DNA from: Halorussus gelatinilyticus
GTDB taxonomy: Archaea; Halobacteriota; Halobacteria; Halobacteriales; Haladaptataceae
Assembly: GCF_023238445.1 (NCBI RefSeq)
Contig: NZ_CP096658.1
Span: forward strand, 2,542,001 to 2,606,000
Direction: 5' to 3'
Length of the DNA: 64,000 nt
The position numbers were made by a program, and so were the translations under genes. This document shows positions 1-64,000 of the stretch, one piece after another (positions within the stretch are counted from its first letter, which is position 1; every line of letters starts with the position of its first letter). Below the pieces are notes generated by a model. The model had not been told where the DNA came from, did no database searches, and was given only the letters and a program-made list of their open reading frames with translations.

Positions 1-132
1 GACCACGACCTCCTCGGGGATGCCGCTCTGGGCGGCTATCTCCTCGCCGGTGACGACCTCCTCGGGAACGTAGGTGCCGTAGCCGGTCAGCCCGACCGTG
101 GCGCTCTCCTCGCTCGTTCGTCCCTCGCTCAT
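1..132 (-). CDS. Thiolase-fold (ketoacyl-synthase III / HMG-CoA synthase-like) enzyme, N-terminus only
   Basis: Only the first 44 residues lie in the window; the gene runs off the left edge. After a polar lead it reads VGLTGYGTYVPEEVVTGEEI, a pattern typical of the first strand and loop of the beta-ketoacyl synthase III / HMG-CoA synthase branch of the thiolase superfamily. The active-site Cys-His-Asn are outside the window, so the reaction cannot be fixed. Its ATG overlaps the livM stop as ATGA, so it is probably the next gene of the liv operon and translationally coupled. That context suggests acyl-CoA chemistry tied to uptake of branched-chain amino acids or short acids, which is inference. 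Confidence 0.6.
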   Translation of the reverse strand, partial: MSEGRTSEESATVGLTGYGTYVPEEVVTGEEIAAQSGIPEEVVV

Positions 133-1451
133 TTCCCGTCACCTCGGAGTCGCGCCGCGACCTGCTTGCCGACCGGGCCGCCGAGGCGGTCCCGGACGGT
201 GCCGAGCAGACCGTTGGGAACGAACAGGACGAACAGGACGAAGACGACGCCGATGTAGAGTTCGGCGTGGCCGTTCAGGAACGTGTCGATGGCCCGTCCG
301 ACCGTCAGTCCGTTCCAGAGTTCCGTCGTCATCGTCGCCTCGCCGAGATGTTCGCGGAGATAGGGCAGGAGTCCGCCGCCCTCGCCGGTCTTCGAGAGGA
401 ACTCGGTGACGCTCTCGTCGAACAGCCAGCCGTAGAGCGGGCCGGCCAGCGTGCCGAACCCGCCGATGATGGACGCCAGCAGTGCGTCGCCGGTCACGAG
501 GAAGTAGAAGGTGCTCTCGGGCGAGACCGACCGCTGGAAGCCGGCGAACAGGCCGCCGGCCACCGCGGCGAAGAACGCCGAGACCGCGAACGCGCCGAGT
601 TTGTACCAGAAGGTGTCGTAGCCCACGGCCTCGGCGCGCTCCTCGTTCTCGCGGATGGCGACCAGCACGCGGCCGAACGGCGAGTGGATGATGCGCTGCA
701 TGGCGAAGTAACAGACCAGCACGACGAGACCGATCATGTAGTAGGACACCTCGGTCGTCCCGAAGTTCAGGAAGCCGAGGAAGCCCTCCACGCTGTCGCC
801 CGCGAGTTGCCCGATGGCGAGGTTCAGCGAGTCCACGCCGGGCACGCCGACGCTGAACGGGTCGGTGCGTTCGAGGACCGCGGGACCGTCACGCGGGTTC
901 GAGGCGGCGTAGTCCCAGCCGCGGACGAACACGTACAGCACCTGCGAGAAGCCCAGCGTAATCATGGCGAAGTAGACTCCCGAGAGTCGGAACGACACCG
1001 CGCCGATGAGCAACGCGAGGACGACCGCGACGAGTCCAGCCAGCACGAGCAGGACGACGAACGACGTGCTCGTGGCGACGAACGGTATCTTCCCGTTCGA
1101 CGCGAGGACGACGAAGTACGCCCCCGCGCCGTAGAAGGCCGCGTGGCCGAACGAGAGGTAGCCCGTGTAGCCGCTGATGAAGTCGAACGACATGGCGAAC
1201 AGCCCGAAGTAGAGGACCGCTATCATCGTCTCCACGTCGGGCAGGAGGGTCACCATCTCGGAACTCAGCGGCGAGTTGACGAGCGCCGAATAGACGGCCG
1301 GGTAGGCCGCGAGCAAGGCGATGACCACGAGGTGTGCGGTCTGCTCGCGGGCGTAGCGCACGGGCCACGACGCCGCGGATTCGGTCTCGGGTTCGGGGTC
1401 GGTCTCCGCCGCGGTCGCGTCCGCGTCGGAGTCGGCGGTTTCTGCGCTAAT
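129..1451 (-). CDS. livM: Branched-chain amino acid type ABC transporter permease LivM
   Basis: Integral membrane permease of the HAAT (hydrophobic amino acid) ABC family, pairing with LivH. It is very hydrophobic with about 9-10 membrane segments. The LivM landmarks FDFISGYTGYLSFGHAAFYG and GVYFAMITLGFSQV are present, and FGRVLVAIRENEERAEAVGY is the cytoplasmic EAA-like loop that contacts the ATPases. I place the start at ATT (1451-1449), which overlaps the livH TAG. A strong ribosome site AGGAGGTG lies 7 nt upstream, and the added 30 residues are acidic haloarchaeal-type coding sequence. The first conventional start, GTG at 1361, has no such site. The stop overlaps the next gene as ATGA. 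Confidence 0.88.
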   Translation of the reverse strand: MSAETADSDADATAAETDPEPETESAASWPVRYAREQTAHLVVIALLAAYPAVYSALVNSPLSSEMVTLLPDVETMIAVLYFGLFAMSFDFISGYTGYLSFGHAAFYGAGAYFVVLASNGKIPFVATSTSFVVLLVLAGLVAVVLALLIGAVSFRLSGVYFAMITLGFSQVLYVFVRGWDYAASNPRDGPAVLERTDPFSVGVPGVDSLNLAIGQLAGDSVEGFLGFLNFGTTEVSYYMIGLVVLVCYFAMQRIIHSPFGRVLVAIRENEERAEAVGYDTFWYKLGAFAVSAFFAAVAGGLFAGFQRSVSPESTFYFLVTGDALLASIIGGFGTLAGPLYGWLFDESVTEFLSKTGEGGGLLPYLREHLGEATMTTELWNGLTVGRAIDTFLNGHAELYIGVVFVLFVLFVPNGLLGTVRDRLGGPVGKQVAARLRGDGK

Positions 1452-2481
1452 GGCCGCCCACCTCCTCGACGCCGAACAGCCCCTGCGGGCGCAGGACGAG
1501 CATCACCACGAGGATGAGGAAGATGGTCATCTCGGGCAGGCCCGCGAAGTCGATCTCGTTGACGAACCACCACGTCATCGTGGCGTCGGTCATTCCGACG
1601 ATGACCGCCGCGACGACGGTGCCCCGGAAGGTGCCGAGACCGCCGATGATGACGACCACGAACGCCGGGAGCAGGGTGTCCGCGGCGAGGGGAACGCTGG
1701 CACCCCACGCGGGGTCCCACATCAACAGCGTCCCGGCCGCGCCCGCCACGCCCGCACCCAAGGCGAAGACGACGGTGAACACCCGGCGCACGTCGATGCC
1801 CAGCGCCTCGGTCATCTCCGCGTCCTCGCTCCCGGCCCGGATTATCATGCCGTACCGCGTCCGGGTGAGGAACGCCCAGAGGCCCGCGACGGTCGCGGTC
1901 CCGAAGGCGATTTCGAACAGCGAGAGGCCGCTGACCGAGACGATGCCCAAATCGACCGACGCGGCGAGCGCACTCGGTTTCGTCCCGAGCGCGGACTGCC
2001 AGTCGCTGGACGGTTGCATCCCGTAGAACAGGACGGCGATGCGGACGAGTTCGTCCAGAATCAGCGTCAGCCCGAAGGTGAGCAGAATCTGGTAGACGGG
2101 CGGGCGGTCGTAGAGCCGTCGGATGAGTCCGACCTCCACGACGCCGCCCAGTCCCGCCAGTAGCGCGAACGTCGCGGCCAGCGCGACGAAGAAGAACAGC
2201 AGGTTCGCGCCGAAGCCGACGCCACCGCCGACGAGCGCGATCATTATCAGTCCGCCCAGATACGCGCCGATCATCGTCATCGAGCCGTGGGCGAAGTTCA
2301 GCACGCCCATCAGCCCGAAGATGAGCGTCAGGCCGCCGGCTATCATCACGTAGATGGCGGCCTTCGCCAGTCCGTCCACGAAGACGGCAGCCAGATTCTG
2401 CGGGCGCAGGAACCGTCCCAGCGCGTCCACGAACCCCGCCATCACGACGAGGTTCGCCAGCGTCGATTCGACTCCGGTCAC
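1447..2481 (-). CDS. livH: Branched-chain amino acid type ABC transporter permease LivH
   Basis: Membrane permease partner of LivM. About 8 hydrophobic segments are visible. The N-terminal part carries the LivH signature GLTLIFGLMGVLNFAHGSM, and RAGSEDAEMTEALGIDVRRV is the cytoplasmic coupling loop. The C-terminus has the usual DTLLPAFVVVIIGGLGTFRG stretch. Two GTG codons compete as start. The one at 2481 has GGAGGTG about 6 nt before it, while the one at 2490 lies inside that ribosome site, so 2481 is preferred. The gene follows livF by about 43 nt in the same operon and runs into livM. Confidence 0.9.
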   Translation of the reverse strand: MTGVESTLANLVVMAGFVDALGRFLRPQNLAAVFVDGLAKAAIYVMIAGGLTLIFGLMGVLNFAHGSMTMIGAYLGGLIMIALVGGGVGFGANLLFFFVALAATFALLAGLGGVVEVGLIRRLYDRPPVYQILLTFGLTLILDELVRIAVLFYGMQPSSDWQSALGTKPSALAASVDLGIVSVSGLSLFEIAFGTATVAGLWAFLTRTRYGMIIRAGSEDAEMTEALGIDVRRVFTVVFALGAGVAGAAGTLLMWDPAWGASVPLAADTLLPAFVVVIIGGLGTFRGTVVAAVIVGMTDATMTWWFVNEIDFAGLPEMTIFLILVVMLVLRPQGLFGVEEVGGH

Positions 2482-2524
2482 GGGCGACACCTCCCGAGCG
2501 TCGCGCTCGCGAGCGATTCCTGTG

Positions 2525-3223
2525 TCATGCGCTGAGATACCTCCTGAGTCGTTCGTCGTCGGCCGAGGTCTCGTCGGCGTTCCCGGACTCGACGACCTGT
2601 CCGTTGTCCACGACGTAGAACCGGTCGGCCAAATCGAGCGCCAGCGGCAGGTTCTGCTCGACCAGCAGGATGGTCGTGTCCTCGGCGGCGTCGTTCAGGG
2701 CCTCGGCGACTCGCTCCACGATGAGCGGCGCGAGACCCTCGCTCGGTTCGTCCACCAGCAGGAGGTCGTTGTCGCCGACCAGTCCGCGCGAGAGCGCGAG
2801 CATCTGCTGTTGGCCGCCCGAGAGGTTCCCGGCGTCGCGGTCCTTGTGGTCCCGCAAATCGGGGAACGTCTCGAAGGCGCGTTCGACCGCCGCGCGAACG
2901 TCGTTGCCCTCAGGGACGGCGACCTTGACGTTCTCTTCGACGGACAACTGCGTGAAGATGCGCCGCTCCTCGGGAATCCAGCCGACGCCCCGGTCGGCGA
3001 CCTCGTGGGTCGCCAGTCCGGTCACGTCTTCGCCGCGATAGCGGACCGCGCCCTCGCTGGGCGGGGTCAACTGGAGGATGGTCCGGAGCGTCGTCGTCTT
3101 GCCGACGCCGTTCCGACCCACCAGCGCGACCACCTCTCCCTCGCCGACTTCGAGCGAGACGCCTTCGAGGATGTGGCTCTCGCCGTAGTAGGTGTGAGCG
3201 TTCTCCACTTCGAGTAGCGTCAC
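2525..3223 (-). CDS. livF: Branched-chain amino acid type ABC transporter ATPase LivF
   Basis: Cytoplasmic ATPase of 232 residues, the normal LivF length. Walker A is GRNGVGKTT (about residues 36-44), the signature is LSGGQQQ, and Walker B is DLLLVDEPSEGLAP, the LivF form that includes the SEGLAP tail. It works with LivG to energise LivH/LivM. The GTG start is preceded by GGGAGGT about 6 nt upstream. A 298-nt gap with an AT-rich promoter-like stretch separates it from livG, so livF-livH-livM may also be transcribed separately. Confidence 0.93.
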   Translation of the reverse strand: MTLLEVENAHTYYGESHILEGVSLEVGEGEVVALVGRNGVGKTTTLRTILQLTPPSEGAVRYRGEDVTGLATHEVADRGVGWIPEERRIFTQLSVEENVKVAVPEGNDVRAAVERAFETFPDLRDHKDRDAGNLSGGQQQMLALSRGLVGDNDLLLVDEPSEGLAPLIVERVAEALNDAAEDTTILLVEQNLPLALDLADRFYVVDNGQVVESGNADETSADDERLRRYLSA

Positions 3224-3235
3224 TTTGGAACCTCC

Positions 3236-3290
3236 CTTAGATTTCTTTGAGAAATAATCTTATTTTCCTTAGAAATGTGTAGGTTGTTGT
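3236..3290 (-). promoter_or_regulatory. AT-rich internal promoter/operator before livF
   Basis: This stretch is far more AT-rich than its surroundings. Read on the minus strand it offers a TATA-like AAAATAAGATT, then the inverted repeat ATTTCT-3 nt-AGAAAT, then the livF ribosome site GGGAGGT. The order TATA, dyad, ribosome site suggests a regulated internal promoter for livF-livH-livM. This is inference from composition and order only. Confidence 0.45.
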
Positions 3291-3343
3291 TCTCGTGCGT
3301 GTCGTCGCTACGACTGCGAGAGGAAACGGCGGAGCCTCCGTCC

Positions 3344-3420
3344 GGAAAGCCCCCGCCCGCTCGCGGTCGCTCGGCGCGATGCGCCGCGCACCGCTCGCGT
3401 GACCGGCCCCTTTCGTCCAC
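3344..3420 (-). repeat. Dispersed intergenic element, short copy
   Basis: On the minus strand it begins GTGGACGAAAGGGGCCG and ends CGACCGCGAGCGGGCG followed by GGGGCTTTC. The same two ends occur in the plus-strand element at 35085-35283 with a different, longer interior. The ends are partly complementary to each other, so the element can fold on itself. It fills part of the livG-livF gap (3224-3521). No protein is encoded convincingly here. Confidence 0.5.
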
Positions 3421-3521
3421 CCGGACGGCGGAACGTGAGGCCGAGCATCGGCTCGTGGTCGGTGTAGTCGAGCGCATCCCGGTGGTCCGTCGCACCGAGC
3501 GCGGGTCGCGGTCGGTCGCCG

Positions 3522-4349
3522 TCACGCCGTTCCCTCCTCCGCGTCGGTCCCGGCGTCCGGCGAGTCGGTCGCGGTCTCGTCGGCGTCGAGGCTTCCGGCC
3601 TCGTAGCCGCCGAGATACGCCTCCTGCACGGTCGGGTCGCCCCGCACTTCCTCGGGCGTGCCCTCCGCGATGACCGCGCCCTGATTCAGGACCACCACGC
3701 GGTCCGAGACGTTCATCACGATGTCCATGTTGTGCTCGACCAGCAGGACCGCGTGGTCCGTGGCGACGTCCTCGATGAGGTCGATGATGCGGTCCACGCT
3801 CTCGGAGGAGACCCCGGCGTTGGGTTCGTCCATGAGCAGCACGTCGGGGTCGCCCGCGAGCGCGATGCCGACCTCCAACTGGCGCTTCGCGCCGTGGCTC
3901 AGGCTCTCGGCCGCGGTGTCGGCCTCGTCCGCGAGACCGACGCGGTCGAGGATGGCGCGCGCTTCCTCGCGGTGGGCCTCGAAGGCCTTCGCGTTGCGCC
4001 AGAGCTTCGCGCCGTCGTTACTGGCGGCCTGCGCGGCGACGCGGACGTTCTCCAGCACCGTGCTGGTCGGAAATACGTTCGTTATCTGATACGAGCGGTG
4101 GAGACCGAGGTTCGCGGTCTCGTAGGGCGTGGCGTCGGTCACGTCGCGCCACCCGCCCGACTCGCGTCGGACCTCGACGGTTCCGCGGGTCGGGGTCAAC
4201 ACGCCCGTCAGCAGATTGAAGAACGTGGTCTTTCCGGCACCGTTGGGACCGATGAGCGAACACAACTCGCCGTCCTCCAGCGCGAAGTCCACGTCGTCGA
4301 CGGCCGTGAGACCGCCGAACTCCTTCGTCAATCCCGAGGTTCGCAACAT
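3522..4349 (-). CDS. livG: Branched-chain amino acid type ABC transporter ATPase LivG
   Basis: Second ATPase of the Liv importer. Walker A is GPNGAGKTT, the signature is LSHGAKRQLEVG and Walker B is VLLMDEPNAG. The signature is of the LivG type (SHGxKRxLE). At 275 residues it is longer than LivF, with an acidic tail (DADETATDSPDAGTDAEE) of about 25 residues that looks like a halophilic add-on. The ATG lies 3 nt after the livJ stop, so the two are co-transcribed. The ATPase domain is clear; the substrate of the whole system is not determined by sequence. Confidence 0.93.
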   Translation of the reverse strand: MLRTSGLTKEFGGLTAVDDVDFALEDGELCSLIGPNGAGKTTFFNLLTGVLTPTRGTVEVRRESGGWRDVTDATPYETANLGLHRSYQITNVFPTSTVLENVRVAAQAASNDGAKLWRNAKAFEAHREEARAILDRVGLADEADTAAESLSHGAKRQLEVGIALAGDPDVLLMDEPNAGVSSESVDRIIDLIEDVATDHAVLLVEHNMDIVMNVSDRVVVLNQGAVIAEGTPEEVRGDPTVQEAYLGGYEAGSLDADETATDSPDAGTDAEEGTA

Positions 4350-4352
4350 GGC

Positions 4353-5786
4353 CTACAGCGAGCAGTCCACGCCGCTCTTGGGAATCGTGGCTTCCTCGGC
4401 TCCGATGGTCGCCAGCGGTTCGCTGGGCATGATCGCGGCCTTCCAGCTGTCGGCCCACTCGTCGGTCGTCGGGACCGGGTTCGCCACGGTCATCGCCGAC
4501 CGGGCCTGATTGTTGTACTTCTGGAAGGTGTAGGCGTTCTTCCCCTTCGGCGTCTCCGTGACGGTCATCCCGCGGAGCGCCTCCGCGATGTCCGCGCTCT
4601 GGGTCGAACCGCCGGCGTTGACCGCCTGCACGATGGCCGACGCGGCCGTGAACGTGCCCGAGGTGAACAGGTCCGGGACGACGCCGTACGTGCTGGTGTA
4701 GGTGTCCACGAACTGGCTGTTGATGTCGTTGTCGTACTGGTTCCAGTGGTAGCGCGTCGTGAACGGGCCGAGACCCGTCTTCGAGAGCTTCTCCTTCGTG
4801 AGCGGCTTGCCCAGCGCCTTCTGGAGCGTCTGGCCGACGACGCTGTTGGTGATCTGGGTGGCGAAGCCGCCGAACACGCGGTAGTCGTAGCTACCGTTGA
4901 GGAACGAGGTGAACAGTTTCGGCAGGGTGGCGACGGTGAACCCGCCGACGATGCCCTCCGCGCCCGCGCTCTGGGCGTTGTCGAGCAGCCCCTTCCACTC
5001 CGAGTACCCCTGTGGGACGAACTTCTTGCCGACGATTTCGACGCCCTCGTCCTTGAGGACCTGCTCGTAGTTGTTGACGACCGCCTTGCCGAACGAGTAG
5101 TCCGCGCCGAACAGGTACACCTTCGAGACGTCCGACTGGTTGGCGACGTACTTCCCGCCCGAGCGGGCGTCCATCGCGGTGTTCTCGCTCGCGCGGAAGA
5201 CCATGTTCCCGCAGGTCTCGGAGCTACTCGTGATGCCCGCGGAGGCCGCCGGACCGACCATGTAGGGGACTTGGGCCTGTTTCGCTACCGTCTTGATGAC
5301 GCGGCTGGCCGCTCCGGAGGAGGCACACCCGAACAGCATGTCCACCTCCTCGTTCATCACGAGGTCGGTCGCCAGCGACTGGGCCTTCTTCGCGCTGAAC
5401 TGGGTGTCCCGGACGACGAGTTCGTAGTCCACGTCGCCGACCGTGACGGTCTTTTTGCCCGTGCTGGCGTCGCCGATGGGGTCGGTCCCGGCCTTGTGCG
5501 CGAGGCCGGAGTAGAACCCCCAGAGCGCCTGCTGGCCGTAGTACTTCAGGTCGCCCGACGTCGGCTGAAGGACGCCGAGTTTCACTTTGCCCGAGACCGA
5601 TGCCTGCTCCGTCGTCGTCGCCGTGGTTTCGGTCATGCCGCTCTCCGTCGTCTCTTCGGCCGCGGTCGTACTCGTAGTCGTCGTACTCTGTCCACCGTCG
5701 CCGCCGGTACAACCGGCGAGTCCCGCCGCCCCGGTCGCGCCGAGCGCGGTGAGCCATCGTCGTCGTGAAACGCTGTCATCCACCAT
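4353..5786 (-). CDS. livJ: Branched-chain amino acid type ABC transporter substrate-binding lipoprotein LivJ
   Basis: Extracytoplasmic solute-binding protein of the periplasmic-binding-protein type I fold. The N-terminus has a twin-arginine motif (SRRRWLTALG) followed by the lipobox LAGC at about residues 25-28, then a Thr/Ser/Glu-rich linker of about 40 residues, so it is a Tat-exported, lipid-anchored receptor. VKLGVLQPTSGDLKYYG opens the mature domain in the same way as Leu/Ile/Val and amide-binding relatives. It is the first gene of the operon. GTATTTGCC about 30 nt upstream is a possible TATA box. The ligand could be branched-chain amino acids, amides or short acids. Confidence 0.9.
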   Translation of the reverse strand: MVDDSVSRRRWLTALGATGAAGLAGCTGGDGGQSTTTTSTTAAEETTESGMTETTATTTEQASVSGKVKLGVLQPTSGDLKYYGQQALWGFYSGLAHKAGTDPIGDASTGKKTVTVGDVDYELVVRDTQFSAKKAQSLATDLVMNEEVDMLFGCASSGAASRVIKTVAKQAQVPYMVGPAASAGITSSSETCGNMVFRASENTAMDARSGGKYVANQSDVSKVYLFGADYSFGKAVVNNYEQVLKDEGVEIVGKKFVPQGYSEWKGLLDNAQSAGAEGIVGGFTVATLPKLFTSFLNGSYDYRVFGGFATQITNSVVGQTLQKALGKPLTKEKLSKTGLGPFTTRYHWNQYDNDINSQFVDTYTSTYGVVPDLFTSGTFTAASAIVQAVNAGGSTQSADIAEALRGMTVTETPKGKNAYTFQKYNNQARSAMTVANPVPTTDEWADSWKAAIMPSEPLATIGAEEATIPKSGVDCSL

Positions 5787-5968
5787 AACAGATTGGAGTG
5801 ATACGTCCTATCCGGCAAATACTGCGGGGTTAACATGTGAACGACCGCCGTCGGTTCGTCGCCGGTCCGTCGTCGGTCGGCCCTCGGTCCGTCCCGGACC
5901 GGGCCTCTGTCGGTCGGTTTCACGCGTTAACCTGCGGTTTTTCAACGACGGCGCGACTGTCTTCGCGC

Positions 5969-6820
5969 ATGTCCGACGAAGTGACACCGCCGGAGTTCGC
6001 GCCCGAAGACGCCCTCGTCGTGGACGACGACCGGTTCGCGCCCGAGAACGTCGCGCTCGTCACGGGCGCAGCCTCGGGCATCGGGCGCGCGACGGCGCTC
6101 GTGCTGGCGGAGAACGGCCTGACCGTGGTCGCCACCGACGTAGACGAGGACGGCCTCGCCGAGACCCGCGAGAGGGCCGCAGACCACGACCTACGGGGCA
6201 CCGTCGAGACCGTCGCGGGCGACCTGCGGGAAGGCGTGCCCGACATCGTGGACGCGGCGACCGACCGCGGAAACGTCGCCTTCCTCGCCAACGTCGCGGG
6301 GATGCAACACATCGACCCCATCGAGGAGTTCCCGATGGAGGCCTACGACCGGATGCAGGAAGTCATGGTGCGCGCGCCGGTCCAGTTGTCCAAGGAGTGT
6401 CTGCCTCACATGCGCGAGAACGGCTTCGGTTGCGTCGGCAACATGGCGTCGGTCCACGGCCACTACGTCACCAGCGACAAGGTGGCCTACAACGTGGCGA
6501 AGTTCGGCATCCGGGGTCTCACCCAGTCTCTCGCCGCCGAGAGCGAGGCGACCGACGCCGACGTTCGCGCGTTCTCGGTCAGCACGGGCTACGTGAAGAC
6601 GCCGCTCGTCACCGACCAGATTCCCGACACCGCCGAACAGCGCGGCATCTCCGTTCGGGAGGTCGTCGAGGACGTGATGCTCGGCCAGTCGCGTAGTAGG
6701 GAGATGATGACGCCCGTCGAGGTCGCCAACCTGTTCGCGTTCGGCTTCTCGAAACACGCCAGCCACCTCAACGGCGGCGACCTGCGCTTCGACGACGGGA
6801 TGACACTGACCTACGAGTAG
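5969..6820 (+). CDS. Short-chain dehydrogenase, 3-hydroxybutyrate dehydrogenase-like
   Basis: NAD(P)-dependent SDR of 283 residues. The nucleotide motif TGAASGIG is at residues 32-39. The catalytic residues are S161 and Y174-x3-K178 in the stretch SVHGHYV...AYNVAKFG. The loop after the active site, GYVKTPLVTDQI, matches the layout of D-3-hydroxybutyrate dehydrogenases (xxTPLVxxQI), and the C-terminus ends GGDLRFDDGMTLTYE. I take ATG at 5969 as the start because TTAACC lies about 35 nt upstream and the region before it is not protein-like. It is divergent from livJ. A role in hydroxybutyrate oxidation is plausible; other short hydroxy-acids cannot be excluded. Confidence 0.75.
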   Translation: MSDEVTPPEFAPEDALVVDDDRFAPENVALVTGAASGIGRATALVLAENGLTVVATDVDEDGLAETRERAADHDLRGTVETVAGDLREGVPDIVDAATDRGNVAFLANVAGMQHIDPIEEFPMEAYDRMQEVMVRAPVQLSKECLPHMRENGFGCVGNMASVHGHYVTSDKVAYNVAKFGIRGLTQSLAAESEATDADVRAFSVSTGYVKTPLVTDQIPDTAEQRGISVREVVEDVMLGQSRSREMMTPVEVANLFAFGFSKHASHLNGGDLRFDDGMTLTYE

Positions 6821-6894
6821 CAGTGGTCGGTAACGAGATTTCGTCGATAGCGGTTCGGCGGGGCGGTTCGGGGTGTGCCGGATGACGAACCGAC

Positions 6895-7512
6895 CTACCG
6901 GAGCGACGGACCCGACCGCAAGCGCTCGATGGTAGCCGTGAGAACGGGTGATTGGCCCAGCAACGCGCCGAGCGACCCGAAGACGAGCGGCGCGAGGACG
7001 ACGAGAAGTAGCCACCTGCCGCCGAGGTACTGTCTGAGCGGTGCGATGCTCGCAGATGCGGCCACGGGACCGAGCGCGCCTGCGAACGCGACCGACGATA
7101 GCAGCACGGCGAACAGATACCCCGGAACCATGTACGCGCCGACGCTCACCGGGACGGGCGAGGAGCGACCCCTCGCGGTCACTGCCACCCCGACCAGTAG
7201 GCACGCTACCACCGGGACGAGTCCCAGCCATCCGGGGAGTATGCCGAGCCAGAGCGCTCCCTCGTAGACGAAGTTTCCGGTGTTCCGCACGGCGGCGACG
7301 TCGACGGAAATCCCGTGGGCGTTCAGCGTGAACCAGCCGACGGCCTGCCACAGCGGACTCCCGGCCGAGTGGTACACGTCGAGGATGGCTGCGCTGTACG
7401 AGCCCTGCACGAGATACCGGCCGAGTCGGGGGACGGTCACCAGTCCGGTCAGGACGTACGAGACGACGTAGGCGAGCGCGCCGGCAGCGATGCGACGGAG
7501 GGCGGTTCGCAT
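6895..7512 (-). CDS. Haloarchaeal integral membrane protein, function unknown
   Basis: 205 residues with about 5 hydrophobic segments (roughly residues 10-28, 100-120, 127-147, 150-165 and 170-190) and very few charges between them. I do not recognise a functional motif. TATACGG about 25-30 nt before the ATG is a good TATA box, so the transcript should be leaderless. It is convergent with the SDR gene and has no partner in an operon. Confidence 0.65.
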   Translation of the reverse strand: MRTALRRIAAGALAYVVSYVLTGLVTVPRLGRYLVQGSYSAAILDVYHSAGSPLWQAVGWFTLNAHGISVDVAAVRNTGNFVYEGALWLGILPGWLGLVPVVACLLVGVAVTARGRSSPVPVSVGAYMVPGYLFAVLLSSVAFAGALGPVAASASIAPLRQYLGGRWLLLVVLAPLVFGSLGALLGQSPVLTATIERLRSGPSLR

Positions 7513-7534
7513 ACGAAAGTTCCATCTTTGATAT

Positions 7535-7545
7535 CCGTATAAGCC
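7535..7545 (-). promoter_or_regulatory. TATA box of the membrane protein gene at 6895-7512
   Basis: GGCTTATACGG on the minus strand lies 23-33 nt before the ATG, the spacing expected for a leaderless haloarchaeal transcript. The same CTTATAC core precedes the gene at 46564. Confidence 0.5.
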
Positions 7546-7675
7546 TTGTGACGTTGGAACCGCTGGTATCCGTCGAACACCACCGACTGAGTAAAACAGC
7601 CGAATCAGTCACGGACTGAACACTGGACGAAGAAATCGTACTACCAGCTATCAGTACCGGTACGACTGTCTCAAA

Positions 7676-7834
7676 TCACTTCCCGCCGCTCTCTGGCAGG
7701 ACGTGTTCGACCTTCTCGAAGGGGAGCCAGCCGACGTTCCGGCCGTGGCTGTCCTTCAGAATCAGTCCCTCGCGGCCCTCCTCGAAGGCGTCGCAGGTGA
7801 CGGACGGTCCGTCGGTGCGTTCGACTCGTGGCAT
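7676..7834 (-). CDS. Small conserved-type haloarchaeal protein (52 aa), unknown function
   Basis: A 52-residue frame reading MPRVERTDGPSVTCD and ending EKVEHVLPESGGK. It is acidic and soluble, with a central stretch (EGREGLILKDSHGRNVGWLP) that looks like two or three short beta strands. GC-rich third positions and a GGTTTTTGTAG box about 30 nt upstream support a real gene. It resembles small haloarchaeal proteins I have seen with a valine/charged beta pattern, but I can assign no function. It lies next to the HTH-10 regulator on the same strand. Confidence 0.6.
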   Translation of the reverse strand: MPRVERTDGPSVTCDAFEEGREGLILKDSHGRNVGWLPFEKVEHVLPESGGK

Positions 7835-7920
7835 AGCGGAGAGTGGACAAGCAGGCTACAAAAACCTATCCCGCGACGGCGGCCTCCGAACTGCCCGGTC
7901 GGTCCCGGCCGCGCCCCCGA

Positions 7921-8622
7921 TTATTCCAGTTCGTCCAGCGCTTCCACCACACGCTGAATCATCTTCTGCTGGCCACGCCGGAGGTTCTTCGACACCGCGG
8001 GTTTGGACACGTCGAACTCGTCGGCGAGGTGGCCGAGCGTCGCGCCCCGCGGATTCTCGAAGTAGCCGTCCGAGACGGCGGTCTCCAGCGTCTCGCGCTC
8101 CACGTCCGAGAGGTCCCGACACCCCTCGATGAGCGTCATCGCGGCCCCGGCGTTCTGCACGAAGTCCTGCATCTGGGGGAGTTCCGTGTTCTTCCGGTCG
8201 ATGACCTCGTACTCGTTGCCCCGGTCCAGTTCCGAGAGCGTCGTGTCGGTCTCCTTGATGCCGTCGAAGCCGACGTGCCAGACTTCGCTCCCCTCCTCGA
8301 TGTGGAAGGGACCGGTGATGTAGCCGTCGTTGTCCCGAACCGTCTCCATCGCGTCGGTCTCGCCGATGACCGTCCGGATGTGGGCGACGTTGTCCCGGCG
8401 GGTCAACAGGGCGTAGTCGTGCATGTTCTCGTGGTCCCGCAGGGTCGAGAGACCGTCCGAGAGCGCCCCGCGGCTCTCGCCTTCGACCATCATCCGCGTC
8501 TCGAGTCGGTCGTTCACCCTGTCGAAGTCCCACTGGATGGCCGAGAAGCCGACCGCGTGGTCGTCGGTAGTGTCGATGAACGGGCAGTCGTACTGCTCCA
8601 TGTCCATCGTGATATCTATCAT
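7921..8622 (-). CDS. HTH-10 (bacterio-opsin activator type) transcriptional regulator
   Basis: 233 residues. The last 60 hold the HTH-10 domain: LSDVERETLETAVSDGYFEN followed by RGATLGHLADEFDVSKPAVS, the two-helix plus HTH arrangement of Bat-family regulators. The N-terminal 160 residues are a BAT-type input region with no PAS or GAF motif I can recognise. The start codon region contains two GATATC hexamers 8 nt apart (8611-8616 and 8625-8630) that flank the ATG and might serve as an autoregulatory site. The effector and target genes are unknown. Confidence 0.85.
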   Translation of the reverse strand: MIDITMDMEQYDCPFIDTTDDHAVGFSAIQWDFDRVNDRLETRMMVEGESRGALSDGLSTLRDHENMHDYALLTRRDNVAHIRTVIGETDAMETVRDNDGYITGPFHIEEGSEVWHVGFDGIKETDTTLSELDRGNEYEVIDRKNTELPQMQDFVQNAGAAMTLIEGCRDLSDVERETLETAVSDGYFENPRGATLGHLADEFDVSKPAVSKNLRRGQQKMIQRVVEALDELE

Positions 8623-8811
8623 AGGATATCTTTGCTATTGAACCCCATACGGCAGATAGGTTAAAAGAGTTTTCTTCGCTTTCGGCGCTCGGCTCCGGAA
8701 ACTGTAGCGGGGCGGCTCCGGGACGAAACTCGCCGAATCGTCTCGGGCGGGAACACAGAGATTTCCGACGCCGAAACCACTTTCCTCGCGCTCGCCCAAT
8801 CTGAACACGCT

Positions 8812-9645
8812 ATGGCTCAACGCGAGGAACTCGACGACGCGCAGCTACTGGACGGAATGCCCCGACTCGGTCTCGGCACGTGGGAGAACACCGACGCCGA
8901 GACCTGCGCCGAGAGCGTCCGACAGGCGCTCGACATGGGGTACCGCCACATCGACACCGCCCAAGCGTACGACAACGAGGAGCACGTCGGCGAGGGCATC
9001 GCGAACGCCGACGTGGACCGCGAGGACGTCTTCCTCGCAACGAAGATCTGGACGAGCAACCTCTCGCACGACGACGTGATTCACACCGCGAAGGAGAGCC
9101 TCGACAAGCTCGGTACCGACTACGTGGACCTGCTGTACGTCCACTGGCCCGCCAACGAGTACGACCCCGAGGACACCCTGTCGGCGTTCGACCAGCTCTA
9201 CGACGACGGTCTCATCGAGAACGTCGGCGTCTCGAACTTCGAGCCGCGCCATCTGGACGAGGCCCAGGACGTCCTCGACGCGCCGGTGTTCGCCAATCAG
9301 GTCGAGATGCACCCGCTGCTCCCGCAGGACGAACTGGTCGAGTACGGCCAAAACAACGACGTGAACCTCGTAGCGTACTCGCCGCTGGCCCGCGGGCAGG
9401 TCTTCGACGTGCCCGAAATCGAAGAGGTCGCCGAGAAACACGACGCCTCTCCCGCGCAGGTCAGCCTCGCATGGCTCCTCCAGCGCGACGGCGTGGCCGC
9501 GATTCCGAAGGCCTCCAGCGAAGACCACATTCGGGACAACTGGGGCGCGCTCGACCTCGAACTGGACGACGAGGACGTCGAGAAGATAGAGAGCATCGAC
9601 CGGCGCGAGCGGCAGGTGGACCCCGACTTCGGCCCGTGGAACTGA
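8812..9645 (+). CDS. Aldo/keto reductase
   Basis: NADPH-type oxidoreductase of 277 residues with the full AKR tetrad: D48 and Y53 in RHIDTAQAYDNEEHVG, K78 in ATKIW and H111 in LLYVHWP. IPKASSEDHIRDN near the C-terminus is the cofactor-phosphate loop. It matches the microbial AKR5-like group (2,5-diketo-gluconate reductase / methylglyoxal reductase), which reduces sugar-derived or other aldehydes. Substrate unknown. Single gene with its own promoter region. Confidence 0.88.
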   Translation: MAQREELDDAQLLDGMPRLGLGTWENTDAETCAESVRQALDMGYRHIDTAQAYDNEEHVGEGIANADVDREDVFLATKIWTSNLSHDDVIHTAKESLDKLGTDYVDLLYVHWPANEYDPEDTLSAFDQLYDDGLIENVGVSNFEPRHLDEAQDVLDAPVFANQVEMHPLLPQDELVEYGQNNDVNLVAYSPLARGQVFDVPEIEEVAEKHDASPAQVSLAWLLQRDGVAAIPKASSEDHIRDNWGALDLELDDEDVEKIESIDRRERQVDPDFGPWN

Positions 9646-9723
9646 CTCGGTAGTCCGCTTCCGAATTCCGTTCTCTCTCGTCAAACAAAATACTTTACTG
9701 ACGGGTATCCGATTGGTCGGACG

Positions 9724-10227
9724 ATGAACGAGTCACCCGACCACTCCACCTTCCGCGCCCTCCACCGACTCGTGGAACACTACACGTCCGACGGGACGCT
9801 CGGACGGACGCTGCTCGGCGGGACCGCCCTGCTCCTCGCGCCGTTCCTGTTCCTCGGCGCGTCGTCGATTCTCTTCGGCGGGACGACCTATCTTCCCGTC
9901 GCGTTCTTCGGACTGGTCTCGTTCGTCGTCAGCGTCCCGACGTTCTTCGTCGGGTTACTGACCCTCTGGCCGGTGTACCTCTCGCTCATCGGCAACGTCG
10001 AGTCCCCCGAACTGTACCCCGACGGCGCGAGTACGCCGGAGTCCGACGGCGAGCGCGAGAGCGCGGAGGCGATTTTGAAACGCCGGTACGCCGCCGGGGA
10101 ACTCTCCCGCGAGGAGTTCGAGCGCCAACTCGACGCGGTGATGGAGACCTCGGGCGGCGACGGCGAACGTGCAACCTCCCGCGACCGGCCCCGCGACGAA
10201 CGCCGCGAGCGCGTCCGAAATCGCTGA
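9724..10227 (+). CDS. Membrane protein with C-terminal SHOCT domain
   Basis: 167 residues: two long hydrophobic stretches at about 32-52 and 60-92, then an acidic linker, then the short SHOCT motif (ILKRRYAAGELSREEFERQL, about residues 117-136). SHOCT is a short helical motif found at the ends of many unrelated proteins and does not reveal function. A TATA-like TACTTTACTG lies about 30 nt upstream of the ATG. A second SHOCT protein is encoded at 62455-63075. Confidence 0.75.
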   Translation: MNESPDHSTFRALHRLVEHYTSDGTLGRTLLGGTALLLAPFLFLGASSILFGGTTYLPVAFFGLVSFVVSVPTFFVGLLTLWPVYLSLIGNVESPELYPDGASTPESDGERESAEAILKRRYAAGELSREEFERQLDAVMETSGGDGERATSRDRPRDERRERVRNR

Positions 10228-10350
10228 CTCGGGTCCGTCGGCCGACGTTCGGTTTCCGACTCCGAGGAATCGCGCGTCCGACGACCTGCCAGCCCGTTTT
10301 CATCTCTCGGGACGACCCCCAAAACTTCATATTGGCCGTAACGTACTAAA

Positions 10351-11100
10351 ATGCAGATGCACGGCGGAACGAGCAACACCGGTCTCGTCGGGGCGATTCG
10401 GTACGACATACAACGACTGCACGAGAGTTGGATGGCGCTGTTCTTCCCGCGCCAGCGGAGCGACCAGGGTGGCGTCCTCGGCAAGTGGGAACCCTCGACC
10501 ACCTCCGGGCGCGTCGCCTACCGGGGGTGGAGCGCGGTCGGCACGGCGGTCGTCGCGCTCCTCTACCCCCTGACGCTGTTCGGGTTCGCGGCGCGGTACT
10601 ACACCCGGAAGATAGACGGGACGGCGACCCGACTCGGCGTGGTCGGCGTCCTCCTCCTGTCCCTGCTGGTTTGGGGCGGCCTGACGGCGCTCGCGCGACT
10701 CCGGTTCTCGACGGACGGCTTTCTGGCGGTCGGGGCCGCCGGCGGGGTCGCCACCGTGGCGGCCGTGCTGGCGTACCTCTCGGGGACGCGGGGCGGACGC
10801 TTCAGCACGGTCCTGCTGGCCTACCCGTTCGCCATGACCGCCATCTTCCTGCCGCCGGTCGTCGCGGCGCTCTACTCGCCGACGCTCTCGGAGGTCATCT
10901 TCCCCAAGAGTTACACCCTCGCGGTCTGGTTGCTCGACAACCCGCTCGACCTCTGGGGCATCAACACCTACCTGCGCGAGCAGTTCACGCTCGAAGGCGC
11001 GAACTACGCGGCGATGTGGTTCGGCCTGTCGGTCCCGACCGGGTGGCTCCTCGGGTTGCTCGTCACGCTGGCCGACGTGGTTCGACCGAAAGGGGAGTAG
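10351..11100 (+). CDS. Haloarchaeal polytopic membrane protein, function unknown
   Basis: 249 residues with about 5 hydrophobic segments after an amphipathic N-terminus (QRLHESWMALFFPRQR). Conserved-looking motifs are GKWEPSTTSGRVAYRGW and LLDNPLDLWGINTYLREQFT. I know of no function for this kind of protein. CTTCATATTGG about 25 nt before the ATG acts as promoter. The small membrane gene at 11138 follows after 37 nt and may be co-transcribed. Confidence 0.7.
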   Translation: MQMHGGTSNTGLVGAIRYDIQRLHESWMALFFPRQRSDQGGVLGKWEPSTTSGRVAYRGWSAVGTAVVALLYPLTLFGFAARYYTRKIDGTATRLGVVGVLLLSLLVWGGLTALARLRFSTDGFLAVGAAGGVATVAAVLAYLSGTRGGRFSTVLLAYPFAMTAIFLPPVVAALYSPTLSEVIFPKSYTLAVWLLDNPLDLWGINTYLREQFTLEGANYAAMWFGLSVPTGWLLGLLVTLADVVRPKGE

Positions 11101-11137
11101 AGCAACGTTTTTGCCCTTCTCGTCCCGAGAGTCGGGT

Positions 11138-11329
11138 ATGGAGTTTAATTTGCCCGTGACCGCCGCGATACTGGTCGGAATCGTCGCGCTCGGAACGGCC
11201 GCGCTCATCGGGATGGAGGTCATGGCCACGACGACGGTGTTGATGATGGTGACGCCCTCGATGCTGGTGTTCGGCGCGATAGCGCTCTTCGTCGGGATCA
11301 AGCACGGCGAGTACCGGGCGACGCGATAA
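11138..11329 (+). CDS. Small two-helix membrane protein (63 aa)
   Basis: 63 residues with two transmembrane helices (about 6-27 and 32-52) and a short charged tail GIKHGEYRATR. I choose ATG 11138 over the frame's earlier codon because the upstream 9 residues (MPFSSRESG) are untypical. Short two-helix proteins of this shape are common and uncharacterised in haloarchaea. It probably follows the preceding membrane gene in one transcript. Confidence 0.65.
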   Translation: MEFNLPVTAAILVGIVALGTAALIGMEVMATTTVLMMVTPSMLVFGAIALFVGIKHGEYRATR

Positions 11330-11536
11330 GTCCGAAAAAAGAACGACGGCGACTCGGCCCGACTCACTTCTGCGGTCGTCCGACCCTACCCGGAGTCACG
11401 ATAGACGACCGCGAAGCCAGCGATAACGCGGCACGGAGGGCCGCGACACGCGAGTGGCGAGCCGCGAGCGAGCGGACCGAAGCGTCCCTCGAAGTCGCGC
11501 GACGGAGGCGCGCGGGAAGGGGGTAACGGCGTGTGT

Positions 11537-12508
11537 TTACATGTAGCCGAGGTCGCGCAGGCGCTCCATCAGGTCCTCTTTGTCCTGGGCGCGGCCCGCG
11601 CGCTCGGTCGTGTCTTCGAGGTCCTGCAACCACGCAGGCTCTTCGTCGGACTTCTCGGTGCTGACCTCGCTACCGAGCGAGCGGAATCCGGCGAAGTACT
11701 TGGGGCTGACCGGGATGTCGTCCTGCGTCAGACCGTTCGGCAGGTCGTCGTCGGCTTCCGGGACGTAGCCGTCGTCGGGGTACTCCTCGACGGTGTCCGG
11801 CACGACGTAGTGCCAGAAGGTGTCCCAGACCGCGCGCTCGTCGAACTGGAGAATCGGCTGAACGCGGTCGTGGGGCGGGTAGATGTCGGGATCGTGGCGC
11901 GGGGAGAAGAACGTCTCGTCCGCGCGGGCCTCCTGCTCGTCCCAGCGGACGCCGGAGATGATGCCGTCGATGTCGAGTTCCTCGATGGTGTCGTTGAGCG
12001 CGACGGTCTTCAGCAGGTGGTTGCCGACGTAGGTGTCGAGCAGGAACGGGAAGGTGTCCTCCTCGTACTCCAGGATGTCGCGGACGTGGTGCTGGTTGTG
12101 CTCGTTCAGCGCGTCGATGGGGATGTCGTCGCCCGGTTCGAGGTCGTTCTCCTCGGCGTAGTCGCCCACGTCGTCGTTGCTCGCGTAGACGACGTCGAGG
12201 TCCCACTCGTCTTCCCACTTGGCGACGAAGTCGTGGATCTCGTCGAAGTGCTGGAAGTGGTCGATGAACACCGCAGTCGGCGTTTCGAGGTCGAACTTCT
12301 CGGCGACTTCTTTGATGAAGTAGAGCGTGAGCGTCGAGTCCTTGCCGCCGGTCCACATCACGGCCGGGTTCTCGTACTCTTCGAGACCCTGCCGGGTCAC
12401 GTCGATGGCCTTCTCGATCTTGTGCTCCATCGAGGCGTAGTCCTCGGGGTCCTCGCCTTCGCCGTCACTGTAGTCTACGTCTACGTAGTTCGGGAAGTCT
12501 TCGGGCAT
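11537..12508 (-). CDS. PAPS reductase / CysD-like PP-loop ATP-pyrophosphatase family protein
   Basis: 323 residues. The PP-loop is WTGGKDSTLTL (about residues 52-62), which binds ATP pyrophosphate in the adenine alpha-hydrolase superfamily. Further family marks are ISGVRWDEQEARADE and FFSPRHDPDIYPPHDRVQPI, as in CysD and PAPS reductases. No CysN or siroheme sulfite reductase is nearby. A role in sulfur activation or sulfate assimilation is likely but the exact reaction is open. The first 30 residues are acidic. A TATA box and a perfect dyad sit directly before the ATG, so the gene is probably under specific control. Confidence 0.8.
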   Translation of the reverse strand: MPEDFPNYVDVDYSDGEGEDPEDYASMEHKIEKAIDVTRQGLEEYENPAVMWTGGKDSTLTLYFIKEVAEKFDLETPTAVFIDHFQHFDEIHDFVAKWEDEWDLDVVYASNDDVGDYAEENDLEPGDDIPIDALNEHNQHHVRDILEYEEDTFPFLLDTYVGNHLLKTVALNDTIEELDIDGIISGVRWDEQEARADETFFSPRHDPDIYPPHDRVQPILQFDERAVWDTFWHYVVPDTVEEYPDDGYVPEADDDLPNGLTQDDIPVSPKYFAGFRSLGSEVSTEKSDEEPAWLQDLEDTTERAGRAQDKEDLMERLRDLGYM

Positions 12509-12511
12509 CGT

Positions 12512-12545
12512 TCGTAATTACATCTAATTACGACCGTAAAGTGTT
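12512..12545 (-). promoter_or_regulatory. Promoter plus perfect 9-bp inverted repeat before the PAPS-reductase-family gene
   Basis: TCGTAATTA (12512-12520), a 4-nt gap, and its exact reverse complement TAATTACGA (12525-12533) end 4 nt from the ATG. On the gene strand a TATA-like CACTTTACGG lies just upstream (about 12534-12543). A dimeric repressor bound to the dyad would cover the transcription start. Confidence 0.65.
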
Positions 12546-12829
12546 TTTCGGCTCTCCACGCTCGCAGGCTCCACCAGCGAACGCGAAAGCGGCGTCTACC
12601 GGCGTCTCAGGCCCGAGTTGGTGTGACAGAGTAGCGTGGTAAAAAGGGACACGAACGCGAACGACCCGGCGAAAATTTCGGGGGATTGCAGTCGGCCCGG
12701 CCACCTCTTCAACGTCGTGCGCGACTTCGCAGACCGACCAACCAACTGACAGCGAGCCGAAGGCTTGCGCACGAGCAATCAGGCTGCGAGCGACGGAGCG
12801 AAGCGACTGAGCGAGCAGGTCTTTTTCAT
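12546..12829. other. Non-coding interval
   Basis: No frame here has haloarchaeal coding character. It contains GC-rich runs such as GAGCGACGGAGCGAAGCGAC that recur in haloarchaeal intergenic DNA and a short AT patch (GGTAAAAAGGG) near 12638. I found no tRNA-like cloverleaf. Confidence 0.4.
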
Positions 12830-12913
12830 CGACGTTTTTTGAGGAGTGGTGCCCGCAGGGAAGGCGGCGCGGAGCGCCGCGCTCCCGAGGATGCCCGACG
12901 ACGAAAAACGTCG
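12830..12913. repeat. Intergenic element closed by a 10-bp inverted repeat
   Basis: CGACGTTTTT at 12830-12839 pairs with AAAAACGTCG at 12904-12913. The 64 nt between them contain a second GC-rich hairpin around GGCGCGGAGCGCCGCGC. A transcript would form a long stem with an inner hairpin. It lies downstream of the gene that ends at 12930 and upstream of the PAPS-reductase-family promoter, so it could be a terminator-like structure or a small non-autonomous repeat. Confidence 0.4.
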
Positions 12914-12929
12914 TAGCTAAAAGGTGGGT

Positions 12930-13517
12930 TCAGATAAACTCGTTGTCCCGCCAATCGACCCCGCTCGACCCGGAGTTCGAGGAGTCGGGTCCCTCGACCA
13001 CTTCGATGGAAGCGGGCCGGTCCTCGCCGTCGACGATACGAGTCGCTTGCAGGTCGCCGTCCTGTTCCGTAATCGCGGTCAGCGTTCCCTTCTCGGCGAG
13101 TCGCGCGATGTTACAGAGGACGAGGAACATCGGGTACTGGAGCGCCGTGTTCTGGAGGACGGTCTCGCGGTCGCCCTTGAACGCGGCGACCTCGATGAGT
13201 TCGCCCATCGGCTCGTCGTCCTCTTCCTCGTCGAGTTCCTCGGCGTCGTCGCCCCACCGCGGCCCCTCTCGTCGCTTCTGCTCCTCTTCGGTGTAGACGC
13301 GCGTCTCCGAAATCGAGGCTTTGAGTTGCGCCGTCGGCGTGTACTTGCTGATGCTATCGTCGTCCGCGACGGCGCTGATGATGAGCGTGTTCTTGCGCCG
13401 GGTGATATCCACGCTGGCGATGCTCGGGGGGAGGTCGGGGTCCTCCTCGAAGTAGTCGTAGACGTTTTCCAGCGGCAGTTCGAGCGTCGAGTGAAGTCGA
13501 TATACTTGCCCCGTCAT
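12930..13517 (-). CDS. Conserved haloarchaeal soluble protein, function unknown
   Basis: 195 residues, strongly acidic, with a stretch EELDEEEDDEPMGELIEV in the middle. It begins MTGQVYRLHSTLELPLENVY, which suggests a beta-alpha start. I recognise no catalytic motif. I use ATG 13517 rather than an upstream in-frame start, because the latter's first 14 residues are basic and Cys-containing, unlike the rest. It lies downstream of the glutaredoxin gene on the same strand with about 110 nt between, which includes an AT-rich ATATATG that may be its promoter. Confidence 0.65.
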   Translation of the reverse strand: MTGQVYRLHSTLELPLENVYDYFEEDPDLPPSIASVDITRRKNTLIISAVADDDSISKYTPTAQLKASISETRVYTEEEQKRREGPRWGDDAEELDEEEDDEPMGELIEVAAFKGDRETVLQNTALQYPMFLVLCNIARLAEKGTLTAITEQDGDLQATRIVDGEDRPASIEVVEGPDSSNSGSSGVDWRDNEFI

Positions 13518-13629
13518 TTGTGATTTACATGCAGGTTCCCGGCTAGCGACACGGTACACGGGTGTCTAAGGTGTCCGAACATATATGGCCTACCCTTTCG
13601 GTCCTCTGTGTATCGCTCGAAATTACTAT

Positions 13630-13971
13630 TCAAGCCGACAGCTCGGTTTCGAGCTCGCCGCGTTCGTCGAGTTCCGCCAGCACGTCGCTCCCGCCGACGA
13701 ACTCGCCGTTCACGTACGTCTGGGGGATCGTCTCCCAACCGCTGTGGTCCTCCAGCGCGGCGCGGTACTCCGCGAGGGCGTCCAGCACGTCCACCGTCTC
13801 GTAGTCGTCGCGGTACTGCTGAATCAGTTCGAGCGCCTTCTGGGAGTAGCCACACTGGGGCATCAGCTCGTTGCCCTTCATGAAGAGGACGACGTCGTTG
13901 TCCTCGATGGCCGAGTCCACGCGGTCTCGAACCTCTTCTTCGGTCAGTTCGCTTTCCGGCTGGAAAGTCAT
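13630..13971 (-). CDS. Monothiol glutaredoxin family protein
   Basis: 113 residues with the monothiol Grx pattern: VVLFMKGNELMPQCGYSQKA holds the active-site CGYS (CGFS class), and IPQTYVNGEFVGGSDVLAEL supplies the cis-proline, glutathione-contact and GGxD parts. Proteins of this class carry and deliver [2Fe-2S] clusters rather than reduce disulfides. Haloarchaea generally use gamma-glutamylcysteine instead of glutathione, so the thiol cofactor is an inference. It lies just after gdh-gfcR on the same strand, 37 nt from gfcR, and may be read through with them. Confidence 0.85.
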   Translation of the reverse strand: MTFQPESELTEEEVRDRVDSAIEDNDVVLFMKGNELMPQCGYSQKALELIQQYRDDYETVDVLDALAEYRAALEDHSGWETIPQTYVNGEFVGGSDVLAELDERGELETELSA

Positions 13972-14008
13972 ACTCCCTGATACGCGACCCGGTCGCAAAG
14001 AAGTTGCG

Positions 14009-14650
14009 TTAGTCGTCGTCGCCGACCCGGACCACGTTGATGAGCGAGTGGACGGGCACGCCCGCGACGTCCTCGACGCCCTGTTTGTCCACGAGAACGA
14101 CGCAGGCGACCGGTTCGCCGCCCTCCTCGCGGATGGCCTCGACCGTCTCGGTCATGGTCGTCCCGCTGGTGATGGTGTCGTCCACGACGTAACACTCGCG
14201 GTCCCGAATCTGGGCGAAGTTCCGCGAGAACGTTCCGCCGAGGTCCTCGATGTCGCCTTCCTCCCACTGGTGTTTGCTCGGCGCGTAGGTTCCGAGGTCG
14301 GTGTCGAGTTCGCGCGCGACGGCGGTGGCCAGCGGCGCGCCCGCCTTCTCGATGCCGATGGTCAGGTCCACCTCCTCGTCCTGATTTTCGAGGAGGTCGG
14401 CCATCGCGGCCCCGGCGTGGTAAAGTCGGTTGCTGTCCCGGCCGAGCGCCGACCAATCGACGTGGATGTCGTGGGGACCGCCCGCGGGTTCGGTCGTCGT
14501 CGTGGTCGCGGTCGCGCCGGTGCTGCTCCGTTCGACCAGCCAACTCGCGGTCTCCCGCGAGACGTTGAGTTCGTCCGCGATTTCGCCCTTCGATAGCCCC
14601 TGCTGGGCGAGTTCTGCCGCGCTCTCGATGAGGTCGTCTACGTTCTTCAT
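14009..14650 (-). CDS. gfcR: Sugar-catabolism regulator GfcR (HTH plus phosphoribosyltransferase-like domain)
   Basis: 213 residues. The N-terminal HTH (LSKGEIADELNVSRETASWL, about 19-38) is joined by a Thr/Pro linker to an orotate-phosphoribosyltransferase-like domain with the PRPP loop CYVVDDTITSGTTMTETV. This architecture is that of GfcR, described in Haloferax volcanii as a regulator of glucose and fructose breakdown through the semi-phosphorylative Entner-Doudoroff route. Its ATG overlaps the gdh stop as ATGA, so it is co-expressed with a likely target gene. Shared motifs before gdh, kdgA and gad are candidate binding sites. Confidence 0.9.
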   Translation of the reverse strand: MKNVDDLIESAAELAQQGLSKGEIADELNVSRETASWLVERSSTGATATTTTTEPAGGPHDIHVDWSALGRDSNRLYHAGAAMADLLENQDEEVDLTIGIEKAGAPLATAVARELDTDLGTYAPSKHQWEEGDIEDLGGTFSRNFAQIRDRECYVVDDTITSGTTMTETVEAIREEGGEPVACVVLVDKQGVEDVAGVPVHSLINVVRVGDDD

Positions 14651-15714
14651 ATCTGACTAAATTGTACTGCCGTCTTTATTGTCGTTTCGTCATCCGCAAA
14701 CGCCGCCTCGTAGTCGTCGAGGTCGTGGACGCCCGTCACGAGGTCGTCGAGGAACCACGCCGGGAAGTCGCCCAGCGTCTCGACCGCCGCCTCGAAGTGC
14801 GAGACGTTGGAGTTGACGCTCCCGACCAGCGCCTTGTTGTTCATCACGAACTCCTTGTGGAGTCGCCCGCCGTCGATTTCGAACTCCCACGGCTCGGGGA
14901 CGCCCAGCAGCGCGCCGACGCCGTTGGGCGCGAGCGCCTCGATGCACTCGAAGGCGTGGCGCGCGTAGCCGGTCGCCTCGTACACGAAGTCCATCGCTTC
15001 GTGAGTATCCGGAATTTGGGTCACGGGCGTCCGGCGCGAATCGACGTACGTCGCGCCCAGTTCCTCGATAATGTCGACGGTCGGGTCGGGGCGGTCGCGC
15101 CGTCCCAGACAGTACGTCCGGTCGTAGCCGCGCTGGTCGAGCATGGCGAGCGTGAGCAGGCCGAGGCTCCCGTTACCCAAGACGAGACCCGTCTCGGGGT
15201 CCCAGTCGAACGCCGACCGCGCGGCCGCGGCGTGCTCGATGGCCTTCTCGGAGATGCTGACCGGTTCCACGAGGAATCCCCACTCCGCGAGGTCCTCGGG
15301 GAGGGGCACGAGATACTCCGCGGGCGCGGTGAAGTACTCGGACATGAACCCGTGCGCGCCGTCGATGCCGCACTCCCGGCAGGCGTCGGGCGGAGCCATG
15401 TCGGGTTCGCCGCGCTCGAAGTACTCGTTCGCGCCCTCGGCCGGCGGCCGTCGGACGGTCGGCACCACCACGTCGCCCTCCTCGAAGGGGGTGCCCTCGG
15501 CCTCGGCGACGACGCCGACCGCCTCGTGACCCAGCACGAGGCGGTCCTCGCCCTCGGGGAACCCGCCGTGGTTCCCCTCGATGACTTCGTGGTCGGTCCC
15601 GTCCACGCCGACACGGAGCGTCCGGACCAGCGCCTCGCCCGGTTCGGGGTCGGGCAGCGGCAGGTCGGCGACTGTCGGCGAGGTCTCGCCCCGCCGGACG
15701 ACGATTGCTTCCAT
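14647..15714 (-). CDS. gdh: Glucose 1-dehydrogenase (zinc-dependent MDR family)
   Basis: 355 residues of the zinc alcohol dehydrogenase superfamily. VGVDGTDHEVIEGNHG is the catalytic zinc region in the archaeal glucose dehydrogenase form, where the usual zinc Cys is replaced by Asp. RLVLGHEAVGVV supplies the zinc His-Glu pair, and VLGNGSLGLLTLAML is the nucleotide-binding turn. It oxidises glucose to gluconolactone, the first step of the route continued by Gad and KdgA in this window. ATG 15714 is preceded by AT-rich promoter DNA and by the TTTATTC-N6-GAGTAAA element. The stop overlaps gfcR. Confidence 0.9.
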   Translation of the reverse strand: MEAIVVRRGETSPTVADLPLPDPEPGEALVRTLRVGVDGTDHEVIEGNHGGFPEGEDRLVLGHEAVGVVAEAEGTPFEEGDVVVPTVRRPPAEGANEYFERGEPDMAPPDACRECGIDGAHGFMSEYFTAPAEYLVPLPEDLAEWGFLVEPVSISEKAIEHAAAARSAFDWDPETGLVLGNGSLGLLTLAMLDQRGYDRTYCLGRRDRPDPTVDIIEELGATYVDSRRTPVTQIPDTHEAMDFVYEATGYARHAFECIEALAPNGVGALLGVPEPWEFEIDGGRLHKEFVMNNKALVGSVNSNVSHFEAAVETLGDFPAWFLDDLVTGVHDLDDYEAAFADDETTIKTAVQFSQI

Positions 15715-15745
15715 GACAGGTCGTAGGAGCGCGGGGGACAAAAGA

Positions 15746-15765
15746 TTTATTCTATCCCGAGTAAA
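15746..15765 (-). promoter_or_regulatory. Candidate GfcR site before gdh
   Basis: On the plus strand TTTATTC, 6 nt, GAGTAAA: a 7-bp inverted repeat with one mismatch, 31 nt from the gdh ATG. The half-site TTTACTC also occurs before kdgA and gad, so it is probably the operator of the regulator encoded by the second gene of this operon. Confidence 0.6.
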
Positions 15766-15895
15766 CATCTTGAACGGGTGGGACGGTCGAACCCAAGCCG
15801 TCATCTCGCCCACCGCGCACATTCTGACGGTCGGCCGTTCGACACCGACAGTCGTCGGTCTCGCACTCGCGTAACTCCCTCGAAAACCCGCTCGC

Positions 15896-16870
15896 CTACT
15901 CCCAGAGGTCGTAGAGGTCGTCGCGGACCGCCTCGCCGACGAAGTCGCCGTCGAGTTCGACGCCGGCGTCGGCGCTCTCGTCTACGCTCTCGACGGTCCC
16001 GATTTCGCTCGCCCGGATTCCCGCCTCGTCGAGGTCGGCGAGGACCCCATCGACTTCCGACTCCGGGACGGTCGCCAACAGCGCGCCCGACCCGAAGATG
16101 CGAAGCGGGTCCACGCCCATCGCCTCACAGATTTCCGCGGTTTCCTCGCGGACCGGGACCGCGCTCCGGTCCACGTCGAGGCGAACGTCCGAGGCGGTCG
16201 CCAACTCGACCATCCCGGTCAGCAGGCCGCCCTCCGTCGGGTCGTGCATCGCGGTGGCCGCCCCGCGGACGAGACGCGACTCCGGCAGGACGCTGATGTC
16301 CCGGAAGAACGCCTCGGCGCGCACCAGCAGGTCGGCGGGCAAGCGGTCGGCGAGGTCGTCGCGGAAGTCGGTCGCCAACACCGCGGTCCCCTCGACGCCC
16401 GCGCCCTTCGTCAGCACCACGCGGTCGCCCGGTTCCGCCCCGCCGGTCGGCACGAACTCGTCGGCGAGTCCCATCGCGGTCATCGAGACCATCGGGCGCT
16501 CCAGCGCCGGGGTGTACTCCGAGTGACCGCCGACGACGGCGACGCCCGACTCGCGGGCCGCCTCGTCTATCTGGGTCGTCAGGTCGTCCAGCGTCGCCTC
16601 GTCGTCGTCGGGCAGGAATACGACGTTCGTGAGCCACCGCGGGTCCGCGCCCGAGGCGGCAACGTCGTTGCACGCGACGTGGACCGCGAGCGTGCCCAAC
16701 CGCTCTTTCGCCAGCGAGAGCGGATCCGAACTGACCACGAGCAACTGGTCGCCGACTCGCATCGCGGCGGCGTCCTCGCCGTACTTCGGCCCCAGAATTA
16801 CTGAATCGTCGTGCGCGCCCGTCCGTGAGAGAACGCGCGCGAGCAGGTCCGGGTCGAGTTTCCCGATCAT
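15896..16870 (-). CDS. AIR synthase-fold protein (HypE/PurM/ThiL superfamily), substrate unknown
   Basis: 324 residues with the two-domain PurM-like layout. GPKYGEDAAAM and SSDPLS are the N-terminal ATP/metal motifs, NDVAASGADPRWL is the superfamily hallmark, VVGGHSEYTP lies at the domain edge and GGLLTGMVELA is in the C-terminal domain. These enzymes use ATP to activate amides or phosphates. The form is nearest to HypE-like paralogues. No hydrogenase gene is near, so a hydrogenase role is doubtful. It stands alone between gdh and a divergent HAD gene. Confidence 0.8.
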   Translation of the reverse strand: MIGKLDPDLLARVLSRTGAHDDSVILGPKYGEDAAAMRVGDQLLVVSSDPLSLAKERLGTLAVHVACNDVAASGADPRWLTNVVFLPDDDEATLDDLTTQIDEAARESGVAVVGGHSEYTPALERPMVSMTAMGLADEFVPTGGAEPGDRVVLTKGAGVEGTAVLATDFRDDLADRLPADLLVRAEAFFRDISVLPESRLVRGAATAMHDPTEGGLLTGMVELATASDVRLDVDRSAVPVREETAEICEAMGVDPLRIFGSGALLATVPESEVDGVLADLDEAGIRASEIGTVESVDESADAGVELDGDFVGEAVRDDLYDLWE

Positions 16871-16984
16871 ACTCGTCTCTCGGTGCGCCGGGGTCTAAGG
16901 TGCGGCGACTGGCGAGAGAGAGGCGTCGCGCCGATATTTCGCGGTTACCCCGACCTTTATCCTGATTTGGGACCCACTCCCGGC

Positions 16985-18244
16985 ATGGAGCGGTACGACC
17001 AACTCTATCGACTCTACGACGAGTTCGACGCCGCGACCCTCCGGGCACTCCAGAACTTCGTGGACCTCTTTCCCCCGGTGGACTCGCGGGTCGCGCTCGA
17101 ACACTGGCAGGAGGCCAGCGACGAACTCGACGACCGGAAGGCGGAGGTGCGCGACGCCTTCCCCGAGGCGGGCGAGACGTTCTGCGAACTCGCGGCGCGG
17201 GCCACGCGCGACCAAGCGTTCACCGCGCTCGACCTCTACGCCAAGTACGACCGCGGCGTGAACGTCCTCGTCCTCGACGTGGACGAGACCCTGCGCTCGG
17301 CCGGCGGCACCGACAACGAGATTCCCCGCGAGACGCTCCACCTCCTGACGGAGTTCCACGAGGCCGGGACGCCCATCGTGGTCTGCACCGGCCAGACGCT
17401 GGAGAACGTCAAGGGGTTCCTGATTCAGGGTCTCGGCAACGAAATCGTCCACTCCGGAAATCTCTCGGTGGTCTACGAGGCCGGGACCGGGGTGTTCACG
17501 CCGGGCCACGGCGCGGACACCAAGCGCCTGCTCTACGACGACTTGGACCGCGACGTGCGCGCCATCTTCGACACGGTGCGCTCGCGGGTCCTCTCGGAGG
17601 CCCCCGAACGCCTCCGGCGCGGGTGTCACCTGCAGGGCAACGAGTTCAACGTCACGCTCAAGCCCAACTTCGAGACCGGAAGCGACGAGGCCCGCGCGGT
17701 CATCGACCGCGCGCTGGTGTACGAACTCGACCTGCTCGGCACTGCGGTCGCAGCGGAGGTCGGCGAGCGAGTCGAGGCGGACGACGAAACGGCGAGCGAC
17801 TGGGCGCGCGCCTACTACGCCGATCAGGACCCCGAAATCCGGGGCGTCCTCGAAAGCGAGGGCGAGACGCCCGACTGCGACCCGGAAGCCGTGCCCGACC
17901 CGATTCGGGACACCTTCGAGCGCATCGACGTAGCCTACTACGAGGCCGACGCGGCCGAAATCGGGAGCCTCGAACTCAACAAGGTCGTGGGCGTCGAGTC
18001 GGCCTTCGACGTGCTGGGCATCGACGACCCGTTCGCCGCGGTCATGGGCGACAGCAAGAGCGACCTCCGGGTGATGGAGTGGGTCGCGGAGGACGGTTCG
18101 GGCATCGCGGCCGCGCCGGAACACGCCTCGCGCGACGTGCTGGACCACGTTATCCGGACCGACGAACTGGTGTTCGACCGCGGGAAGGCCGGCGACGTGT
18201 TGCGAACGATTTTCGCGCTGAACCGACTGGCGAATCTGGGGTGA
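16985..18244 (+). CDS. HAD superfamily hydrolase, haloarchaeal type
   Basis: 419 residues. Motif I is VLVLDVDETLRS with nucleophile D98 and acid D100, motif II is VVCTGQT and motif IV is AVMGDSKSDLRVMEW, so a phosphatase-type active site is complete. The 90 N-terminal residues form a helical region I do not recognise, and the large cap between the motifs is also unfamiliar. Haloarchaeal homologues are uncharacterised. CCTTTATCC about 30 nt before the ATG is the promoter. The substrate is unknown. Confidence 0.8.
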   Translation: MERYDQLYRLYDEFDAATLRALQNFVDLFPPVDSRVALEHWQEASDELDDRKAEVRDAFPEAGETFCELAARATRDQAFTALDLYAKYDRGVNVLVLDVDETLRSAGGTDNEIPRETLHLLTEFHEAGTPIVVCTGQTLENVKGFLIQGLGNEIVHSGNLSVVYEAGTGVFTPGHGADTKRLLYDDLDRDVRAIFDTVRSRVLSEAPERLRRGCHLQGNEFNVTLKPNFETGSDEARAVIDRALVYELDLLGTAVAAEVGERVEADDETASDWARAYYADQDPEIRGVLESEGETPDCDPEAVPDPIRDTFERIDVAYYEADAAEIGSLELNKVVGVESAFDVLGIDDPFAAVMGDSKSDLRVMEWVAEDGSGIAAAPEHASRDVLDHVIRTDELVFDRGKAGDVLRTIFALNRLANLG

Positions 18245-18608
18245 GTGAGTTCAGGTTCTCGATTTTGGCTTCGTTTTCCGGCGTCAGTGGGTCCGTCGTC
18301 GTAGAACGAAGGTGGACGTTCCAGAGGAGTTAGCTACTGCCGACTCCAATCGTACCGCAACCGCACGCCCCGCAACTGTACTACGAGAGCCACGTCCTCC
18401 CCAACCGACTGTGCTTCTCGTGGTCACTCCCTCCGGTCGTTTCTCCATGCGATGCTCATCCCTCGCGCGGATGGGCGCGGCGCGCGAACGCGCCGCTCTC
18501 GCACGCGCCGGAGAGAAAATGCAGTAATCTCTCACAGTTACGTCTCAGAAAACTCGGAGAAAGAACGCCAGCGAGACGAGACACGTGCCGAAATCGCGTC
18601 TGGTCGGC
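18245..18608. other. Non-coding interval with one strong hairpin
   Basis: No convincing frame on either strand. The notable element is a perfect hairpin at 18477-18496: GCGGCGCG, loop CGAA, CGCGCCGC. It lies between convergent genes (the HAD gene and the ubiquitin-like gene) and might terminate either transcript, though no T-run follows it on either side. Confidence 0.45.
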
Positions 18609-18881
18609 TCAGACGTTCAGTTGGAACCGAACCGTGTCGCCGCTCTCCAGCGAACTGTAGGTCGAGAGCGTCTCCGTCGAGTCGAACGTCTCGCGGACGA
18701 CCACGGTGTCCGAGCGGAGGCGTTGGCCGTCGAGGACGCCCGCGCGGACCTGCGGGCCGTGCTGTTCCGCGAGTTCGTCCACCACGTCTGCGACCGTCGC
18801 GTCGTCGGGCACTGCCACGCGGGCCTCGTGGGTGCCGGTGCGGGCGACGAGGGTCCCGGTAAGTTTTACAGTGACGTTCAT
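18609..18881 (-). CDS. Ubiquitin-like (MoaD/ThiS/SAMP fold) protein without C-terminal Gly-Gly
   Basis: 90 residues with beta-grasp pattern: MNVTVKLTGTLVARTGTHEA as the first hairpin, a helix VADVVDELAEQHGPQVRAGV, and the final strand SGDTVRFQLNV. Sulfur carriers and SAMPs need a terminal diglycine; here the sequence ends LNV followed by TGA, so conjugation or sulfur transfer in the classical way is not possible without processing. It is divergent from kdgA, with 61-100 nt between the starts, and may share control with it. Confidence 0.7.
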   Translation of the reverse strand: MNVTVKLTGTLVARTGTHEARVAVPDDATVADVVDELAEQHGPQVRAGVLDGQRLRSDTVVVRETFDSTETLSTYSSLESGDTVRFQLNV

Positions 18882-18912
18882 ACACACACCCTGTAGCGCC
18901 ACCGACTAAAAG

Positions 18913-18932
18913 TTTACTCAAACTCGAAAAAG
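18913..18932 (+). promoter_or_regulatory. Candidate GfcR half-site in the kdgA / ubiquitin-like divergent promoter
   Basis: TTTACTC at 18913-18919 is identical to the half-site near gdh; the partner half 6 nt away (GAAAAAG) is degenerate. CTTTTAG read on the minus strand is the TATA candidate of the ubiquitin-like gene, and CTTAAGG at 18951-18957 is a TATA candidate for kdgA. Confidence 0.45.
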
Positions 18933-18981
18933 TACTGCCGAGATGCGACCGCTTAAGGACGCGGCCCTCCTCGGTTCCGAC

Positions 18982-19902
18982 ATGGCGAACAACGCGCCCG
19001 AACCCGGCGCGGACGACCCGCTCGGCGTCCACGGCGTCGTCCCGCCGACCGTCACGGCGTTTCACGAGGACGAATCGGTCGATTACGAAGCGACTGCCGC
19101 CCACGCGCGATTCGTGGTGGACCGCGGCGCGCACGGCGTCTTCCCGCTGGGGACCAACGGCGAGTTCCCGCTGTTGAACGCCGAGGAGCGCGACGGCGTG
19201 GTCGAGGCGGTAGTGGAAGAAATCGGCGACGACGCGCCGGTCATCGCCGGCGTCGGCGCGCCCAGCACGCGCCAGACCGTCGCGCACGCCGAACACGCCG
19301 AGTCGGTCGGCGCGGACGGCGTGGTCGTCGTGACGCCTTACTACTACCCGGTGGACCACGACGCCGCGGTCACCCACTATCGGCGCGTCGCCGAGGCGGT
19401 GGACCTCCCGGTGTACGTCTACCACATCCCGAGCAAGACGGGCAACTCGCTGTCGCTCGACACGCTCGACGCGCTCGCCGACATCGAGAATCTGGTCGGG
19501 CTGAAGGACTCGAGCAAGGACGTGCCGTGGCTCGGGCAGGCAATCGACGCCCACCCCGAACTGACCTTCCTCGCCGGTTCGGACTCGCTCCTGTTCCCCG
19601 GATTGGAGGTCGGCTGTGCGGGGATGGTCAGCGCAGTGGCCAACGCCTTCCCCGAACTGGTCGTAGAGCTCTACGAGGCCTACGACGAGGGCGACGAGGA
19701 GCGCGCCCGCGAGTTGCAGAGCGAGGTGTACGACGTGCGCTCGGCGCTCAAGCGCGGCCCGTACATGGCCGGCGTCAAGACCGCGCTCGGCCTGCGCGAG
19801 GTCGGCTTCGACCCCGGCCCGCTCCGGAGTCCGCTCCGGACGATGGACGACGGGGACGAAGACGCGCTCCGCGCGGACCTCTCCGAACTCGGCCTGCTCT
19901 GA
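18982..19902 (+). CDS. kdgA: 2-keto-3-deoxy-(6-phospho)gluconate aldolase, DHDPS family
   Basis: 306 residues of the dihydrodipicolinate synthase / NAL family. GVHGVVPPTVTAFHEDESVD opens the barrel, LGTNGEFPLL is the carboxylate-binding loop, TPYYYPV holds the active-site Tyr, and K in ENLVGLKDSSKD is the Schiff-base lysine. Next to gdh, gfcR and gad this fits cleavage of KDG/KDPG to pyruvate and (phospho)glyceraldehyde. ATG 18982 is preferred because CTTAAGG lies 25 nt upstream. An in-frame ATG at 18943 would add 13 untypical residues and cannot be ruled out. Confidence 0.85.
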   Translation: MANNAPEPGADDPLGVHGVVPPTVTAFHEDESVDYEATAAHARFVVDRGAHGVFPLGTNGEFPLLNAEERDGVVEAVVEEIGDDAPVIAGVGAPSTRQTVAHAEHAESVGADGVVVVTPYYYPVDHDAAVTHYRRVAEAVDLPVYVYHIPSKTGNSLSLDTLDALADIENLVGLKDSSKDVPWLGQAIDAHPELTFLAGSDSLLFPGLEVGCAGMVSAVANAFPELVVELYEAYDEGDEERARELQSEVYDVRSALKRGPYMAGVKTALGLREVGFDPGPLRSPLRTMDDGDEDALRADLSELGLL

Positions 19903-20146
19903 GCGGCGTCCCGGTCGTCGTTCGGTTCCGTTTCGTGCCGTTCCGTTTCGCTCCCGCACTTTCTGTCGCCCTCGAACGGTCAAAGGTTTTAATGCTGCAG
20001 GAGTGTTGAAAAATGCGATACGACGGTCGGAGCGCGGCACCGGCGTGACGGCCGCTGACCACAGACGGACTACCGACGAGAGGACGCCGAGAGACGACCG
20101 AGAGCGGCCGCGAGGCCAGCAGTCCGACGCTCCGACCGCCCTCGTC

Positions 20147-20395
20147 ATGACCCCTGACTCATTCGGCCGCGGACTACTTGCCTCCGTGGCCACGAACGTC
20201 GTCGTTCCTCCGCGTACCAAACGAACTGTGCTCGGCCTCCAGTGCTGGGGCATCGGCGCAATCGGTGCGCTGACGCCCGAGAGCGTCCCGTTCGCCGCGC
20301 CGCTGGTCGCGGCCGGCGCGCATCTCGTCTACGGACCGTCGCTCGCGCGAGACCGGGTCGCCGGAACCTCCAAATTTTTACTCTGGGCGGAGTAA
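20147..20395 (+). CDS. Small membrane protein upstream of gad (82 aa), tentative
   Basis: 82 residues with two hydrophobic stretches around WGIGAIGALTPESVPFAAPL and a basic N-terminal part (VVPPRTKRTV). Codon use is GC3-rich and the protein looks membrane-like, but I know no family for it. Its last codons and TAA lie inside the gad promoter palindrome, so either gene and operator share these bases or the frame is fortuitous. An AT-rich GGTTTTAATGC near 19985 could be its promoter. Confidence 0.4.
   Translation: MTPDSFGRGLLASVATNVVVPPRTKRTVLGLQCWGIGAIGALTPESVPFAAPLVAAGAHLVYGPSLARDRVAGTSKFLLWAE
20378..20395 (+). promoter_or_regulatory. Perfect palindromic candidate GfcR site before gad
   Basis: TTACTC, 6 nt, GAGTAA, exact 6-bp arms, ending 9 nt before the gad ATG. 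The left arm merges with the TATA-like TTTTTACTC at -30 to -22, so the bound protein would touch the basal promoter. The same half-site and spacing occur at gdh. Confidence 0.65.
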
Positions 20396-20404
20396 TCGCG
20401 TGGT

Positions 20405-21643
20405 ATGGTTCGTAACTACGAGTCGCTCCACGACCCGAACGCCGAGTACACGATGCGGGACCTCTCGGCGGAGACGATGGGCTGTGGCGGCCAGCGCGGC
20501 GAAGGGCGCGACGTAGAGATTACCGACGTGCAGACGACGATGGTGGACGGCAACTTCCCGTGGACGCTCGTGAGAATCTACTCCGACGCCGGGGTCGTGG
20601 GGACCGGCGAGGCCTACTGGGGCGCGGGCGTGCCGGAACTCATCGAACGGATGAAGCCGTTCGTCGTGGGCGAGAACCCGCTGGACATCGACCGCCTCTT
20701 CGAGCATCTCGTCCAGAAGATGTCCGGCGAAGGCTCCATCGAGGGCGTCACCGTCAGCGCCATCTCGGGCATCGAGGTCGCGCTCCACGACCTCGCGGGC
20801 AAGATTCTCGACGTTCCGGCCTACCAGCTTCTGGGCGGCAAGTACCGCGACAAGGTTCGCGTCTACTGCGACTGTCACGCCGGCGAGGAGGCCGACCCCG
20901 AGAGCAACGCCGACGAGGCCGAGCGCGTGGTCGAGGAACTGGGCTACGACGCCCTGAAGTTCGACCTCGACGTACCCTCGGGCCACGAGAAGGACCGCGC
21001 GAACCGCCACCTCCGCAACCCCGAAATCGACCACAAGGTGGACATCGTGGAGGCGGTCACCGAGCGCGTCGGCGACCGCGCGGACGTCGCCTTCGACTGC
21101 CACTGGACGTTCTCGGCGGGGAGCGCCAAGCGCCTCGCCAGTGCGCTCGAAGAGTACGACATCTGGTGGCTCGAAGACCCCGTGCCGCCGGAGAACCACG
21201 ACGTCCAGCGCGAGGTCACCCACTCGACCACCACGCCCATCGCTGCGGGCGAGAACGTCTACCGCAAGCACGGCCAGCGCCGCCTCATCGAGGAGCAGGC
21301 CGTGGACATGATAGCCCCCGACATGCCCAAGACCGGCGGGATGCGCGAGACCCGCAAAATCGCGGACCTCGCCGACATGTACTACGTGCCCGTCGCCATG
21401 CACAACGTCTCCTCGCCCGTGGCGACGATGGCCTCGGCCCACGTCGGCACCGCCATCCCGAACTCGCTGGCGGTCGAGTACCACAGCTACCAGCTCGGCT
21501 GGTGGGAGGACCTCGTGGAGGAGGACGTCATCGAGGACGGCTACATCGAGATTCCCGAGGAACCGGGTCTCGGCGTGACGCTGGACATGGACGTCGTGGA
21601 GGAGCACATGGTCGAAGGCGAGACGCTGTTCGACGAGGCGTAG
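20405..21643 (+). CDS. gad: D-gluconate dehydratase, enolase superfamily
   Basis: 412 residues of the mandelate racemase / enolase superfamily. Metal-binding acids lie in VAFDCHWTFS, WWLEDPVPPEN and PIAAGENVYR. The N-terminal capping domain reads EITDVQTTMVDGNFPWTLVR. It dehydrates gluconate to 2-keto-3-deoxygluconate, between the steps of Gdh and KdgA encoded nearby. The start is set by the promoter palindrome and by the typical start MVRNYESLHDPNAEYTMRDL. The last 16 coding bases with the stop are repeated twice more downstream (see repeat). Confidence 0.9.
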   Translation: MVRNYESLHDPNAEYTMRDLSAETMGCGGQRGEGRDVEITDVQTTMVDGNFPWTLVRIYSDAGVVGTGEAYWGAGVPELIERMKPFVVGENPLDIDRLFEHLVQKMSGEGSIEGVTVSAISGIEVALHDLAGKILDVPAYQLLGGKYRDKVRVYCDCHAGEEADPESNADEAERVVEELGYDALKFDLDVPSGHEKDRANRHLRNPEIDHKVDIVEAVTERVGDRADVAFDCHWTFSAGSAKRLASALEEYDIWWLEDPVPPENHDVQREVTHSTTTPIAAGENVYRKHGQRRLIEEQAVDMIAPDMPKTGGMRETRKIADLADMYYVPVAMHNVSSPVATMASAHVGTAIPNSLAVEYHSYQLGWWEDLVEEDVIEDGYIEIPEEPGLGVTLDMDVVEEHMVEGETLFDEA

Positions 21644-21757
21644 CCTCGTCGGGCTCGAAAATCTCTGATTTTCGGTGTTCGACGAAGCGTAGCGACGTCG
21701 AGCTCGCGGAGCGAAGCTCCGCGGTGTTCGACGAGGCGTAACGACGACGAGCGCGGG
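21627..21757 (+). repeat. 49-bp tandem repeat spanning the gad stop codon, with sequence-divergent hairpins
   Basis: A conserved block TGTTCGACGARGCGTAR starts at 21627, 21676 and 21725, exactly 49 nt apart. The first copy is the gad 3' end. Between copies stand hairpins: CGAAAATC / GATTTTCG with loop TCT (21656-21674) and CGCGGAGC / GCTCCGCG with loop GAA (21705-21723). Stem sequences are unrelated, yet size and pairing are kept. Probable role: 3'-end or terminator structure. Confidence 0.8.
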
Positions 21758-21820
21758 TCGCTCGGTTCTCTCCTTTCGAGACCGACACGGTTTAGTTCCG
21801 CGACCGTTCGCACGTAACCG

Positions 21821-22570
21821 ATGACAGCTGTCGCCCTGTTGACTCCTCCGCGCCGCGACGCCCTCCTCGCCGTTCTCGCGCTCGCGCTCCTCCTCGCCCC
21901 GGTCTGGGCACCGCTGACCCACCTCGGCGACCCGAGCTATCGCTACGAGCGCACGCCCGTCACCGCCGCGAACGGCCCCATCGAGTACGCCAACGAGTCG
22001 GACGCACTGACTCACCGAGTCATCAGCACCGACGTCGCCTGCACGGGCGGGACGATGGAGTCGCGCGCTTGCTTCTTCGAGCGACGCCTCGCGGCCGGTC
22101 ACACCGTGCCGACCAGCGTCTCGGCCAGTACGTCCGGGAAAGTGGGGCACTTCCCGACGTTCGAGCGCTACGACTACGCCGTCCTGAACGGGACGGTCTA
22201 CGAGACGAGTTACGTCGCCAATCGCTCCGGGGAGGACGACGGCGACCATCGCGTCGAACTCGCGCTCGAACCCGTCCCCGCGCGACGGGCGCTCGACTCG
22301 GTGTCGATGCGGGCCGAGCGCGCGCCCGCGCCGGTCCGCAGGGCCGCCGAGAGAGGCACCGCGACCTCCCATCGCCACCTCGACCCGCCGAAGACGCCGA
22401 TTCAGGTGGGCGGCGACACCTACTACCGAGTGTATCAACTCGGGCAGAACGACGCCTCCGCGTTCGAGAAACTGCTCGCCGGACTCCTGCGGTGGGGCAG
22501 TCCGCTCGTCGGCGTCACGCTGGTCGTGTCGCTCTCCGGGCGGTTCGAGGTGCGGTACGTCGGCGAGTAG
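21821..22570 (+). CDS. Membrane-anchored haloarchaeal protein, function unknown
   Basis: 249 residues with a hydrophobic N-terminal helix (about 13-33), a large outside domain with four Cys in two pairs (DVACTGG and SRACFFERRL hold two), and a C-terminal helix (about 222-240) before the tail RFEVRYVGE. The two-anchor topology with an extracytoplasmic loop is clear; the function is not. CGACACGGTTTAGTTCC upstream offers GGTTTAG as TATA box. Confidence 0.65.
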   Translation: MTAVALLTPPRRDALLAVLALALLLAPVWAPLTHLGDPSYRYERTPVTAANGPIEYANESDALTHRVISTDVACTGGTMESRACFFERRLAAGHTVPTSVSASTSGKVGHFPTFERYDYAVLNGTVYETSYVANRSGEDDGDHRVELALEPVPARRALDSVSMRAERAPAPVRRAAERGTATSHRHLDPPKTPIQVGGDTYYRVYQLGQNDASAFEKLLAGLLRWGSPLVGVTLVVSLSGRFEVRYVGE

Positions 22571-22715
22571 CGACTCGTTCTCCGGGCCTCGACGAGCCGA
22601 GACAACGCTTACCTCGCTGGGCGTCGCAGACCTCTACGGTCCGCCGACTGCGGTCGTCCGTCACGACCGTCGCTCCGTCACGACTACCGCCGGCTCGGAC
22701 CGCGCCGCCGGTTCG

Positions 22716-22766
22716 CCATGACCGCCGATTCGCTATGACTGCCCCTGCGCCATGACCACCGCCCCG
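22716..22766 (+). repeat. 17-nt tandem repeat forming two coupled mini-ORFs before the MFS start
   Basis: Units CCATGACCGCCGATTCG, CTATGACTGCCCCTGCG and CCATGACCACCGCCCCG start at 22716, 22733 and 22750. Each ATG opens a 6-codon frame (MTADSL, MTAPAP) whose TGA overlaps the next ATG; the third ATG is the MFS gene start at 22752. Two related 17-nt units (CCGTCACGACCGTCGCT, CCGTCACGACTACCGCC) lie at 22658-22691. Confidence 0.6.
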
Positions 22767-23954
22767 GAACCGCCAACCCGCGACTCGGCCGCCGTCCCGT
22801 GGCGCTCGCCCACGGTCAGGGTCGTCTTCGCGGCCACCGCGCTCGCGCCGCTGGGCGTCCCGCTTCTCAGCCCCGCGCTCCCGGTCGTCCGCGAGGCGTT
22901 CGGTCTCACCGACGCGGCGACCAGTCTGCTGATTTCGGTCTACTTCCTGACGGGCATCGTGCTCTCGCCGTTCATCGGCCTGCTCGCCGACCGGGTGGGT
23001 CGCAAGCGCGTCCTCGTGCCCTCGCTGGTCGTGTTCAGCCTCGCCGGGAGCGCAATCGCGCTCGCGCCGCCGTTCCGGGCGGTCCTCGCGGTCCGACTCG
23101 TGCAGGGCACCGCGGCCGCGGGCATCTTCGTGACCACCGTGACGCTCATCGGCGACGCCTTCGAGGGCGTCCAGCGCAACGCGGTCCTCGGGGTCAACAC
23201 CGCGGTCCTCGCGTCGGGCGCGGCGGTCTACCCCCTGCTCGGGGGCTACCTCGCAACTATCTCGTGGAACGCGCCGTTCGTCGCGTACCTGCTCGGACTC
23301 CCCGTCGCGCTGTTCGCGTGGGTCGCGCTCGAAGAGACGGCCGTCGAGAGCGCGACCGGTCGCGGGAGCGCGTACCTCCGCGCGGCGGCCCGCACCCTCG
23401 CGCGCCGGGCCGCGGTCCTGCCGTACGGCACCGCGCTCGTGACCGAAGTCCTGCTGTTCGGCACGGTCATCACGGCGATGCCGTTCCTGCTCGTCGGCAC
23501 CTACGGCGTCTCGCCGGTGTTCGTCGGCGGCATCATCACCGTCACCGAAGCCGTCTCGGCCGGCGTCGCCGCCGCGAACGGTCGCCTCGCCGAGTCGCTG
23601 TCGGACGAGCGCATCGTCGCGCTCGGCTACGCCTGCTACGGGGTCGGCCTGCTGGTCGCGTGGTGGGCCGCCACGCTCCCGGCGCTGGTCGCTGGCGTCG
23701 TCGTCTTCGGTGCCGGAGTCGGCCTGACGATGCCCTCAGTAGACGCGCTGTTGAGCGACCTCGTGACCGCGAAGCATCGCGCCGGAGTCCTGAGCCTCCG
23801 GAACAGCGTCACCTTCCTCGGCCGCGCGGTCGGGCCGGTTCTGTTCGCCGGAGTCGCCGTCGAGACCGGCTATCGACCGCTCCTGCTCGCGGCGGGCGTG
23901 GCCGGACTGGTCGGGGTCGCGGCGACGCTCGTCCTCTCTGAAAACGAACAGTAA
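22752..23954 (+). CDS. Major facilitator superfamily transporter
   Basis: 400 residues with about 12 membrane segments. Motif A is FIGLLADRVGRKRVLVP between segments 2 and 3. RLVQGTAAAGIFVTTVTLIG is the segment-4 region of the 12-helix drug/metabolite efflux group (DHA1-like). The substrate is unknown. Its start is the third of three ATGs spaced 17 nt apart, which chain through ATGA overlaps, so translation may be coupled to two short leaders. No partner regulator lies next to it. Confidence 0.88.
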   Translation: MTTAPEPPTRDSAAVPWRSPTVRVVFAATALAPLGVPLLSPALPVVREAFGLTDAATSLLISVYFLTGIVLSPFIGLLADRVGRKRVLVPSLVVFSLAGSAIALAPPFRAVLAVRLVQGTAAAGIFVTTVTLIGDAFEGVQRNAVLGVNTAVLASGAAVYPLLGGYLATISWNAPFVAYLLGLPVALFAWVALEETAVESATGRGSAYLRAAARTLARRAAVLPYGTALVTEVLLFGTVITAMPFLLVGTYGVSPVFVGGIITVTEAVSAGVAAANGRLAESLSDERIVALGYACYGVGLLVAWWAATLPALVAGVVVFGAGVGLTMPSVDALLSDLVTAKHRAGVLSLRNSVTFLGRAVGPVLFAGVAVETGYRPLLLAAGVAGLVGVAATLVLSENEQ

Positions 23955-24019
23955 ACGTTGGAGTTTTCGGGAGCGACGGGCGCTCCGTGCGGTCTCCGAG
24001 ACCCCCTACTCGCGCTCGG

Positions 24020-24066
24020 CGTCTGTCTCGCCCGCGTCTGTCTCGTTCGGCGTCGGCCTCACTCCG
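24020..24066 (-). repeat. Degenerate 15-16 nt tandem repeat reaching into the globin stop codon
   Basis: Plus-strand units CGTCTGTCTCGCCCG, CGTCTGTCTCGTTCGG and CGTCGGCCTCACTCCG abut one another. The third contains the globin stop (TCA on this strand). The first two match at 12 of 15; the third matches at about 11 of 16. Confidence 0.4.
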
Positions 24067-24439
24067 CGGAGACGACGGCCGACCGGAGTTCGCCCACCGC
24101 GGCGACGACCGTCTTCCGGTCGTCCTCCGACACGTCGAACTCGGCCAGCGCGTCGTCGAGGTGGCGGGCGACGATTTCGAAGTCGCGCCCGTCGATACCG
24201 AGGTGGTCGTGGGCGGTTTCGAGGTCCCGACCGTCGTACTCGACCGGGCCGCCGGCCACCGACGAGAGGAACTGCGTCTGGTGAGCGCGGAGCGCCGACA
24301 TGTCGGTCTCCTCGAAGTAGTGTGCGATTCGCTCGTCGTCGAGGACGCGGTCGTAAAACGATTCCACGACGGCCGAAATCGCGTCTTCGCCGCCGAGGCG
24401 CTCGTAGAGGGTCCCGGACATCTGTCCGTAGCCAGACAT
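24059..24439 (-). CDS. Truncated haemoglobin (2/2 globin, group I type)
   Basis: 126 residues. LYERLGGEDAISAVVESFYD covers helices A-B with the B9/B10 Phe-Tyr, HQTQFLSSVAGGP is the E-helix and loop, and H in AHDHLGIDGRDFEIVARHL is the region of the proximal ligand. It binds haem and probably O2 or NO. A TATA-like AATAAATT lies 17 nt before the first ATG (24439) and 35 nt before the second (24421); the second start (MSGTLYERLGG) fits a leaderless promoter better. It is divergent from cheY, and a gas-binding globin next to an H-NOX taxis cluster is worth noting. Confidence 0.88.
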   Translation of the reverse strand: MSGYGQMSGTLYERLGGEDAISAVVESFYDRVLDDERIAHYFEETDMSALRAHQTQFLSSVAGGPVEYDGRDLETAHDHLGIDGRDFEIVARHLDDALAEFDVSEDDRKTVVAAVGELRSAVVSAE

Positions 24440-24533
24440 GCTCTCGACTTCAATTTATTGGCCGACAGGTGTCATATTTTCGCCCCTCGGGCTTCTGAAC
24501 CGACTACCATCGGTCGAATTTCCGGTCCGAGGA

Positions 24534-24550
24534 ATAATGTTTTATGCTAT
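24534..24550 (+). promoter_or_regulatory. TATA region of the che cluster
   Basis: ATAATGTTTTATGCTAT, the only AT-rich box before cheY, 34-50 nt from its ATG. It probably drives cheY-cheA-cheC. The globin promoter is on the other strand about 80 nt away. Confidence 0.45.
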
Positions 24551-24583
24551 GCACGGTATCGCCTAACTAACGAGTATGATGTC

Positions 24584-24955
24584 ATGAAGACCGGGATTCT
24601 CATCGTAGACGACTCGGAGTTCATGCGCCAACGGGTCAAGAGCGCGCTGGCCGACGACCAGTACCGAATCGTCGCCGAAGCGCCGAACGGCGCGTGGGCC
24701 ATCCAGAAGTACAAGGAGAACGCCGAGGAGGTGGACCTCATCCTGATGGACATCGTGATGCGGAAGGCCAACGGGCTGAAAGCGACCGCGGCCATCAAGA
24801 AACTGGACGACGACGTGCGGGTCATCATGTGTACCAGCGTCGGCCAGCGCCAGAAAATTCAGCTGGCGGCGCGGGCCGGGGCCGACGCCTACATCACCAA
24901 ACCCTTCGAGGACGAGGAGTTGACCGAGGCCATCGACGGGGTGGTGACGGGATGA
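24584..24955 (+). CDS. cheY: Chemotaxis response regulator CheY
   Basis: 123 residues, a lone receiver domain. LIVDDSEFMRQRV has the acidic pocket, the phosphorylated Asp lies in LILMDIVMRKANG, the switch Thr lies in VIMCTSVGQ and the Lys in AYITKPFEDEE. As in other archaea it should carry the signal from CheA to the motor through a CheF-type adaptor, but no cheF is present here. It is the first gene of the cluster; cheA follows after 57 nt with a GGAGGTG ribosome site. Confidence 0.95.
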   Translation: MKTGILIVDDSEFMRQRVKSALADDQYRIVAEAPNGAWAIQKYKENAEEVDLILMDIVMRKANGLKATAAIKKLDDDVRVIMCTSVGQRQKIQLAARAGADAYITKPFEDEELTEAIDGVVTG

Positions 24956-25012
24956 GCAGGGCCCCCGACGCCCGACAGCGCCCCCGGCGCGACCCGTCGC
25001 GGAGGTGCCGGA

Positions 25013-28000
25013 ATGGCCCCGACTGACGACGCCTTCTTCCGCGAGGCGAAGTCCCAGATCCGCGCGCTGAACGACGGCCTCCTCGCGGTCGAGCGCGGCG
25101 ACGCCGAGGTCGAAGTCGCCGACCTCTTCCGGGTAGCCCACTCGCTGAAGGGGTCGTGTCGCACTCACGGACTGGACGACGCCGGGGACCTCGCCCACGC
25201 CGTCGAGGACGTGCTGGACGCGCTCCGGGCGGGCGAGGTCGAACCGACTCCCGACCTCGTGGACGCGGCGCTCGACGCCGTGGACCTGCTGGAGGCGACG
25301 GTCCGGGCCGCCGCGGTCGGCGGTCAGGTGAAGGGAGACGCGGCTGCGACGCGGGCCGCGCTCCGGGAGGCGCTCGACGTGGCGCGCGCCGAGTCGCCCG
25401 GCGACCCCGGCTCCGGGGAGCCGTCGGAGTCTCTGACGCTGGACGGCCCCGCTTCCGGTCTCGGCGACTCCGACGACTGGGACCCCGCGGACGACGACCT
25501 GAGCGACGACGTGGTGGCGGCGCTCGAAGAGACCGACGAGTTCGACGACTTGGACGCGCTCCTCGACGAGGTGGACGCGCCGGAGGACGACGAGGAACTC
25601 GACGGCTGGGGGATGCTGGACGACGAGGCGGGCCGAGAGCGCGACGAGGACCCTGACCGGTCTTCCGAACCGGCCGAGTCCTCAGAATCGGCGGAGGCCC
25701 CCGAATCGACGGAGACCCCCGAACCGGCCGAGACGCCCGACGAACCGTCCTCCTTCTTCGAGCAGACCAAGGCGGAGGTCGGGGACGACGCCGACATCGA
25801 CGCGCTACAGGAGGACATCGACGCGGTGGAGTTCGGCGAGTTCGACGACGAAGACGAGTACACCATCGAGGAACTGATGGAACTCGAACCCGACGACCCC
25901 ACCGACGAACGCTCGGGCGACCTCACCGACGAGGCGTCCGGCGCTGGCGCGCCAGCGCCGGACGCCGACAGCACGGAAACCAGCGACGACTCGGAAGCCG
26001 GCGACGACCCGCTGGCGATGGACCCGCCGGCCGCGGACGACCCGAACGATAGGGTGGAACTGCCGCCGGACCTCCTCGGCGTCGGGCCGGACGCTGACGA
26101 CGAAACGGGCGAGCGGACCGCCGAATCGACCCCCGATTCAGACCCGCTCGCGGCAGACGACCCGAATTCGGAGTCGGTCGGCGACCCGCTTGGACTCGCC
26201 GACGCCGACCCGAGTTCCGACGACGCGCCAACCGTCGAGACCGGCGAAACCGACGACACCGACGATTCGACTTCGGGCGACCCCGGCGGTACGGAACCCT
26301 CGGAGCCGGAATCGACGGAATCGGACGACGGGACCGACGACGCGTCCGAAACCAACACCTTCGTCTTCGGTGACGAGGCCGAGACCGAATCCCCGTGGAG
26401 TGGCGAACTCGCGCAGACCGACGACCCCGTGGAAACCGACGAACTCGCAGAAACCGGCGACCACGCAGAAACCGGCGACCCCGAAGAAGTCGCGTCCGGC
26501 GAGGCGTCCGCCGCGCCAGCGGCGGACGCCGACGCCTCGCCGACCGAGGACGGGGCGAGCGAGGCGGCGGGCGATGCGGTGTCGGACGTCGTTCCGGATT
26601 CCGTACCGGACGCCGACGACGTTCCGGATTCCGACCTCGTGCCGGACTCGGACACCGTGCCGGACGCGGATTCGGTTCCCGAAACCGCGTCGCTCCCGGA
26701 CGCCGACCCGACGCCCGACGACGATTCGACGCCGGACCCCGAGTCGATGCCCGAGACCGACCTCGGCGTGGACTTGGACGCGGACTTCGACGCGGACCTC
26801 GGCGACGCCGAGGGGAGTCCGGACGCCGCCGCGACCGAGATGGACGTGTCCGTGGACGACGAGATGGCCGAGTTCGAGTCGCGCTTCGGCGACCGACTCG
26901 GCGAGCGCGCGGGCGACGACGACGAGGACGGCGCGGTGTTCCGGTCGGCGGTGACGACCATCGAGGAGAGCCGACTCGACGCCGAGCGATTCCCGACCGG
27001 CGGGCGCGCCGACCGCGAGCTCGAGGGCGACGAGTTCGACCGCTTGCAGGCGATGACCGTGGACGTGGACACCGCCGACGAACTCCTAAACGTCGCCGAA
27101 GAACTGTCGCTGACCCACCTCCGACTGGACGAGGCGGTCGGTCCCGGCACGGACGACGCCATCCGTGAGGAGGTCTCGAACCTCCTGCGAGTGCTGACGA
27201 AGTACCGCCGGACCGTGATGGACGTGCGTCTGATGCCGCTGGAAACAGCCATCGAGACGATTCCGAGGACGGTCCGGGACGTGGCGCGCTCGCAGGGCAA
27301 GGAAGTCGAGTTGGCGGTCAGCGACGCCGACGTGGAACTCGACCGCTCCATCGTGGACCGACTCCGGGACCCGCTGGTCCACCTCGCGCGAAACGCCGTG
27401 GACCACGGCATCGAGTCGCCCGACGAGCGCGAGGCCGCCGGGAAACCGCGGGCCGGAACGGTCGAGATTTCGGCCGAGCGCGTCGGCGACGAGGTGGTCG
27501 TGGAACTGGCCGACGACGGCCGGGGCGTCGAACCCGAGGCGGTCCGCGAGCGGGCCGTCGAAAACGGCGTCTGCTCGCGCGCCGAGGCCGACCGACTCTC
27601 CGACGACGAGACCTACGACCTGCTCTTCGAACCCGGCCTCACGACGGCCGAGGAGGTGACGGACGTGAGCGGTCGCGGCGTCGGGATGGACGTGGTGAAC
27701 CGGACCGTCGCGGACCTCAACGGCTCGGTCTCGGTCGAGAGCGAACCGGGCTACGGGACTACGGTCCGACTCCGTGTTCCGGTCTCCATCGCGCTCACGG
27801 AGGTCCTCTTCGTCGAGGCCGAGGGCCAGACGTTCGGGATTCCGATGGCGTCCGTCGAGCAGATTACGGCCGCGCCGCCGGTCGAGGAGAGCGAGGGCCG
27901 GGAGGTGGTCCGGCGCTCGAACCTCGATTTGGTCGGCGGACTCCCGGAAGGCGTCGAGGCCGACGACGCCTATCCGCTCCGGAGCCTCCGGAGCGCGCTC

Positions 28001-28300
28001 GACCTCGCCGAGCGCGACGACGCGGCGTTGGGGAGCGACGCGGACTCCGGGGGTACCCCCACCGAGTCCGACGGCCCCGCCGCGGCGTCCGCCGCCGACC
28101 CCGGCGCGCCGGACTCCCAAATCGTCTGGATTCGCCACGAGTCGGGGCGACTCGCGCTCAGATGTGACCGCGTGGTCGCCTCCCAGGAGGTCGTGGTCCG
28201 GCCCTACGGCGACCTGTTGCGCGACGTGCCCGGCGTCAGCGGCGCGACGACGCTCGGCGACGGCGAGGCAGTCAACGTACTGGACGTGGCGACGCTATGA
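25013..28300 (+). CDS. cheA: Chemotaxis histidine kinase CheA with very long acidic linker
   Basis: 1095 residues, well above the 650-700 usual. P1/Hpt lies at about 1-110 with phosphoryl site H43 in VAHSLKGSCRTHG. Residues about 130-660 are a low-complexity Asp/Glu/Ser/Pro/Thr region with repeats such as PDSDxxPDxDxVP; no P2 domain is visible. The P3 dimer helices start near 673. The ATPase has N box HLARNAVDHGIE (about 790), G1 DDGRGV (about 833) and G2 GRGVGMDVV (about 886). The C-terminal CheW-like domain has a Gly/Ala/Asp insertion near 1005-1035. The stop overlaps cheC as ATGA. Confidence 0.95.
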   Translation: MAPTDDAFFREAKSQIRALNDGLLAVERGDAEVEVADLFRVAHSLKGSCRTHGLDDAGDLAHAVEDVLDALRAGEVEPTPDLVDAALDAVDLLEATVRAAAVGGQVKGDAAATRAALREALDVARAESPGDPGSGEPSESLTLDGPASGLGDSDDWDPADDDLSDDVVAALEETDEFDDLDALLDEVDAPEDDEELDGWGMLDDEAGRERDEDPDRSSEPAESSESAEAPESTETPEPAETPDEPSSFFEQTKAEVGDDADIDALQEDIDAVEFGEFDDEDEYTIEELMELEPDDPTDERSGDLTDEASGAGAPAPDADSTETSDDSEAGDDPLAMDPPAADDPNDRVELPPDLLGVGPDADDETGERTAESTPDSDPLAADDPNSESVGDPLGLADADPSSDDAPTVETGETDDTDDSTSGDPGGTEPSEPESTESDDGTDDASETNTFVFGDEAETESPWSGELAQTDDPVETDELAETGDHAETGDPEEVASGEASAAPAADADASPTEDGASEAAGDAVSDVVPDSVPDADDVPDSDLVPDSDTVPDADSVPETASLPDADPTPDDDSTPDPESMPETDLGVDLDADFDADLGDAEGSPDAAATEMDVSVDDEMAEFESRFGDRLGERAGDDDEDGAVFRSAVTTIEESRLDAERFPTGGRADRELEGDEFDRLQAMTVDVDTADELLNVAEELSLTHLRLDEAVGPGTDDAIREEVSNLLRVLTKYRRTVMDVRLMPLETAIETIPRTVRDVARSQGKEVELAVSDADVELDRSIVDRLRDPLVHLARNAVDHGIESPDEREAAGKPRAGTVEISAERVGDEVVVELADDGRGVEPEAVRERAVENGVCSRAEADRLSDDETYDLLFEPGLTTAEEVTDVSGRGVGMDVVNRTVADLNGSVSVESEPGYGTTVRLRVPVSIALTEVLFVEAEGQTFGIPMASVEQITAAPPVEESEGREVVRRSNLDLVGGLPEGVEADDAYPLRSLRSALDLAERDDAALGSDADSGGTPTESDGPAAASAADPGAPDSQIVWIRHESGRLALRCDRVVASQEVVVRPYGDLLRDVPGVSGATTLGDGEAVNVLDVATL

Positions 28301-29592
28301 AACTCGACGTGGACACCCTCGGCACGTTCTACGAGATGGCCCGCGAGGGGGCCGGACTCGCCGCGAATCGCCTGAGTTCGATGACAGACATCCCGGCGCG
28401 GGTCAACGTCACGCACCTCAACTTCACCCGCGACGCCTCCATCGCCCGCGACCTGACCGACACGGGGTGGGTCGGCATCCGGGTCGGTCTCTCGGACGGG
28501 TTCGGCGGGACCTCGCTGCTGCTGTTCGACCGCGAGAGCGCCGCGACCATCGCCTCGGCGGTCGTCGCGGACATCCCGACGGTCGAGGAGGGGACGCTAC
28601 AGGACAGCACCGTGACCGAAATCGCCCAGATAATGAACAACGGGTTCGTGGACGGGTGGGCGAACGTGCTGGACACCAACATCGACGTGTCGGCTCCGAC
28701 CTACGTCGCCGCGGACCACCCCGACGAGTTTCTGGACGACGAGACGCTGGCGCTCGGCGGTGAGACGGTGGCTTCGGGGGCTGACGAGGCGGGGAGCGCG
28801 GACGACCTCGCGGTCCTGTTCCGGAACAACCTCGAAGCGGTCGGCGAGGAACTGACCTTCCGCCACTACCTCGTGCCCGACGGCGAGACGGTCCGACGGC
28901 TCTTCGAAGCCCGGACCGAGGAGCGCGCCATCGAGTTCGAGAAACTGGTCGGGTTCGACCGCATCGCCCAGCGCGGCGCGACGCAGGTCGCGTCGAACCT
29001 GACCCAGATGACCGGCATCGAGATGGACGTGGACATCCGGCGCATCAACTTCATCTCGCTCGACGCGATTCCGAGCGAGGTCTCGACCGAGCGCAAGATC
29101 GGCGTCGCGTTCAGTTTCCGAGGGATGCCCAGCGGCTACCTCCTCTTTCTGTTCGGCGAGGAGTCGGCCCGGCGGCTGGTCGCTCGGAGCGCCGAGACCC
29201 GGACCGCGGCGGGCCTCGGGGAGTTCGAGCGCGACGCGATTCAGGAGCTCTCGAACGTGATGGCCAGCGGGATGCTCGACGGGTGGGCGAACCTGCTGGA
29301 CACGAGCATCGACCACTCGACGCCCGCCTACGCCCACGACATGGGCGCGGCGGTCGTGGACCCCCTCGTCGTGGGACTGGGCGAATCTCAGGAGTTCGCC
29401 TTCGTCTTCGACACGCGCATCGAGGCGGTCGATACCGAGGTGGACCTCGACATCTACGTGATTCCCGACGAGGAGGACCTGCGCGAGGCGCTCGGCGCGT
29501 TCGAGATGGGCCGCGTGGCCGAGACGCGACCCGAGGCCGACACCGACATCTCCGACGAGGAGATGGACCTCGACTACTGGGAATCGCTGTGA
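28297..29592 (+). CDS. cheC: Tandem CheC-type phosphatase/adaptor (two CheC units)
   Basis: 431 residues made of two CheC units. The active-site pattern D/S-x3-E-x2-N is complete in the second (D313, E317, N320 in RDAIQELSNVMASG). In the first the Asn is replaced by Gln (E108 and Q111 in DSTVTEIAQIMNNG), so only the second unit is expected to remove phosphate from CheY-P. Each unit continues with DGWANxLDTxID. The gene overlaps cheA by 4 nt. The last 30 residues are acidic (DTDISDEEMDLDYWESL). Confidence 0.88.
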   Translation: MKLDVDTLGTFYEMAREGAGLAANRLSSMTDIPARVNVTHLNFTRDASIARDLTDTGWVGIRVGLSDGFGGTSLLLFDRESAATIASAVVADIPTVEEGTLQDSTVTEIAQIMNNGFVDGWANVLDTNIDVSAPTYVAADHPDEFLDDETLALGGETVASGADEAGSADDLAVLFRNNLEAVGEELTFRHYLVPDGETVRRLFEARTEERAIEFEKLVGFDRIAQRGATQVASNLTQMTGIEMDVDIRRINFISLDAIPSEVSTERKIGVAFSFRGMPSGYLLFLFGEESARRLVARSAETRTAAGLGEFERDAIQELSNVMASGMLDGWANLLDTSIDHSTPAYAHDMGAAVVDPLVVGLGESQEFAFVFDTRIEAVDTEVDLDIYVIPDEEDLREALGAFEMGRVAETRPEADTDISDEEMDLDYWESL

Positions 29593-29826
29593 GGGCCGGT
29601 TTTTCGATTTCGGGGACGACGCGGGGCGACCGCCGACGAGAGGCGTAGATTTCCCGCAGGAACGGCCAGAACAGTTATAGTATCGGTGTGACTTCGATTC
29701 GAACATGTATCAGCGTCGGAGGGGTCGCGCTGGCGTCCGAATCCGCCAGCAGGCGACGGCTCCCACCCGGCCGACCCGCCTTGCACCGACTCGAAACCGA
29801 CCCCTCACGAAACGGTGGTGTCAGTT

Positions 29827-30378
29827 TTGCACGGTATCGTACTGAAGGGGCTGAAGGACTTCGTGACGACGGAGTACGACCGCGAGGCGTGGCACGCGAT
29901 TCAGGACGCGGCGGGCGTCGCCGGCGAGGTGTACGTCCCCGTGACCGAGTACGACGACGCCGACGTGCTGGCGCTGGTCGAGGCCGCCTCGGAGGCGACC
30001 GGCGAGGACGTGCCGGACCTCCTCGACGCCTTCGGGCGGTTTCTCGTCCCGCCGCTGGTCGAGACCTACGGCGTCCACGTCGATACCGACTGGACCGGTC
30101 TCGAACTGATAGCCAACGTCGAGACGTACATCCACGAGGCCCTGCGCGCCAAGCAGCTCTCGACGTACACCCCGCCGGCGCTCGCCTCGGAGTGGGTCGG
30201 CGACGAGACGGTGCGCGTGACCTACACCTCCGAGCGCGAACTCTGTCCGCTGGCGAAGGGTCTGCTGACCGGCATCGGCGACTACTACGGCGAGTCGTTC
30301 GACGTCGAGGAGCCGACGTGTATGCTCGACGGCGACGACCGGTGCGAACTCCTCGTCAGCGGTCCGACCGAGGCGTGA
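29827..30378 (+). CDS. H-NOX (haem nitric oxide/oxygen binding) protein 1
   Basis: 183 residues if translation begins at TTG 29827, which gives the family start L/MHGIVLKGLKDFV and places GGTGGTG as ribosome site. In-frame GTGs at 29815 and 29818 add 3-4 residues. Proximal haem ligand H103 is in ETYIHEALR. The haem-propionate motif Y-x-S-x-R is VTYTSERELC. After the core comes EEPTCMLDGDDRCELLV, a two-Cys tail also present in the next gene. No obvious distal-pocket Tyr suggests NO rather than O2 binding. It is a likely soluble input to the neighbouring transducer. Confidence 0.82.
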   Translation: MHGIVLKGLKDFVTTEYDREAWHAIQDAAGVAGEVYVPVTEYDDADVLALVEAASEATGEDVPDLLDAFGRFLVPPLVETYGVHVDTDWTGLELIANVETYIHEALRAKQLSTYTPPALASEWVGDETVRVTYTSERELCPLAKGLLTGIGDYYGESFDVEEPTCMLDGDDRCELLVSGPTEA

Positions 30379-30475
30379 AACCGACCGCTCGCTCGGTGGC
30401 GCGTCCGTGCCACCGCCGACGCTCGCGACCGCCGGCGAACGCCCGGACCGCGCCGCCTTCCGGGAGAGACCAACC

Positions 30476-31069
30476 ATGCACGGAATCATCTTCAAATCGC
30501 TGAAAGACTTCGTGGTGCGCGACCACGGCCACGAGACGTGGGACGCGGTCCGCCGCGCGGCGGACCTCGACGGGCGCGTGTACTTGCCCATCGACACGTA
30601 CGACGACGGCGAGTTGATTCGACTCGCGGAGGCGGTCGGCGACGAGACCGGGACCCCGACTCCCGACCTGCTGGAGGCGTTCGGGCGGGTCGCGGCCGGG
30701 CAACTGCTCGACACCTACGGCAACGTCGTCGCCGACGACTGGACGACCCTCGACGTAGTGGCCAACGCCGAGGCGGGCATCCACACCGTCCTCCGGGCGC
30801 ACAACCCCGACCTCGACCCGCCGGAGTTGGTCTGTCGCCGGGAGCAGGGAGAAGAGGCTGGGACGAGAGAGGAGGGCGAAGCGAGCGAGGAAGACGAGAT
30901 GAGCGAGGGGCGAGTGCGGGTGGTCTATCGGTCGCCGCGCCGCCTCTGCTTCGTGGCGAAGGGCATCGTCCGCGGCGTGGCCGACCACTACGGCGAGGAG
31001 GTGCAGGTGACCGAACCGACCTGCATGCACGAGGGCGCTGACCACTGCGAACTGGTCGTGACCCGATAG
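30476..31069 (+). CDS. H-NOX (haem nitric oxide/oxygen binding) protein 2
   Basis: 197 residues, a clear paralogue of the preceding gene. It starts MHGIIFKSLKDFVVRDHGHE; H103 in EAGIHTVLRAH is the proximal ligand, VVYRSPRRLC is the Y-x-S-x-R motif, and the tail PTCMHEGADHCELVV keeps the two Cys. It carries an extra Glu-rich insertion of about 25 residues (EQGEEAGTREEGEASEEDE) before the YxSxR strand. The two genes arose by tandem duplication and may differ in gas affinity. It lies directly upstream of the transducer gene. Confidence 0.85.
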   Translation: MHGIIFKSLKDFVVRDHGHETWDAVRRAADLDGRVYLPIDTYDDGELIRLAEAVGDETGTPTPDLLEAFGRVAAGQLLDTYGNVVADDWTTLDVVANAEAGIHTVLRAHNPDLDPPELVCRREQGEEAGTREEGEASEEDEMSEGRVRVVYRSPRRLCFVAKGIVRGVADHYGEEVQVTEPTCMHEGADHCELVVTR

Positions 31070-31206
31070 GTCCGCGCCGCCGTGGGGGTCGCCGCGGGGT
31101 CGCCGCGAGGCCGACCGCGCTCCCCGCTGGCGGAACCGAGCCGAGAGCTATCAGTCGAAATTTCTTCTCTCCGATATTTCATAACTAACCGCTCATGTTG
31201 CGTGAA

Positions 31207-31217
31207 GATTTATTACG
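31207..31217 (+). promoter_or_regulatory. Promoter of the transducer gene
   Basis: GATTTATTACG, 23-33 nt before the ATG of the transducer. It suggests that transducer-cheW-cheC-cheD can be transcribed apart from the upstream cheY-cheA-cheC-H-NOX part. Confidence 0.5.
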
Positions 31218-31239
31218 CCCTGCCGAATGGGTTTGCTCA

Positions 31240-33060
31240 ATGTCTACCTTTCCGCGCGCACTCGTCCCTGCGTTCGTCAGGCGACGGTACTCGCTGAAGT
31301 TCGCCCTGACGATGGTACTCGTCGGCGCGGCCGCGGCCGGCGGCGTGTACGCGACCGGTCAGTTCGACCGAACTGTCGTCGGCGCGACGCTCGGCGGCGC
31401 GCTCCTCGCTGGCGTCGTCGGAACCGTCGTCTCGTGGCGCGCGAGTCGGTCGCTCGACCGACTCGTCGCCAGCGCCGACCGCCGGGCCGACGGCGAGGAA
31501 CCGTCGTTCGAGTCGGCCCGCATCGACTGCGTTGGCCGCGTCGCCGACTCGATGGCCGAGACCCACGACACCCTGCTCGAACAGCACCGGGCCAGACTCG
31601 CCGCGGAGGACCTGAACGCCCACGTCGAGCAGACCGCCGAGGAGTACGGCGAGGTCATGCGCCGGTGCGCCGACGGCGACTTGGACGAGCGGATGGACCC
31701 CAGTTCCGAGAGCGAGGCGATGGAACGGGTCGCCACCGAGTTCAACGGAATGATATCGACGTTCGAGGAGACCGTGGACAACCTCACACGGTTCGCAAAC
31801 GAGGTGGCGACCTACAGCCAAGAGGTCACGCTCAGCACCGAGGAGGTCAGCGACGGGAGTTCGCGCGTCGTGGACTCGCTCCGGGACATCTCCGCAGAGG
31901 CCGAGACCCAGACCGACGACCTGCAGGCCGCGACCGACCAGATGAACCGCCTCTCGACCGCCGTCCAAGAGGTCGCGGCCTCGACCGACGAGGTGGCCTC
32001 CATCGCCGAGCGCACCGCCGAGACGGGCCGGGAGGGCCGTGAGGCCGCCACCGACGCCGTGGAGGGGATGAACGACATCGAGAGCGAGTCCGAGGACACC
32101 GTCGAGGCAATCGAGAGCCTGGAAGCCGAGGTCCAGCAGGTGGACGAGCTCATCGACTTCATCTCGGAAATCGCCGAGCAGACGAACATGCTCGCGCTCA
32201 ACGCCCACATCGAGGCGTCGCGGGCGGGCGAGCAGGGCGCGGGCTTCGCGGCCGTGGCGAACGAGATCAAGGAACTCGCCGAGCGCACGAAGGAGGCGGC
32301 GGCCGACATCGAACAGCGTCTGAACGGGATTCAGGACCAGACCGACCGGACCGTGGACGAGGTCCGGGACACCAGCGAGCGCATCGCCCAGCAGACCGAC
32401 TCGGTGGAGAACGCCGCCGAAGCGCTCGCGGACATCGCGGGCTACGCCCAGGAGACCAACGCCGGCGTCCAAGAGATTTCGGACGCGACCCAAGAGCAGG
32501 CCGACTCCACGAAGGAGGCCCTCGACATGGTGGAGGAGGCCGCCGCGGTCAGCGAGGGCATCACCGACGAGGCGACGACGGTCGCGGCCTCCGCCGAGTC
32601 GCAGACGATGGCTCTCTCGCAGGTCTCCGAGAGCGCGAGCGACCTCGCCGCGCAGGCGACCCAACTCAGCAACGCGCTCGACTCGTTCGACACCGACGAG
32701 GCGCGCGCGGCGACTTCGGCGTCCGGGAACGAGGAAGTCGGCGACGCGAGCGGGACCGTCGACGCCGGAGACGCCGACGGGACCGAGACCGCCGACGCCG
32801 AGGACGGCGACGACGCCGTCCACCCCGACGAGCGCGACACCGAGGCAGTGGCGGTCGCCTCGACGGCCGAGGGGAGCGAGTCGGACTCGCCGGTCCCGAA
32901 CGAGGAAGCCGACCCGTCGGCCGAGGGCGACGCAGACCTCGTCGCCGAGGATGACGCAGACCTTATCGCCGACGACGATGCGGACTCCCTCGACGAGGAC
33001 GCCGGATCCGACCCGCTCGCGGACGACGCGGACCCGCTGGCGGGGGATAAGGAGGTCTGA
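31240..33060 (+). CDS. Methyl-accepting transducer with two membrane helices and no extracellular domain
   Basis: 606 residues. TM1 (about 18-38) and TM2 (about 45-65) are joined by only about 6 residues, so there is no outside sensor domain. A HAMP-like region lies at about 130-165 and the long coiled coil at 170-480. The signalling tip is [20 protein letters not shown] (near residue 310). The last 115 residues are acidic and disordered and do not end in a CheR-tethering pentapeptide. The layout recalls transducers that take the signal from a partner protein, as sensory-rhodopsin transducers do; here the H-NOX pair is the obvious candidate (inference). Confidence 0.92.
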
Positions 33061-33063
33061 CGG

Positions 33064-33567
33064 ATGAGCGGCGAGATTCGCGCGACGACGCCCGAGACCA
33101 CCGAGGACCGACGCGAGTGGGTCGAGTTCGTCCGGTTCCCGCTCGGCGACCACGCCTACGGGCTGGAACTCGGCCGCGTCGAGCAGATAGTCCCGGACCC
33201 CGACGTGACGCCGGTGCCCCAGACCGGCCCCGCAATCGCGGGCGTGACGAATCTGGGAAGCGAGATTCCGGTCGTGGTGGACGCCCGCGCGCTCCTCGGA
33301 CTGACGCCGGGACCGGACGACGCGGAGCCGACGCTCCTCGTGCTGGACCGCGACGACGACCGGCCGACCGGCCTGCTGGTCGAGGCGGTGACGGGCATCG
33401 ACGCCCACCACGTCGATACCGTCGCCGCGCCCCACGAGGCGGCGTGGGACCCGCCGGTCGGTCGGCGGTGGTTCCGCGCCGTGGTCGAGGACTCGGAGCG
33501 CGCCGACCGGCCCATCGGCGTCCTGGATTTGGACGTGGTGGTAGACAACGCGAGGGACCAGTCGTGA
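33064..33567 (+). CDS. cheW: Chemotaxis coupling protein CheW
   Basis: 167 residues, one CheW domain. FVRFPLGDHAYGLELGRVEQ opens the first subdomain and AGVTNLGSEIPVVVDARALL the second. It links transducer and CheA in the receptor array. The ATG is 3 nt after the transducer stop and the TGA overlaps the GTG of the next gene, so the three are one translational block. Confidence 0.92.
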   Translation: MSGEIRATTPETTEDRREWVEFVRFPLGDHAYGLELGRVEQIVPDPDVTPVPQTGPAIAGVTNLGSEIPVVVDARALLGLTPGPDDAEPTLLVLDRDDDRPTGLLVEAVTGIDAHHVDTVAAPHEAAWDPPVGRRWFRAVVEDSERADRPIGVLDLDVVVDNARDQS

Positions 33568-34352
33568 CGCCGGAGAACGACGGTGCCGAGCGCGCGAGCA
33601 GCGATGCCGGGTACGCGAGTGACGATGGCCGGGCCGACGACCGCGAGCGTAGGGACGGACCGGCCGGAGCGGAATCGGACGCCGCGACGGACTCGGATGC
33701 CGGGGCGGACGCGGCGTCCGCGCCGGAGTCGTCGGGGCTCGCCGAGGAATCCTCGCTCCCGTTGAAGACGCTGGCGGTGCTGAACTGGTTGGGCGACGAG
33801 GGCGTCCGTGGCGTCGAGTCGCGGTTGAACGACGTGCTGGACGACGACCTCGACGTGACGACCGAGCAGGTCAAAATCGGCTACGCCGAGCAGGAGACCG
33901 TGGCCTCGCAGTTCCGCGCCGAGGACCGGGCCGGGGCGCGCGTCCTGCTGAGCGAACCGCTGGTCGGGAACGTGCTGGTCGTCTTCCCGATGGAGAGCGC
34001 GAACAAGGCCGCGGCGCTGATGCTCCAGCGCGCCGTCGATGACCTCTCGTCCGTCTCGACGGAGATGGGTCGGGACGCGCTGACCGAACTCTGCAACATG
34101 ATGGCCAACGGCTTCGTGGACGAGTGGGCGACGCTGTTCGAGACGACCATCGACACCGGGTCGCCGGTCGCGGTGCAGGACCCCGAGCGGACGCTGGTCG
34201 CGCGCATCCTCAAGCAGTACGAGGTCGGCCTGTTCATCCGGTCGCGGCTCCGGATTCCGCGCCACGACGTGGACGCGGCCATCTACATGTTCCCCGGCAA
34301 GGAGGAGTTCCTGACGAAGCTCTCGGCGGTGGACCTCGGGGTGATAGAGTGA
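33564..34352 (+). CDS. cheC: CheC-type CheY-P phosphatase, single unit
   Basis: 262 residues: about 70 disordered Asp/Ser/Ala-rich residues, then one CheC unit. The active-site pattern is complete (E175 and N178 in RDALTELCNMMANG), unlike the first unit of the tandem CheC upstream. GTG start overlaps the cheW stop (GTGA), and its own stop overlaps cheD in the same way. Archaeal and Bacillus CheC bind CheD; the adjacent gene order fits that. Confidence 0.88.
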   Translation: MTPENDGAERASSDAGYASDDGRADDRERRDGPAGAESDAATDSDAGADAASAPESSGLAEESSLPLKTLAVLNWLGDEGVRGVESRLNDVLDDDLDVTTEQVKIGYAEQETVASQFRAEDRAGARVLLSEPLVGNVLVVFPMESANKAAALMLQRAVDDLSSVSTEMGRDALTELCNMMANGFVDEWATLFETTIDTGSPVAVQDPERTLVARILKQYEVGLFIRSRLRIPRHDVDAAIYMFPGKEEFLTKLSAVDLGVIE

Positions 34353-34900
34353 AGACCTACGAGACGAACCCGGAAGACCCCGACCGCGAGCGCCGGATGG
34401 TCGGCGTCTCGGAGTACGAGGTCGTCGCCGACGGCTCGACGCTTGTCGCCTACGGTCTCGGCGCGTGCGTCGGGTTGGCGGTGTACGACCCCGAGAACGC
34501 GGTCGGCGGGCTGGCCCACGCGATGCTCCCGCGCCGGTCGGAGGGCGACGGCACCGGCGACGGCAAGTACGTCGATGCGGCGGTCGAGACGATGCTTCGC
34601 GAGGCGGTGTCGGCGGGCGCGAGTTACGGCGCGCTGGAGGGGTACGTCGTCGGCGGGAGCGACCTGCTGGACCTCCGGGAACTCCCGCGCGAGGTCAGCG
34701 ACGACAACGTGGCGACCGCCCGCGAGACGTTCGCCGACCTCGACGTGTCGGTCGAAGGCGAGGACGTGGGCGGCGGTCGCGGCCGGACCGTGGAGTTCGA
34801 CACCGAGACCGGCCGCGTCGCGGTCCTGACCGCGTACGATCCGGAGCCGGTTCTGCTCCGAGTTGGCGACGACGGAGACGCGGACGCGGGCGAGTCGTAG
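34349..34900 (+). CDS. cheD: Chemoreceptor glutamine deamidase CheD
   Basis: 183 residues. The catalytic Cys is in AYGLGACVGLAVYD and the His in GLAHAMLP, the order expected for CheD. VVGGSDLLDL follows where the family has the third conserved region. CheD deamidates receptor glutamines and is controlled by CheC. It is the last gene of the cluster, coupled to cheC by a GTGA overlap. No methyltransferase or methylesterase partner is encoded in the window. Confidence 0.92.
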   Translation: MKTYETNPEDPDRERRMVGVSEYEVVADGSTLVAYGLGACVGLAVYDPENAVGGLAHAMLPRRSEGDGTGDGKYVDAAVETMLREAVSAGASYGALEGYVVGGSDLLDLRELPREVSDDNVATARETFADLDVSVEGEDVGGGRGRTVEFDTETGRVAVLTAYDPEPVLLRVGDDGDADAGES

Positions 34901-35084
34901 TCGTATTTCGATTGCTTCGAGATATCTCTACCTTTCTCTCGCATAGCTCTGTGTTTGCTTCACCGGCGCGCGGCCGGTCGGCCGCGTCGCGGCCGACCGG
35001 CCAGACGCTCGGCGGAACGGACCACCGGCGAGCGCCTGACTGACCAAACCGCCAGCGAACGCTCCCCCGACCAAACCACCGTCG
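34901..35084. other. Non-coding interval after cheD
   Basis: No gene seen. It starts with an AT-rich stretch (TCGTATTTCGATTGC) that may be where the che transcript ends, and continues with a GC palindrome-rich part around GCGGCCGGTCGGCCGCGTC. Confidence 0.35.
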
Positions 35085-35283
35085 GGTGGATGAAGGGGCC
35101 GCCCGCTCGCATTCACTGTAGTCGTTGCTCGGCCGCTATCCGAGGTCGGGCGGTCTGCAGAGCGTAGCGACGCAGACCTCGGAAGTCGCATGCCCGCGCA
35201 ACGAAGTGAGCAGGAACGTCTTCCGGCGGTGCGGAGAGACCGAGGATATGCCGAGCAACGACCGCGAGCGGGCGGGGGCTTTC
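35085..35283 (+). repeat. Dispersed intergenic element, long copy
   Basis: Begins GTGGATGAAGGGGCCGCCC and ends AACGACCGCGAGCGGGCG then GGGGCTTTC, the same ends as the minus-strand copy at 3344-3420. The two ends pair (CCGCCCGCTCG with CGAGCGGGCGG). The 150-nt interior differs and contains a further stem GGTCTGC / GCAGACC. Either a structured RNA or a small non-autonomous repeat. Confidence 0.5.
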
Positions 35284-35401
35284 GAGGCGTTCCCTGCTGT
35301 CTGTCGAAAGTCGTCGGAGTCCAATTTTCCGAAACGATATCTCACTCCAAATCCCCCGCGCAAACGACGATTCTTTACCGCGCCGAGTGCCAGACACCCA
35401 C

Positions 35402-36493
35402 ATGACCCACTCCGACGACGAACTGCTGATGACGCCCGGCCCGACCGCCGTTCCGCCCGCCGTCCTCGACGCGATGGGCCGTCCGCCGGTCAACCCCGAC
35501 GTGCAGGCCGAGTTCGGCCCGTTCTACCGCGACCTGCTCGACAAACTCGCGCGGGTCTACGACACCGACGACGACGTGCTGGTCCTGAGCGGCGAGGGAA
35601 TCCTCGGGTTGGAGACCGCCGTCGCCTCGCTGGTCGAGGAGGGCGACGAGGTGCTGTGTCTGGCCAACGGCATCTACGGCGAGGGGTTCGCGGACTTCGT
35701 GGAGACCCGCGGCGGCGACCCGGTGGTCCACGACGCGCCCTTCGACTCGGGATTCGACGTCGAGCGCGTGAAGGGGATCGTCGAGAATCGCGACTTCGCG
35801 GCGGCGACGATGGTCCACTGCGAGACGCCGACCGGCGTGCTGAACGACTTCGAGGAGGTTCTCGGCGTCTTACAGGACGCGGGCGTCCTGACGATAGTCG
35901 ACGCGGTCTCGTCGCTCGGTGGGACGTCGGTCCCGACCGACGACATCGACGTGTGCCTCGGGGCCTCCCAGAAGTGCTTCAGTTCGCCCGCGGGACTGAC
36001 CACCGTCTCGGTCAGCGACGCGGCGTGGGAGAAAGTCGAAGCGACCGACCAAGACACGTTCTACACCAGCCTCGCGCCGTGGCGGGACGTCGAAATTCCC
36101 GCCGACGACGCGCCCCACCTGCCCTACACTCACGCCGTCTCGAATCTCTACGCGCTCGACGCCTCGCTCGACCGACTGCTGGACGAGGGTCTCGGAGCGG
36201 TCTACGACCGCCACGAGGAGGTCGCCGCGCAGTGCCGCGAGCGCGGCCGGGACCTCGGACTGGAACCGTTCGCCACGGACGACGCGCTCGCTTCGCCGAC
36301 CGTGACCGCGTTCCGGGTCGAGGGTCGGGCCGGCGACCTCCAGACGCGACTCGAAGCCGACCACGGCGTCGTCCTCGCCACCGGTCTCGGCGACCTCGCC
36401 GACGACGTGTTGCGAGTCGGCCATATGGGATACAACGCCGACCCCGAGCGCGTCGAGCGGACGATGGACGCGCTCGCCGACGTTCTCGACTGA
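35402..36493 (+). CDS. Class V aminotransferase (alanine-glyoxylate / serine-pyruvate type)
   Basis: 363 residues, PLP-dependent. It begins MTPGPTAVPPAVLDAMGRPP after 9 residues, the standard start of the AGXT/SPT group. The Schiff-base Lys lies in CLGASQKCFSSPAGLTTVSV, and VDAVSSLGGT carries the PLP-ring aspartate. ATG 35402 is chosen over an in-frame GTG five codons earlier because TTCTTTACCG lies about 30 nt upstream of it. The amino donor and acceptor are not fixed by sequence. Convergent with the frameshifted regulator. Confidence 0.85.
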   Translation: MTHSDDELLMTPGPTAVPPAVLDAMGRPPVNPDVQAEFGPFYRDLLDKLARVYDTDDDVLVLSGEGILGLETAVASLVEEGDEVLCLANGIYGEGFADFVETRGGDPVVHDAPFDSGFDVERVKGIVENRDFAAATMVHCETPTGVLNDFEEVLGVLQDAGVLTIVDAVSSLGGTSVPTDDIDVCLGASQKCFSSPAGLTTVSVSDAAWEKVEATDQDTFYTSLAPWRDVEIPADDAPHLPYTHAVSNLYALDASLDRLLDEGLGAVYDRHEEVAAQCRERGRDLGLEPFATDDALASPTVTAFRVEGRAGDLQTRLEADHGVVLATGLGDLADDVLRVGHMGYNADPERVERTMDALADVLD

Positions 36494-36539
36494 GTTCGAC
36501 GAGACGCCATCGACGTCGTCGTCGACCCAGAGAGGTACG

Positions 36540-38911
36540 TCACCTGACGGTAATCGCCGGTTGCTCGAACAGCGCGCCGAGAAGTTTGTTCTCGGCCAAT
36601 CGGACGTGCTGGTGGAACGTCGCGTCGGCCACGTCGAGCGAGTCGGCAACCTCTTGGGCGCTGCTCTGGCGGGGCCACTCGAAGAACCCGGCGAAGTAGG
36701 CGGTCTCCAGCGCGGTCCGCTGGCGGTCGGTGAGTTCGTCGGTCAGCACCTCGTCGAGTCGCCGGAGCGACTCGTCGGACCGCGAGACCTGCCGCCGCGT
36801 CACGACCTCGACGGCGGGGTAGGCGTCCCGGATGCGCTCGACCACGCCGCGGACCTCGACCGCCGGCGGGAAGTGCAGCGTCATGTGGTAGTCGCCGTCC
36901 TCGACGGTCGCGCTCTCGATGTAGCCCCCGCTGGACGCGACCAGCGAGACGACCGGGGGTTCCGAGAGGCGGGCCTCGAAGGTGGTCGTGCCGAACCGCT
37001 CGCGGAGGACCGACACGTCGGTCCAGTAGGGCAGTTTCTCGGGGAGCGCGGCCAGCGTCTCCATCGCGTCGCCGGTCGCGGTGCCGTACTCGATGAACTC
37101 GTCGTCGCCGACCGGGACCGCCCTGTCGAACGAGATGGTCCCCTCGCTCTCGGGAACGCCGACCGCCTCGAACACGTCGCGGATGCGGAACTCCAACTCG
37201 ACCACCTCGTCGCTCATCAGCGCCCGCTTGCGCTCGACGCCGGCGATGGCGTGGCCCACGACCTCGCCGAGTTGCCGGACCACGCGTCGCTCCTCGCCCT
37301 CGAACGCGCCGACGCGGGCGGAGTAGACGTTCAGCACGCCGTACAGCGATTCCTCGTGGACCACCGGAATCGCGGCCGACGACCGGAAGCCGTGGGCGCG
37401 GGCGTGGTCCTGCCAGTTGGCGTAGTTGGTGTCCTCGAAGACGTTCTCGGTCACCTGAATCTCCTCGGTCCGGACCGCCCGCCCGGTCGGGCCGCGCGAC
37501 GCCTCGTCGTCGGGGGCCACCGAGATATCGATGTCGTCGAGGTACCCCTCGACGCCCGCCTCGGCGGTGAGTTCGACCGTCTCGGCGTGGGCGTCCACCT
37601 CGCCGAACCACGCGAACTCGTAGGACTCCGCGGCGGCGAGCCGGTCGCAGACCACCTGTTCGACCTGCTCGCGAGTGGACTGCTGGACCAGCGCCTCGTT
37701 GATGTCGCGGACGACCGCGTTCAGGTTGTTGAGCGCGGTCAACTGCTCGCGGTGGCGCACCAGTTGGGCCTCGCGGGCCACCCGGTCGTAGGCCGCCTCC
37801 GCGTTCGCGCCGAGCAGTTCGACCAACTGGCGCGTCCGGTGGTCGAACTCGCCGGGTTCGCGCGACCCGACGACGAGGATGCGTGGTCGCCCATCGGGAC
37901 GAACGACCCCGCGCGCATCTCGGTGTCGTCGGGGTTCACCCGCAGGTTCGACGCCTCGACCACGTCGTCGTGGTGGACCGGGTCGCCGCCGACGAACGCG
38001 CTCCCGGTGATACTGCCGTCGTCGGCCGAAACCGGCGGGAATTCCTCGCGCATGAACTCCGCTTCGACCGACCGCTCGGCGGGCAGGAGTCGCCCCTCGT
38101 CGGCATCGTGGCGGTAGACGATGACGCCAGGCAGGTCGAGAACCTCTGTGGCGGCGTCCACGACTATCTCGCCGACCGCCTCGCCCGACTCCGCTCCGAG
38201 GAGATCCCGACTGGAGTCGTGAAGCGACTTCAGGGTCTCCTCGAACCGCTTGCGGTCGGCCACGTCGCGGACGACGCCGGTCCGGGCGTAGCGGTCGTCG
38301 GGACCGTACGGTCCGAACCGACTCTCGACCGGAATCGTCTCGCCGTCTTTCGTCCGGAGTTCGAACTCCAACGTCGCGCCTTCGCGGTCGTCCCCCGCCA
38401 CCGCCGCGCTCAACTCCTCGGCCGTCTCGTTGACCGACTCGCCGTGGACGAGACTGCTCTGCGACCCGAGCAGTTCGTCGCGGTCGTAGCCCGTCATCTC
38501 CACGAACCGCTGGTTGGCCATCACGAACCGCTCCTCGGAATCGAGCGCGTACACGCCGTCCCCGAGGGTCTCGACGACCGTCTCGTAGCGTTCGAGTTCG
38601 CGCTCGGTCCCCTTCCGGTCGGTGTCGTCGGTCGAGTCGGCGGCGGAATCGACGGCGGAATCGGCCGTGTCGGTGGCCGTGCCGTCGGTCGAGTTCGCCG
38701 CTTCGGGGGACCGCCACCAGACCCGACCGCGCGCGCCGACCTTCTTGGTCTCGATGTCGCCGCGGTCGGCGAGTCGTTCGAGGCGGTTGTATGCGGTCCG
38801 GCGCGAGCAGTCGAGTTCGTCCGCGACTTCGCTCGTCGTGTAAGGCGTCGAAGGCAGGTCCGCGTGGTCGAAGACCGCGAGGGTGTCTGCGAGTGCGTCC
38901 GCGGCGTCCAT
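36540..38911 (-). pseudogene. Bat-type multi-domain regulator (HTH-PAS-GAF-GAF-HTH-10) broken by one frameshift
   Basis: One gene split over two frames. The 5' part gives a winged HTH (TTSEVADELDCSRRTAYNRL), a PAS domain (VYALDSEERFVMANQRFVEM) and the first half of a GAF domain, up to GSFVPMGDH. From there the frame is lost and the next frame resumes with ILVVGSREPGEFDHRTRQLV, the rest of that GAF, a second GAF and the C-terminal HTH-10 (LTDRQRTALETAYFAGFFEW). One missing base near 37881-37885 explains it: a GG read as G. Restored, it would have about 790 residues. This is either a true pseudogene or a base-calling error. Confidence 0.75.
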
Positions 38912-39010
38912 TGTCGTCTCCCAAGCGCCCGAGTCGCATAAGCTATTCCGTCAACGGAAACGACTCGACCTGGGGCGAGTCGGGGGTGACCGCGGGGTCC
39001 TGCGGGTCGT

Positions 39011-39358
39011 TCACGCCTCCTCGATGGTGTCGATGACGCGCTGGGAGAGGTCCACGTCCGAGAGGTCGCCGCGGTCGTGGGCCGCCAGCCACTCGGCGTC
39101 CGCGCGCCACGTCCCGCGGGGTTCCTCCTCGATGTCCGACACCTCGGCGCGCACGTCCAGCGGCTCCCACCCCTCGCCGAGGAGGTCGAGCAGTCGGTTG
39201 AGGACCCTCCCGACCTCGCGGTGGGGCACGCCCTCGCCCGGCGAGGCCGTCTCGTACTCGATGCGGAGAGTCCCCTCGGCGGTCGAGAGGTCCGTGACGT
39301 AGACGCCGTGGCTCATCAGTCGCTGTTCGAGTCGCTCGCGCAGGTCGGCGTCGTCCAT
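39011..39358 (-). CDS. Conserved haloarchaeal protein (115 aa), function unknown
   Basis: 115 residues, acidic, mixed alpha/beta. MDDADLRERLEQRLMSHGVY suggests an N-terminal helix; IEYETASPGEGVPHREVGRV is the most distinctive stretch. The C-terminus is helical (SDVDLSQRVIDTIEEA). I can assign no function. Same strand as the regulator downstream of it and 36 nt from the small Zn-ribbon-like gene. Confidence 0.6.
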   Translation of the reverse strand: MDDADLRERLEQRLMSHGVYVTDLSTAEGTLRIEYETASPGEGVPHREVGRVLNRLLDLLGEGWEPLDVRAEVSDIEEEPRGTWRADAEWLAAHDRGDLSDVDLSQRVIDTIEEA

Positions 39359-39394
39359 ACGGAGTGGTAGTGCGCGACGGGGGAAAACGTCTCG

Positions 39395-39616
39395 CTACCA
39401 GAAGCCGTGGGAGTCCCGCGGTGCCACGCAGGAACAGGTCACGGTCGGGTCGAGAACGTCGTCTACCGGGAGTGATTCGCCGCATTCGGTACAGACGATG
39501 GCCGTGCCCTCGTCGCGCCGGTAGCGGCGCAACACGTGGGTGCCCACGACGGCTCCGGCGGCGAGGCCGACCGCCCCCGCCAGTGCTTTGTCTACGAACG
39601 CAGTCTCGCGTGCCAT
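39395..39616 (-). CDS. Small membrane protein with Cys-pair (zinc-ribbon-like) tail
   Basis: 73 residues: one hydrophobic helix (ALAGAVGLAAGAVVGTHVL, about 11-29), a basic stop-transfer stretch RRYRRDEG, then CTECGE ... CSC, three or four Cys that could hold a metal. The start is ATG 39616, because TTTAAG lies about 30 nt upstream of it and too close to the earlier in-frame GTG. No function known to me. Confidence 0.6.
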   Translation of the reverse strand: MARETAFVDKALAGAVGLAAGAVVGTHVLRRYRRDEGTAIVCTECGESLPVDDVLDPTVTCSCVAPRDSHGFW

Positions 39617-39805
39617 GCGCTCCCGAGGTTGGCCCACAAACTTAAACCCATTGACGCCGGGTAACCAACAGAATTCGGTCGTGTCCGAGAGATAACAACA
39701 TTCTCTCGGTGATGTGGGGCCGTTACGTGCTACGTGGTAGCAGATGCCCGCCTGCGAGCGATGGACGCCACCTATAAAGGGCCAGTCGCAACAGATAATG
39801 CACGT

Positions 39806-40180
39806 ATGGTAGGGTTCCTGAACTTCGTCATCGGCTTCGTCGTGAGCCTCCTCATCGGGGCGTTCGGCATCTACGTCGGCGCGCGCGTCATCGCCGACCG
39901 AGACGACTACGAGTACGCCATCCTGACCGCGCTGGTCGGCGCGGTCGTCTGGTGGCTGGTCGCGGGGCTGTTCAGCCTCCTCCCCATCGTCGGCGGCGTC
40001 ATCGGCTCCGTCTTGGGTCTGCTGGCGTGGATTTACGTCATCAACGCGCGCTACCCCGGTGGCTGGGGGAGCGCCATCGGCATCTCGCTGGTGGCCTACG
40101 TCACGGTCTGGGTCGTGTTGGTCCTGCTCGAAACCGTCGGCATCATCGCGTCCGGCGCGCTCGGCGTCCCCGGACTGTAG
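39806..40180 (+). CDS. Haloarchaeal membrane protein (124 aa), function unknown
   Basis: 124 residues with four hydrophobic segments: MVGFLNFVIGFVVSLLIGAF, a second around AILTALVGAVVWWLVAGLF, a third VIGSVLGLLAWIYV and a fourth VAYVTVWVVLVLLETVG. CTATAAAGGG about 30 nt before the ATG is a very good TATA box. Its stop codon directly abuts the stop of the convergent NDH gene. Confidence 0.7.
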   Translation: MVGFLNFVIGFVVSLLIGAFGIYVGARVIADRDDYEYAILTALVGAVVWWLVAGLFSLLPIVGGVIGSVLGLLAWIYVINARYPGGWGSAIGISLVAYVTVWVVLVLLETVGIIASGALGVPGL

Positions 40181-41341
40181 CTACTTTTCGTACCCCAGTT
40201 CCTCGCTCACGAGGTCCGCCGCGTTGCGTACCGCGCCCACCGACGAGAGGTAGCCCGCGCCGACCGTCGTCTTGAGGGCCTTCGCGGCCTTGCCCGTGAC
40301 GACGGTCGGGCCGATCTGGGCCACCGCGCCGTCGCCGATGGAGACCAGCCACCCCGGCGAGTCGAACGCGAAGGGTTCGAGTCGCGGCTCGAAGATGTCG
40401 TCGCCCTCGCGGTCGTACTCCACGAGGCTCGCGACGTTCTCCGCCACGGCGCGGGCCTCCCGAACCGCGGCCTGCGCGCTCGCCGGGACCGGTTGGCCGT
40501 CGGCGTCCACGACGCGCGCGGCGTCGCCCACGACGAAGGTGCCGTCGCCGAGTCGCAGGGTGTTCTTGACTGCGGGGCGCTCTCCCCCGAGCGCGTCGGG
40601 GCCGCGGATGCCGCCGGTCCAGACGAACTGGTCGTAGTCGAGTTCTTCGCCGGTTTCCAGTTCGATGGTGTCGTCGGTAGCAGAGGCGACCGCCGTGCCG
40701 GTCCGAATCTCCACGTCGCGGGCCTCCAACTGCTCGCGGACCGCCGACCGGAAGTTCTCGGGGAACGCGGGCGCGACCTCGTCAAGTTGTTCGAGGAGCG
40801 TGACGGTGATGGATTCGCTGGCGTCCTCTTCCCGAGCGAACGCGGCCAACTCCCCGGCGACCTGCACGCCGGAGAGACCCGCGCCGCCGACGACGACGCG
40901 ACTCGGGTCGTCGGACCGCCCCGCGTCGAGCGCGTCGAGGAAGTCCCCGCGAATCCGGTCGGCGTCGTCCAGCGTCTTCAGCGGTGTCGCGCGGTCCTCG
41001 ACGCCCGGCAGGTCGTAGAAGGCGGTCTCGGCCCCGAGACAGACCCCCGCGTAGTCGTAGTCGATGGTCTCGCCGGAGTCGAGCGAGACGACGCCCGCCT
41101 CGGGGTCCACGTCGGTCACCTCGGCCTGCCGGACCTCGGCACGGTCCAGCACGTCGCCCAACTCGACCACGATGTCGTCGGCCAGCGAGGGACGCCGAAT
41201 CGCTCGGTGGACCTCGTGTTGGACGAGGTGGCGGCCGGTCTTCTCGACGACCAGAATCTCCACGTCGTCGGGGACGGTGCGCTCTAGCTTTCGGGCGAGG
41301 GTCAGTCCGGCGTAGCCCGCGCCGAGGACAGCGATTCGCAT
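40181..41341 (-). CDS. NAD(P)/FAD-dependent oxidoreductase, NDH-2 type
   Basis: 386 residues of the two-dinucleotide-binding fold. AVLGAGYAGLTLARKL (about 4-19) binds FAD, VVVGGAGLSGVQVAGELA (about 148-165) binds NAD(P)H, and TFVVGDAARVVD is the C-terminal FAD motif. It is like type II NADH dehydrogenases, which pass electrons to quinone without pumping. A C-terminal membrane-binding region is not obvious. Close relatives include sulfide-quinone reductases, but the Cys pair of those enzymes is not seen. Confidence 0.82.
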   Translation of the reverse strand: MRIAVLGAGYAGLTLARKLERTVPDDVEILVVEKTGRHLVQHEVHRAIRRPSLADDIVVELGDVLDRAEVRQAEVTDVDPEAGVVSLDSGETIDYDYAGVCLGAETAFYDLPGVEDRATPLKTLDDADRIRGDFLDALDAGRSDDPSRVVVGGAGLSGVQVAGELAAFAREEDASESITVTLLEQLDEVAPAFPENFRSAVREQLEARDVEIRTGTAVASATDDTIELETGEELDYDQFVWTGGIRGPDALGGERPAVKNTLRLGDGTFVVGDAARVVDADGQPVPASAQAAVREARAVAENVASLVEYDREGDDIFEPRLEPFAFDSPGWLVSIGDGAVAQIGPTVVTGKAAKALKTTVGAGYLSSVGAVRNAADLVSEELGYEK

Positions 41342-41381
41342 TCCTCGGGTCCTAAGGAGTCCGAGGGCTTAGAAGTGGGGT

Positions 41382-42365
41382 TCAGAACAGCGCTTCGCTC
41401 TCGTCGAGAGTCCGGGCGGGGCCGCCGACCTCCCAGACCATCGTTTCGACGCCGCAGTCGGCGACGGCTTCCTCGACGCGCTCGACGTACTCGTCGGTCG
41501 TGTTGACGTAGACGCTCGCGCCCGTGTCCGTCGAGAAGTAGACCGGCACGTCTTCCTCCTCCCGCAACTCGCGGACCGCGTTGAAAATCTCGATGGTGTC
41601 GGGCTTCCAGTAGACCCACCCCGAGGGACCGGTCATGGTCGTCGCGGCCAGCGACAGCGAGTCGTGTTCGGCGGTCTCGAAGACGCGCCGGAAGTCGCCC
41701 TCGCGGAGCGCGTCGCGCACCTCCGCGAGTTGGTCGTGGATGTGCGAGAGTCGCGCCTCGAACATGTGGCTGTCGGCGGCCTCGCGGTGGGCGTGTTCGG
41801 TCTCCTTGTACGCCGGGACGAGGCCCGCGACGATGCGCAGGTCGTCTTCGAGCGGCGAGTCGAGGCGCTCGGAGCGACAGTCCTCGTCGTTGAGTCCCGC
41901 GTGGAGGTCCGAGAACCCGCCGGTCACGGCGCGGGCCGCCGAGGAGGACCCGCGGCGCGCGATGGTCGAAATCTCGGGTCGGGAGGCGTCGAGGTCCGCG
42001 GCTTCCGCCAGCGCCGTCGCCGCGGCGGCGAAGCCCGAGGACGACGAGCCGAGTCCGACGTTCGAGGGGAAGGAGTTCTCGCTCTCCAGTCGGACCGGGA
42101 ACTCGGCGTGGTCGGCGTCGGCGCGCGCTCGGACCTCTTCGAGGACCGTCGCCACGCGGTCGGCCTCGTGAGCCTCTAGCTCCTCGCCGCCGACGACGAA
42201 GGTGTCCGAGTCGAGGTCGGGGTCGAACTCGACGGTGGTCATGGTGTGGCTCGGCGCGGTGCAGACGCTGATGGAGTCGTGGTAGGGGAGGCGGAGTTCT
42301 TCGTCGCGCATCCCGTGATATTTGACGAGTCCCTGAATGGGGTGAGCTTTCGCGGTCGCCTTCAT
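41382..42365 (-). CDS. mvaD: Phosphomevalonate decarboxylase (MvaD-like, GHMP superfamily)
   Basis: 327 residues. AKAHPIQGLVKYHGMRDEEL is the N-terminal GHMP region, NFPSNVGLGSSSSGFAAAA in full carries the ATP loop (SENSFPSNVGLGSSSSGFAA), and SGWVYWKPDTIEIFNAV plus VYFSTDTGASVYV are C-terminal marks. In haloarchaea this enzyme decarboxylates phosphomevalonate to isopentenyl phosphate in the archaeal mevalonate pathway that feeds lipid synthesis. Length and motifs are normal. GCTTAAATTCC about 30 nt before the ATG is its promoter (minus strand). Confidence 0.88.
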   Translation of the reverse strand: MKATAKAHPIQGLVKYHGMRDEELRLPYHDSISVCTAPSHTMTTVEFDPDLDSDTFVVGGEELEAHEADRVATVLEEVRARADADHAEFPVRLESENSFPSNVGLGSSSSGFAAAATALAEAADLDASRPEISTIARRGSSSAARAVTGGFSDLHAGLNDEDCRSERLDSPLEDDLRIVAGLVPAYKETEHAHREAADSHMFEARLSHIHDQLAEVRDALREGDFRRVFETAEHDSLSLAATTMTGPSGWVYWKPDTIEIFNAVRELREEEDVPVYFSTDTGASVYVNTTDEYVERVEEAVADCGVETMVWEVGGPARTLDESEALF

Positions 42366-42451
42366 GCTTTGTCGGGGGAGCGATACCCGCTTAAATTCCC
42401 CGAAACCGCCACCGGCCGCGGACAAACTGGACGTCTCGACGCTGTGTGGTC

Positions 42452-42856
42452 TTATCCCCTGTATCTCCAGATTCCGGCAGACGCCAACAGGAGCAGACCG
42501 ACCGCAAGCGGTGTCGTCCGAACGACGTCGTGAAGCAAGGGCGAACATCCGTCGCTCACCATCCCGAGAACCAGATACGAGTCGCCGCGATACCGGACCC
42601 ACGTCGGTCGTTCGAAGTGGAGTTCGGAGACGGCTACCTCGTCCCCTGCGTTCAGCGCTTTCCGAAATCCCGCCTTCTGGTCGTCGGTCAGATTCTCGAA
42701 GTCCGTCGTCGGTGCGTCTGCGTAACCGCTCGCATCGCCGCTGACGGACAGATAATAGGTGGAACAACCGCCCGAGTCGACGAAGAAGTGCGCTCCGTAT
42801 CCCGTCAACGCGACGCCGACGAGGGTGACCGCGGCGATGACAGCAGTCCTGTTCAC
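42452..42856 (-). CDS. Small two-helix membrane protein, function unknown
   Basis: 134 residues. A signal-anchor helix at 4-20 is followed by an outside segment with Cys (SGGCSTYYLSVSGD), the stretch FENLTDDQKAGFRKALNAGD, and a C-terminal helix TPLAVGLLLLASAGIW. The 'LTxxQKxxFxxAL' segment recurs in small haloarchaeal exported proteins as far as I remember, but the function is not known. GTG start at 42856. Two AT-rich boxes upstream (CTATACGG, TTTTAG). Divergent from nth. Confidence 0.65.
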   Translation of the reverse strand: MNRTAVIAAVTLVGVALTGYGAHFFVDSGGCSTYYLSVSGDASGYADAPTTDFENLTDDQKAGFRKALNAGDEVAVSELHFERPTWVRYRGDSYLVLGMVSDGCSPLLHDVVRTTPLAVGLLLLASAGIWRYRG

Positions 42857-42955
42857 ACTCGTGACTGGAACTAAAATCCGTATAGGTTTTGTGGAAGTCC
42901 GCGTCGTCGCCCCGAAGCCGAATAGCTCAAACCCCTCGCGCGTCAGGCTTCCGGC

Positions 42956-43642
42956 ATGGGAACGCCACTCGACACCCGCGAGGCGCAGGCCGAGGAGGTC
43001 ATCGACCGCCTCTACGAGGAGTATCCGGACTCGACCATCTCGCTCAACTTCTCGAACCGCCTCGAACTGCTCATCGCGGTCATGCTCTCGGCGCAGTGTA
43101 CCGACGAGCGCGTGAACCAGGAGACCGCCCACCTGTTCGAGAAGTACGAGACCGTCGAGGACTACGCCGAGGCCGACGAGGACGAACTCTCGGAGGAACT
43201 CGGCTCCATCACCTACCACAACAGCAAGGCCGACTACATCAAATCGTCCGCCCGGACCATCATCGACGAGTACGACGGCGAGGTTCCCGACACGATGGAG
43301 GGGCTGACCGACCTGAAGGGCGTCGGCCGCAAGACCGCCAACGTCGTGCTCCAGCACGGCTACGACATCGTCGAGGGCGTCGTCGTGGACACCCACGTCC
43401 AGCGCATCTCCCGCCGACTCGGTATCACCGAGGACGAGCGTCCGGAGGACATCGAGCAGGACCTGATGGGAATCGTCGCCGAGGAACACTGGCAGCAGTA
43501 CACCCACCTGTTCATCAGTCACGGCCGGGCGACCTGCACCGCCCGGAACCCCGACTGCGGCGACTGCGTGCTGGAGGACCTCTGTCCGTCCTCGAAACTC
43601 GACCACGACGTGGACCTCGCCAGCGGCGAGTCGTGGGACTGA
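42956..43642 (+). CDS. nth: Endonuclease III (DNA glycosylase/AP lyase)
   Basis: 228 residues, usual length. The HhH motif with catalytic Lys is LKGVGRKTANVVL, the catalytic Asp follows in VVVDTHVQRISRR, and the [4Fe-4S] cluster is C-x6-C-x2-C-x5-C in CTARNPDCGDCVLEDLC. It removes oxidised pyrimidines in base-excision repair. Single gene; the downstream acyltransferase starts 76 nt later. Confidence 0.95.
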   Translation: MGTPLDTREAQAEEVIDRLYEEYPDSTISLNFSNRLELLIAVMLSAQCTDERVNQETAHLFEKYETVEDYAEADEDELSEELGSITYHNSKADYIKSSARTIIDEYDGEVPDTMEGLTDLKGVGRKTANVVLQHGYDIVEGVVVDTHVQRISRRLGITEDERPEDIEQDLMGIVAEEHWQQYTHLFISHGRATCTARNPDCGDCVLEDLCPSSKLDHDVDLASGESWD

Positions 43643-43717
43643 CCGCCCGCGGAGCCGATTCTACCAGTCCGTTGTCAACTCCGGTGGATTGATTACCGTC
43701 GCCGTTCGCGCTCCGCT

Positions 43718-44173
43718 ATGACGATAGACGAGACGGCGTCGATAGCGAACTCGACGCTCGGCGAGGTCGAAGTCCGAGAGTACGTCACCGTCCACGACTC
43801 CGAACTCGCCGACGGAGCGCGGGTGTACGAGCGGACCTCCGTCAAGAAGTCGGTGTTCGACGGCCCGACGGTCGTCAACGCGAACTGCTACGTCGAGAAC
43901 GCGAAACTCGGCGAGCGGGTGCAGGTCGGCCCGAACGCGTCCATCGTCGGCGTCACGCACGACCTCACCGACGCCGGGATGGAGTTCGGGAACGACCGGT
44001 TCGAGGAAATCGTCGTGGAAGACGGCGCGTTCGTGGGGGCCGGTGCGGTCGTCCTGCCCGGCGTCACCGTCGGGGAAAACGCCGTCGTCGGAGCGGGGAC
44101 GACGGTGGCGACGGACGTGCCGAGCGAGTGCGTCGTGCGGGCGGAATCGAACACGCGGACCCGAGAACTCTGA
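43718..44173 (+). CDS. Left-handed beta-helix (hexapeptide repeat) acyltransferase family protein
   Basis: 151 residues of repeated [LIV]-G-x4 hexads: VREYVTVHDSELADGARVYE, GPTVVNANCYVENAKLGERV, GAFVGAGAVVLPGVTVGENA and VVGAGTTVATDVPSECVV. Proteins of this fold form trimers and acetylate or otherwise acylate sugars and amino acids, or act as carbonic anhydrase-like enzymes. A loop FGNDRFEEIVVEDG interrupts the coils. Substrate unknown. No surface-sugar genes lie next to it. Confidence 0.8.
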   Translation: MTIDETASIANSTLGEVEVREYVTVHDSELADGARVYERTSVKKSVFDGPTVVNANCYVENAKLGERVQVGPNASIVGVTHDLTDAGMEFGNDRFEEIVVEDGAFVGAGAVVLPGVTVGENAVVGAGTTVATDVPSECVVRAESNTRTREL

Positions 44174-44190
44174 GCGGCAGTGACTCTGGT

Positions 44191-44679
44191 TCAGTACAAC
44201 ACGTAGTCGATGAAGAACCGAACCATCCCGACGACCCACGCCAGTATCCAGAAGAGGACGTAGCCGACGACGCCGACGCGGAGTCGGCCGCGCCACGCGC
44301 CCATGTTCTCGTGGAGTTCGCCGATGTCCACGTCGCGGTCGTTCGCGTCGCTGTCGTACATGTCGTGTTGATACTTGACCTGAAAGATGCGGACGATACC
44401 GGTCAGCGCGACCAGTAGCATCGCGTATGCTTGGAGACCCAGAAAGGCGTGGAGGGCGGCGAACCCGCCGATTTGCTCGAAGAAGCGCGGGAGCATCCAC
44501 CCGAGCAGGGGGACCGTCGTCAGGAGTAGCCCGACCGTGATGAACTTGAGGTGGTGCATCAACACGTCCCACGTGACCACCTCTTGGTCGAGGATGTACC
44601 ACGCCCCGTAGAGGTAGAAGGGAAAGCTGGCGGTGACGACGAGGGCGACTCCGGCCGCAACCAACGTCTCGCTGGCCAT
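44191..44679 (-). CDS. Four-helix membrane protein, function unknown
   Basis: 162 residues with hydrophobic segments at about 7-28, 43-62, 68-92 and 133-156. His residues lie near membrane ends (VLMHHLKFITVG, LHAFLGLQAYAM), so haem or metal binding is conceivable but unproven. Only 17 nt separate its stop from that of the convergent acyltransferase gene. I know no function. Confidence 0.65.
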   Translation of the reverse strand: MASETLVAAGVALVVTASFPFYLYGAWYILDQEVVTWDVLMHHLKFITVGLLLTTVPLLGWMLPRFFEQIGGFAALHAFLGLQAYAMLLVALTGIVRIFQVKYQHDMYDSDANDRDVDIGELHENMGAWRGRLRVGVVGYVLFWILAWVVGMVRFFIDYVLY

Positions 44680-44822
44680 GCGCGGCGGTTGGGAGCGCTG
44701 GCGGTTAAGGCGTGCGGAACCGTCCGGCGTCCGCGCTCGCGCTGCCGACACCCGTTGGCTTCGAGGCAGGTCGTAGCAACCTTAATCAGTTCGACGTGCC
44801 AGGCTTCGGACGAACGAATCTC

Positions 44823-45769
44823 ATGTCCGGACCTACCATCGTCTGCGTGGACCCCGACGAGTCGGCCCGAGAGGAGACGCTCGACCGACTCCGGGTCACC
44901 GGAGACGACCCGACGCTCGTCGCCGCCGAGTCGCTCGCCAGCGCCGAGGAATCGCTGCGCGCACGCTCCGTGGACTGCGTCGTGACCGAACACGACCTGC
45001 CCGACGGGACGGGTCTCGAACTCGCCTCGCGCGTCCGCGACCTCCGGCCGAGCGTCGGTTGCGTCCTCTACACCGCGGCCGACCGCGAGGCGTTGGCCAC
45101 CGACGAACACGACGACGCCGTCGCGGAGTACGTCGCCAAGGGGACGGTCCGAACGCCGCCGAGCGACTGTGGAGCGTCGTGGAGTTCACCGCGTCGTTTC
45201 GCGCCCAGACCGCCTACCCGGTCCCGCAGGACGAGACCGACCGACTCGCGGCGCTCGACGCTTACGACTTCGACTCGGAGGCGATACGCGACGACGTGGA
45301 GCGAATCACCGACCTCGCGGCCCGCCACCTCGACGTTCCCAAGGCCTCGATAAACCTGATAAAGGAACACAGCCAGGAGTTTCTGGTCTGTCACGGCGCG
45401 GACTGGACGCCGACCCACCGCGAGGACTCCATCTGCACCTACGCCATCGTGGAGGACGGACCGGTCGCCGTCGTGGAAGACGTGAAGGAGGACCCCCGAT
45501 TCGCCGACAACGAGAGCATCGACGACCTCGGGATTCGCTCGTACGTCGGCGCGGACCTGACGACCGCCGAGGGACTGCCCATCGGGACGCTCTGTGCCTA
45601 CGACGAGAAACCGCGCACGTTCTCCGCGGACGACCGGGAGTTTCTCGCCACGCTGGCCGACGTGGCGATGACCGTCCTGGGACTCCACCACGAGGTGACG
45701 GAACTGCGCGACGAGCGGAGCGACCTCATCGACGAACTCGACTCGGACGCCGGGAGTGGTGGCTCGTGA
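44823..45769 (+). pseudogene. Receiver-like plus GAF-domain signalling protein with one frameshift
   Basis: The first part (TIVCVDPDESAREETLDRLR ... CVVTEHDLPDGTGLELASRV) is a receiver domain with the phosphorylatable Asp position in EHDLPDG. It reads in one frame up to AEYVAKGTV near 45150. The next frame continues with NAAERLWSVVEFTASFRAQT and a GAF domain (CTYAIVEDGPVAVVEDVKED). One missing base (CCC read as CC near 45149-45152) explains the break. The GAF stop overlaps the GTG of the following ATPase gene. True frameshift or sequencing error cannot be told apart here. Confidence 0.7.
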
Positions 45770-46428
45770 GCAAGCAACGACTCGCACCGTACGAGTTCGC
45801 CGACGACCTGCCGCTGGGCGGCGTCGAACCCGGCACGAACCTGCTGGTCACGGGGCCGACGATGGGCGGCGCGCGCCGACTCGCGCTCCGCCTCGTCACC
45901 GACGGCAGCGACCGCGGCGAGGGGCTGTTGCTCGTCTCGACCGACAGGGCGGGCGCGAAGATTCTCTCGGAGTGCGACGGTCTCTGTGCCGACCTCGGGC
46001 GCTCGCCTCTCGGCGTCGTGGACTGCGTGAGCAAGGGGACCGGGAGCGGGCGGGTCGCCGACAGCGTGGAGACGGTGTCGAGTCCGGGCGACCTGACCGG
46101 CATCGGTATCGAGTTCTCGGGCCTGTACCAGAACATCCATCGCTCGGGCACCGAGCGCGTCCGGGCGGGGCTGTACTCCATCTCGACGCTGTTGATGTAC
46201 GCCGACTTTCAGACGGTCTCGCGGTTCGTCCACACCGTCAGCGGGCGTATCGCCGCGACCGACGGGCTCGGCGTGTTCCTCATCGACCCCGCGACGCAGG
46301 ACGAGAAGGTCGTCAGCACGATGACCCAACTCTGCGACGCCAGAGTGGACGTTCGGGAGCGCGACGGGGGGCGCGAACTCCGGGTTCGCGGCCTGCACGA
46401 CCAGCCCCAAGAGTGGACGGCGTTCTGA
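45766..46428 (+). CDS. RecA/KaiC-like protein with degenerate P-loop (transducer-like regulator family)
   Basis: 220 residues. It has the layout of haloarchaeal KaiC/GvpD-like RecA-fold proteins: LLVTGPTMGGARRLALRLVT stands where Walker A should be, but the GxxxxGK[ST] Lys is replaced (GPTMGGAR), and GLGVFLIDPATQDE stands at Walker B. It probably binds no ATP or binds it weakly. It is coupled to the receiver-GAF gene by a GTGA overlap, so the pair forms one signalling unit. Output unknown. Confidence 0.65.
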   Translation: MSKQRLAPYEFADDLPLGGVEPGTNLLVTGPTMGGARRLALRLVTDGSDRGEGLLLVSTDRAGAKILSECDGLCADLGRSPLGVVDCVSKGTGSGRVADSVETVSSPGDLTGIGIEFSGLYQNIHRSGTERVRAGLYSISTLLMYADFQTVSRFVHTVSGRIAATDGLGVFLIDPATQDEKVVSTMTQLCDARVDVRERDGGRELRVRGLHDQPQEWTAF

Positions 46429-46449
46429 GCGGGACCGGACGCCGAGTGA

Positions 46450-46505
46450 AGGTCGCCGAGCGGAGTTCGCTGGGTAGAGGTCGCCGGACAGCGGTCGCCG
46501 GGTGG
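46450..46505 (+). repeat. Four degenerate 14-bp tandem units
   Basis: AGGTCGCCGAGCGG, AGTTCGCTGGGTAG, AGGTCGCCGGACAG and CGGTCGCCGGGTGG follow one another without gaps between the RecA-like gene and the next promoter (CTTATACC at 46533-46540). Non-coding. Confidence 0.55.
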
Positions 46506-46563
46506 TGGGTCCGTCGGAACTACGTCGCGGCGCTTATACCGCTACAGGTCTGAGTTTCGAGCA

Positions 46564-47466
46564 ATGACCGACGCCTCGGACGACCCGGCGGGCGAGCGAC
46601 CGGTCGATTCGCCGAACGAGGCCGACGCGGGCGACCGGCCCGCCCCCGAAGAAGGGGCGGAGACTCGGGAACGCCCCGCAGGCGACGAGCGCGACCGACT
46701 CTCGCCCGAGGAGATAGAAGAGCGGTACGACTTCGAGGACTTCGGCCCGCGGGACATGGCCGAGATGACTTACGAGGAGTGGGAGGCGGTCTTCGACCAC
46801 GACTCGTGGATTACGGGCCGAGACCTGCTCGACCGGGTAGAGGCCGACCTCAAGAATCGGGTCGCCGACCGGGACGTGTTCGCCGTCGTCGAGCGCATCG
46901 AACGGGAGGGCGAACCCCAACTGCTCGCGTACTCCGACGAGGGATACGCCGTGGTCTACCCCGACGGGACCGTCGAGGGGAGCGGTACCGTCCTCCGGGA
47001 CGTGAAACCCTCCGTCGCGCTCGCGTCGATGGAGAGCTACGACGTGCCCGAGATGCCCGAGGGCGAGGTGCTTCCCGACCCCGCGGAGGTGCCGGAAGGC
47101 TCCGGGCAACTCGGCAACCAGTTGATGCAGATAATCGCCGCGGCCCACGTCCTCGCGGGCGTCGGACTGTTCGCGGCGTGGATAGCGGTCGGGCTTCCAA
47201 TCGTGGCCGCTGTGGCCGCGCTCGGCTTCTTCGTCTTCGGCGTGTTCGTCTTCCTGCTCGTAGCCAACGCTCGGCTCTCCGACCGCTTCCGGGCCGAGGA
47301 GTACCGCAACCGGCTCCGAGCCGTCGGTCTCGAAGACGAGGAGCGACCCGACTTCCTGCCCGGCGAGGGCGGCGAATCGTCCGAGTCGCTGGCCGACGCC
47401 GGCGAACCGAGCGACGACGGCGCGGCCGAGACCGGCGTCTCCTCGGCGTCCGAAAGCGGAAACTAG
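46564..47466 (+). CDS. Membrane protein at the head of the cytochrome bc cluster, function unknown
   Basis: 300 residues: a disordered acidic N-terminus of about 50, a soluble domain with DFGPRDMAEMTYEEWEAVFD and the beta-rich stretch YSDEGYAVVYPDGTVEGSGT, two membrane helices (about 198-240), then a Ser/Asp-rich tail. CGCTTATACCG about 30 nt before the ATG is its promoter. Its constant position beside halocyanin/bc genes suggests a role in assembly or stability of that complex, an inference from context. Confidence 0.65.
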   Translation: MTDASDDPAGERPVDSPNEADAGDRPAPEEGAETRERPAGDERDRLSPEEIEERYDFEDFGPRDMAEMTYEEWEAVFDHDSWITGRDLLDRVEADLKNRVADRDVFAVVERIEREGEPQLLAYSDEGYAVVYPDGTVEGSGTVLRDVKPSVALASMESYDVPEMPEGEVLPDPAEVPEGSGQLGNQLMQIIAAAHVLAGVGLFAAWIAVGLPIVAAVAALGFFVFGVFVFLLVANARLSDRFRAEEYRNRLRAVGLEDEERPDFLPGEGGESSESLADAGEPSDDGAAETGVSSASESGN

Positions 47467-47550
47467 GCCGCGCTCGGCGCGTCGGGCGGCGAAACCACGG
47501 TCCAGCGGCATCGGTGGGTTTAAGCAAGTCCTGTCCTGACTTTCATCTGT

Positions 47551-48213
47551 ATGAAGAGGCGGGACTTTCTGATGGCAGCCACCGGTGTTGCGGGCGGCGG
47601 TGCCGCAGGGGCAACGGCCGCTGCGGCCCAGGAGACGACGGAAACGTCGTCCGGCAATACCACTGCCTCTGGAAACGAGACCACGACCGTCGCCAACGGA
47701 ACGGCGGCCAACGAGACGACGGCCAGCGGAGGCTCGTCCGGCGGCGGTCCGACCAAAGAGGTGATAGTCGGTCCCGGCGGGAGCCTCGTGTTCGAGCCCG
47801 CCGAGTTGACCATCGCAACCGGAACGACGGTGAAGTGGGTCTGGGAGTCGGACAACCACAACGTCGTCCCCTCGAGCCAACCCGAGGGTGCCAACTGGCA
47901 GGGCACCGACGGCCCACCGAGCAAGACGTACAACACGGGCCACGAGTACTCCCACACGTTCAATACGACCGGCACGTTCGAGTACTTCTGTCAGCCCCAC
48001 AAGACCGCCGGGATGACCGGTACCATCACGGTGAAAGAGAGCCTCAGTAGCGGCGGTGGCGGACAGAAAGAGGCCAACCCCGAACACATGGGCGTCCCGA
48101 TTCAGGCCCACTTCGTCGGTCTGGCGGCCCTGCTGATGATGGCGGTTTCGTTCGTCTACACGTTCTTCACGTTGAAGTACGGCGAATCACCGCACGCCAG
48201 CGGAGGTAACTGA
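47551..48213 (+). CDS. Halocyanin-like blue copper protein, Tat-exported and membrane-anchored
   Basis: 220 residues. A twin-arginine signal (MKRRDFLMAATGVAGGG) is followed by an Asn/Thr/Ser-rich linker. The plastocyanin fold carries the type-1 copper ligands: His in WESDNHNVV and Cys-His-Met in FEYFCQPHKTAGM. A C-terminal helix (HFVGLAALLMMAVSFVYTFF) anchors it. It probably accepts electrons from the Rieske/cytochrome b complex in place of a cytochrome c. GGTTTAAGCAAG about 25-34 nt upstream is the promoter; the next ATG is 3 nt after the stop. Confidence 0.9.
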   Translation: MKRRDFLMAATGVAGGGAAGATAAAAQETTETSSGNTTASGNETTTVANGTAANETTASGGSSGGGPTKEVIVGPGGSLVFEPAELTIATGTTVKWVWESDNHNVVPSSQPEGANWQGTDGPPSKTYNTGHEYSHTFNTTGTFEYFCQPHKTAGMTGTITVKESLSSGGGGQKEANPEHMGVPIQAHFVGLAALLMMAVSFVYTFFTLKYGESPHASGGN

Positions 48214-48215
48214 CC

Positions 48216-48602
48216 ATGTCATCCACAGGCTCGACTTACGGCGACATCCACCGCTACGAACCGGCCCGCGAGAGTACGGCCGCGGCCATCGCCATCGTCC
48301 TCCTGACGGTGGTCGAGGTCGTGTTCGTCGGGCTGTTCACCTACGGACTCATCAACGGTTGGGGGTTCAGCGAGATCGGGAACATGTACCTCGGGAGCGT
48401 TCTCGCGGTCATCTTCATCGACCTCGCGTTCGTCCTCCTGCTGTACCGCAAGGAGTTCCTCCCGGACGTGATGATCGTGAAGAAGCGCCGTCGCAAGTGG
48501 GAAGACCTCTACATCCGCGAAGAACAGCAGCACGGCACCGACTCGTTCGGTGACGCATGGGAGCAGTTCAAACACGCAGTGTACCCGTACTACAAACGAT
48601 AA
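48216..48602 (+). CDS. Two-helix membrane subunit of the bc cluster
   Basis: 128 residues with helices at about 23-46 and 57-76, then a basic cytoplasmic stretch (KKRRRKWEDLYIREEQ) and a C-terminal YPYYKR. It is packed between halocyanin (3-nt gap) and Rieske (2-nt gap), so it is almost certainly made with the complex. No catalytic motif seen. Possibly an accessory subunit. Confidence 0.75.
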   Translation: MSSTGSTYGDIHRYEPARESTAAAIAIVLLTVVEVVFVGLFTYGLINGWGFSEIGNMYLGSVLAVIFIDLAFVLLLYRKEFLPDVMIVKKRRRKWEDLYIREEQQHGTDSFGDAWEQFKHAVYPYYKR

Positions 48603-48604
48603 CC

Positions 48605-49453
48605 ATGCCAAAAGAAGACGACAAGTATCCAGATAGCACAGGTCGTCGCCGCTTCGTCAAAGGCGTCGTAGGGAGCGCGTCCCTCGCGGGCATCGGCACC
48701 GCCGCCGCGGCGGGAATCAACTCCACCACGGCCCAGACCGGTGCCGGCGGTGGCGTGACGCAGTTCATGGCGATGGAGAACATCTCCGGTCCCGCGCCGC
48801 GCGGGATGCCCCAGATTCCGGTCGAAATCGACTCGGAGGGCTACATCAAGGGCGTCTGGCCCGAAGTGAAGACCGAGAGTCAGGGCGGAAAAGAGGTCAA
48901 GGTCGCCAAGATGGAACTCGGCGGCAAGACCTACACCTCGGAGTGGTTCCAGTACTGCGGCGTCCAGACGTACCCCGGCGTCCAACCCGACGCCGACCAG
49001 GACAACTACTTCCGCTACAGCGGTAACTCGAAGTTCGAGTGGCAGAACGAGGAGGTCAGCGAAGGCGACAAGATCCACATCGACGACTTCGAGGATTACG
49101 CGACGTGGGGCAACGGCATCGGCCAAGACGGTCTCGGCAAGCCCGCACAGGGCACGTGGCGCTCGCAGGACGTACCGCCGAGCGGCAAGATGCCGATTCA
49201 GGTCATCCGAAGCACGCGAATCGAGGAGATGGCCAAGGACAACGAGTGGCTGAAGGCCAGCACCCAAGAAGGATTTGTCGCTAACCTGAACAAATGCACG
49301 CACTTTTGTTGCGTGCCCACGTTCAAGGGTCTGTCCGGCTCGACCGTGGCCAACGCACAGAACATGATATACTGTCAGTGTCACCAGTCGGTGTACGACC
49401 CGTTCAGCATCATCGAAAAATCGTTCGTCGCGCTCCCGCGACCGGAGGAATAA
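48605..49453 (+). CDS. Rieske [2Fe-2S] protein of the cytochrome bc complex
   Basis: 282 residues. A twin-arginine signal-anchor (GRRRFVKGVVGSASLAGIGT) starts it. The cluster is bound by box 1 C-T-H (KCTHFCCVP) and box 2 C-x2-H (YCQCHQSVYDP), with the extra Cys of each box free for the usual disulfide. The domain before box 1 is larger than in bacterial Rieske proteins. It takes electrons from quinol at the cytochrome b site. The stop is 3 nt before the cytochrome b gene. Confidence 0.93.
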   Translation: MPKEDDKYPDSTGRRRFVKGVVGSASLAGIGTAAAAGINSTTAQTGAGGGVTQFMAMENISGPAPRGMPQIPVEIDSEGYIKGVWPEVKTESQGGKEVKVAKMELGGKTYTSEWFQYCGVQTYPGVQPDADQDNYFRYSGNSKFEWQNEEVSEGDKIHIDDFEDYATWGNGIGQDGLGKPAQGTWRSQDVPPSGKMPIQVIRSTRIEEMAKDNEWLKASTQEGFVANLNKCTHFCCVPTFKGLSGSTVANAQNMIYCQCHQSVYDPFSIIEKSFVALPRPEE

Positions 49454-49456
49454 CGA

Positions 49457-50251
49457 ATGAGTCTCGAACGCAAAGACGACTACGACCACGGCGAGTGGAT
49501 GCGGGAGCGGAACCTGACGCCGGTAGAGACGACGTTCCTGACCGCGCTCATCTGGATGGACAAGCGGTTCCGAATCGTCGATTACCTCGAAATCTTGGAG
49601 ACCCTCTACTACAGGGTCAACATGCAGATGCCCAAGAGCCACACCGAGCAGTACAACTTGGACAACAAGTTCTGGTACTGGTACCCTCTGTACGCGCTCG
49701 GTAGCTTCTCGACCATCGCGTACGCGGTCGCGGCGATAAGCGGCGCGTTACTCGGGTTCTACTACGCACCCGCGACGACCGGCGACCCGACGACGGCGTA
49801 CAACCAGTTGGCGTTCATCATGACCGAGTTGAACTTCGGGTTCATGCTGCGGTCCATCCACCGGTGGTCGGCACAGGTGATGGTCGCGGCGGTGTTCCTC
49901 CACATGCTCCGGGTGTACTTCACCGGGGCATACAAGGAACCGCGCGAACTCAACTGGATCATCGGCATCGTCCTCATCAGCCTGACGATGGTGTTCGGGT
50001 ACACGGGCTACCTGCTCCCGTGGGACCAACTGGCGTTCTGGGCGGGACAGATCGGCGTGGAGATGGCCCGCTCGATACCGCTCATCGGCGAGTGGCTAGC
50101 GTTGCTCGTCTTCGGCGGGTTCAGCCTCGGGCAACCCACGCTCCAGCGGATGTACATCTTCCACGTGTTCCTGCTCCCGTTCGTCGTGACCACGCTCATC
50201 GCGGTCCACATCGCCATCGTGTGGATTCAGGGCATCGCGGAACCCCACTAA
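49457..50251 (+). CDS. Cytochrome b, N-terminal part (cytochrome b6-like)
   Basis: 264 residues with four core membrane helices. The four haem ligands are His residues in RSIHRWSAQ and VFLHMLRVY (helix B) and in IFHVFLLP and LIAVHIAIVW (helix D). YTGYLLPWDQLAFWA is the Qo-side stretch. It holds both b haems and forms the quinol sites together with the next gene, as in cytochrome b6/subunit IV. The N-terminal 50 residues are a polar extension. Confidence 0.93.
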   Translation: MSLERKDDYDHGEWMRERNLTPVETTFLTALIWMDKRFRIVDYLEILETLYYRVNMQMPKSHTEQYNLDNKFWYWYPLYALGSFSTIAYAVAAISGALLGFYYAPATTGDPTTAYNQLAFIMTELNFGFMLRSIHRWSAQVMVAAVFLHMLRVYFTGAYKEPRELNWIIGIVLISLTMVFGYTGYLLPWDQLAFWAGQIGVEMARSIPLIGEWLALLVFGGFSLGQPTLQRMYIFHVFLLPFVVTTLIAVHIAIVWIQGIAEPH

Positions 50252-50254
50252 ACA

Positions 50255-51031
50255 ATGACAGACGAACAAACCGAAACCGACGGCAAGCAAGCACAGACCG
50301 ACGGGGGCGGGACGGGCATCGTCCCGCCGGACGACGAGACCCCGACGTGGAGCGAGCGCAAGCAGCGCACAGAGGGTCTCTCCCGCCTGACCTACGAGTA
50401 CTTCGAACGCGCACGCCGCGAGGACCAAGACCTCCGACAGGAGTCTAGCTACGTCGAGCGTGACGTGCTGGCGTTCCCGGTCTGGCCCCACGAGATGATT
50501 CGGAACCTCTCGCTGACGAGTTTCTTCGTCGGCATGATCATCTTCCTCTCGGCGACGCTCCCGCCCCACCTCGGGGCACCGGCCGACCCGAACTCGACGC
50601 CGGCGGTCATCCTGCCCGACTGGTATCTCTACTGGTCGTTCGGCCTGCTGAAGCTCGGCCCGCTCAACCCCGAACTGGCGATTCTCGGCGGCGAGAAGCT
50701 GATGTCCGACCGCGCGTACGGCGTCGTCGCCAACATCGTGGTCGTCGGCATCGTCGCCATCGTCCCGTTCCTGAACAAGGGGAGCGCGCGCCGACCCGTC
50801 GAACAGCCCTTCTGGGCCGCGGTCGGGATGATGGGCTTCGCGTTCGCGTGGACCATCAGCATCTACTCGGCGAAGAACCTCGCCCCCATCGCGCCCCACC
50901 TGCTGTTCGACCTGACGTTCCTCGTGCCGCCCATCGTGGGCACCATCACCTACGCGGTGCTGAAGGCGATGCGCGAGGGGTACATGTTCGACCTCAACCG
51001 GCGGTACTACCGGCTCCGACCGCCGAAGTGA
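50255..51031 (+). CDS. Cytochrome b, C-terminal part (subunit IV-like)
   Basis: 258 residues. The Qo motif appears as PDWYLYWSF (PEWY in most relatives). About 4 membrane helices lie at 88-108, 121-140, 160-178 and 192-245. The N-terminal 80 residues are a charged cytoplasmic extension (DDETPTWSERKQRTEGLSRL). Asp instead of Glu in P-D-W-Y is an allowed variant seen in some bc complexes. It starts 3 nt after the cytochrome b stop. Confidence 0.9.
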   Translation: MTDEQTETDGKQAQTDGGGTGIVPPDDETPTWSERKQRTEGLSRLTYEYFERARREDQDLRQESSYVERDVLAFPVWPHEMIRNLSLTSFFVGMIIFLSATLPPHLGAPADPNSTPAVILPDWYLYWSFGLLKLGPLNPELAILGGEKLMSDRAYGVVANIVVVGIVAIVPFLNKGSARRPVEQPFWAAVGMMGFAFAWTISIYSAKNLAPIAPHLLFDLTFLVPPIVGTITYAVLKAMREGYMFDLNRRYYRLRPPK

Positions 51032-51051
51032 CGCCGTAGCGATTTTTCACC

Positions 51052-51369
51052 ATGGATTCGAGTACGGACGACACCGACGACGGGGAGACTCGCGCCCGCG
51101 AAGTCGAGGTACCGCTCAGGCTCTACAAGGTCGTGACCGTGTTCTCGACGATGTTCGCGGTGGCGTTCGTCGTGGGCGGGTTCATCGTTCTCGACACCGC
51201 GACCCAGCGCGCCAGCCTCGCGCTCTCGGAGATGAACCTGCCGCTGGCCATCCTCGGCGTGGCGATGATCGCCGCCGGCGCGCTGGTCTACGCCTTCGCG
51301 ACCCGGTTCCGAGCCGAGGGAATGGGAAAACCTAAAGAGCAATCCGACGAACCATCAAACAATGGCTGA
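51052..51369 (+). CDS. Small two-helix membrane protein of the bc cluster
   Basis: 105 residues: an acidic start, two helices (about 28-48 and 63-84) and a polar tail KPKEQSDEPSNNG. It lies 20 nt after the cytochrome b C-part and overlaps the next gene by 8 nt. No functional motif. Probably an accessory subunit. Confidence 0.7.
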   Translation: MDSSTDDTDDGETRAREVEVPLRLYKVVTVFSTMFAVAFVVGGFIVLDTATQRASLALSEMNLPLAILGVAMIAAGALVYAFATRFRAEGMGKPKEQSDEPSNNG

Positions 51370-51616
51370 CGAATTCGCTAAGGGATTCGGTATCCTGACG
51401 GGCGGCGGTCTCGTCTGGATGGTGCTGTCTGGCTGGTACACGACGCCCTCGTTCGAGGAGACCCAACTCGTCGCCGAGATTCCGGCGAACCTCGACGCGT
51501 ACGGGCAGGCGGCCATCGTCCTCCGAGAGGTGTTCTTCTGGTTCACCATCCTCGGCGTGCTGACCTTCTGGGTCGTCCTCCCGGCGCTCCAACAGTTGCG
51601 AGAGGCCTCGACGTAG
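51362..51616 (+). CDS. Small membrane protein closing the bc cluster
   Basis: 84 residues with two hydrophobic helices (GFGILTGGGLVWMVLSGWY and FFWFTILGVLTFWVVLPAL). Its ATG lies inside the end of the previous gene, so translation is coupled. No known function; position and coupling suggest a bc-complex accessory protein. Confidence 0.7.
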   Translation: MADEFAKGFGILTGGGLVWMVLSGWYTTPSFEETQLVAEIPANLDAYGQAAIVLREVFFWFTILGVLTFWVVLPALQQLREAST

Positions 51617-51957
51617 AACCGATTCGTTCTCTCCGTTCGCTACCTCGCCAGCCGACGGCTTCCGCTCGGTGGAAGGTACGCCGCTCCGTTCGGTGGCCGG
51701 TGCTCTCCTCCGTGGACGCGCCGCGAGCGCGGCGCGTCCGTGCGAGCAACTTTGCCGAGGCCGGCAGTGTCGTGAGCGGTCTACTGGCCGGTCCGGGTCG
51801 GAGTGCGACGGTCGGTCGTTGTCGCGCCGTGCAGGTACCACCTCCGGGAACCACTACGGAGTCGCTTCGGGGGTCGTCGGCCGCCGCGGTCGGTCCCGCC
51901 GCGAGGACCGACGACTCGCTACCCGGTGGAGAGAGGACTGGAAAAAAGCGGCCGCGC
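51617..51957. other. Non-coding interval between convergent genes, with a strong hairpin
   Basis: No credible frame. At 51715-51738 there is a perfect hairpin: GACGCGCCGC, loop GAGC, GCGGCGCGTC. It may end the bc operon transcript, although no T-run follows. The rest is GC-rich with no other structure I can defend. Confidence 0.45.
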
Positions 51958-52398
51958 TCAGATGATGGCGTTCCAGAGCGGTTCGATGACGAAGAAGATG
52001 CTGAGATAGCCCGCGTAGAGGAACACGATGACCGAGGCGGTCATCGCACCCTTCGGACTCGACAGTTTCTCGTCGCTCCGGAGTTCGACCTCGCGAGCCT
52101 CGAACTCGAAGAAGTCCGTGACGAACAGGCCGAGGACGAGCGTCGAGAGGACCATCCCGGCGTGGTGGTGGAGACTCAGCAGGTAGAACGACGCGAGGAC
52201 GAGCGCGACGTTCGAGACCTCGTGGAGCCAGTTGCGACTCAGTTCCTCGTCGTGGTCGTCGCTCCGTGCCTGCTTGCGGTAGTCCCGGTACGCCCACCAG
52301 CGAGTCCCCATGTTGACCAACACGAGGGCGAACACCACGTACTCGATGACGTCCGCGAGAAGCGTGTCAATCGGTCCGAGCAGTGTCAGCGGTTGCAT
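51958..52398 (-). CDS. Polytopic membrane protein facing the bc cluster, function unknown
   Basis: 146 residues with four hydrophobic segments (about 10-32, 58-80, 85-100 and 118-140). A His-rich membrane-edge stretch LLSLHHHAGMVLSTLVLG and NWLHEVSNVALV might hold haem or metal. It is convergent with the bc operon. No family known to me. Confidence 0.65.
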   Translation of the reverse strand: MQPLTLLGPIDTLLADVIEYVVFALVLVNMGTRWWAYRDYRKQARSDDHDEELSRNWLHEVSNVALVLASFYLLSLHHHAGMVLSTLVLGLFVTDFFEFEAREVELRSDEKLSSPKGAMTASVIVFLYAGYLSIFFVIEPLWNAII

Positions 52399-52443
52399 AC
52401 GTGATATTCGGAAAGCCGACGTATTATATCCTTTCCATTGGTG

Positions 52444-53211
52444 CTACGCCCGGTCGAAGAACGCGCGGCTCGCGGGCACCCGAACCAGCTCAACCCCGCC
52501 GTCCGCGACGACTTCGACGGTGGTGTGTGGCGGAACCGCGCGCACCTGCCGGTCGTCGAGCGACAGCGACACCTCGCTCTCGTCGCGTTCGACCGTCAAC
52601 TCGACCGGGCGCTCGGCCGACACGACCCACTGGTCGACGTTGACTGCGAACGGCGCGACCGGAACGACGCCGACGACGCCGGTGCCGGGTTCGAGAATCG
52701 GTCCGCCCGCATTCCGGCCGTAGCCGTGGCTTCCGGTCGGGGTCGAGACGACGACGCCGTCGGCGCGGAACCGCGAGACCAGTTCGCCGCGCGACCGGAC
52801 CGCGTACTCGGAGATGTGGGCGGGTTCGGTCGTCACGAGCGTCACGTCCGCCATCGCCGGGCCGACGCGCTCGCCGCCGACCGAGACCGACAGGACCGTC
52901 CTCCGGACGGTCTCGAACTCGTCGGCAAGGAGCGCCTCGACCGCCACGGCGGCGTCTTCGCGCTCGACGTCGCCGTAGCCCGGCCCGGCGTCGATGGGGA
53001 GGACCGGCACCCCGACGCGCTCGCGGACCAGCGAGAGGAGTGCGGTCTCGCCGACCGCGACGACCGCCGCGGGGTCGGCCGCGAGGACCTCGCTCGCCGG
53101 GCCGCGAATCGCGTCGGTCTCGGCCGCTTCGCGCACGTCGTCGGCGAGCGCGTCGTCGCCCACGATGCCGAGCGCGTCGGTTCCGACCGCCTCGTCGTTC
53201 GCGCTACCCAT
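52444..53211 (-). CDS. NAD kinase-like protein lacking the GGDG motif
   Basis: 255 residues. The C-terminal half is NADK-like: DGVVVSTPTGSHGYGRNAGG corresponds to the NAD-binding DGxxxSTPTGSxAY motif, and VVPVAPFAVNVDQWVV follows as in the family. Where NAD kinases have GGDGT this protein reads VAVGETALL, so the phosphate-transfer aspartate is missing. It may be an inactive or regulatory paralogue or have another nucleotide substrate. ATG 53211 is chosen because the frame upstream is not protein-like. A true NADK is presumably elsewhere in the genome. Confidence 0.7.
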   Translation of the reverse strand: MGSANDEAVGTDALGIVGDDALADDVREAAETDAIRGPASEVLAADPAAVVAVGETALLSLVRERVGVPVLPIDAGPGYGDVEREDAAVAVEALLADEFETVRRTVLSVSVGGERVGPAMADVTLVTTEPAHISEYAVRSRGELVSRFRADGVVVSTPTGSHGYGRNAGGPILEPGTGVVGVVPVAPFAVNVDQWVVSAERPVELTVERDESEVSLSLDDRQVRAVPPHTTVEVVADGGVELVRVPASRAFFDRA

Positions 53212-53410
53212 TGGCCGCCACTTAGTCGCCATCGGTGAAAAGGCTACGGAGTCCGCGACGCGGCGACGTTCGTCGGCGTGGTCGTGGGCCGACGAGCGGG
53301 CTCGCTGGTCGGCGTCCACTGGGAATCACGGAAGTAGGATTCTCTGAGAACAAGAGATGTAGTTTGGAAACAGCCCGACCGGCCTTAGCAGAAGATGAAT
53401 CGGGTCGAAT

Positions 53411-54721
53411 TCACTCGTCGTACGGCCAGTCACCGATAATCTTCATCCCCGCGGCTTGGTCTTCGTCTTCCAGCGCCGCGGCGATTTCCTCGGGGTCCTT
53501 GCGCGCGACGTCGAGATCGTCGCCCGCGAGGCGGACGGTGAGTTCGGTCAGCAGGACCGCCTGCTCGCGGAGGTCACGGACCTCCAACTTGTCGAGCGTG
53601 TCGGCGTAGGTGTGGCCCCAGCCGCGGCCCTCGTCGCCGGTCTCACTCATGACGTGGTAGCCCGGCACGCCCCACTGGACGTAGGGCCAGTGGTCGCTGT
53701 GCGGGCCTTGCTCCGGGATGGTCTTCACGGGGTGGCCGAAATCCTCGCCCACCGCCTCGGCCGCGGCGTCGAGCGCGTCGAAGCCGTGGGTGTGGAAGGT
53801 GAGCGTCCGCCCGCGGACCACGCCGTCGTTGTTCACGATTGCCTTGACGGAATCGAGGTCGCGCTCGTCGGCGTCCACGCCGGAACCGACCAGACCGACC
53901 TCCTCGGCACCGTAGGCGACGAAGTGGACCTTGGTGTCGAGTTCGTCCTCGCGCGCGGCGAGCGCCTTCGCCATCTCGACTATCGTGGCGGTTCCCGCAC
54001 CGTTGTCCATGGCTCCTTCGGCGATGTCGTGAGCGTCCACGTGGCTGGTCACGAGGACCGCCTCGTCGGTGTCCGGACCTAACTCGGCGTGGACGTTCTG
54101 GCTCGTCGCGTCGTAGACGTCCGCTTCGACCGACACCTCGACTTCTTCGCCCTCCCAGCGCCGCGCGAGTCGGGAACCGACCTCCTTGCTGACGCCGACC
54201 GCTGGAACGTCGCCGATGGGGTCCTCGCTGGTCCCGACGCTCCCGGTCGGCGGGAGACAGCCCTCGACGTGGTTCCGGAAGACGAACGCGGCCGCGCCGC
54301 CCTCGACCGCGTAGTAGTACTTCTCGCGCCGGTGGATGAACCGGTCGTAGTAGCCCGGGACGTTCGAGGCGACCATCACGACCTTCCCCTCGACGTCGGT
54401 CTCCTCGAAGTCGCTCGGCAGGCCGTACCCCAAATCGACGAGATCGCCCGTCGCGCTCGCGTCCGGACTCCGCGGGAGCGCGATGGACTCCTGTGCGGTA
54501 TCGCCAGCGCGGATTTCGCTATCGCCGCGAGTCCAGCCCTGCACGTCGAACGTTTCGAGCCGCGCGTTCCGCGCGCCGGCGTCGGCGAGCGCGTCGCGCG
54601 TGCGCTCGGCCGCTTCGCGCTCGCCCTCGCTCCCGGCCATCCGGTCGCCGATGTCCACGAGCGTCTCCAGGTGGTTCCAACCGGTCTCGCTGGTGAACGT
54701 CTCGCCGATCCACTGTGTCAT
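53411..54721 (-). CDS. M28 family metallopeptidase with PA-type insertion
   Basis: 436 residues. Zinc ligands follow the M28 order: H-x-D in TSHVDAHDIAEGAMDNGAGT, Glu-Glu in AYGAEEVGLVGS, Asp in IVNNDGVV and the last His in GHTYADTLDKLE. The middle part (residues about 110-190, VEGKVVMVASNVPGYYD) looks like a protease-associated domain. No signal peptide is visible, so it may be cytoplasmic. Likely an aminopeptidase. A TATA-like ACTTACG lies about 35 nt upstream. Confidence 0.85.
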   Translation of the reverse strand: MTQWIGETFTSETGWNHLETLVDIGDRMAGSEGEREAAERTRDALADAGARNARLETFDVQGWTRGDSEIRAGDTAQESIALPRSPDASATGDLVDLGYGLPSDFEETDVEGKVVMVASNVPGYYDRFIHRREKYYYAVEGGAAAFVFRNHVEGCLPPTGSVGTSEDPIGDVPAVGVSKEVGSRLARRWEGEEVEVSVEADVYDATSQNVHAELGPDTDEAVLVTSHVDAHDIAEGAMDNGAGTATIVEMAKALAAREDELDTKVHFVAYGAEEVGLVGSGVDADERDLDSVKAIVNNDGVVRGRTLTFHTHGFDALDAAAEAVGEDFGHPVKTIPEQGPHSDHWPYVQWGVPGYHVMSETGDEGRGWGHTYADTLDKLEVRDLREQAVLLTELTVRLAGDDLDVARKDPEEIAAALEDEDQAAGMKIIGDWPYDE

Positions 54722-54828
54722 ACTATCACATGAATGCTCGCCGAGCGTAAGTTTTTCGAATCGAAAACTCCGACGATTCTTCACTTCGCACCTGGATTCG
54801 CGCGACCCTCACGAAACAATTACAAGTT

Positions 54829-54887
54829 CGCTTATAAACGGAGCGACCGATTTTCGACATTTTGGTCGCCCAACAATACTTTATAAC
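54829..54887 (+). promoter_or_regulatory. Two TATA-like boxes before the E1-alpha gene
   Basis: CGCTTATAAACGG (about 54828-54840) and ACTTTATAACG (about 54878-54888) lie about 85 and 35 nt before the ATG. The nearer fits the usual promoter distance; the farther could serve a second start or the opposite strand. Confidence 0.45.
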
Positions 54888-54920
54888 GCTGGGCGGTGAT
54901 TCTCCCATAGACAGTCGGTG

Positions 54921-56000
54921 ATGAATGATATGGCAATACAGGCTCCCGACATGACCCGCGTCGTCGCTCCGGACGGTACCATCGACGAACGAATCGACCC
55001 GGACCTCTCGGAGTCGGCAGTAATCGACCTCTACCGGCTACAGGTACTCGCCCGGACGTTCGACGAGAAAGCCGTCAAACTCCACCGACAGGGCCGTATC
55101 GGAACCTACGCACCGCTTCAGGGCCAAGAGGCCGCGCAGGTCGGCGCGGCGTACGCGCTCGCGGAGTCGGACTACTGCTTCCCGACGTATCGGGACCACG
55201 CGATGTATCTCACCCGGGGTCTCGACCTGGAAGACGTGCTGGTCTACCTACTCGGCGAGGGCAACTACGTGGACCGCGAGGACCCCGAAACGCTCCGGAC
55301 GTTCCCGCCGACCATCCCCATCGCCACTCAACTCCCTCACGCGGTCGGGACGGGGATGGCCGCCGACTACCGTGGCGACGACTGCGCGACGCTGGTCAGT
55401 TTCGGCGACGGCGCGACCAGCGAGGGCGACTTCCACGAGGGGATGAACTTCGCCGGCGTGTTCGACGCGCCCACCGTCTTCTTCTGTCAGAACAACCAGT
55501 GGGCCATCTCGGTGCCGCGAGAGCGCCAGACCGCTTCGGCGACCATCGCTCAGAAGGCCCAAGCCTACGGCTTCGACGGCGTGCGAGTAGACGGCAACGA
55601 CGTGCTGGCGGTCTACGCCGCGGTCGAGGACGCGCTCGACGCCGCGAAGGCCGGCGAGGGACCGCGCCTCATCGAGGCGGTCACGTACCGGCAGGGCGCG
55701 CACACGACCACCGACGACCCGTCGAAGTACCGTGACGACGACGAGGTCGAGGAGTGGCGACGGAAAGACCCGGTCGAGCGCACCCGCGAGTACCTCGAAG
55801 ACGCCCACGACTGGTCGGAGACCGACGAGGAGAAGCTCCGCGAGTGGGCCGACGAGCGCGTCGTGGAGGCCGTGGCGAACGTCGAGGACCGGACGGGACT
55901 CGACGTGGACGCCATCTTCGAGTACGTCTACGCCGAGACGCCGGGCAAGCTCCGGCGGCAGCGTGAACAGGTCGTGGATAGTCCGGAAGTCGAACGGTAG
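54921..56000 (+). CDS. Thiamine-pyrophosphate E1 alpha subunit (2-oxoacid dehydrogenase), orphan
   Basis: 359 residues of the pyruvate / branched-chain 2-oxoacid dehydrogenase E1 alpha family. The TPP motif is SFGDGATSEGDFHEGMNFA with the closing FFCQNNQWAIS. QGRIGTYAPLQGQEAAQVGA is the usual N-terminal stretch, and the loop with YRQGAHTTTDDPSKYR is of the regulated-site type. No E1 beta, E2 or E3 gene is in the neighbourhood, although they normally form one operon. Start ATG at 54921; 54930 is possible. The end of the gene is repeated downstream. Confidence 0.88.
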   Translation: MNDMAIQAPDMTRVVAPDGTIDERIDPDLSESAVIDLYRLQVLARTFDEKAVKLHRQGRIGTYAPLQGQEAAQVGAAYALAESDYCFPTYRDHAMYLTRGLDLEDVLVYLLGEGNYVDREDPETLRTFPPTIPIATQLPHAVGTGMAADYRGDDCATLVSFGDGATSEGDFHEGMNFAGVFDAPTVFFCQNNQWAISVPRERQTASATIAQKAQAYGFDGVRVDGNDVLAVYAAVEDALDAAKAGEGPRLIEAVTYRQGAHTTTDDPSKYRDDDEVEEWRRKDPVERTREYLEDAHDWSETDEEKLREWADERVVEAVANVEDRTGLDVDAIFEYVYAETPGKLRRQREQVVDSPEVER

Positions 56001-56042
56001 TGAGACGACGGAGATGAAGTCCGGAAGTCGAACGATAGTGAG
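55980..56042 (+). repeat. Tandem repeat spanning the E1-alpha stop codon
   Basis: A 25-nt block beginning AGTCCGGAAGTCGAACG and running through TAG lies at 55980-56004 and again at 56018-56042 with a single difference (24 of 25). The first copy is the 3' end of the gene. A weaker third copy (GGGAGTCGAACCGAGTCG) lies near 56063, after a CGCCC-AA-GGGCG hairpin. Confidence 0.75.
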
Positions 56043-56128
56043 CAGTCTCGCCCAAGGGCGTCGGGAGTCGAACCGAGTCGCGGACGCGTTCAGGTGCCTT
56101 TTTACTATTCGACCCGCAACCCTACGGT

Positions 56129-56980
56129 ATGACAGTAGCGGACGATTCAGGAGAGGAGCACGGCCACCACCTCCCCGCCGTCGAGGACTGGCCTCGCGGC
56201 TTCGGCGAGGCGAGTTGGTGGCCCTTCGTCACCGCACTCGGCGGCGCGGGCATCTACGTCGGTGCCGCCCTGTTCCTGCTCGCAACGGGACAGCAACCGA
56301 TAGTAGACCCGATGCTCGGGCCGGTCGTGTTCGTCGGGGCGGTCGGTCTCTTCCTCGCGGGCCTGTACGGCTGGGTCTACCACGCCTTCGTCAAGGCGTT
56401 CTGGTCGAGCGACGGCCACGGCAGTAGCGGACTCAGATGGGGCATGGTGCTGTTCCTCGGGTCCGAGATAGCGACGTTCGGTGCCGGGTTCGTCTACTAC
56501 TTCTTCATCCGCGTCGGCACGTGGGGCACAGAGGAGTTCCCGGAACTGCTCGGGTCGCTGGTGCTCATCAACACCGCCCTGCTGGTCCTGTCGAGTTTCA
56601 CGCTCCACTGGGGCCACGTCGAACTCCGGAAGGGCAACCGCCGGAACTTCCTCGTCGGACTGGCCGCGACGCTCCTGCTCGGCATCGTCTTCATCGGCGG
56701 GCAGGTCTACGAGTACTACGAGTTCATCCAGCACGAGGGCTTCACGCTGGAGTCGGGCATCTTCGGTAGCGCGTTCTACGCCCTGACCGGCCTCCACGGC
56801 CTACACGTCTCGATGGGCGCGGTCCTCATCGCCATCGTGTTCATCCGCGCGCTCTACGGCCAGTACACCGCCGAGCGCCACACCTCGGTCACGACGGTCT
56901 CGATGTACTGGCACTTCGTGGACGCGGTCTGGATCTTCCTCGTCGTCGTGCTGTACGTCGGCGCGGAAGTCTCGCTGTAA
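56129..56980 (+). CDS. coxC: Cytochrome c oxidase subunit III
   Basis: 283 residues with seven hydrophobic segments. ASWWPFVTALGGAGIYVGAA opens it, the conserved Glu-containing stretch MVLFLGSEIATFGAGFVYYF marks COX III, and the end has GLHGLHVSMGAVLIAI and MYWHFVDAVWIFLVVVLY, both signature parts of the family. It supports a haem-copper oxidase whose subunit I is not in the window. CTTTTTACTATTC about 25 nt upstream is the promoter. The nearest oxidase gene (coxB) is 2.3 kb away on the other strand. Confidence 0.92.
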   Translation: MTVADDSGEEHGHHLPAVEDWPRGFGEASWWPFVTALGGAGIYVGAALFLLATGQQPIVDPMLGPVVFVGAVGLFLAGLYGWVYHAFVKAFWSSDGHGSSGLRWGMVLFLGSEIATFGAGFVYYFFIRVGTWGTEEFPELLGSLVLINTALLVLSSFTLHWGHVELRKGNRRNFLVGLAATLLLGIVFIGGQVYEYYEFIQHEGFTLESGIFGSAFYALTGLHGLHVSMGAVLIAIVFIRALYGQYTAERHTSVTTVSMYWHFVDAVWIFLVVVLYVGAEVSL

Positions 56981-57011
56981 GCGGTCGCGCGTCGTCACGC
57001 GGCCTCGCCTT

Positions 57012-59144
57012 TCACTCGTTCGTTTTTCCGTCCATACCCAACTGCTCGTAGAGGAACGTCCACCGGTCGGTCTGCTCGGCGACGACCGTCTCGGCCGACG
57101 CGCCGCCGCCGTGACCGGCGTCGCTCGTCGTCCGCAGGACGAAGGGACCGCCCTCGCCTTCGGCCTGCATCCGAGCGGTCATCTTCCGGGCGTGACCCGG
57201 GTGGACGCGGGTGTCCTCTGCACCGGTCGTGAACAGCACCGCCGGATACTCGACGCCCGACTCGACGTTGTGGTACGGCGAGTAGGCTCGCAGCGACTCG
57301 AAGGCCGACTCGTCGTCCGGGTCGCCGTACTCGGCGGTCCACGACGCGCCCATCCCGAACCGGTGGTACCGGAGCATGTCGAGTAGCGGCACCGAACAGA
57401 CCGCTGCGGCCCAGTGGTCGGGTCGCTGGGTCACGACCGCGCCGACCGAGAGGCCGCCGTTCGACCGCCCCGTGACCGCCAGTCTGTCGGAGTTCGTGTA
57501 CCCCGCCGAACGGAGGTACTCGCCGGCCGCCACGAAGTCGTCGAAGGTGCGCTGTTTGGTCGCGCCCGTCGCGGCCTCGTGCCACGCCTCGCCGTACTCG
57601 TGGCCGCCGCGCGCGCAGACCTGCGCGTACACGCCCCCGTCCGCGAGGAACGGCAGTCGGAAGCGGCCGAAACTCGGCGGTCTGCTCGACCGAAAGCCGC
57701 CGTAGCCGTGGAGTATCGTCGGATTGTCACCGTCCCGCTCGATTCCCTCGCGGTGGCAGACGAACACCGGGACTTCGACGCCGTCCGACGACTCCGCGAA
57801 GATCTGCCGGACGACCAACTCGTCGGGGATCGAACCGCCGTCCACTCCCGCCTCGACGCGCGCCAGTTCCCGACGGTCGCCCGACCGGAGGTCCGCCCGG
57901 ACCAGCGTGGGTGCGCGGTCGAACCCTTCGACCAGATAGAAGGCCGTCTCGGTCTCGGGGTCGGTTCGGAGCCTCGACACCGACGCGTTCTCGGGGACGG
58001 GGAGGTCACGGACGTGGCCGCCGTCGTGGTCGTACACCGCGAGGCGGGCACGGGCGTCAGCCGAGTACCGGGCGACGAGGTGGTCCGGCGTCGCGGCGAC
58101 CGACTGGAGGACCGCCTCGCGCTCGGGGAGAATCGTCTCGCACTCCGAAAGCGCGAGGTCCCCCGCGCGGAACTGCGCGAGCGAGCAGGCCAGCAGGCGC
58201 TTTCGCGGAGCCTCGTGGTCGGTCTGGACGAAGACGGTGTCCCCGCGGAAGACGGCGAACGTCTCGGCGTCGGTTCCGAGGACCGGCCGGAACGCGCCGT
58301 CACCCCGGACCGCCCAGTCGGTGCCCGAGGCGTCGTGGAACGCGACCGCGAGCGTCCCCGATTCGGGGTCGGTCCGGACCAGCGGCCAGCCTGCTCGGTC
58401 GTCGGGCGCGAGAAGCACCTCCTCGCGGGCGTCGAGTTCGTCCCGTCCGTCGGAATCGCGCCCTCCGAATCGCCAGTGACGCAGTTCCGTGTCGATGTCG
58501 CCGTCCGACGCGGGTTCGGTGCCGACGTAGAACAGGCCTTCGCCGTCGGCGTCCCACGCGACCGTGCCGGGACTCGTGGGGTCGTAGCCGACGAACGCGC
58601 GACTCACCCGCCCGCAGTCTCTTCGGACCGCGATTTCCTCGCCGTCGGGAACGCTCACGACGCGGATATCGACGCGCTCGTCGCCGCCCGCGACGCCGTA
58701 GGCGACCCGGTCGCCGTCGGGCGAGGGGAGGAACCACGACATCGACCGCGCGCCCGTCCGGTCGTCGGCTTCGACGTCGGCCCAGTCGTCCGGGTCCGCG
58801 AGGACTGCCTCGTCGTCGCCGGGCGACTCGCCGACGAGGAGTCGGGCGCGGTCGTCGCCGGACTCGCGGACGGTCCGGAAGTATCGCCCGTTCGCGGCTT
58901 CGACGGTGCCGTACTCGGGCACGTCGGCGAGGCCGTCCATCCGCGAACGGAGGCGCTCGCGGGTCGGCGAGTCCAGAATCGCGTCGGCGTACTCGTTCTG
59001 CGCGGCGGTCCACTCGCGGACGGTCGCGTCGTCGGCTTCCAGCCAGCGGTACGGGTCGGAGATTTCGGTTTCGTGGAACTCCTCGACGGTCTCGTCCCGG
59101 CGCGTCGCCGGCGGGTCGGGCGGCGAGTTCGGGGGCGTGGACAT
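57012..59144 (-). CDS. Prolyl oligopeptidase (S9A serine peptidase)
   Basis: 710 residues, the family length. The N-terminal part starts DETVEEFHETEISDPYRWLE and is followed by the beta-propeller. The catalytic Ser is in VTGRSNGGLSVGAV, the Asp in FTTGAEDTRVHPGHARKM and the His in TTSDAGHGGG. HGYGGFRSSRPPSF is the oxyanion-hole region. No signal sequence, so cytosolic; it cleaves after proline in short peptides. It separates coxC from coxB but has no link to respiration. Confidence 0.93.
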   Translation of the reverse strand: MSTPPNSPPDPPATRRDETVEEFHETEISDPYRWLEADDATVREWTAAQNEYADAILDSPTRERLRSRMDGLADVPEYGTVEAANGRYFRTVRESGDDRARLLVGESPGDDEAVLADPDDWADVEADDRTGARSMSWFLPSPDGDRVAYGVAGGDERVDIRVVSVPDGEEIAVRRDCGRVSRAFVGYDPTSPGTVAWDADGEGLFYVGTEPASDGDIDTELRHWRFGGRDSDGRDELDAREEVLLAPDDRAGWPLVRTDPESGTLAVAFHDASGTDWAVRGDGAFRPVLGTDAETFAVFRGDTVFVQTDHEAPRKRLLACSLAQFRAGDLALSECETILPEREAVLQSVAATPDHLVARYSADARARLAVYDHDGGHVRDLPVPENASVSRLRTDPETETAFYLVEGFDRAPTLVRADLRSGDRRELARVEAGVDGGSIPDELVVRQIFAESSDGVEVPVFVCHREGIERDGDNPTILHGYGGFRSSRPPSFGRFRLPFLADGGVYAQVCARGGHEYGEAWHEAATGATKQRTFDDFVAAGEYLRSAGYTNSDRLAVTGRSNGGLSVGAVVTQRPDHWAAAVCSVPLLDMLRYHRFGMGASWTAEYGDPDDESAFESLRAYSPYHNVESGVEYPAVLFTTGAEDTRVHPGHARKMTARMQAEGEGGPFVLRTTSDAGHGGGASAETVVAEQTDRWTFLYEQLGMDGKTNE

Positions 59145-59332
59145 ACCGCGAGGGTTCTGCGCTCCGTCGGAAAAATCCGGGGGTGGCGTGCGAGTCGTTC
59201 CCAGTCGCTACGCGAGGGCTACGCTGTCGGGACGGACGGATTTGGAACGCCGCCGGGAGAAAATAGCGAAAGTGAGAGGGTAGAAGAACCGGAGAGGGCG
59301 CGCGGAGGAAACTGGAAATCGAGCGGCAGAAA

Positions 59333-60055
59333 TCAGCTAGCCGTGCTGTTGCCCTGCTGTTGGTCCAGCCACTGCTGATACTCCTGCTGGGAGACGACTT
59401 CGACCTCGCCGAGCATCTTCGAGTGGCCGACGCCGCAGTACTCCGCACAGTAGAGCTGGTAGGTTCCAGTGTTGGTAATCTTCGTCTTGATGGTCTCGGT
59501 CTGGCCGGGGATGGCGTCCTGCTTCAAGCCGAGTTCCGGCACGTGGAACGCGTGGAGCCAGTCGGTGGAGGTGATATGTAGAAACACGTTCTGGCCTTTG
59601 GGGAGGACGAGCGTGCCCGTGGTCGAGACGTTCTCGCCCTGGTAGTTGAAGTTCCAGAGGTACTTCTGACCGACCACTTCGACTTCGACGGCCTGCTCGC
59701 TGGGCTGGTACTCGCCGCTGGCGTTCGAGACGTACTCGTTGGCCATCACGCCGTAGGAGGCGTAGCCGACGACCAGCAGGACCAGCGCGGTGGCGATGGT
59801 CCACGAGATTTCGAGGCGGCGGTTCTCCTTGGTTGGTTTGGGGTCGTCGTTCTTCCGGTACTTCCAGACGGTGTAGATGAGGATGCCCTCGACCAGCACC
59901 GTGATGGGAATCGCCATGTACATCAGTTGCGTGTTCAGCGACCGGATCAGCGACTCGGTTGTCGAGTCGTACCCCTGCGCCAGCGCCGGGTCGGCGAACA
60001 GGGCGAGCGCCGCGACCCCCAGTAGCGTTGCAAACGCTGTCCGCTTCTGTCTCAT
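59333..60055 (-). CDS. coxB: Cytochrome c oxidase subunit II (CuA type)
   Basis: 240 residues. A cleavable-looking signal (LLGVAALALFADPALAQG) is followed by two helices (about 48-66 and 88-106). The outer CuA domain has His in WLHAFHVPELG and C-x3-C with His and Met in YCAEYCGVGHSKMLGEV. The substrate-side donor is probably halocyanin. It is divergent from ctaB with a shared promoter region. GGTATTTATGAG lies about 30 nt before the ATG. Confidence 0.94.
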   Translation of the reverse strand: MRQKRTAFATLLGVAALALFADPALAQGYDSTTESLIRSLNTQLMYMAIPITVLVEGILIYTVWKYRKNDDPKPTKENRRLEISWTIATALVLLVVGYASYGVMANEYVSNASGEYQPSEQAVEVEVVGQKYLWNFNYQGENVSTTGTLVLPKGQNVFLHITSTDWLHAFHVPELGLKQDAIPGQTETIKTKITNTGTYQLYCAEYCGVGHSKMLGEVEVVSQQEYQQWLDQQQGNSTAS

Positions 60056-60189
60056 GCTGGTCGGGAATTAGGACGAGACTCATAAATACCTACTGACTTT
60101 CCCTGTCGGGCGTCGCCTTTCGCAGGGAACTCCGCTCGATTCGGTTCTTCTAAATACGACGAGTCCCCACTTTCGACAAGGAGATTCGC

Positions 60190-61599
60190 GTGACCGAATA
60201 TACGTCTCGGCGGTTCGTCTCGATGCTCGCTGGCACCGCGATTGGCGTCTACCTGCTGGTGGTCGTCGGCGCGACCACCGCACTGACCGACGCGGCGGCC
60301 GCCTGTCCGACGTGGCCCGCGTGCAACGGCCAGTGGCTCGTCCCGCTCGACCGGCCGAAACTCGCCGTCGCGTGGGGGCACCGCGTCGCCGCGCTCGGCG
60401 TCGGTCTCGCTTTGGCGGCGACGACGGTTCTGGCGTGGCTCGGAGACACCGACCGTCGCGTCCGCGGCGCGCTCTCCGCGTCCGCACTGCTCTACCCCGT
60501 ACAGGTCGGCCTCGGTGCGTTCGCCGCGACGACCGCCAGCGTGGCCCTGCTCTCGGCGGTCCACTTGGTCGTCGGCATGGCCATCTTCGGCGGCGTCGTC
60601 CTCGCGCTGGCGTGGACGCTCGAACCGGAGACGTTCGACGAGCCGACCGGCGTCGAGGACCCCGAGGAGATGCCCGACGCCGAGGAGTCGCCCGCGGCCC
60701 CGAATCCGGCCGCGCGACCCGACGGGGTGCTCGCTCGCGCGAAACGAACCGGATTCGCCTACTTCCGACTGATGAAACCGCGGCTGATGTGGCTGCTCTG
60801 TCTGGTCGCGTCCGCGGCGATGGCGCTGGCGGCCGGCCCCGCGCTCGGGGTCGATACCGTCGTCGCCACGCTGACCGGCGGCGTCCTCTCCATCGGTGCC
60901 TCGGGCACGTTCAACCACGTCCTCGAACGCGACGTTGACCGGAAGATGAACCGGACCGCCGACCGGCCCGCCGCGACCGACCAGATTCCGGTGCGCAACG
61001 CGGTCGCGTTCGGCGTCCTGCTGGTCGCGCTCTCGCTGGTCGCGTTCCTGTCGGTGAACGTGCTGGCCGCGGCGCTCGGGATGTTCGCTATCCTGTTCTA
61101 CAGCGTCATCTACACGCTCCTCTTGAAGCCGAACACGGTCCAGAACACGGTCATCGGCGGGTTCGCCGGCGCGCTCCCCGCGCTCATCGGCGGGGCCGCG
61201 GTGACGGGCGAAATCGGCCTGCCCGCGCTCGTGCTGGCCGGGGTCATCTTCCTCTGGACGCCCGCGCACTTCTACAACCTCGCGCTGGCGTACAAGGACG
61301 ACTACGCCCGCGGCGGGTTCCCGATGATGCCCGTCGTCCGCGGCGAGGCCGTCACGCGCAAGCACATCCTGCTGTATCTGGGCGCGACCCTGCTCTCGGC
61401 GGGCCTGCTCTCGGCGGTCACGACGCTCGGGTGGCTCTACGCCGCGACGAGCGTGACGTTCGGAGCCGTCTTCCTCTGGACGGTCGTCAGACTCCACTAC
61501 GAGCAGACCGAGGCGGCGGCCTTCCGGTCGTTCCACGCCTCGAACGCCTATCTGGGCGCGCTCCTGCTGGCGGTCGTCGCCGACGCGCTGGCGTTCTGA
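60190..61599 (+). CDS. ctaB: Haem o synthase CtaB with N-terminal CtaA/Cox15-like extension
   Basis: 469 residues. About 1-145 are four membrane helices like half of a haem a synthase (SRRFVSMLAGTAIGVYLLVV; AACPTWPACNGQW with paired Cys; WGHRVAALG and LLSAVHLVVGM with haem-ligand-like His). The rest is a UbiA-type prenyltransferase with the Asp-rich motif LERDVDRKMNRTADRP and the second motif YKDDYARGGFPMM. It farnesylates haem b to haem o for the oxidase. Starts at GTG 60190 with AAGGAGAT just upstream. It is divergent from coxB. Confidence 0.9.
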   Translation: MTEYTSRRFVSMLAGTAIGVYLLVVVGATTALTDAAAACPTWPACNGQWLVPLDRPKLAVAWGHRVAALGVGLALAATTVLAWLGDTDRRVRGALSASALLYPVQVGLGAFAATTASVALLSAVHLVVGMAIFGGVVLALAWTLEPETFDEPTGVEDPEEMPDAEESPAAPNPAARPDGVLARAKRTGFAYFRLMKPRLMWLLCLVASAAMALAAGPALGVDTVVATLTGGVLSIGASGTFNHVLERDVDRKMNRTADRPAATDQIPVRNAVAFGVLLVALSLVAFLSVNVLAAALGMFAILFYSVIYTLLLKPNTVQNTVIGGFAGALPALIGGAAVTGEIGLPALVLAGVIFLWTPAHFYNLALAYKDDYARGGFPMMPVVRGEAVTRKHILLYLGATLLSAGLLSAVTTLGWLYAATSVTFGAVFLWTVVRLHYEQTEAAAFRSFHASNAYLGALLLAVVADALAF

Positions 61600-61671
61600 C
61601 CCGCCGGGGGAGTCGCGGACGCGCGGACCACGGACCCGCAGACCCACGAACCCACACCCACGTCACGAACC

Positions 61672-62379
61672 ATGACACGGACCATCGACGTTTCGACGGA
61701 CCGACTCAAGCCGGACCGCGACACCCTGCTGTGGGCGGGGCTCCTCGTCAACACCGAACTCATCCTGACGTTCGCGTACCTCCTGCTCGCTGACGTGACC
61801 GTCACCGAGTGGCGCTACCTCCTCTTCCCGTTCGTCTGGATAAACCTGAGCGTGTGGGCGCTGGCCCGGACGACCCCCGAGGCCGACTCGCGGCGCACTC
61901 GACTCGTCGGCGCGGCCATCGCGGTCGGCTACCTCGTCCTGCTCGCGTACGTCGGGGGTCTCCTCAAACCGGGGCTGCTGTTCCACGGTCACGGCGGCGG
62001 GGCGGGCGGACACACCCACCTCACCGGGTTCCGCGTCGCGTGGCTCCCGCCAGGATGGGGTCCGGCCCTGCTGTACTCGGGCGGCCTCGTGCAACTCACT
62101 CTGATGCCGTACAAAGTGGTCGGCTACGTGACGCTGGCGTACCTCGTCTACGCCACGGTGCTGGAGACCGCGGGGTCGGCGGTGTCGGGCCTGCTCGGAC
62201 TGGTCTCCTGCGTCAGCTGCACGTGGCCGGTAATCGCCACGCTCGCGGCCGGACTCGCGGGGTCGGGCACTGCTGTCGCGGCCGCGGCCAGCGAGTGGTC
62301 CTACACGCTCGGCACACTCGCATTCGCCGTGACAGTCGTGTTGCTCCGCTGGCGACCGTCGATCCGAAGCTTCCGGTGA
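61672..62379 (+). CDS. Haloarchaeal membrane protein with Cys-pair motif, function unknown
   Basis: 235 residues with about 6 hydrophobic segments. A Gly/His-rich loop LFHGHGGGAGGHTHLTGF and the short motif VSCVSCTWPVIATL with two Cys are notable and could bind copper or haem. Next to ctaB (72 nt downstream on the same strand), it may help haem or copper delivery to the oxidase. That role is inferred from context only. Confidence 0.65.
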   Translation: MTRTIDVSTDRLKPDRDTLLWAGLLVNTELILTFAYLLLADVTVTEWRYLLFPFVWINLSVWALARTTPEADSRRTRLVGAAIAVGYLVLLAYVGGLLKPGLLFHGHGGGAGGHTHLTGFRVAWLPPGWGPALLYSGGLVQLTLMPYKVVGYVTLAYLVYATVLETAGSAVSGLLGLVSCVSCTWPVIATLAAGLAGSGTAVAAAASEWSYTLGTLAFAVTVVLLRWRPSIRSFR

Positions 62380-62413
62380 CCATCGAAGCGGATTATTATT
62401 AGCGATAATTCGA

Positions 62414-62452
62414 GATAACTTTAATCTGGTTCGAGTCAGACGTACGTCTGAC
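62414..62452 (+). promoter_or_regulatory. Promoter with perfect 18-bp palindrome before the SHOCT gene
   Basis: GTCAGACGTACGTCTGAC at 62435-62452 is its own reverse complement without a gap. It ends 2 nt before the ATG and lies just downstream of a TATA-like AACTTTAATC (62417-62426). The position is that of a repressor operator. Confidence 0.65.
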
Positions 62453-62454
62453 AC

Positions 62455-63075
62455 ATGTCGTTCCCCGGCGACGACGCCAGACGATACGCGTCGATGCTCA
62501 CCGAGCGCGCCGACCACTGGTCGGTGACGACCGAGCGACTGGCGGGCACCGCGGACGCGGTCGCCGACCTCTCTGACGCGCTCGTCACCGCGCTCGCCGA
62601 GGGCGAGCGCCCGAAGTTCTGCTTCGACGCCGACGAGACCGGCGTCGGCTTCGGCGACCCGGAGGCGACCGTCTCGCCCGAGCGCGGCGGGGTCTACCTG
62701 TTGACCGACCGGCGGGTCTACCTCCGCTTGGGCGTCGGCGACGAGGACGAGTCGCTGAGTCTCCCGTACGCGGACATCGTCGGCGTGCGCCACCGTCACG
62801 GACGGCGTCGCCACCGCATCGACCTCGCGGTGTCGGGGGCGAAATACTACCTCTGGATTCCCTCGCTGTTCGACGCCGACGACGTGATCGCCGCTACCGA
62901 GTACGTCAACTACCGACACACCGCCGAGACGCCCGACTCGGGCGGGGGCGGTTCGTCGTCCGGCGAGCCACAGAGCATCCGCGACCGACTGGAGCGACTC
63001 GGCGACGCGAAGTCGCGGGGTCTCATCGACGAGGAGGAGTTCCAACGCCGCAAAGAGGAACTGCTCGGCGAGTGA
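62455..63075 (+). CDS. PH-like domain plus C-terminal SHOCT protein
   Basis: 206 residues. An N-terminal helical part comes first, followed by a beta-rich middle (GVYLLTDRRVYLRLGVGDED, SLPYADIVGVRHRHGRRRHR, KYYLWIPSLFDADDVI) that resembles small bacterial PH-like domains. A Gly/Ser linker leads to the SHOCT motif (RLGDAKSRGLIDEEEFQRRK). Function unknown. It is the only gene with a full palindrome between TATA and start here, so expression is probably switched. It faces the convergent gene at 63167 across a tandem repeat. Confidence 0.72.
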   Translation: MSFPGDDARRYASMLTERADHWSVTTERLAGTADAVADLSDALVTALAEGERPKFCFDADETGVGFGDPEATVSPERGGVYLLTDRRVYLRLGVGDEDESLSLPYADIVGVRHRHGRRRHRIDLAVSGAKYYLWIPSLFDADDVIAATEYVNYRHTAETPDSGGGGSSSGEPQSIRDRLERLGDAKSRGLIDEEEFQRRKEELLGE

Positions 63076-63090
63076 GCCCGAGCGGCCGTC

Positions 63091-63184
63091 TCGCTTTCCG
63101 GGTCGGTATCACTTCCCCGAGTCGGGGTATTACTCCCCTCAGTCGGTATCGCTCTCCCCGCCGGTACTACTCTCCGAGTCGGTA
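63091..63184 (-). repeat. Five tandem copies of a gene's last 18 coding bases
   Basis: Read on the minus strand: TACCGACTCGGAGAGTAG (gene end with TAG), TACCGGCGGGGAGAGCGA, TACCGACTGAGGGGAGTAA, TACCCCGACTCGGGGAAGTG + A, TACCGACCCGGAAAGCGA. The units are 18, 18, 19, 21 and 18 nt, directly abutting. Confidence 0.75.
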
Positions 63185-63427
63185 CGCCTCGTCGTCAGCC
63201 GGACCGCCGACGTAACCGAGCACCCAGTTCCACTTCTCGGGCACGGCGTCGCCCTTCGGCGCGTCGGCCATGCGCTCGGCGATGAACGTCGGACTCCACT
63301 CGACGCCCGCCGATTCCCGGAGTTCGACGGCGGCGGCCGCGACGCGCTCGGCGTCGCGTTCGGCCCCGAACTCGGCGGCGACCTTGGTTTCGACCTCGGT
63401 CCTGAACTCGTCGGCTCCGTCGGTCAT
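63167..63427 (-). CDS. Small soluble protein (86 aa), function unknown
   Basis: 86 residues, acidic, helical at the start (DEFRTEVETKVAAEFGAERD). The latter half, ESAGVEWSPTFIAERMADAP and KWNWVLGYVGG, looks like a compact fold with conserved aromatic residues. No motif that I recognise. The start MTDGADEF at 63427 is preferred because upstream in-frame sequence overlaps the divergent ABC gene. Its last 18 coding bases are repeated four more times after the stop. Confidence 0.6.
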   Translation of the reverse strand: MTDGADEFRTEVETKVAAEFGAERDAERVAAAAVELRESAGVEWSPTFIAERMADAPKGDAVPEKWNWVLGYVGGPADDEAYRLGE

Positions 63428-63511
63428 ACCCCGTCTATCCGACTTCCGACACAAGTAGTTGCCGGCGTCGGAACCGACGGGCTTAGGGCCGGACCGCCGC
63501 AAGTGCCCGAC

Positions 63512-64000
63512 ATGACCGAGCCACTCGTCGCCGAGGATCTGCGCAAGTCCTACGGCGACACCACGGCGCTCGACGGCGTCTCGCTGTCGGTCGGCGAGGG
63601 CGAGGTGTTCGGACTCATCGGCCCCAACGGCGCGGGCAAGACCACGCTCGTCCGGTCGCTGACCGGGACCACGGAACCGGACTCGGGGACCGTCTCGGTG
63701 TTCGGCACCGACCCCCAGTCCGCCGACCGCCAGCGCCTCGGGTTGCTCCCCCAAGCGTTCGACCCGCCCGAGCGACTGACCGCGCGCGAACTGGTCGCGT
63801 ACTACGCCGGACTGTACGACGAGGCGCGCGACCCCGACACCGTCCTCGCGGAGGTCGGTCTCGACGCCGCGGACGACACGTGGTACGAGAACCTCTCGGG
63901 CGGCCAGCAGCGCCGGACCTGCGTCGGGACGGCGCTGGTCAACGACCCCGACCTGCTCTTTCTGGACGAACCGACCACGGGCATCGACCCGGCCGGGCGG
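63512..64000 (+). CDS. ABC transporter ATPase, cut by the right edge
   Basis: The first 163 residues are present. Walker A is GLIGPNGAGKTTL (about 38-50), the Q-loop is LLPQAFDPP, the signature is LSGGQQRR and Walker B is LLFLDEPTTG, in the right order. This form (CcmA/DrrA-like, short N-terminus MTEPLVAEDLRKSYG) is typical of exporters paired with an ABC-2 permease, which would lie outside the window. CTTAGGG lies about 30 nt before the ATG. Cargo unknown. Confidence 0.88.
   Translation, partial: MTEPLVAEDLRKSYGDTTALDGVSLSVGEGEVFGLIGPNGAGKTTLVRSLTGTTEPDSGTVSVFGTDPQSADRQRLGLLPQAFDPPERLTARELVAYYAGLYDEARDPDTVLAEVGLDAADDTWYENLSGGQQRRTCVGTALVNDPDLLFLDEPTTGIDPAGR

Follow-up and report, generated by a model that had tools for sequence, protein, structure and literature searches.

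Signalling through H-NOX proteins has been described for bacteria and animals in the literature that we searched. The stand-alone H-NOX proteins of Shewanella oneidensis and Vibrio cholerae are free-standing sensors that act on a separate signalling partner, either a histidine kinase or cyclic-di-GMP enzymes; they lack the distal tyrosine and carry three cysteines of a zinc-type site, the fourth ligand of which is His or Gln in the S. oneidensis protein, and V. cholerae H-NOX needs no haem to respond when such a site becomes oxidised (PMC7108781). In the H-NOX-MCP fusions of strict anaerobes (e.g. Thermoanaerobacter/Caldanaerobacter) the sensor forms one polypeptide with a methyl-accepting transducer, has the distal tyrosine and binds O2; a tyrosine at this position accompanies O2 binding in H-NOX, with a hydrophobic residue found instead in NO sensors (PMC12329717). 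Haloarchaeal taxis runs from Htr-type transducers through CheA, CheY and CheF to the archaellum, and the occurrence of CheF is held to be strictly correlated with that of che genes (PMC6718144). Bacteria, lastly, have ‘alternative cellular function’ systems: a second Che cassette alongside the one for motility, with an output that is likely not swimming. A literature search, which mostly did not cover subscription papers, found no paper that treats H-NOX together with haloarchaea.

We read the locus described here as an NO-responsive chemosensory pathway, complete in itself, in which a soluble protein senses the gas and the output is probably not the archaellum; a reading to which we give a probability of about 0.6. 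Working along the plus strand of the window (the whole 64,000-nucleotide stretch of Halorussus gelatinilyticus DNA analysed), Pfam scans identify CheY, CheA, CheC, H-NOX1, H-NOX2, a transducer, CheW, CheC2 and CheD in that order, so that transducer, CheW, CheA and CheY all lie together in the H-NOX cluster, with a globin gene at its edge:

24059 to 24439, minus strand: truncated globin of bacterial type (PF01152, 6.0e-23), divergent, at the 5' edge of the module
24584 to 24955, plus strand: module CheY (Response_reg, 3.1e-27)
25013 to 28300, plus strand: module CheA, the second CheA of the genome (Hpt, HATPase_c and CheW domains)
28297 to 29592, plus strand: CheC-type phosphatase (CheC, 8e-13)
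29827 to 30378, plus strand: H-NOX1 (HNOB PF07700, 1.9e-32), TTG start
30476 to 31069, plus strand: H-NOX2 with a Glu-rich insertion (HNOB PF07700, 3e-31)
31240 to 33060 (alternative start 31195), plus strand: sensorless methyl-accepting transducer with a transmembrane hairpin (MCPsignal, 6e-37)
33064 to 33567, plus strand: CheW (CheW, 4e-19)
33564 to 34352, plus strand: CheC2, a second CheC-type protein (CheC, 8.5e-7), its GTG start overlapping the CheW stop
34349 to 34900, plus strand: CheD (CheD, 4.8e-18), its GTG start overlapping the CheC2 stop

For H-NOX1 we chose the TTG at 29827, which aligns with the family-invariant M-H-G start, the open reading frame itself extending back to a GTG at 29815; the family alignment likewise makes the ATG at 31240 the likely start of the transducer, in preference to 31195. 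The stretch ahead of that start (31070–31239) is richer in A/T and may be a promoter, in which case H-NOX and transducer are perhaps not strictly co-transcribed here. Pfam scans of the module genes revealed no CheB, CheR or CheF, and we found no output gene within the module, its flanking genes differing between the three families that carry it (f1, f3 and f5). Shortly downstream, and outside the set of genes shared by the three families, lies a Bat-type regulator (GAF, BAT and HTH_10 domains; 36543–38939, minus strand).

The full module, sharply bordered and in one or other of two gene orders, is found in all three. Its carriers are, in f1, this genome, G383 and, by similarity, strain LT46; in f3, Halocatena marina and Actinarchaeum halophilum strains YIM 93972 and YIM A00013; and in f5, Haloferax marinum with its relatives and Salinigranum salinum. 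In f1 and f5 an orthologue of the globin gene sits at the edge of the module, and these module globins are 57–69% alike among themselves as against 54% to the second globin of this genome; the link to the globin put forward in the original prediction thus holds as a proximity conserved in two families.

The genome encodes another CheA at 3.60 Mb, near the archaellins and CheF, the core of which is 45% identical to that of the module CheA; the same genome has archaellins and two CheF proteins. Because it is this other CheA that lies beside the swimming machinery, the H-NOX cluster is a second, self-contained chemosensory module and not the swimming cluster. Gene content across ten f1 genomes follows the same division: two CheAs accompany H-NOX in this genome and in G383, whereas six congeners and two other family members are without H-NOX and have one CheA each. 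The module CheYs and CheAs form groups apart from their archaellum-cluster homologues (support 91 and 79, respectively, with midpoint rooting; in the CheY tree the ‘main’ sequences of G078 and G245 were disregarded as resembling CheB receivers, and the main CheY is missing for several genomes). Module CheYs share the motifs MDIVM(R/A)(K/Q)ANG and TSVGQR where the main CheYs of f1 have MDIVMPIRDG and TSIGQEE; the loops near the phosphorylation site therefore differ, and in Methanococcus the CheF interface comprises helix 1 together with the loops beside the phosphorylation site (PMC9126983). The altered loops suggest that the module CheY may have a different partner from the main CheY.

It is in family f3 that the module appears to part from the archaellum. 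Halocatena marina (G277) and Actinarchaeum (G183) each yielded just one CheA and one transducer, both within the module, and neither archaellin nor CheF gave a match in either genome, the archaellin search matching in seven comparison genomes; a weaker Arch_fla_DE match is left in both. The Actinarchaeum clade is reported to be non-motile and to have lost one pilus system as well as the archaellum (PMC10067837). As the two organisms belong to one GTDB genus, the loss of the archaellum counts as one event. They appear to break the rule that ties CheF to che genes (PMC6718144), and since the module is the only chemosensory system found in these non-swimming, hyphae-forming relatives, its output is probably not swimming. 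For the Halocatena/Actinarchaeum clade, we consider it highly probable on these gene inventories that the main output is something other than the archaellum; for the present organism, the chances appear even, the counterpoint being that the module-bearing genomes of f1 and f5 have both archaella and CheF. A further-reaching proposal, in which the H-NOX/NO pathway never controls swimming and is the sole chemosensory system of hyphae- and spore-forming haloarchaea, NO being tied to differentiation or surface behaviour, we regard as tentative.

The original prediction had the gas guiding taxis. Here, phosphorylated module CheY would bind CheF and alter archaellar switching, such that cells swim from or toward NO (or O2). 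The archaellins and paired CheF proteins of this genome speak for such an arrangement, as do the many other haloarchaea, numerous Natrinema and Natronorubrum among them, in which an H-NOX-transducer pair occurs with no CheA nearby and presumably feeds the main che system. Against this, CheA and CheY are both supplied by the module itself, the latter being unlike the main CheY in the very loops discussed above, and the module persists where archaellin and CheF were not found. We therefore consider taxis rather unlikely, while that part of the proposal which makes H-NOX the input of the transducer has held up well, as set out below.

Apart from the tandem H-NOX1 and H-NOX2, the genome (3.67 Mb) has no HNOB gene. 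Their nearest solved relative is S. oneidensis H-NOX, alignment to which indicates that His103, the Y-x-S-x-R motif and Cys139, Cys164 and Cys172 are kept in both proteins, bearing out the predicted pair with its haem motifs intact. For an AlphaFold model of H-NOX1 (pLDDT 88.9), Foldseek ranks H-NOX structures first, with a TM-score of about 0.89 against the S. oneidensis protein; NCBIfam assigns H-NOX1 no family, and H-NOX2 a weak, sub-cutoff V4R-type match. The two copies are 47% identical, and the duplication is therefore probably old. In a tree of H-NOX proteins, the root of which is unplaced, H-NOX2 and the second copies from G383 and Halocatena marina fall together, and single-copy genomes have an H-NOX of the copy 1 type. 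The suggestion that the copies divide roles, drawn from the Glu-rich insertion and a shared ‘two-Cys tail’, did not survive comparison: the insertion is private to the H-NOX2 of this strain, being absent from three related second copies, and the tail proves to be three cysteines (C139, C164 and C172, Shewanella numbering) of a family-wide zinc-type site, invariant in the alignment of all 44 His-bearing haloarchaeal H-NOX proteins.

Which gas, then, might be sensed? We take Tyr140 of the Tt protein, whose sequence was placed by motif positions only, to be the distal tyrosine of O2-binding H-NOX. Each of the 44 His-bearing haloarchaeal proteins has a hydrophobic residue (V, L, F, W or I) at the corresponding position, and none has Tyr; NO is for this reason likelier than O2. 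From these residues, H-NOX1 and H-NOX2 would be expected to bind haem through His103, with NO their likely ligand; of the two gases first named, NO is thus favoured and O2 has become the less likely.

Of the 391 Halobacteria sampled, 85 encode HNOB proteins. We collected the surroundings of 114 further H-NOX loci, and in the linkage survey of 117 genes there are 35 with a same-strand transducer no more than 2.5 kb away, as a rule immediately downstream and in many cases overlapping. This linkage goes closely with retention of the haem ligand: of the 42 H-NOX genes with His103, 34 are transducer-linked, but of the 71 that lack it just 1 is (Fisher p 4e-20, with no correction for phylogeny; two genes cut at contig ends left out), and the sole linked H-NOX without His103 lies 1.5 kb from a transducer that bears a large external domain. 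Co-conservation across related genomes, named beforehand as one point on which the idea could fall, is therefore found, in several haloarchaeal families. Other features of the surveyed loci were also recorded. A PRPP-synthetase-like gene adjoins 58 of them. HNOB proteins without His103 form a haloarchaeal branch of 71 of 115, with Tyr in about 40 and the zinc-type cysteines mostly kept (for example L104:8318-8857, L124:7860-8399, L144:8400-8972 and about 70 similar loci). At L065:4075-8422 an H-NOX with His103 has no transducer and lies downstream of a 1006-aa open reading frame whose beginning resembles a PAS-domain signalling protein, and an H-NOX with 42% identity to H-NOX1 (L184:8980-9543) lies in a metagenome bin that carries the label Deltaproteobacteria, either by transfer or by an error of binning.

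The same survey bears on the idea that these proteins act mainly as redox or zinc sensors, through oxidation at the three-Cys site, haem being secondary. The cysteines are indeed kept throughout the His-bearing proteins and in most members without His103, and the V. cholerae protein provides a precedent (PMC7108781); linkage to a transducer follows His103, however, and not the cysteines, and position 161, where the fourth ligand is expected, is Glu in 41 of the 44 His-bearing proteins (H-NOX1 and H-NOX2 included) rather than His or Gln. We consider this explanation improbable, though still a rival to reckon with.

The transducer itself has two hydrophobic segments with about five residues between them and no external domain, as judged by hydropathy; a shallow, low-confidence model likewise places helices at residues 11–38 and 44–82 with a short turn between. 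Together with the CheC gene at 28297–29592, this confirms the predicted setting of the H-NOX pair, between cheC and a sensorless transducer. In a hydropathy scan, no external sensor domain was seen in the transducers adjoining His-bearing H-NOX genes, three of which had no transmembrane segment called at all by this crude procedure, perhaps owing to wrong starts. HtrI also has a transmembrane pair with a short loop and the genome holds one rhodopsin, yet a transducer serving a sensory rhodopsin or other membrane partner, with the H-NOX genes as bystanders, is scarcely credible given that the only rhodopsin adjoins its own transducer 2.2 Mb away and that hairpin transducers track H-NOX across many genomes. 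On gene arrangement and the pattern of haem-ligand retention, it is very likely that H-NOX provides the input of this transducer. The coupling idea is stronger than when first claimed, and ‘taxis’ is its weaker half.

We thus return to a proposed NO-responsive pathway with a probable output of its own, for which gene content, conservation, residue patterns, the module's distinctness from the che genes of swimming and its persistence without detectable archaellin or CheF were all computed directly. In such a pathway the H-NOX proteins would bind haem through His103, most likely detect NO, and act on the cytoplasmic part of the sensorless transducer, presumably by contact; the transducer would tune the cluster’s own CheA through CheW, and this CheA phosphorylate the module CheY, with CheC, CheC2 and CheD resetting the system. 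The globin encoded alongside may serve to remove or otherwise handle the same gas. Most likely, module CheY would signal to some target that is not the CheF-archaellum switch; adhesion, cell form and surface structures are candidates. The module offers a natural test for archaeal Che outputs beyond swimming, and as genetic tools exist for Haloferax, one of the genera that bear it, the question of output is directly testable.

Set against the systems with which we began, the haloarchaeal proteins share with the stand-alone H-NOX of S. oneidensis and V. cholerae their fold, His103, YxSxR, the missing distal tyrosine and the three zinc-type cysteines, as well as the reliance on a separate partner; they differ in their archaeal host, in the Glu that stands at the fourth zinc-type ligand, and in that the partner is a transducer backed by an entire CheA-CheY pathway. 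The pathway would therefore extend H-NOX signalling to archaea and to a new kind of partner. Linkage to a methyl-accepting transducer is common to the H-NOX-MCP fusions, although here the genes are separate and the tyrosine is absent. With the haloarchaeal taxis system the module has in common its Che families and an Htr-type transducer, whilst lacking CheF, CheB and CheR, belonging to separate CheY and CheA lineages, and being present where archaellin was not found. Like the bacterial alternative-cellular-function systems, it is an additional Che cassette in a genome that already has one for motility, and its output is likely non-swimming; here, though, the host is an archaeon and the input a putative haem sensor acting in trans.
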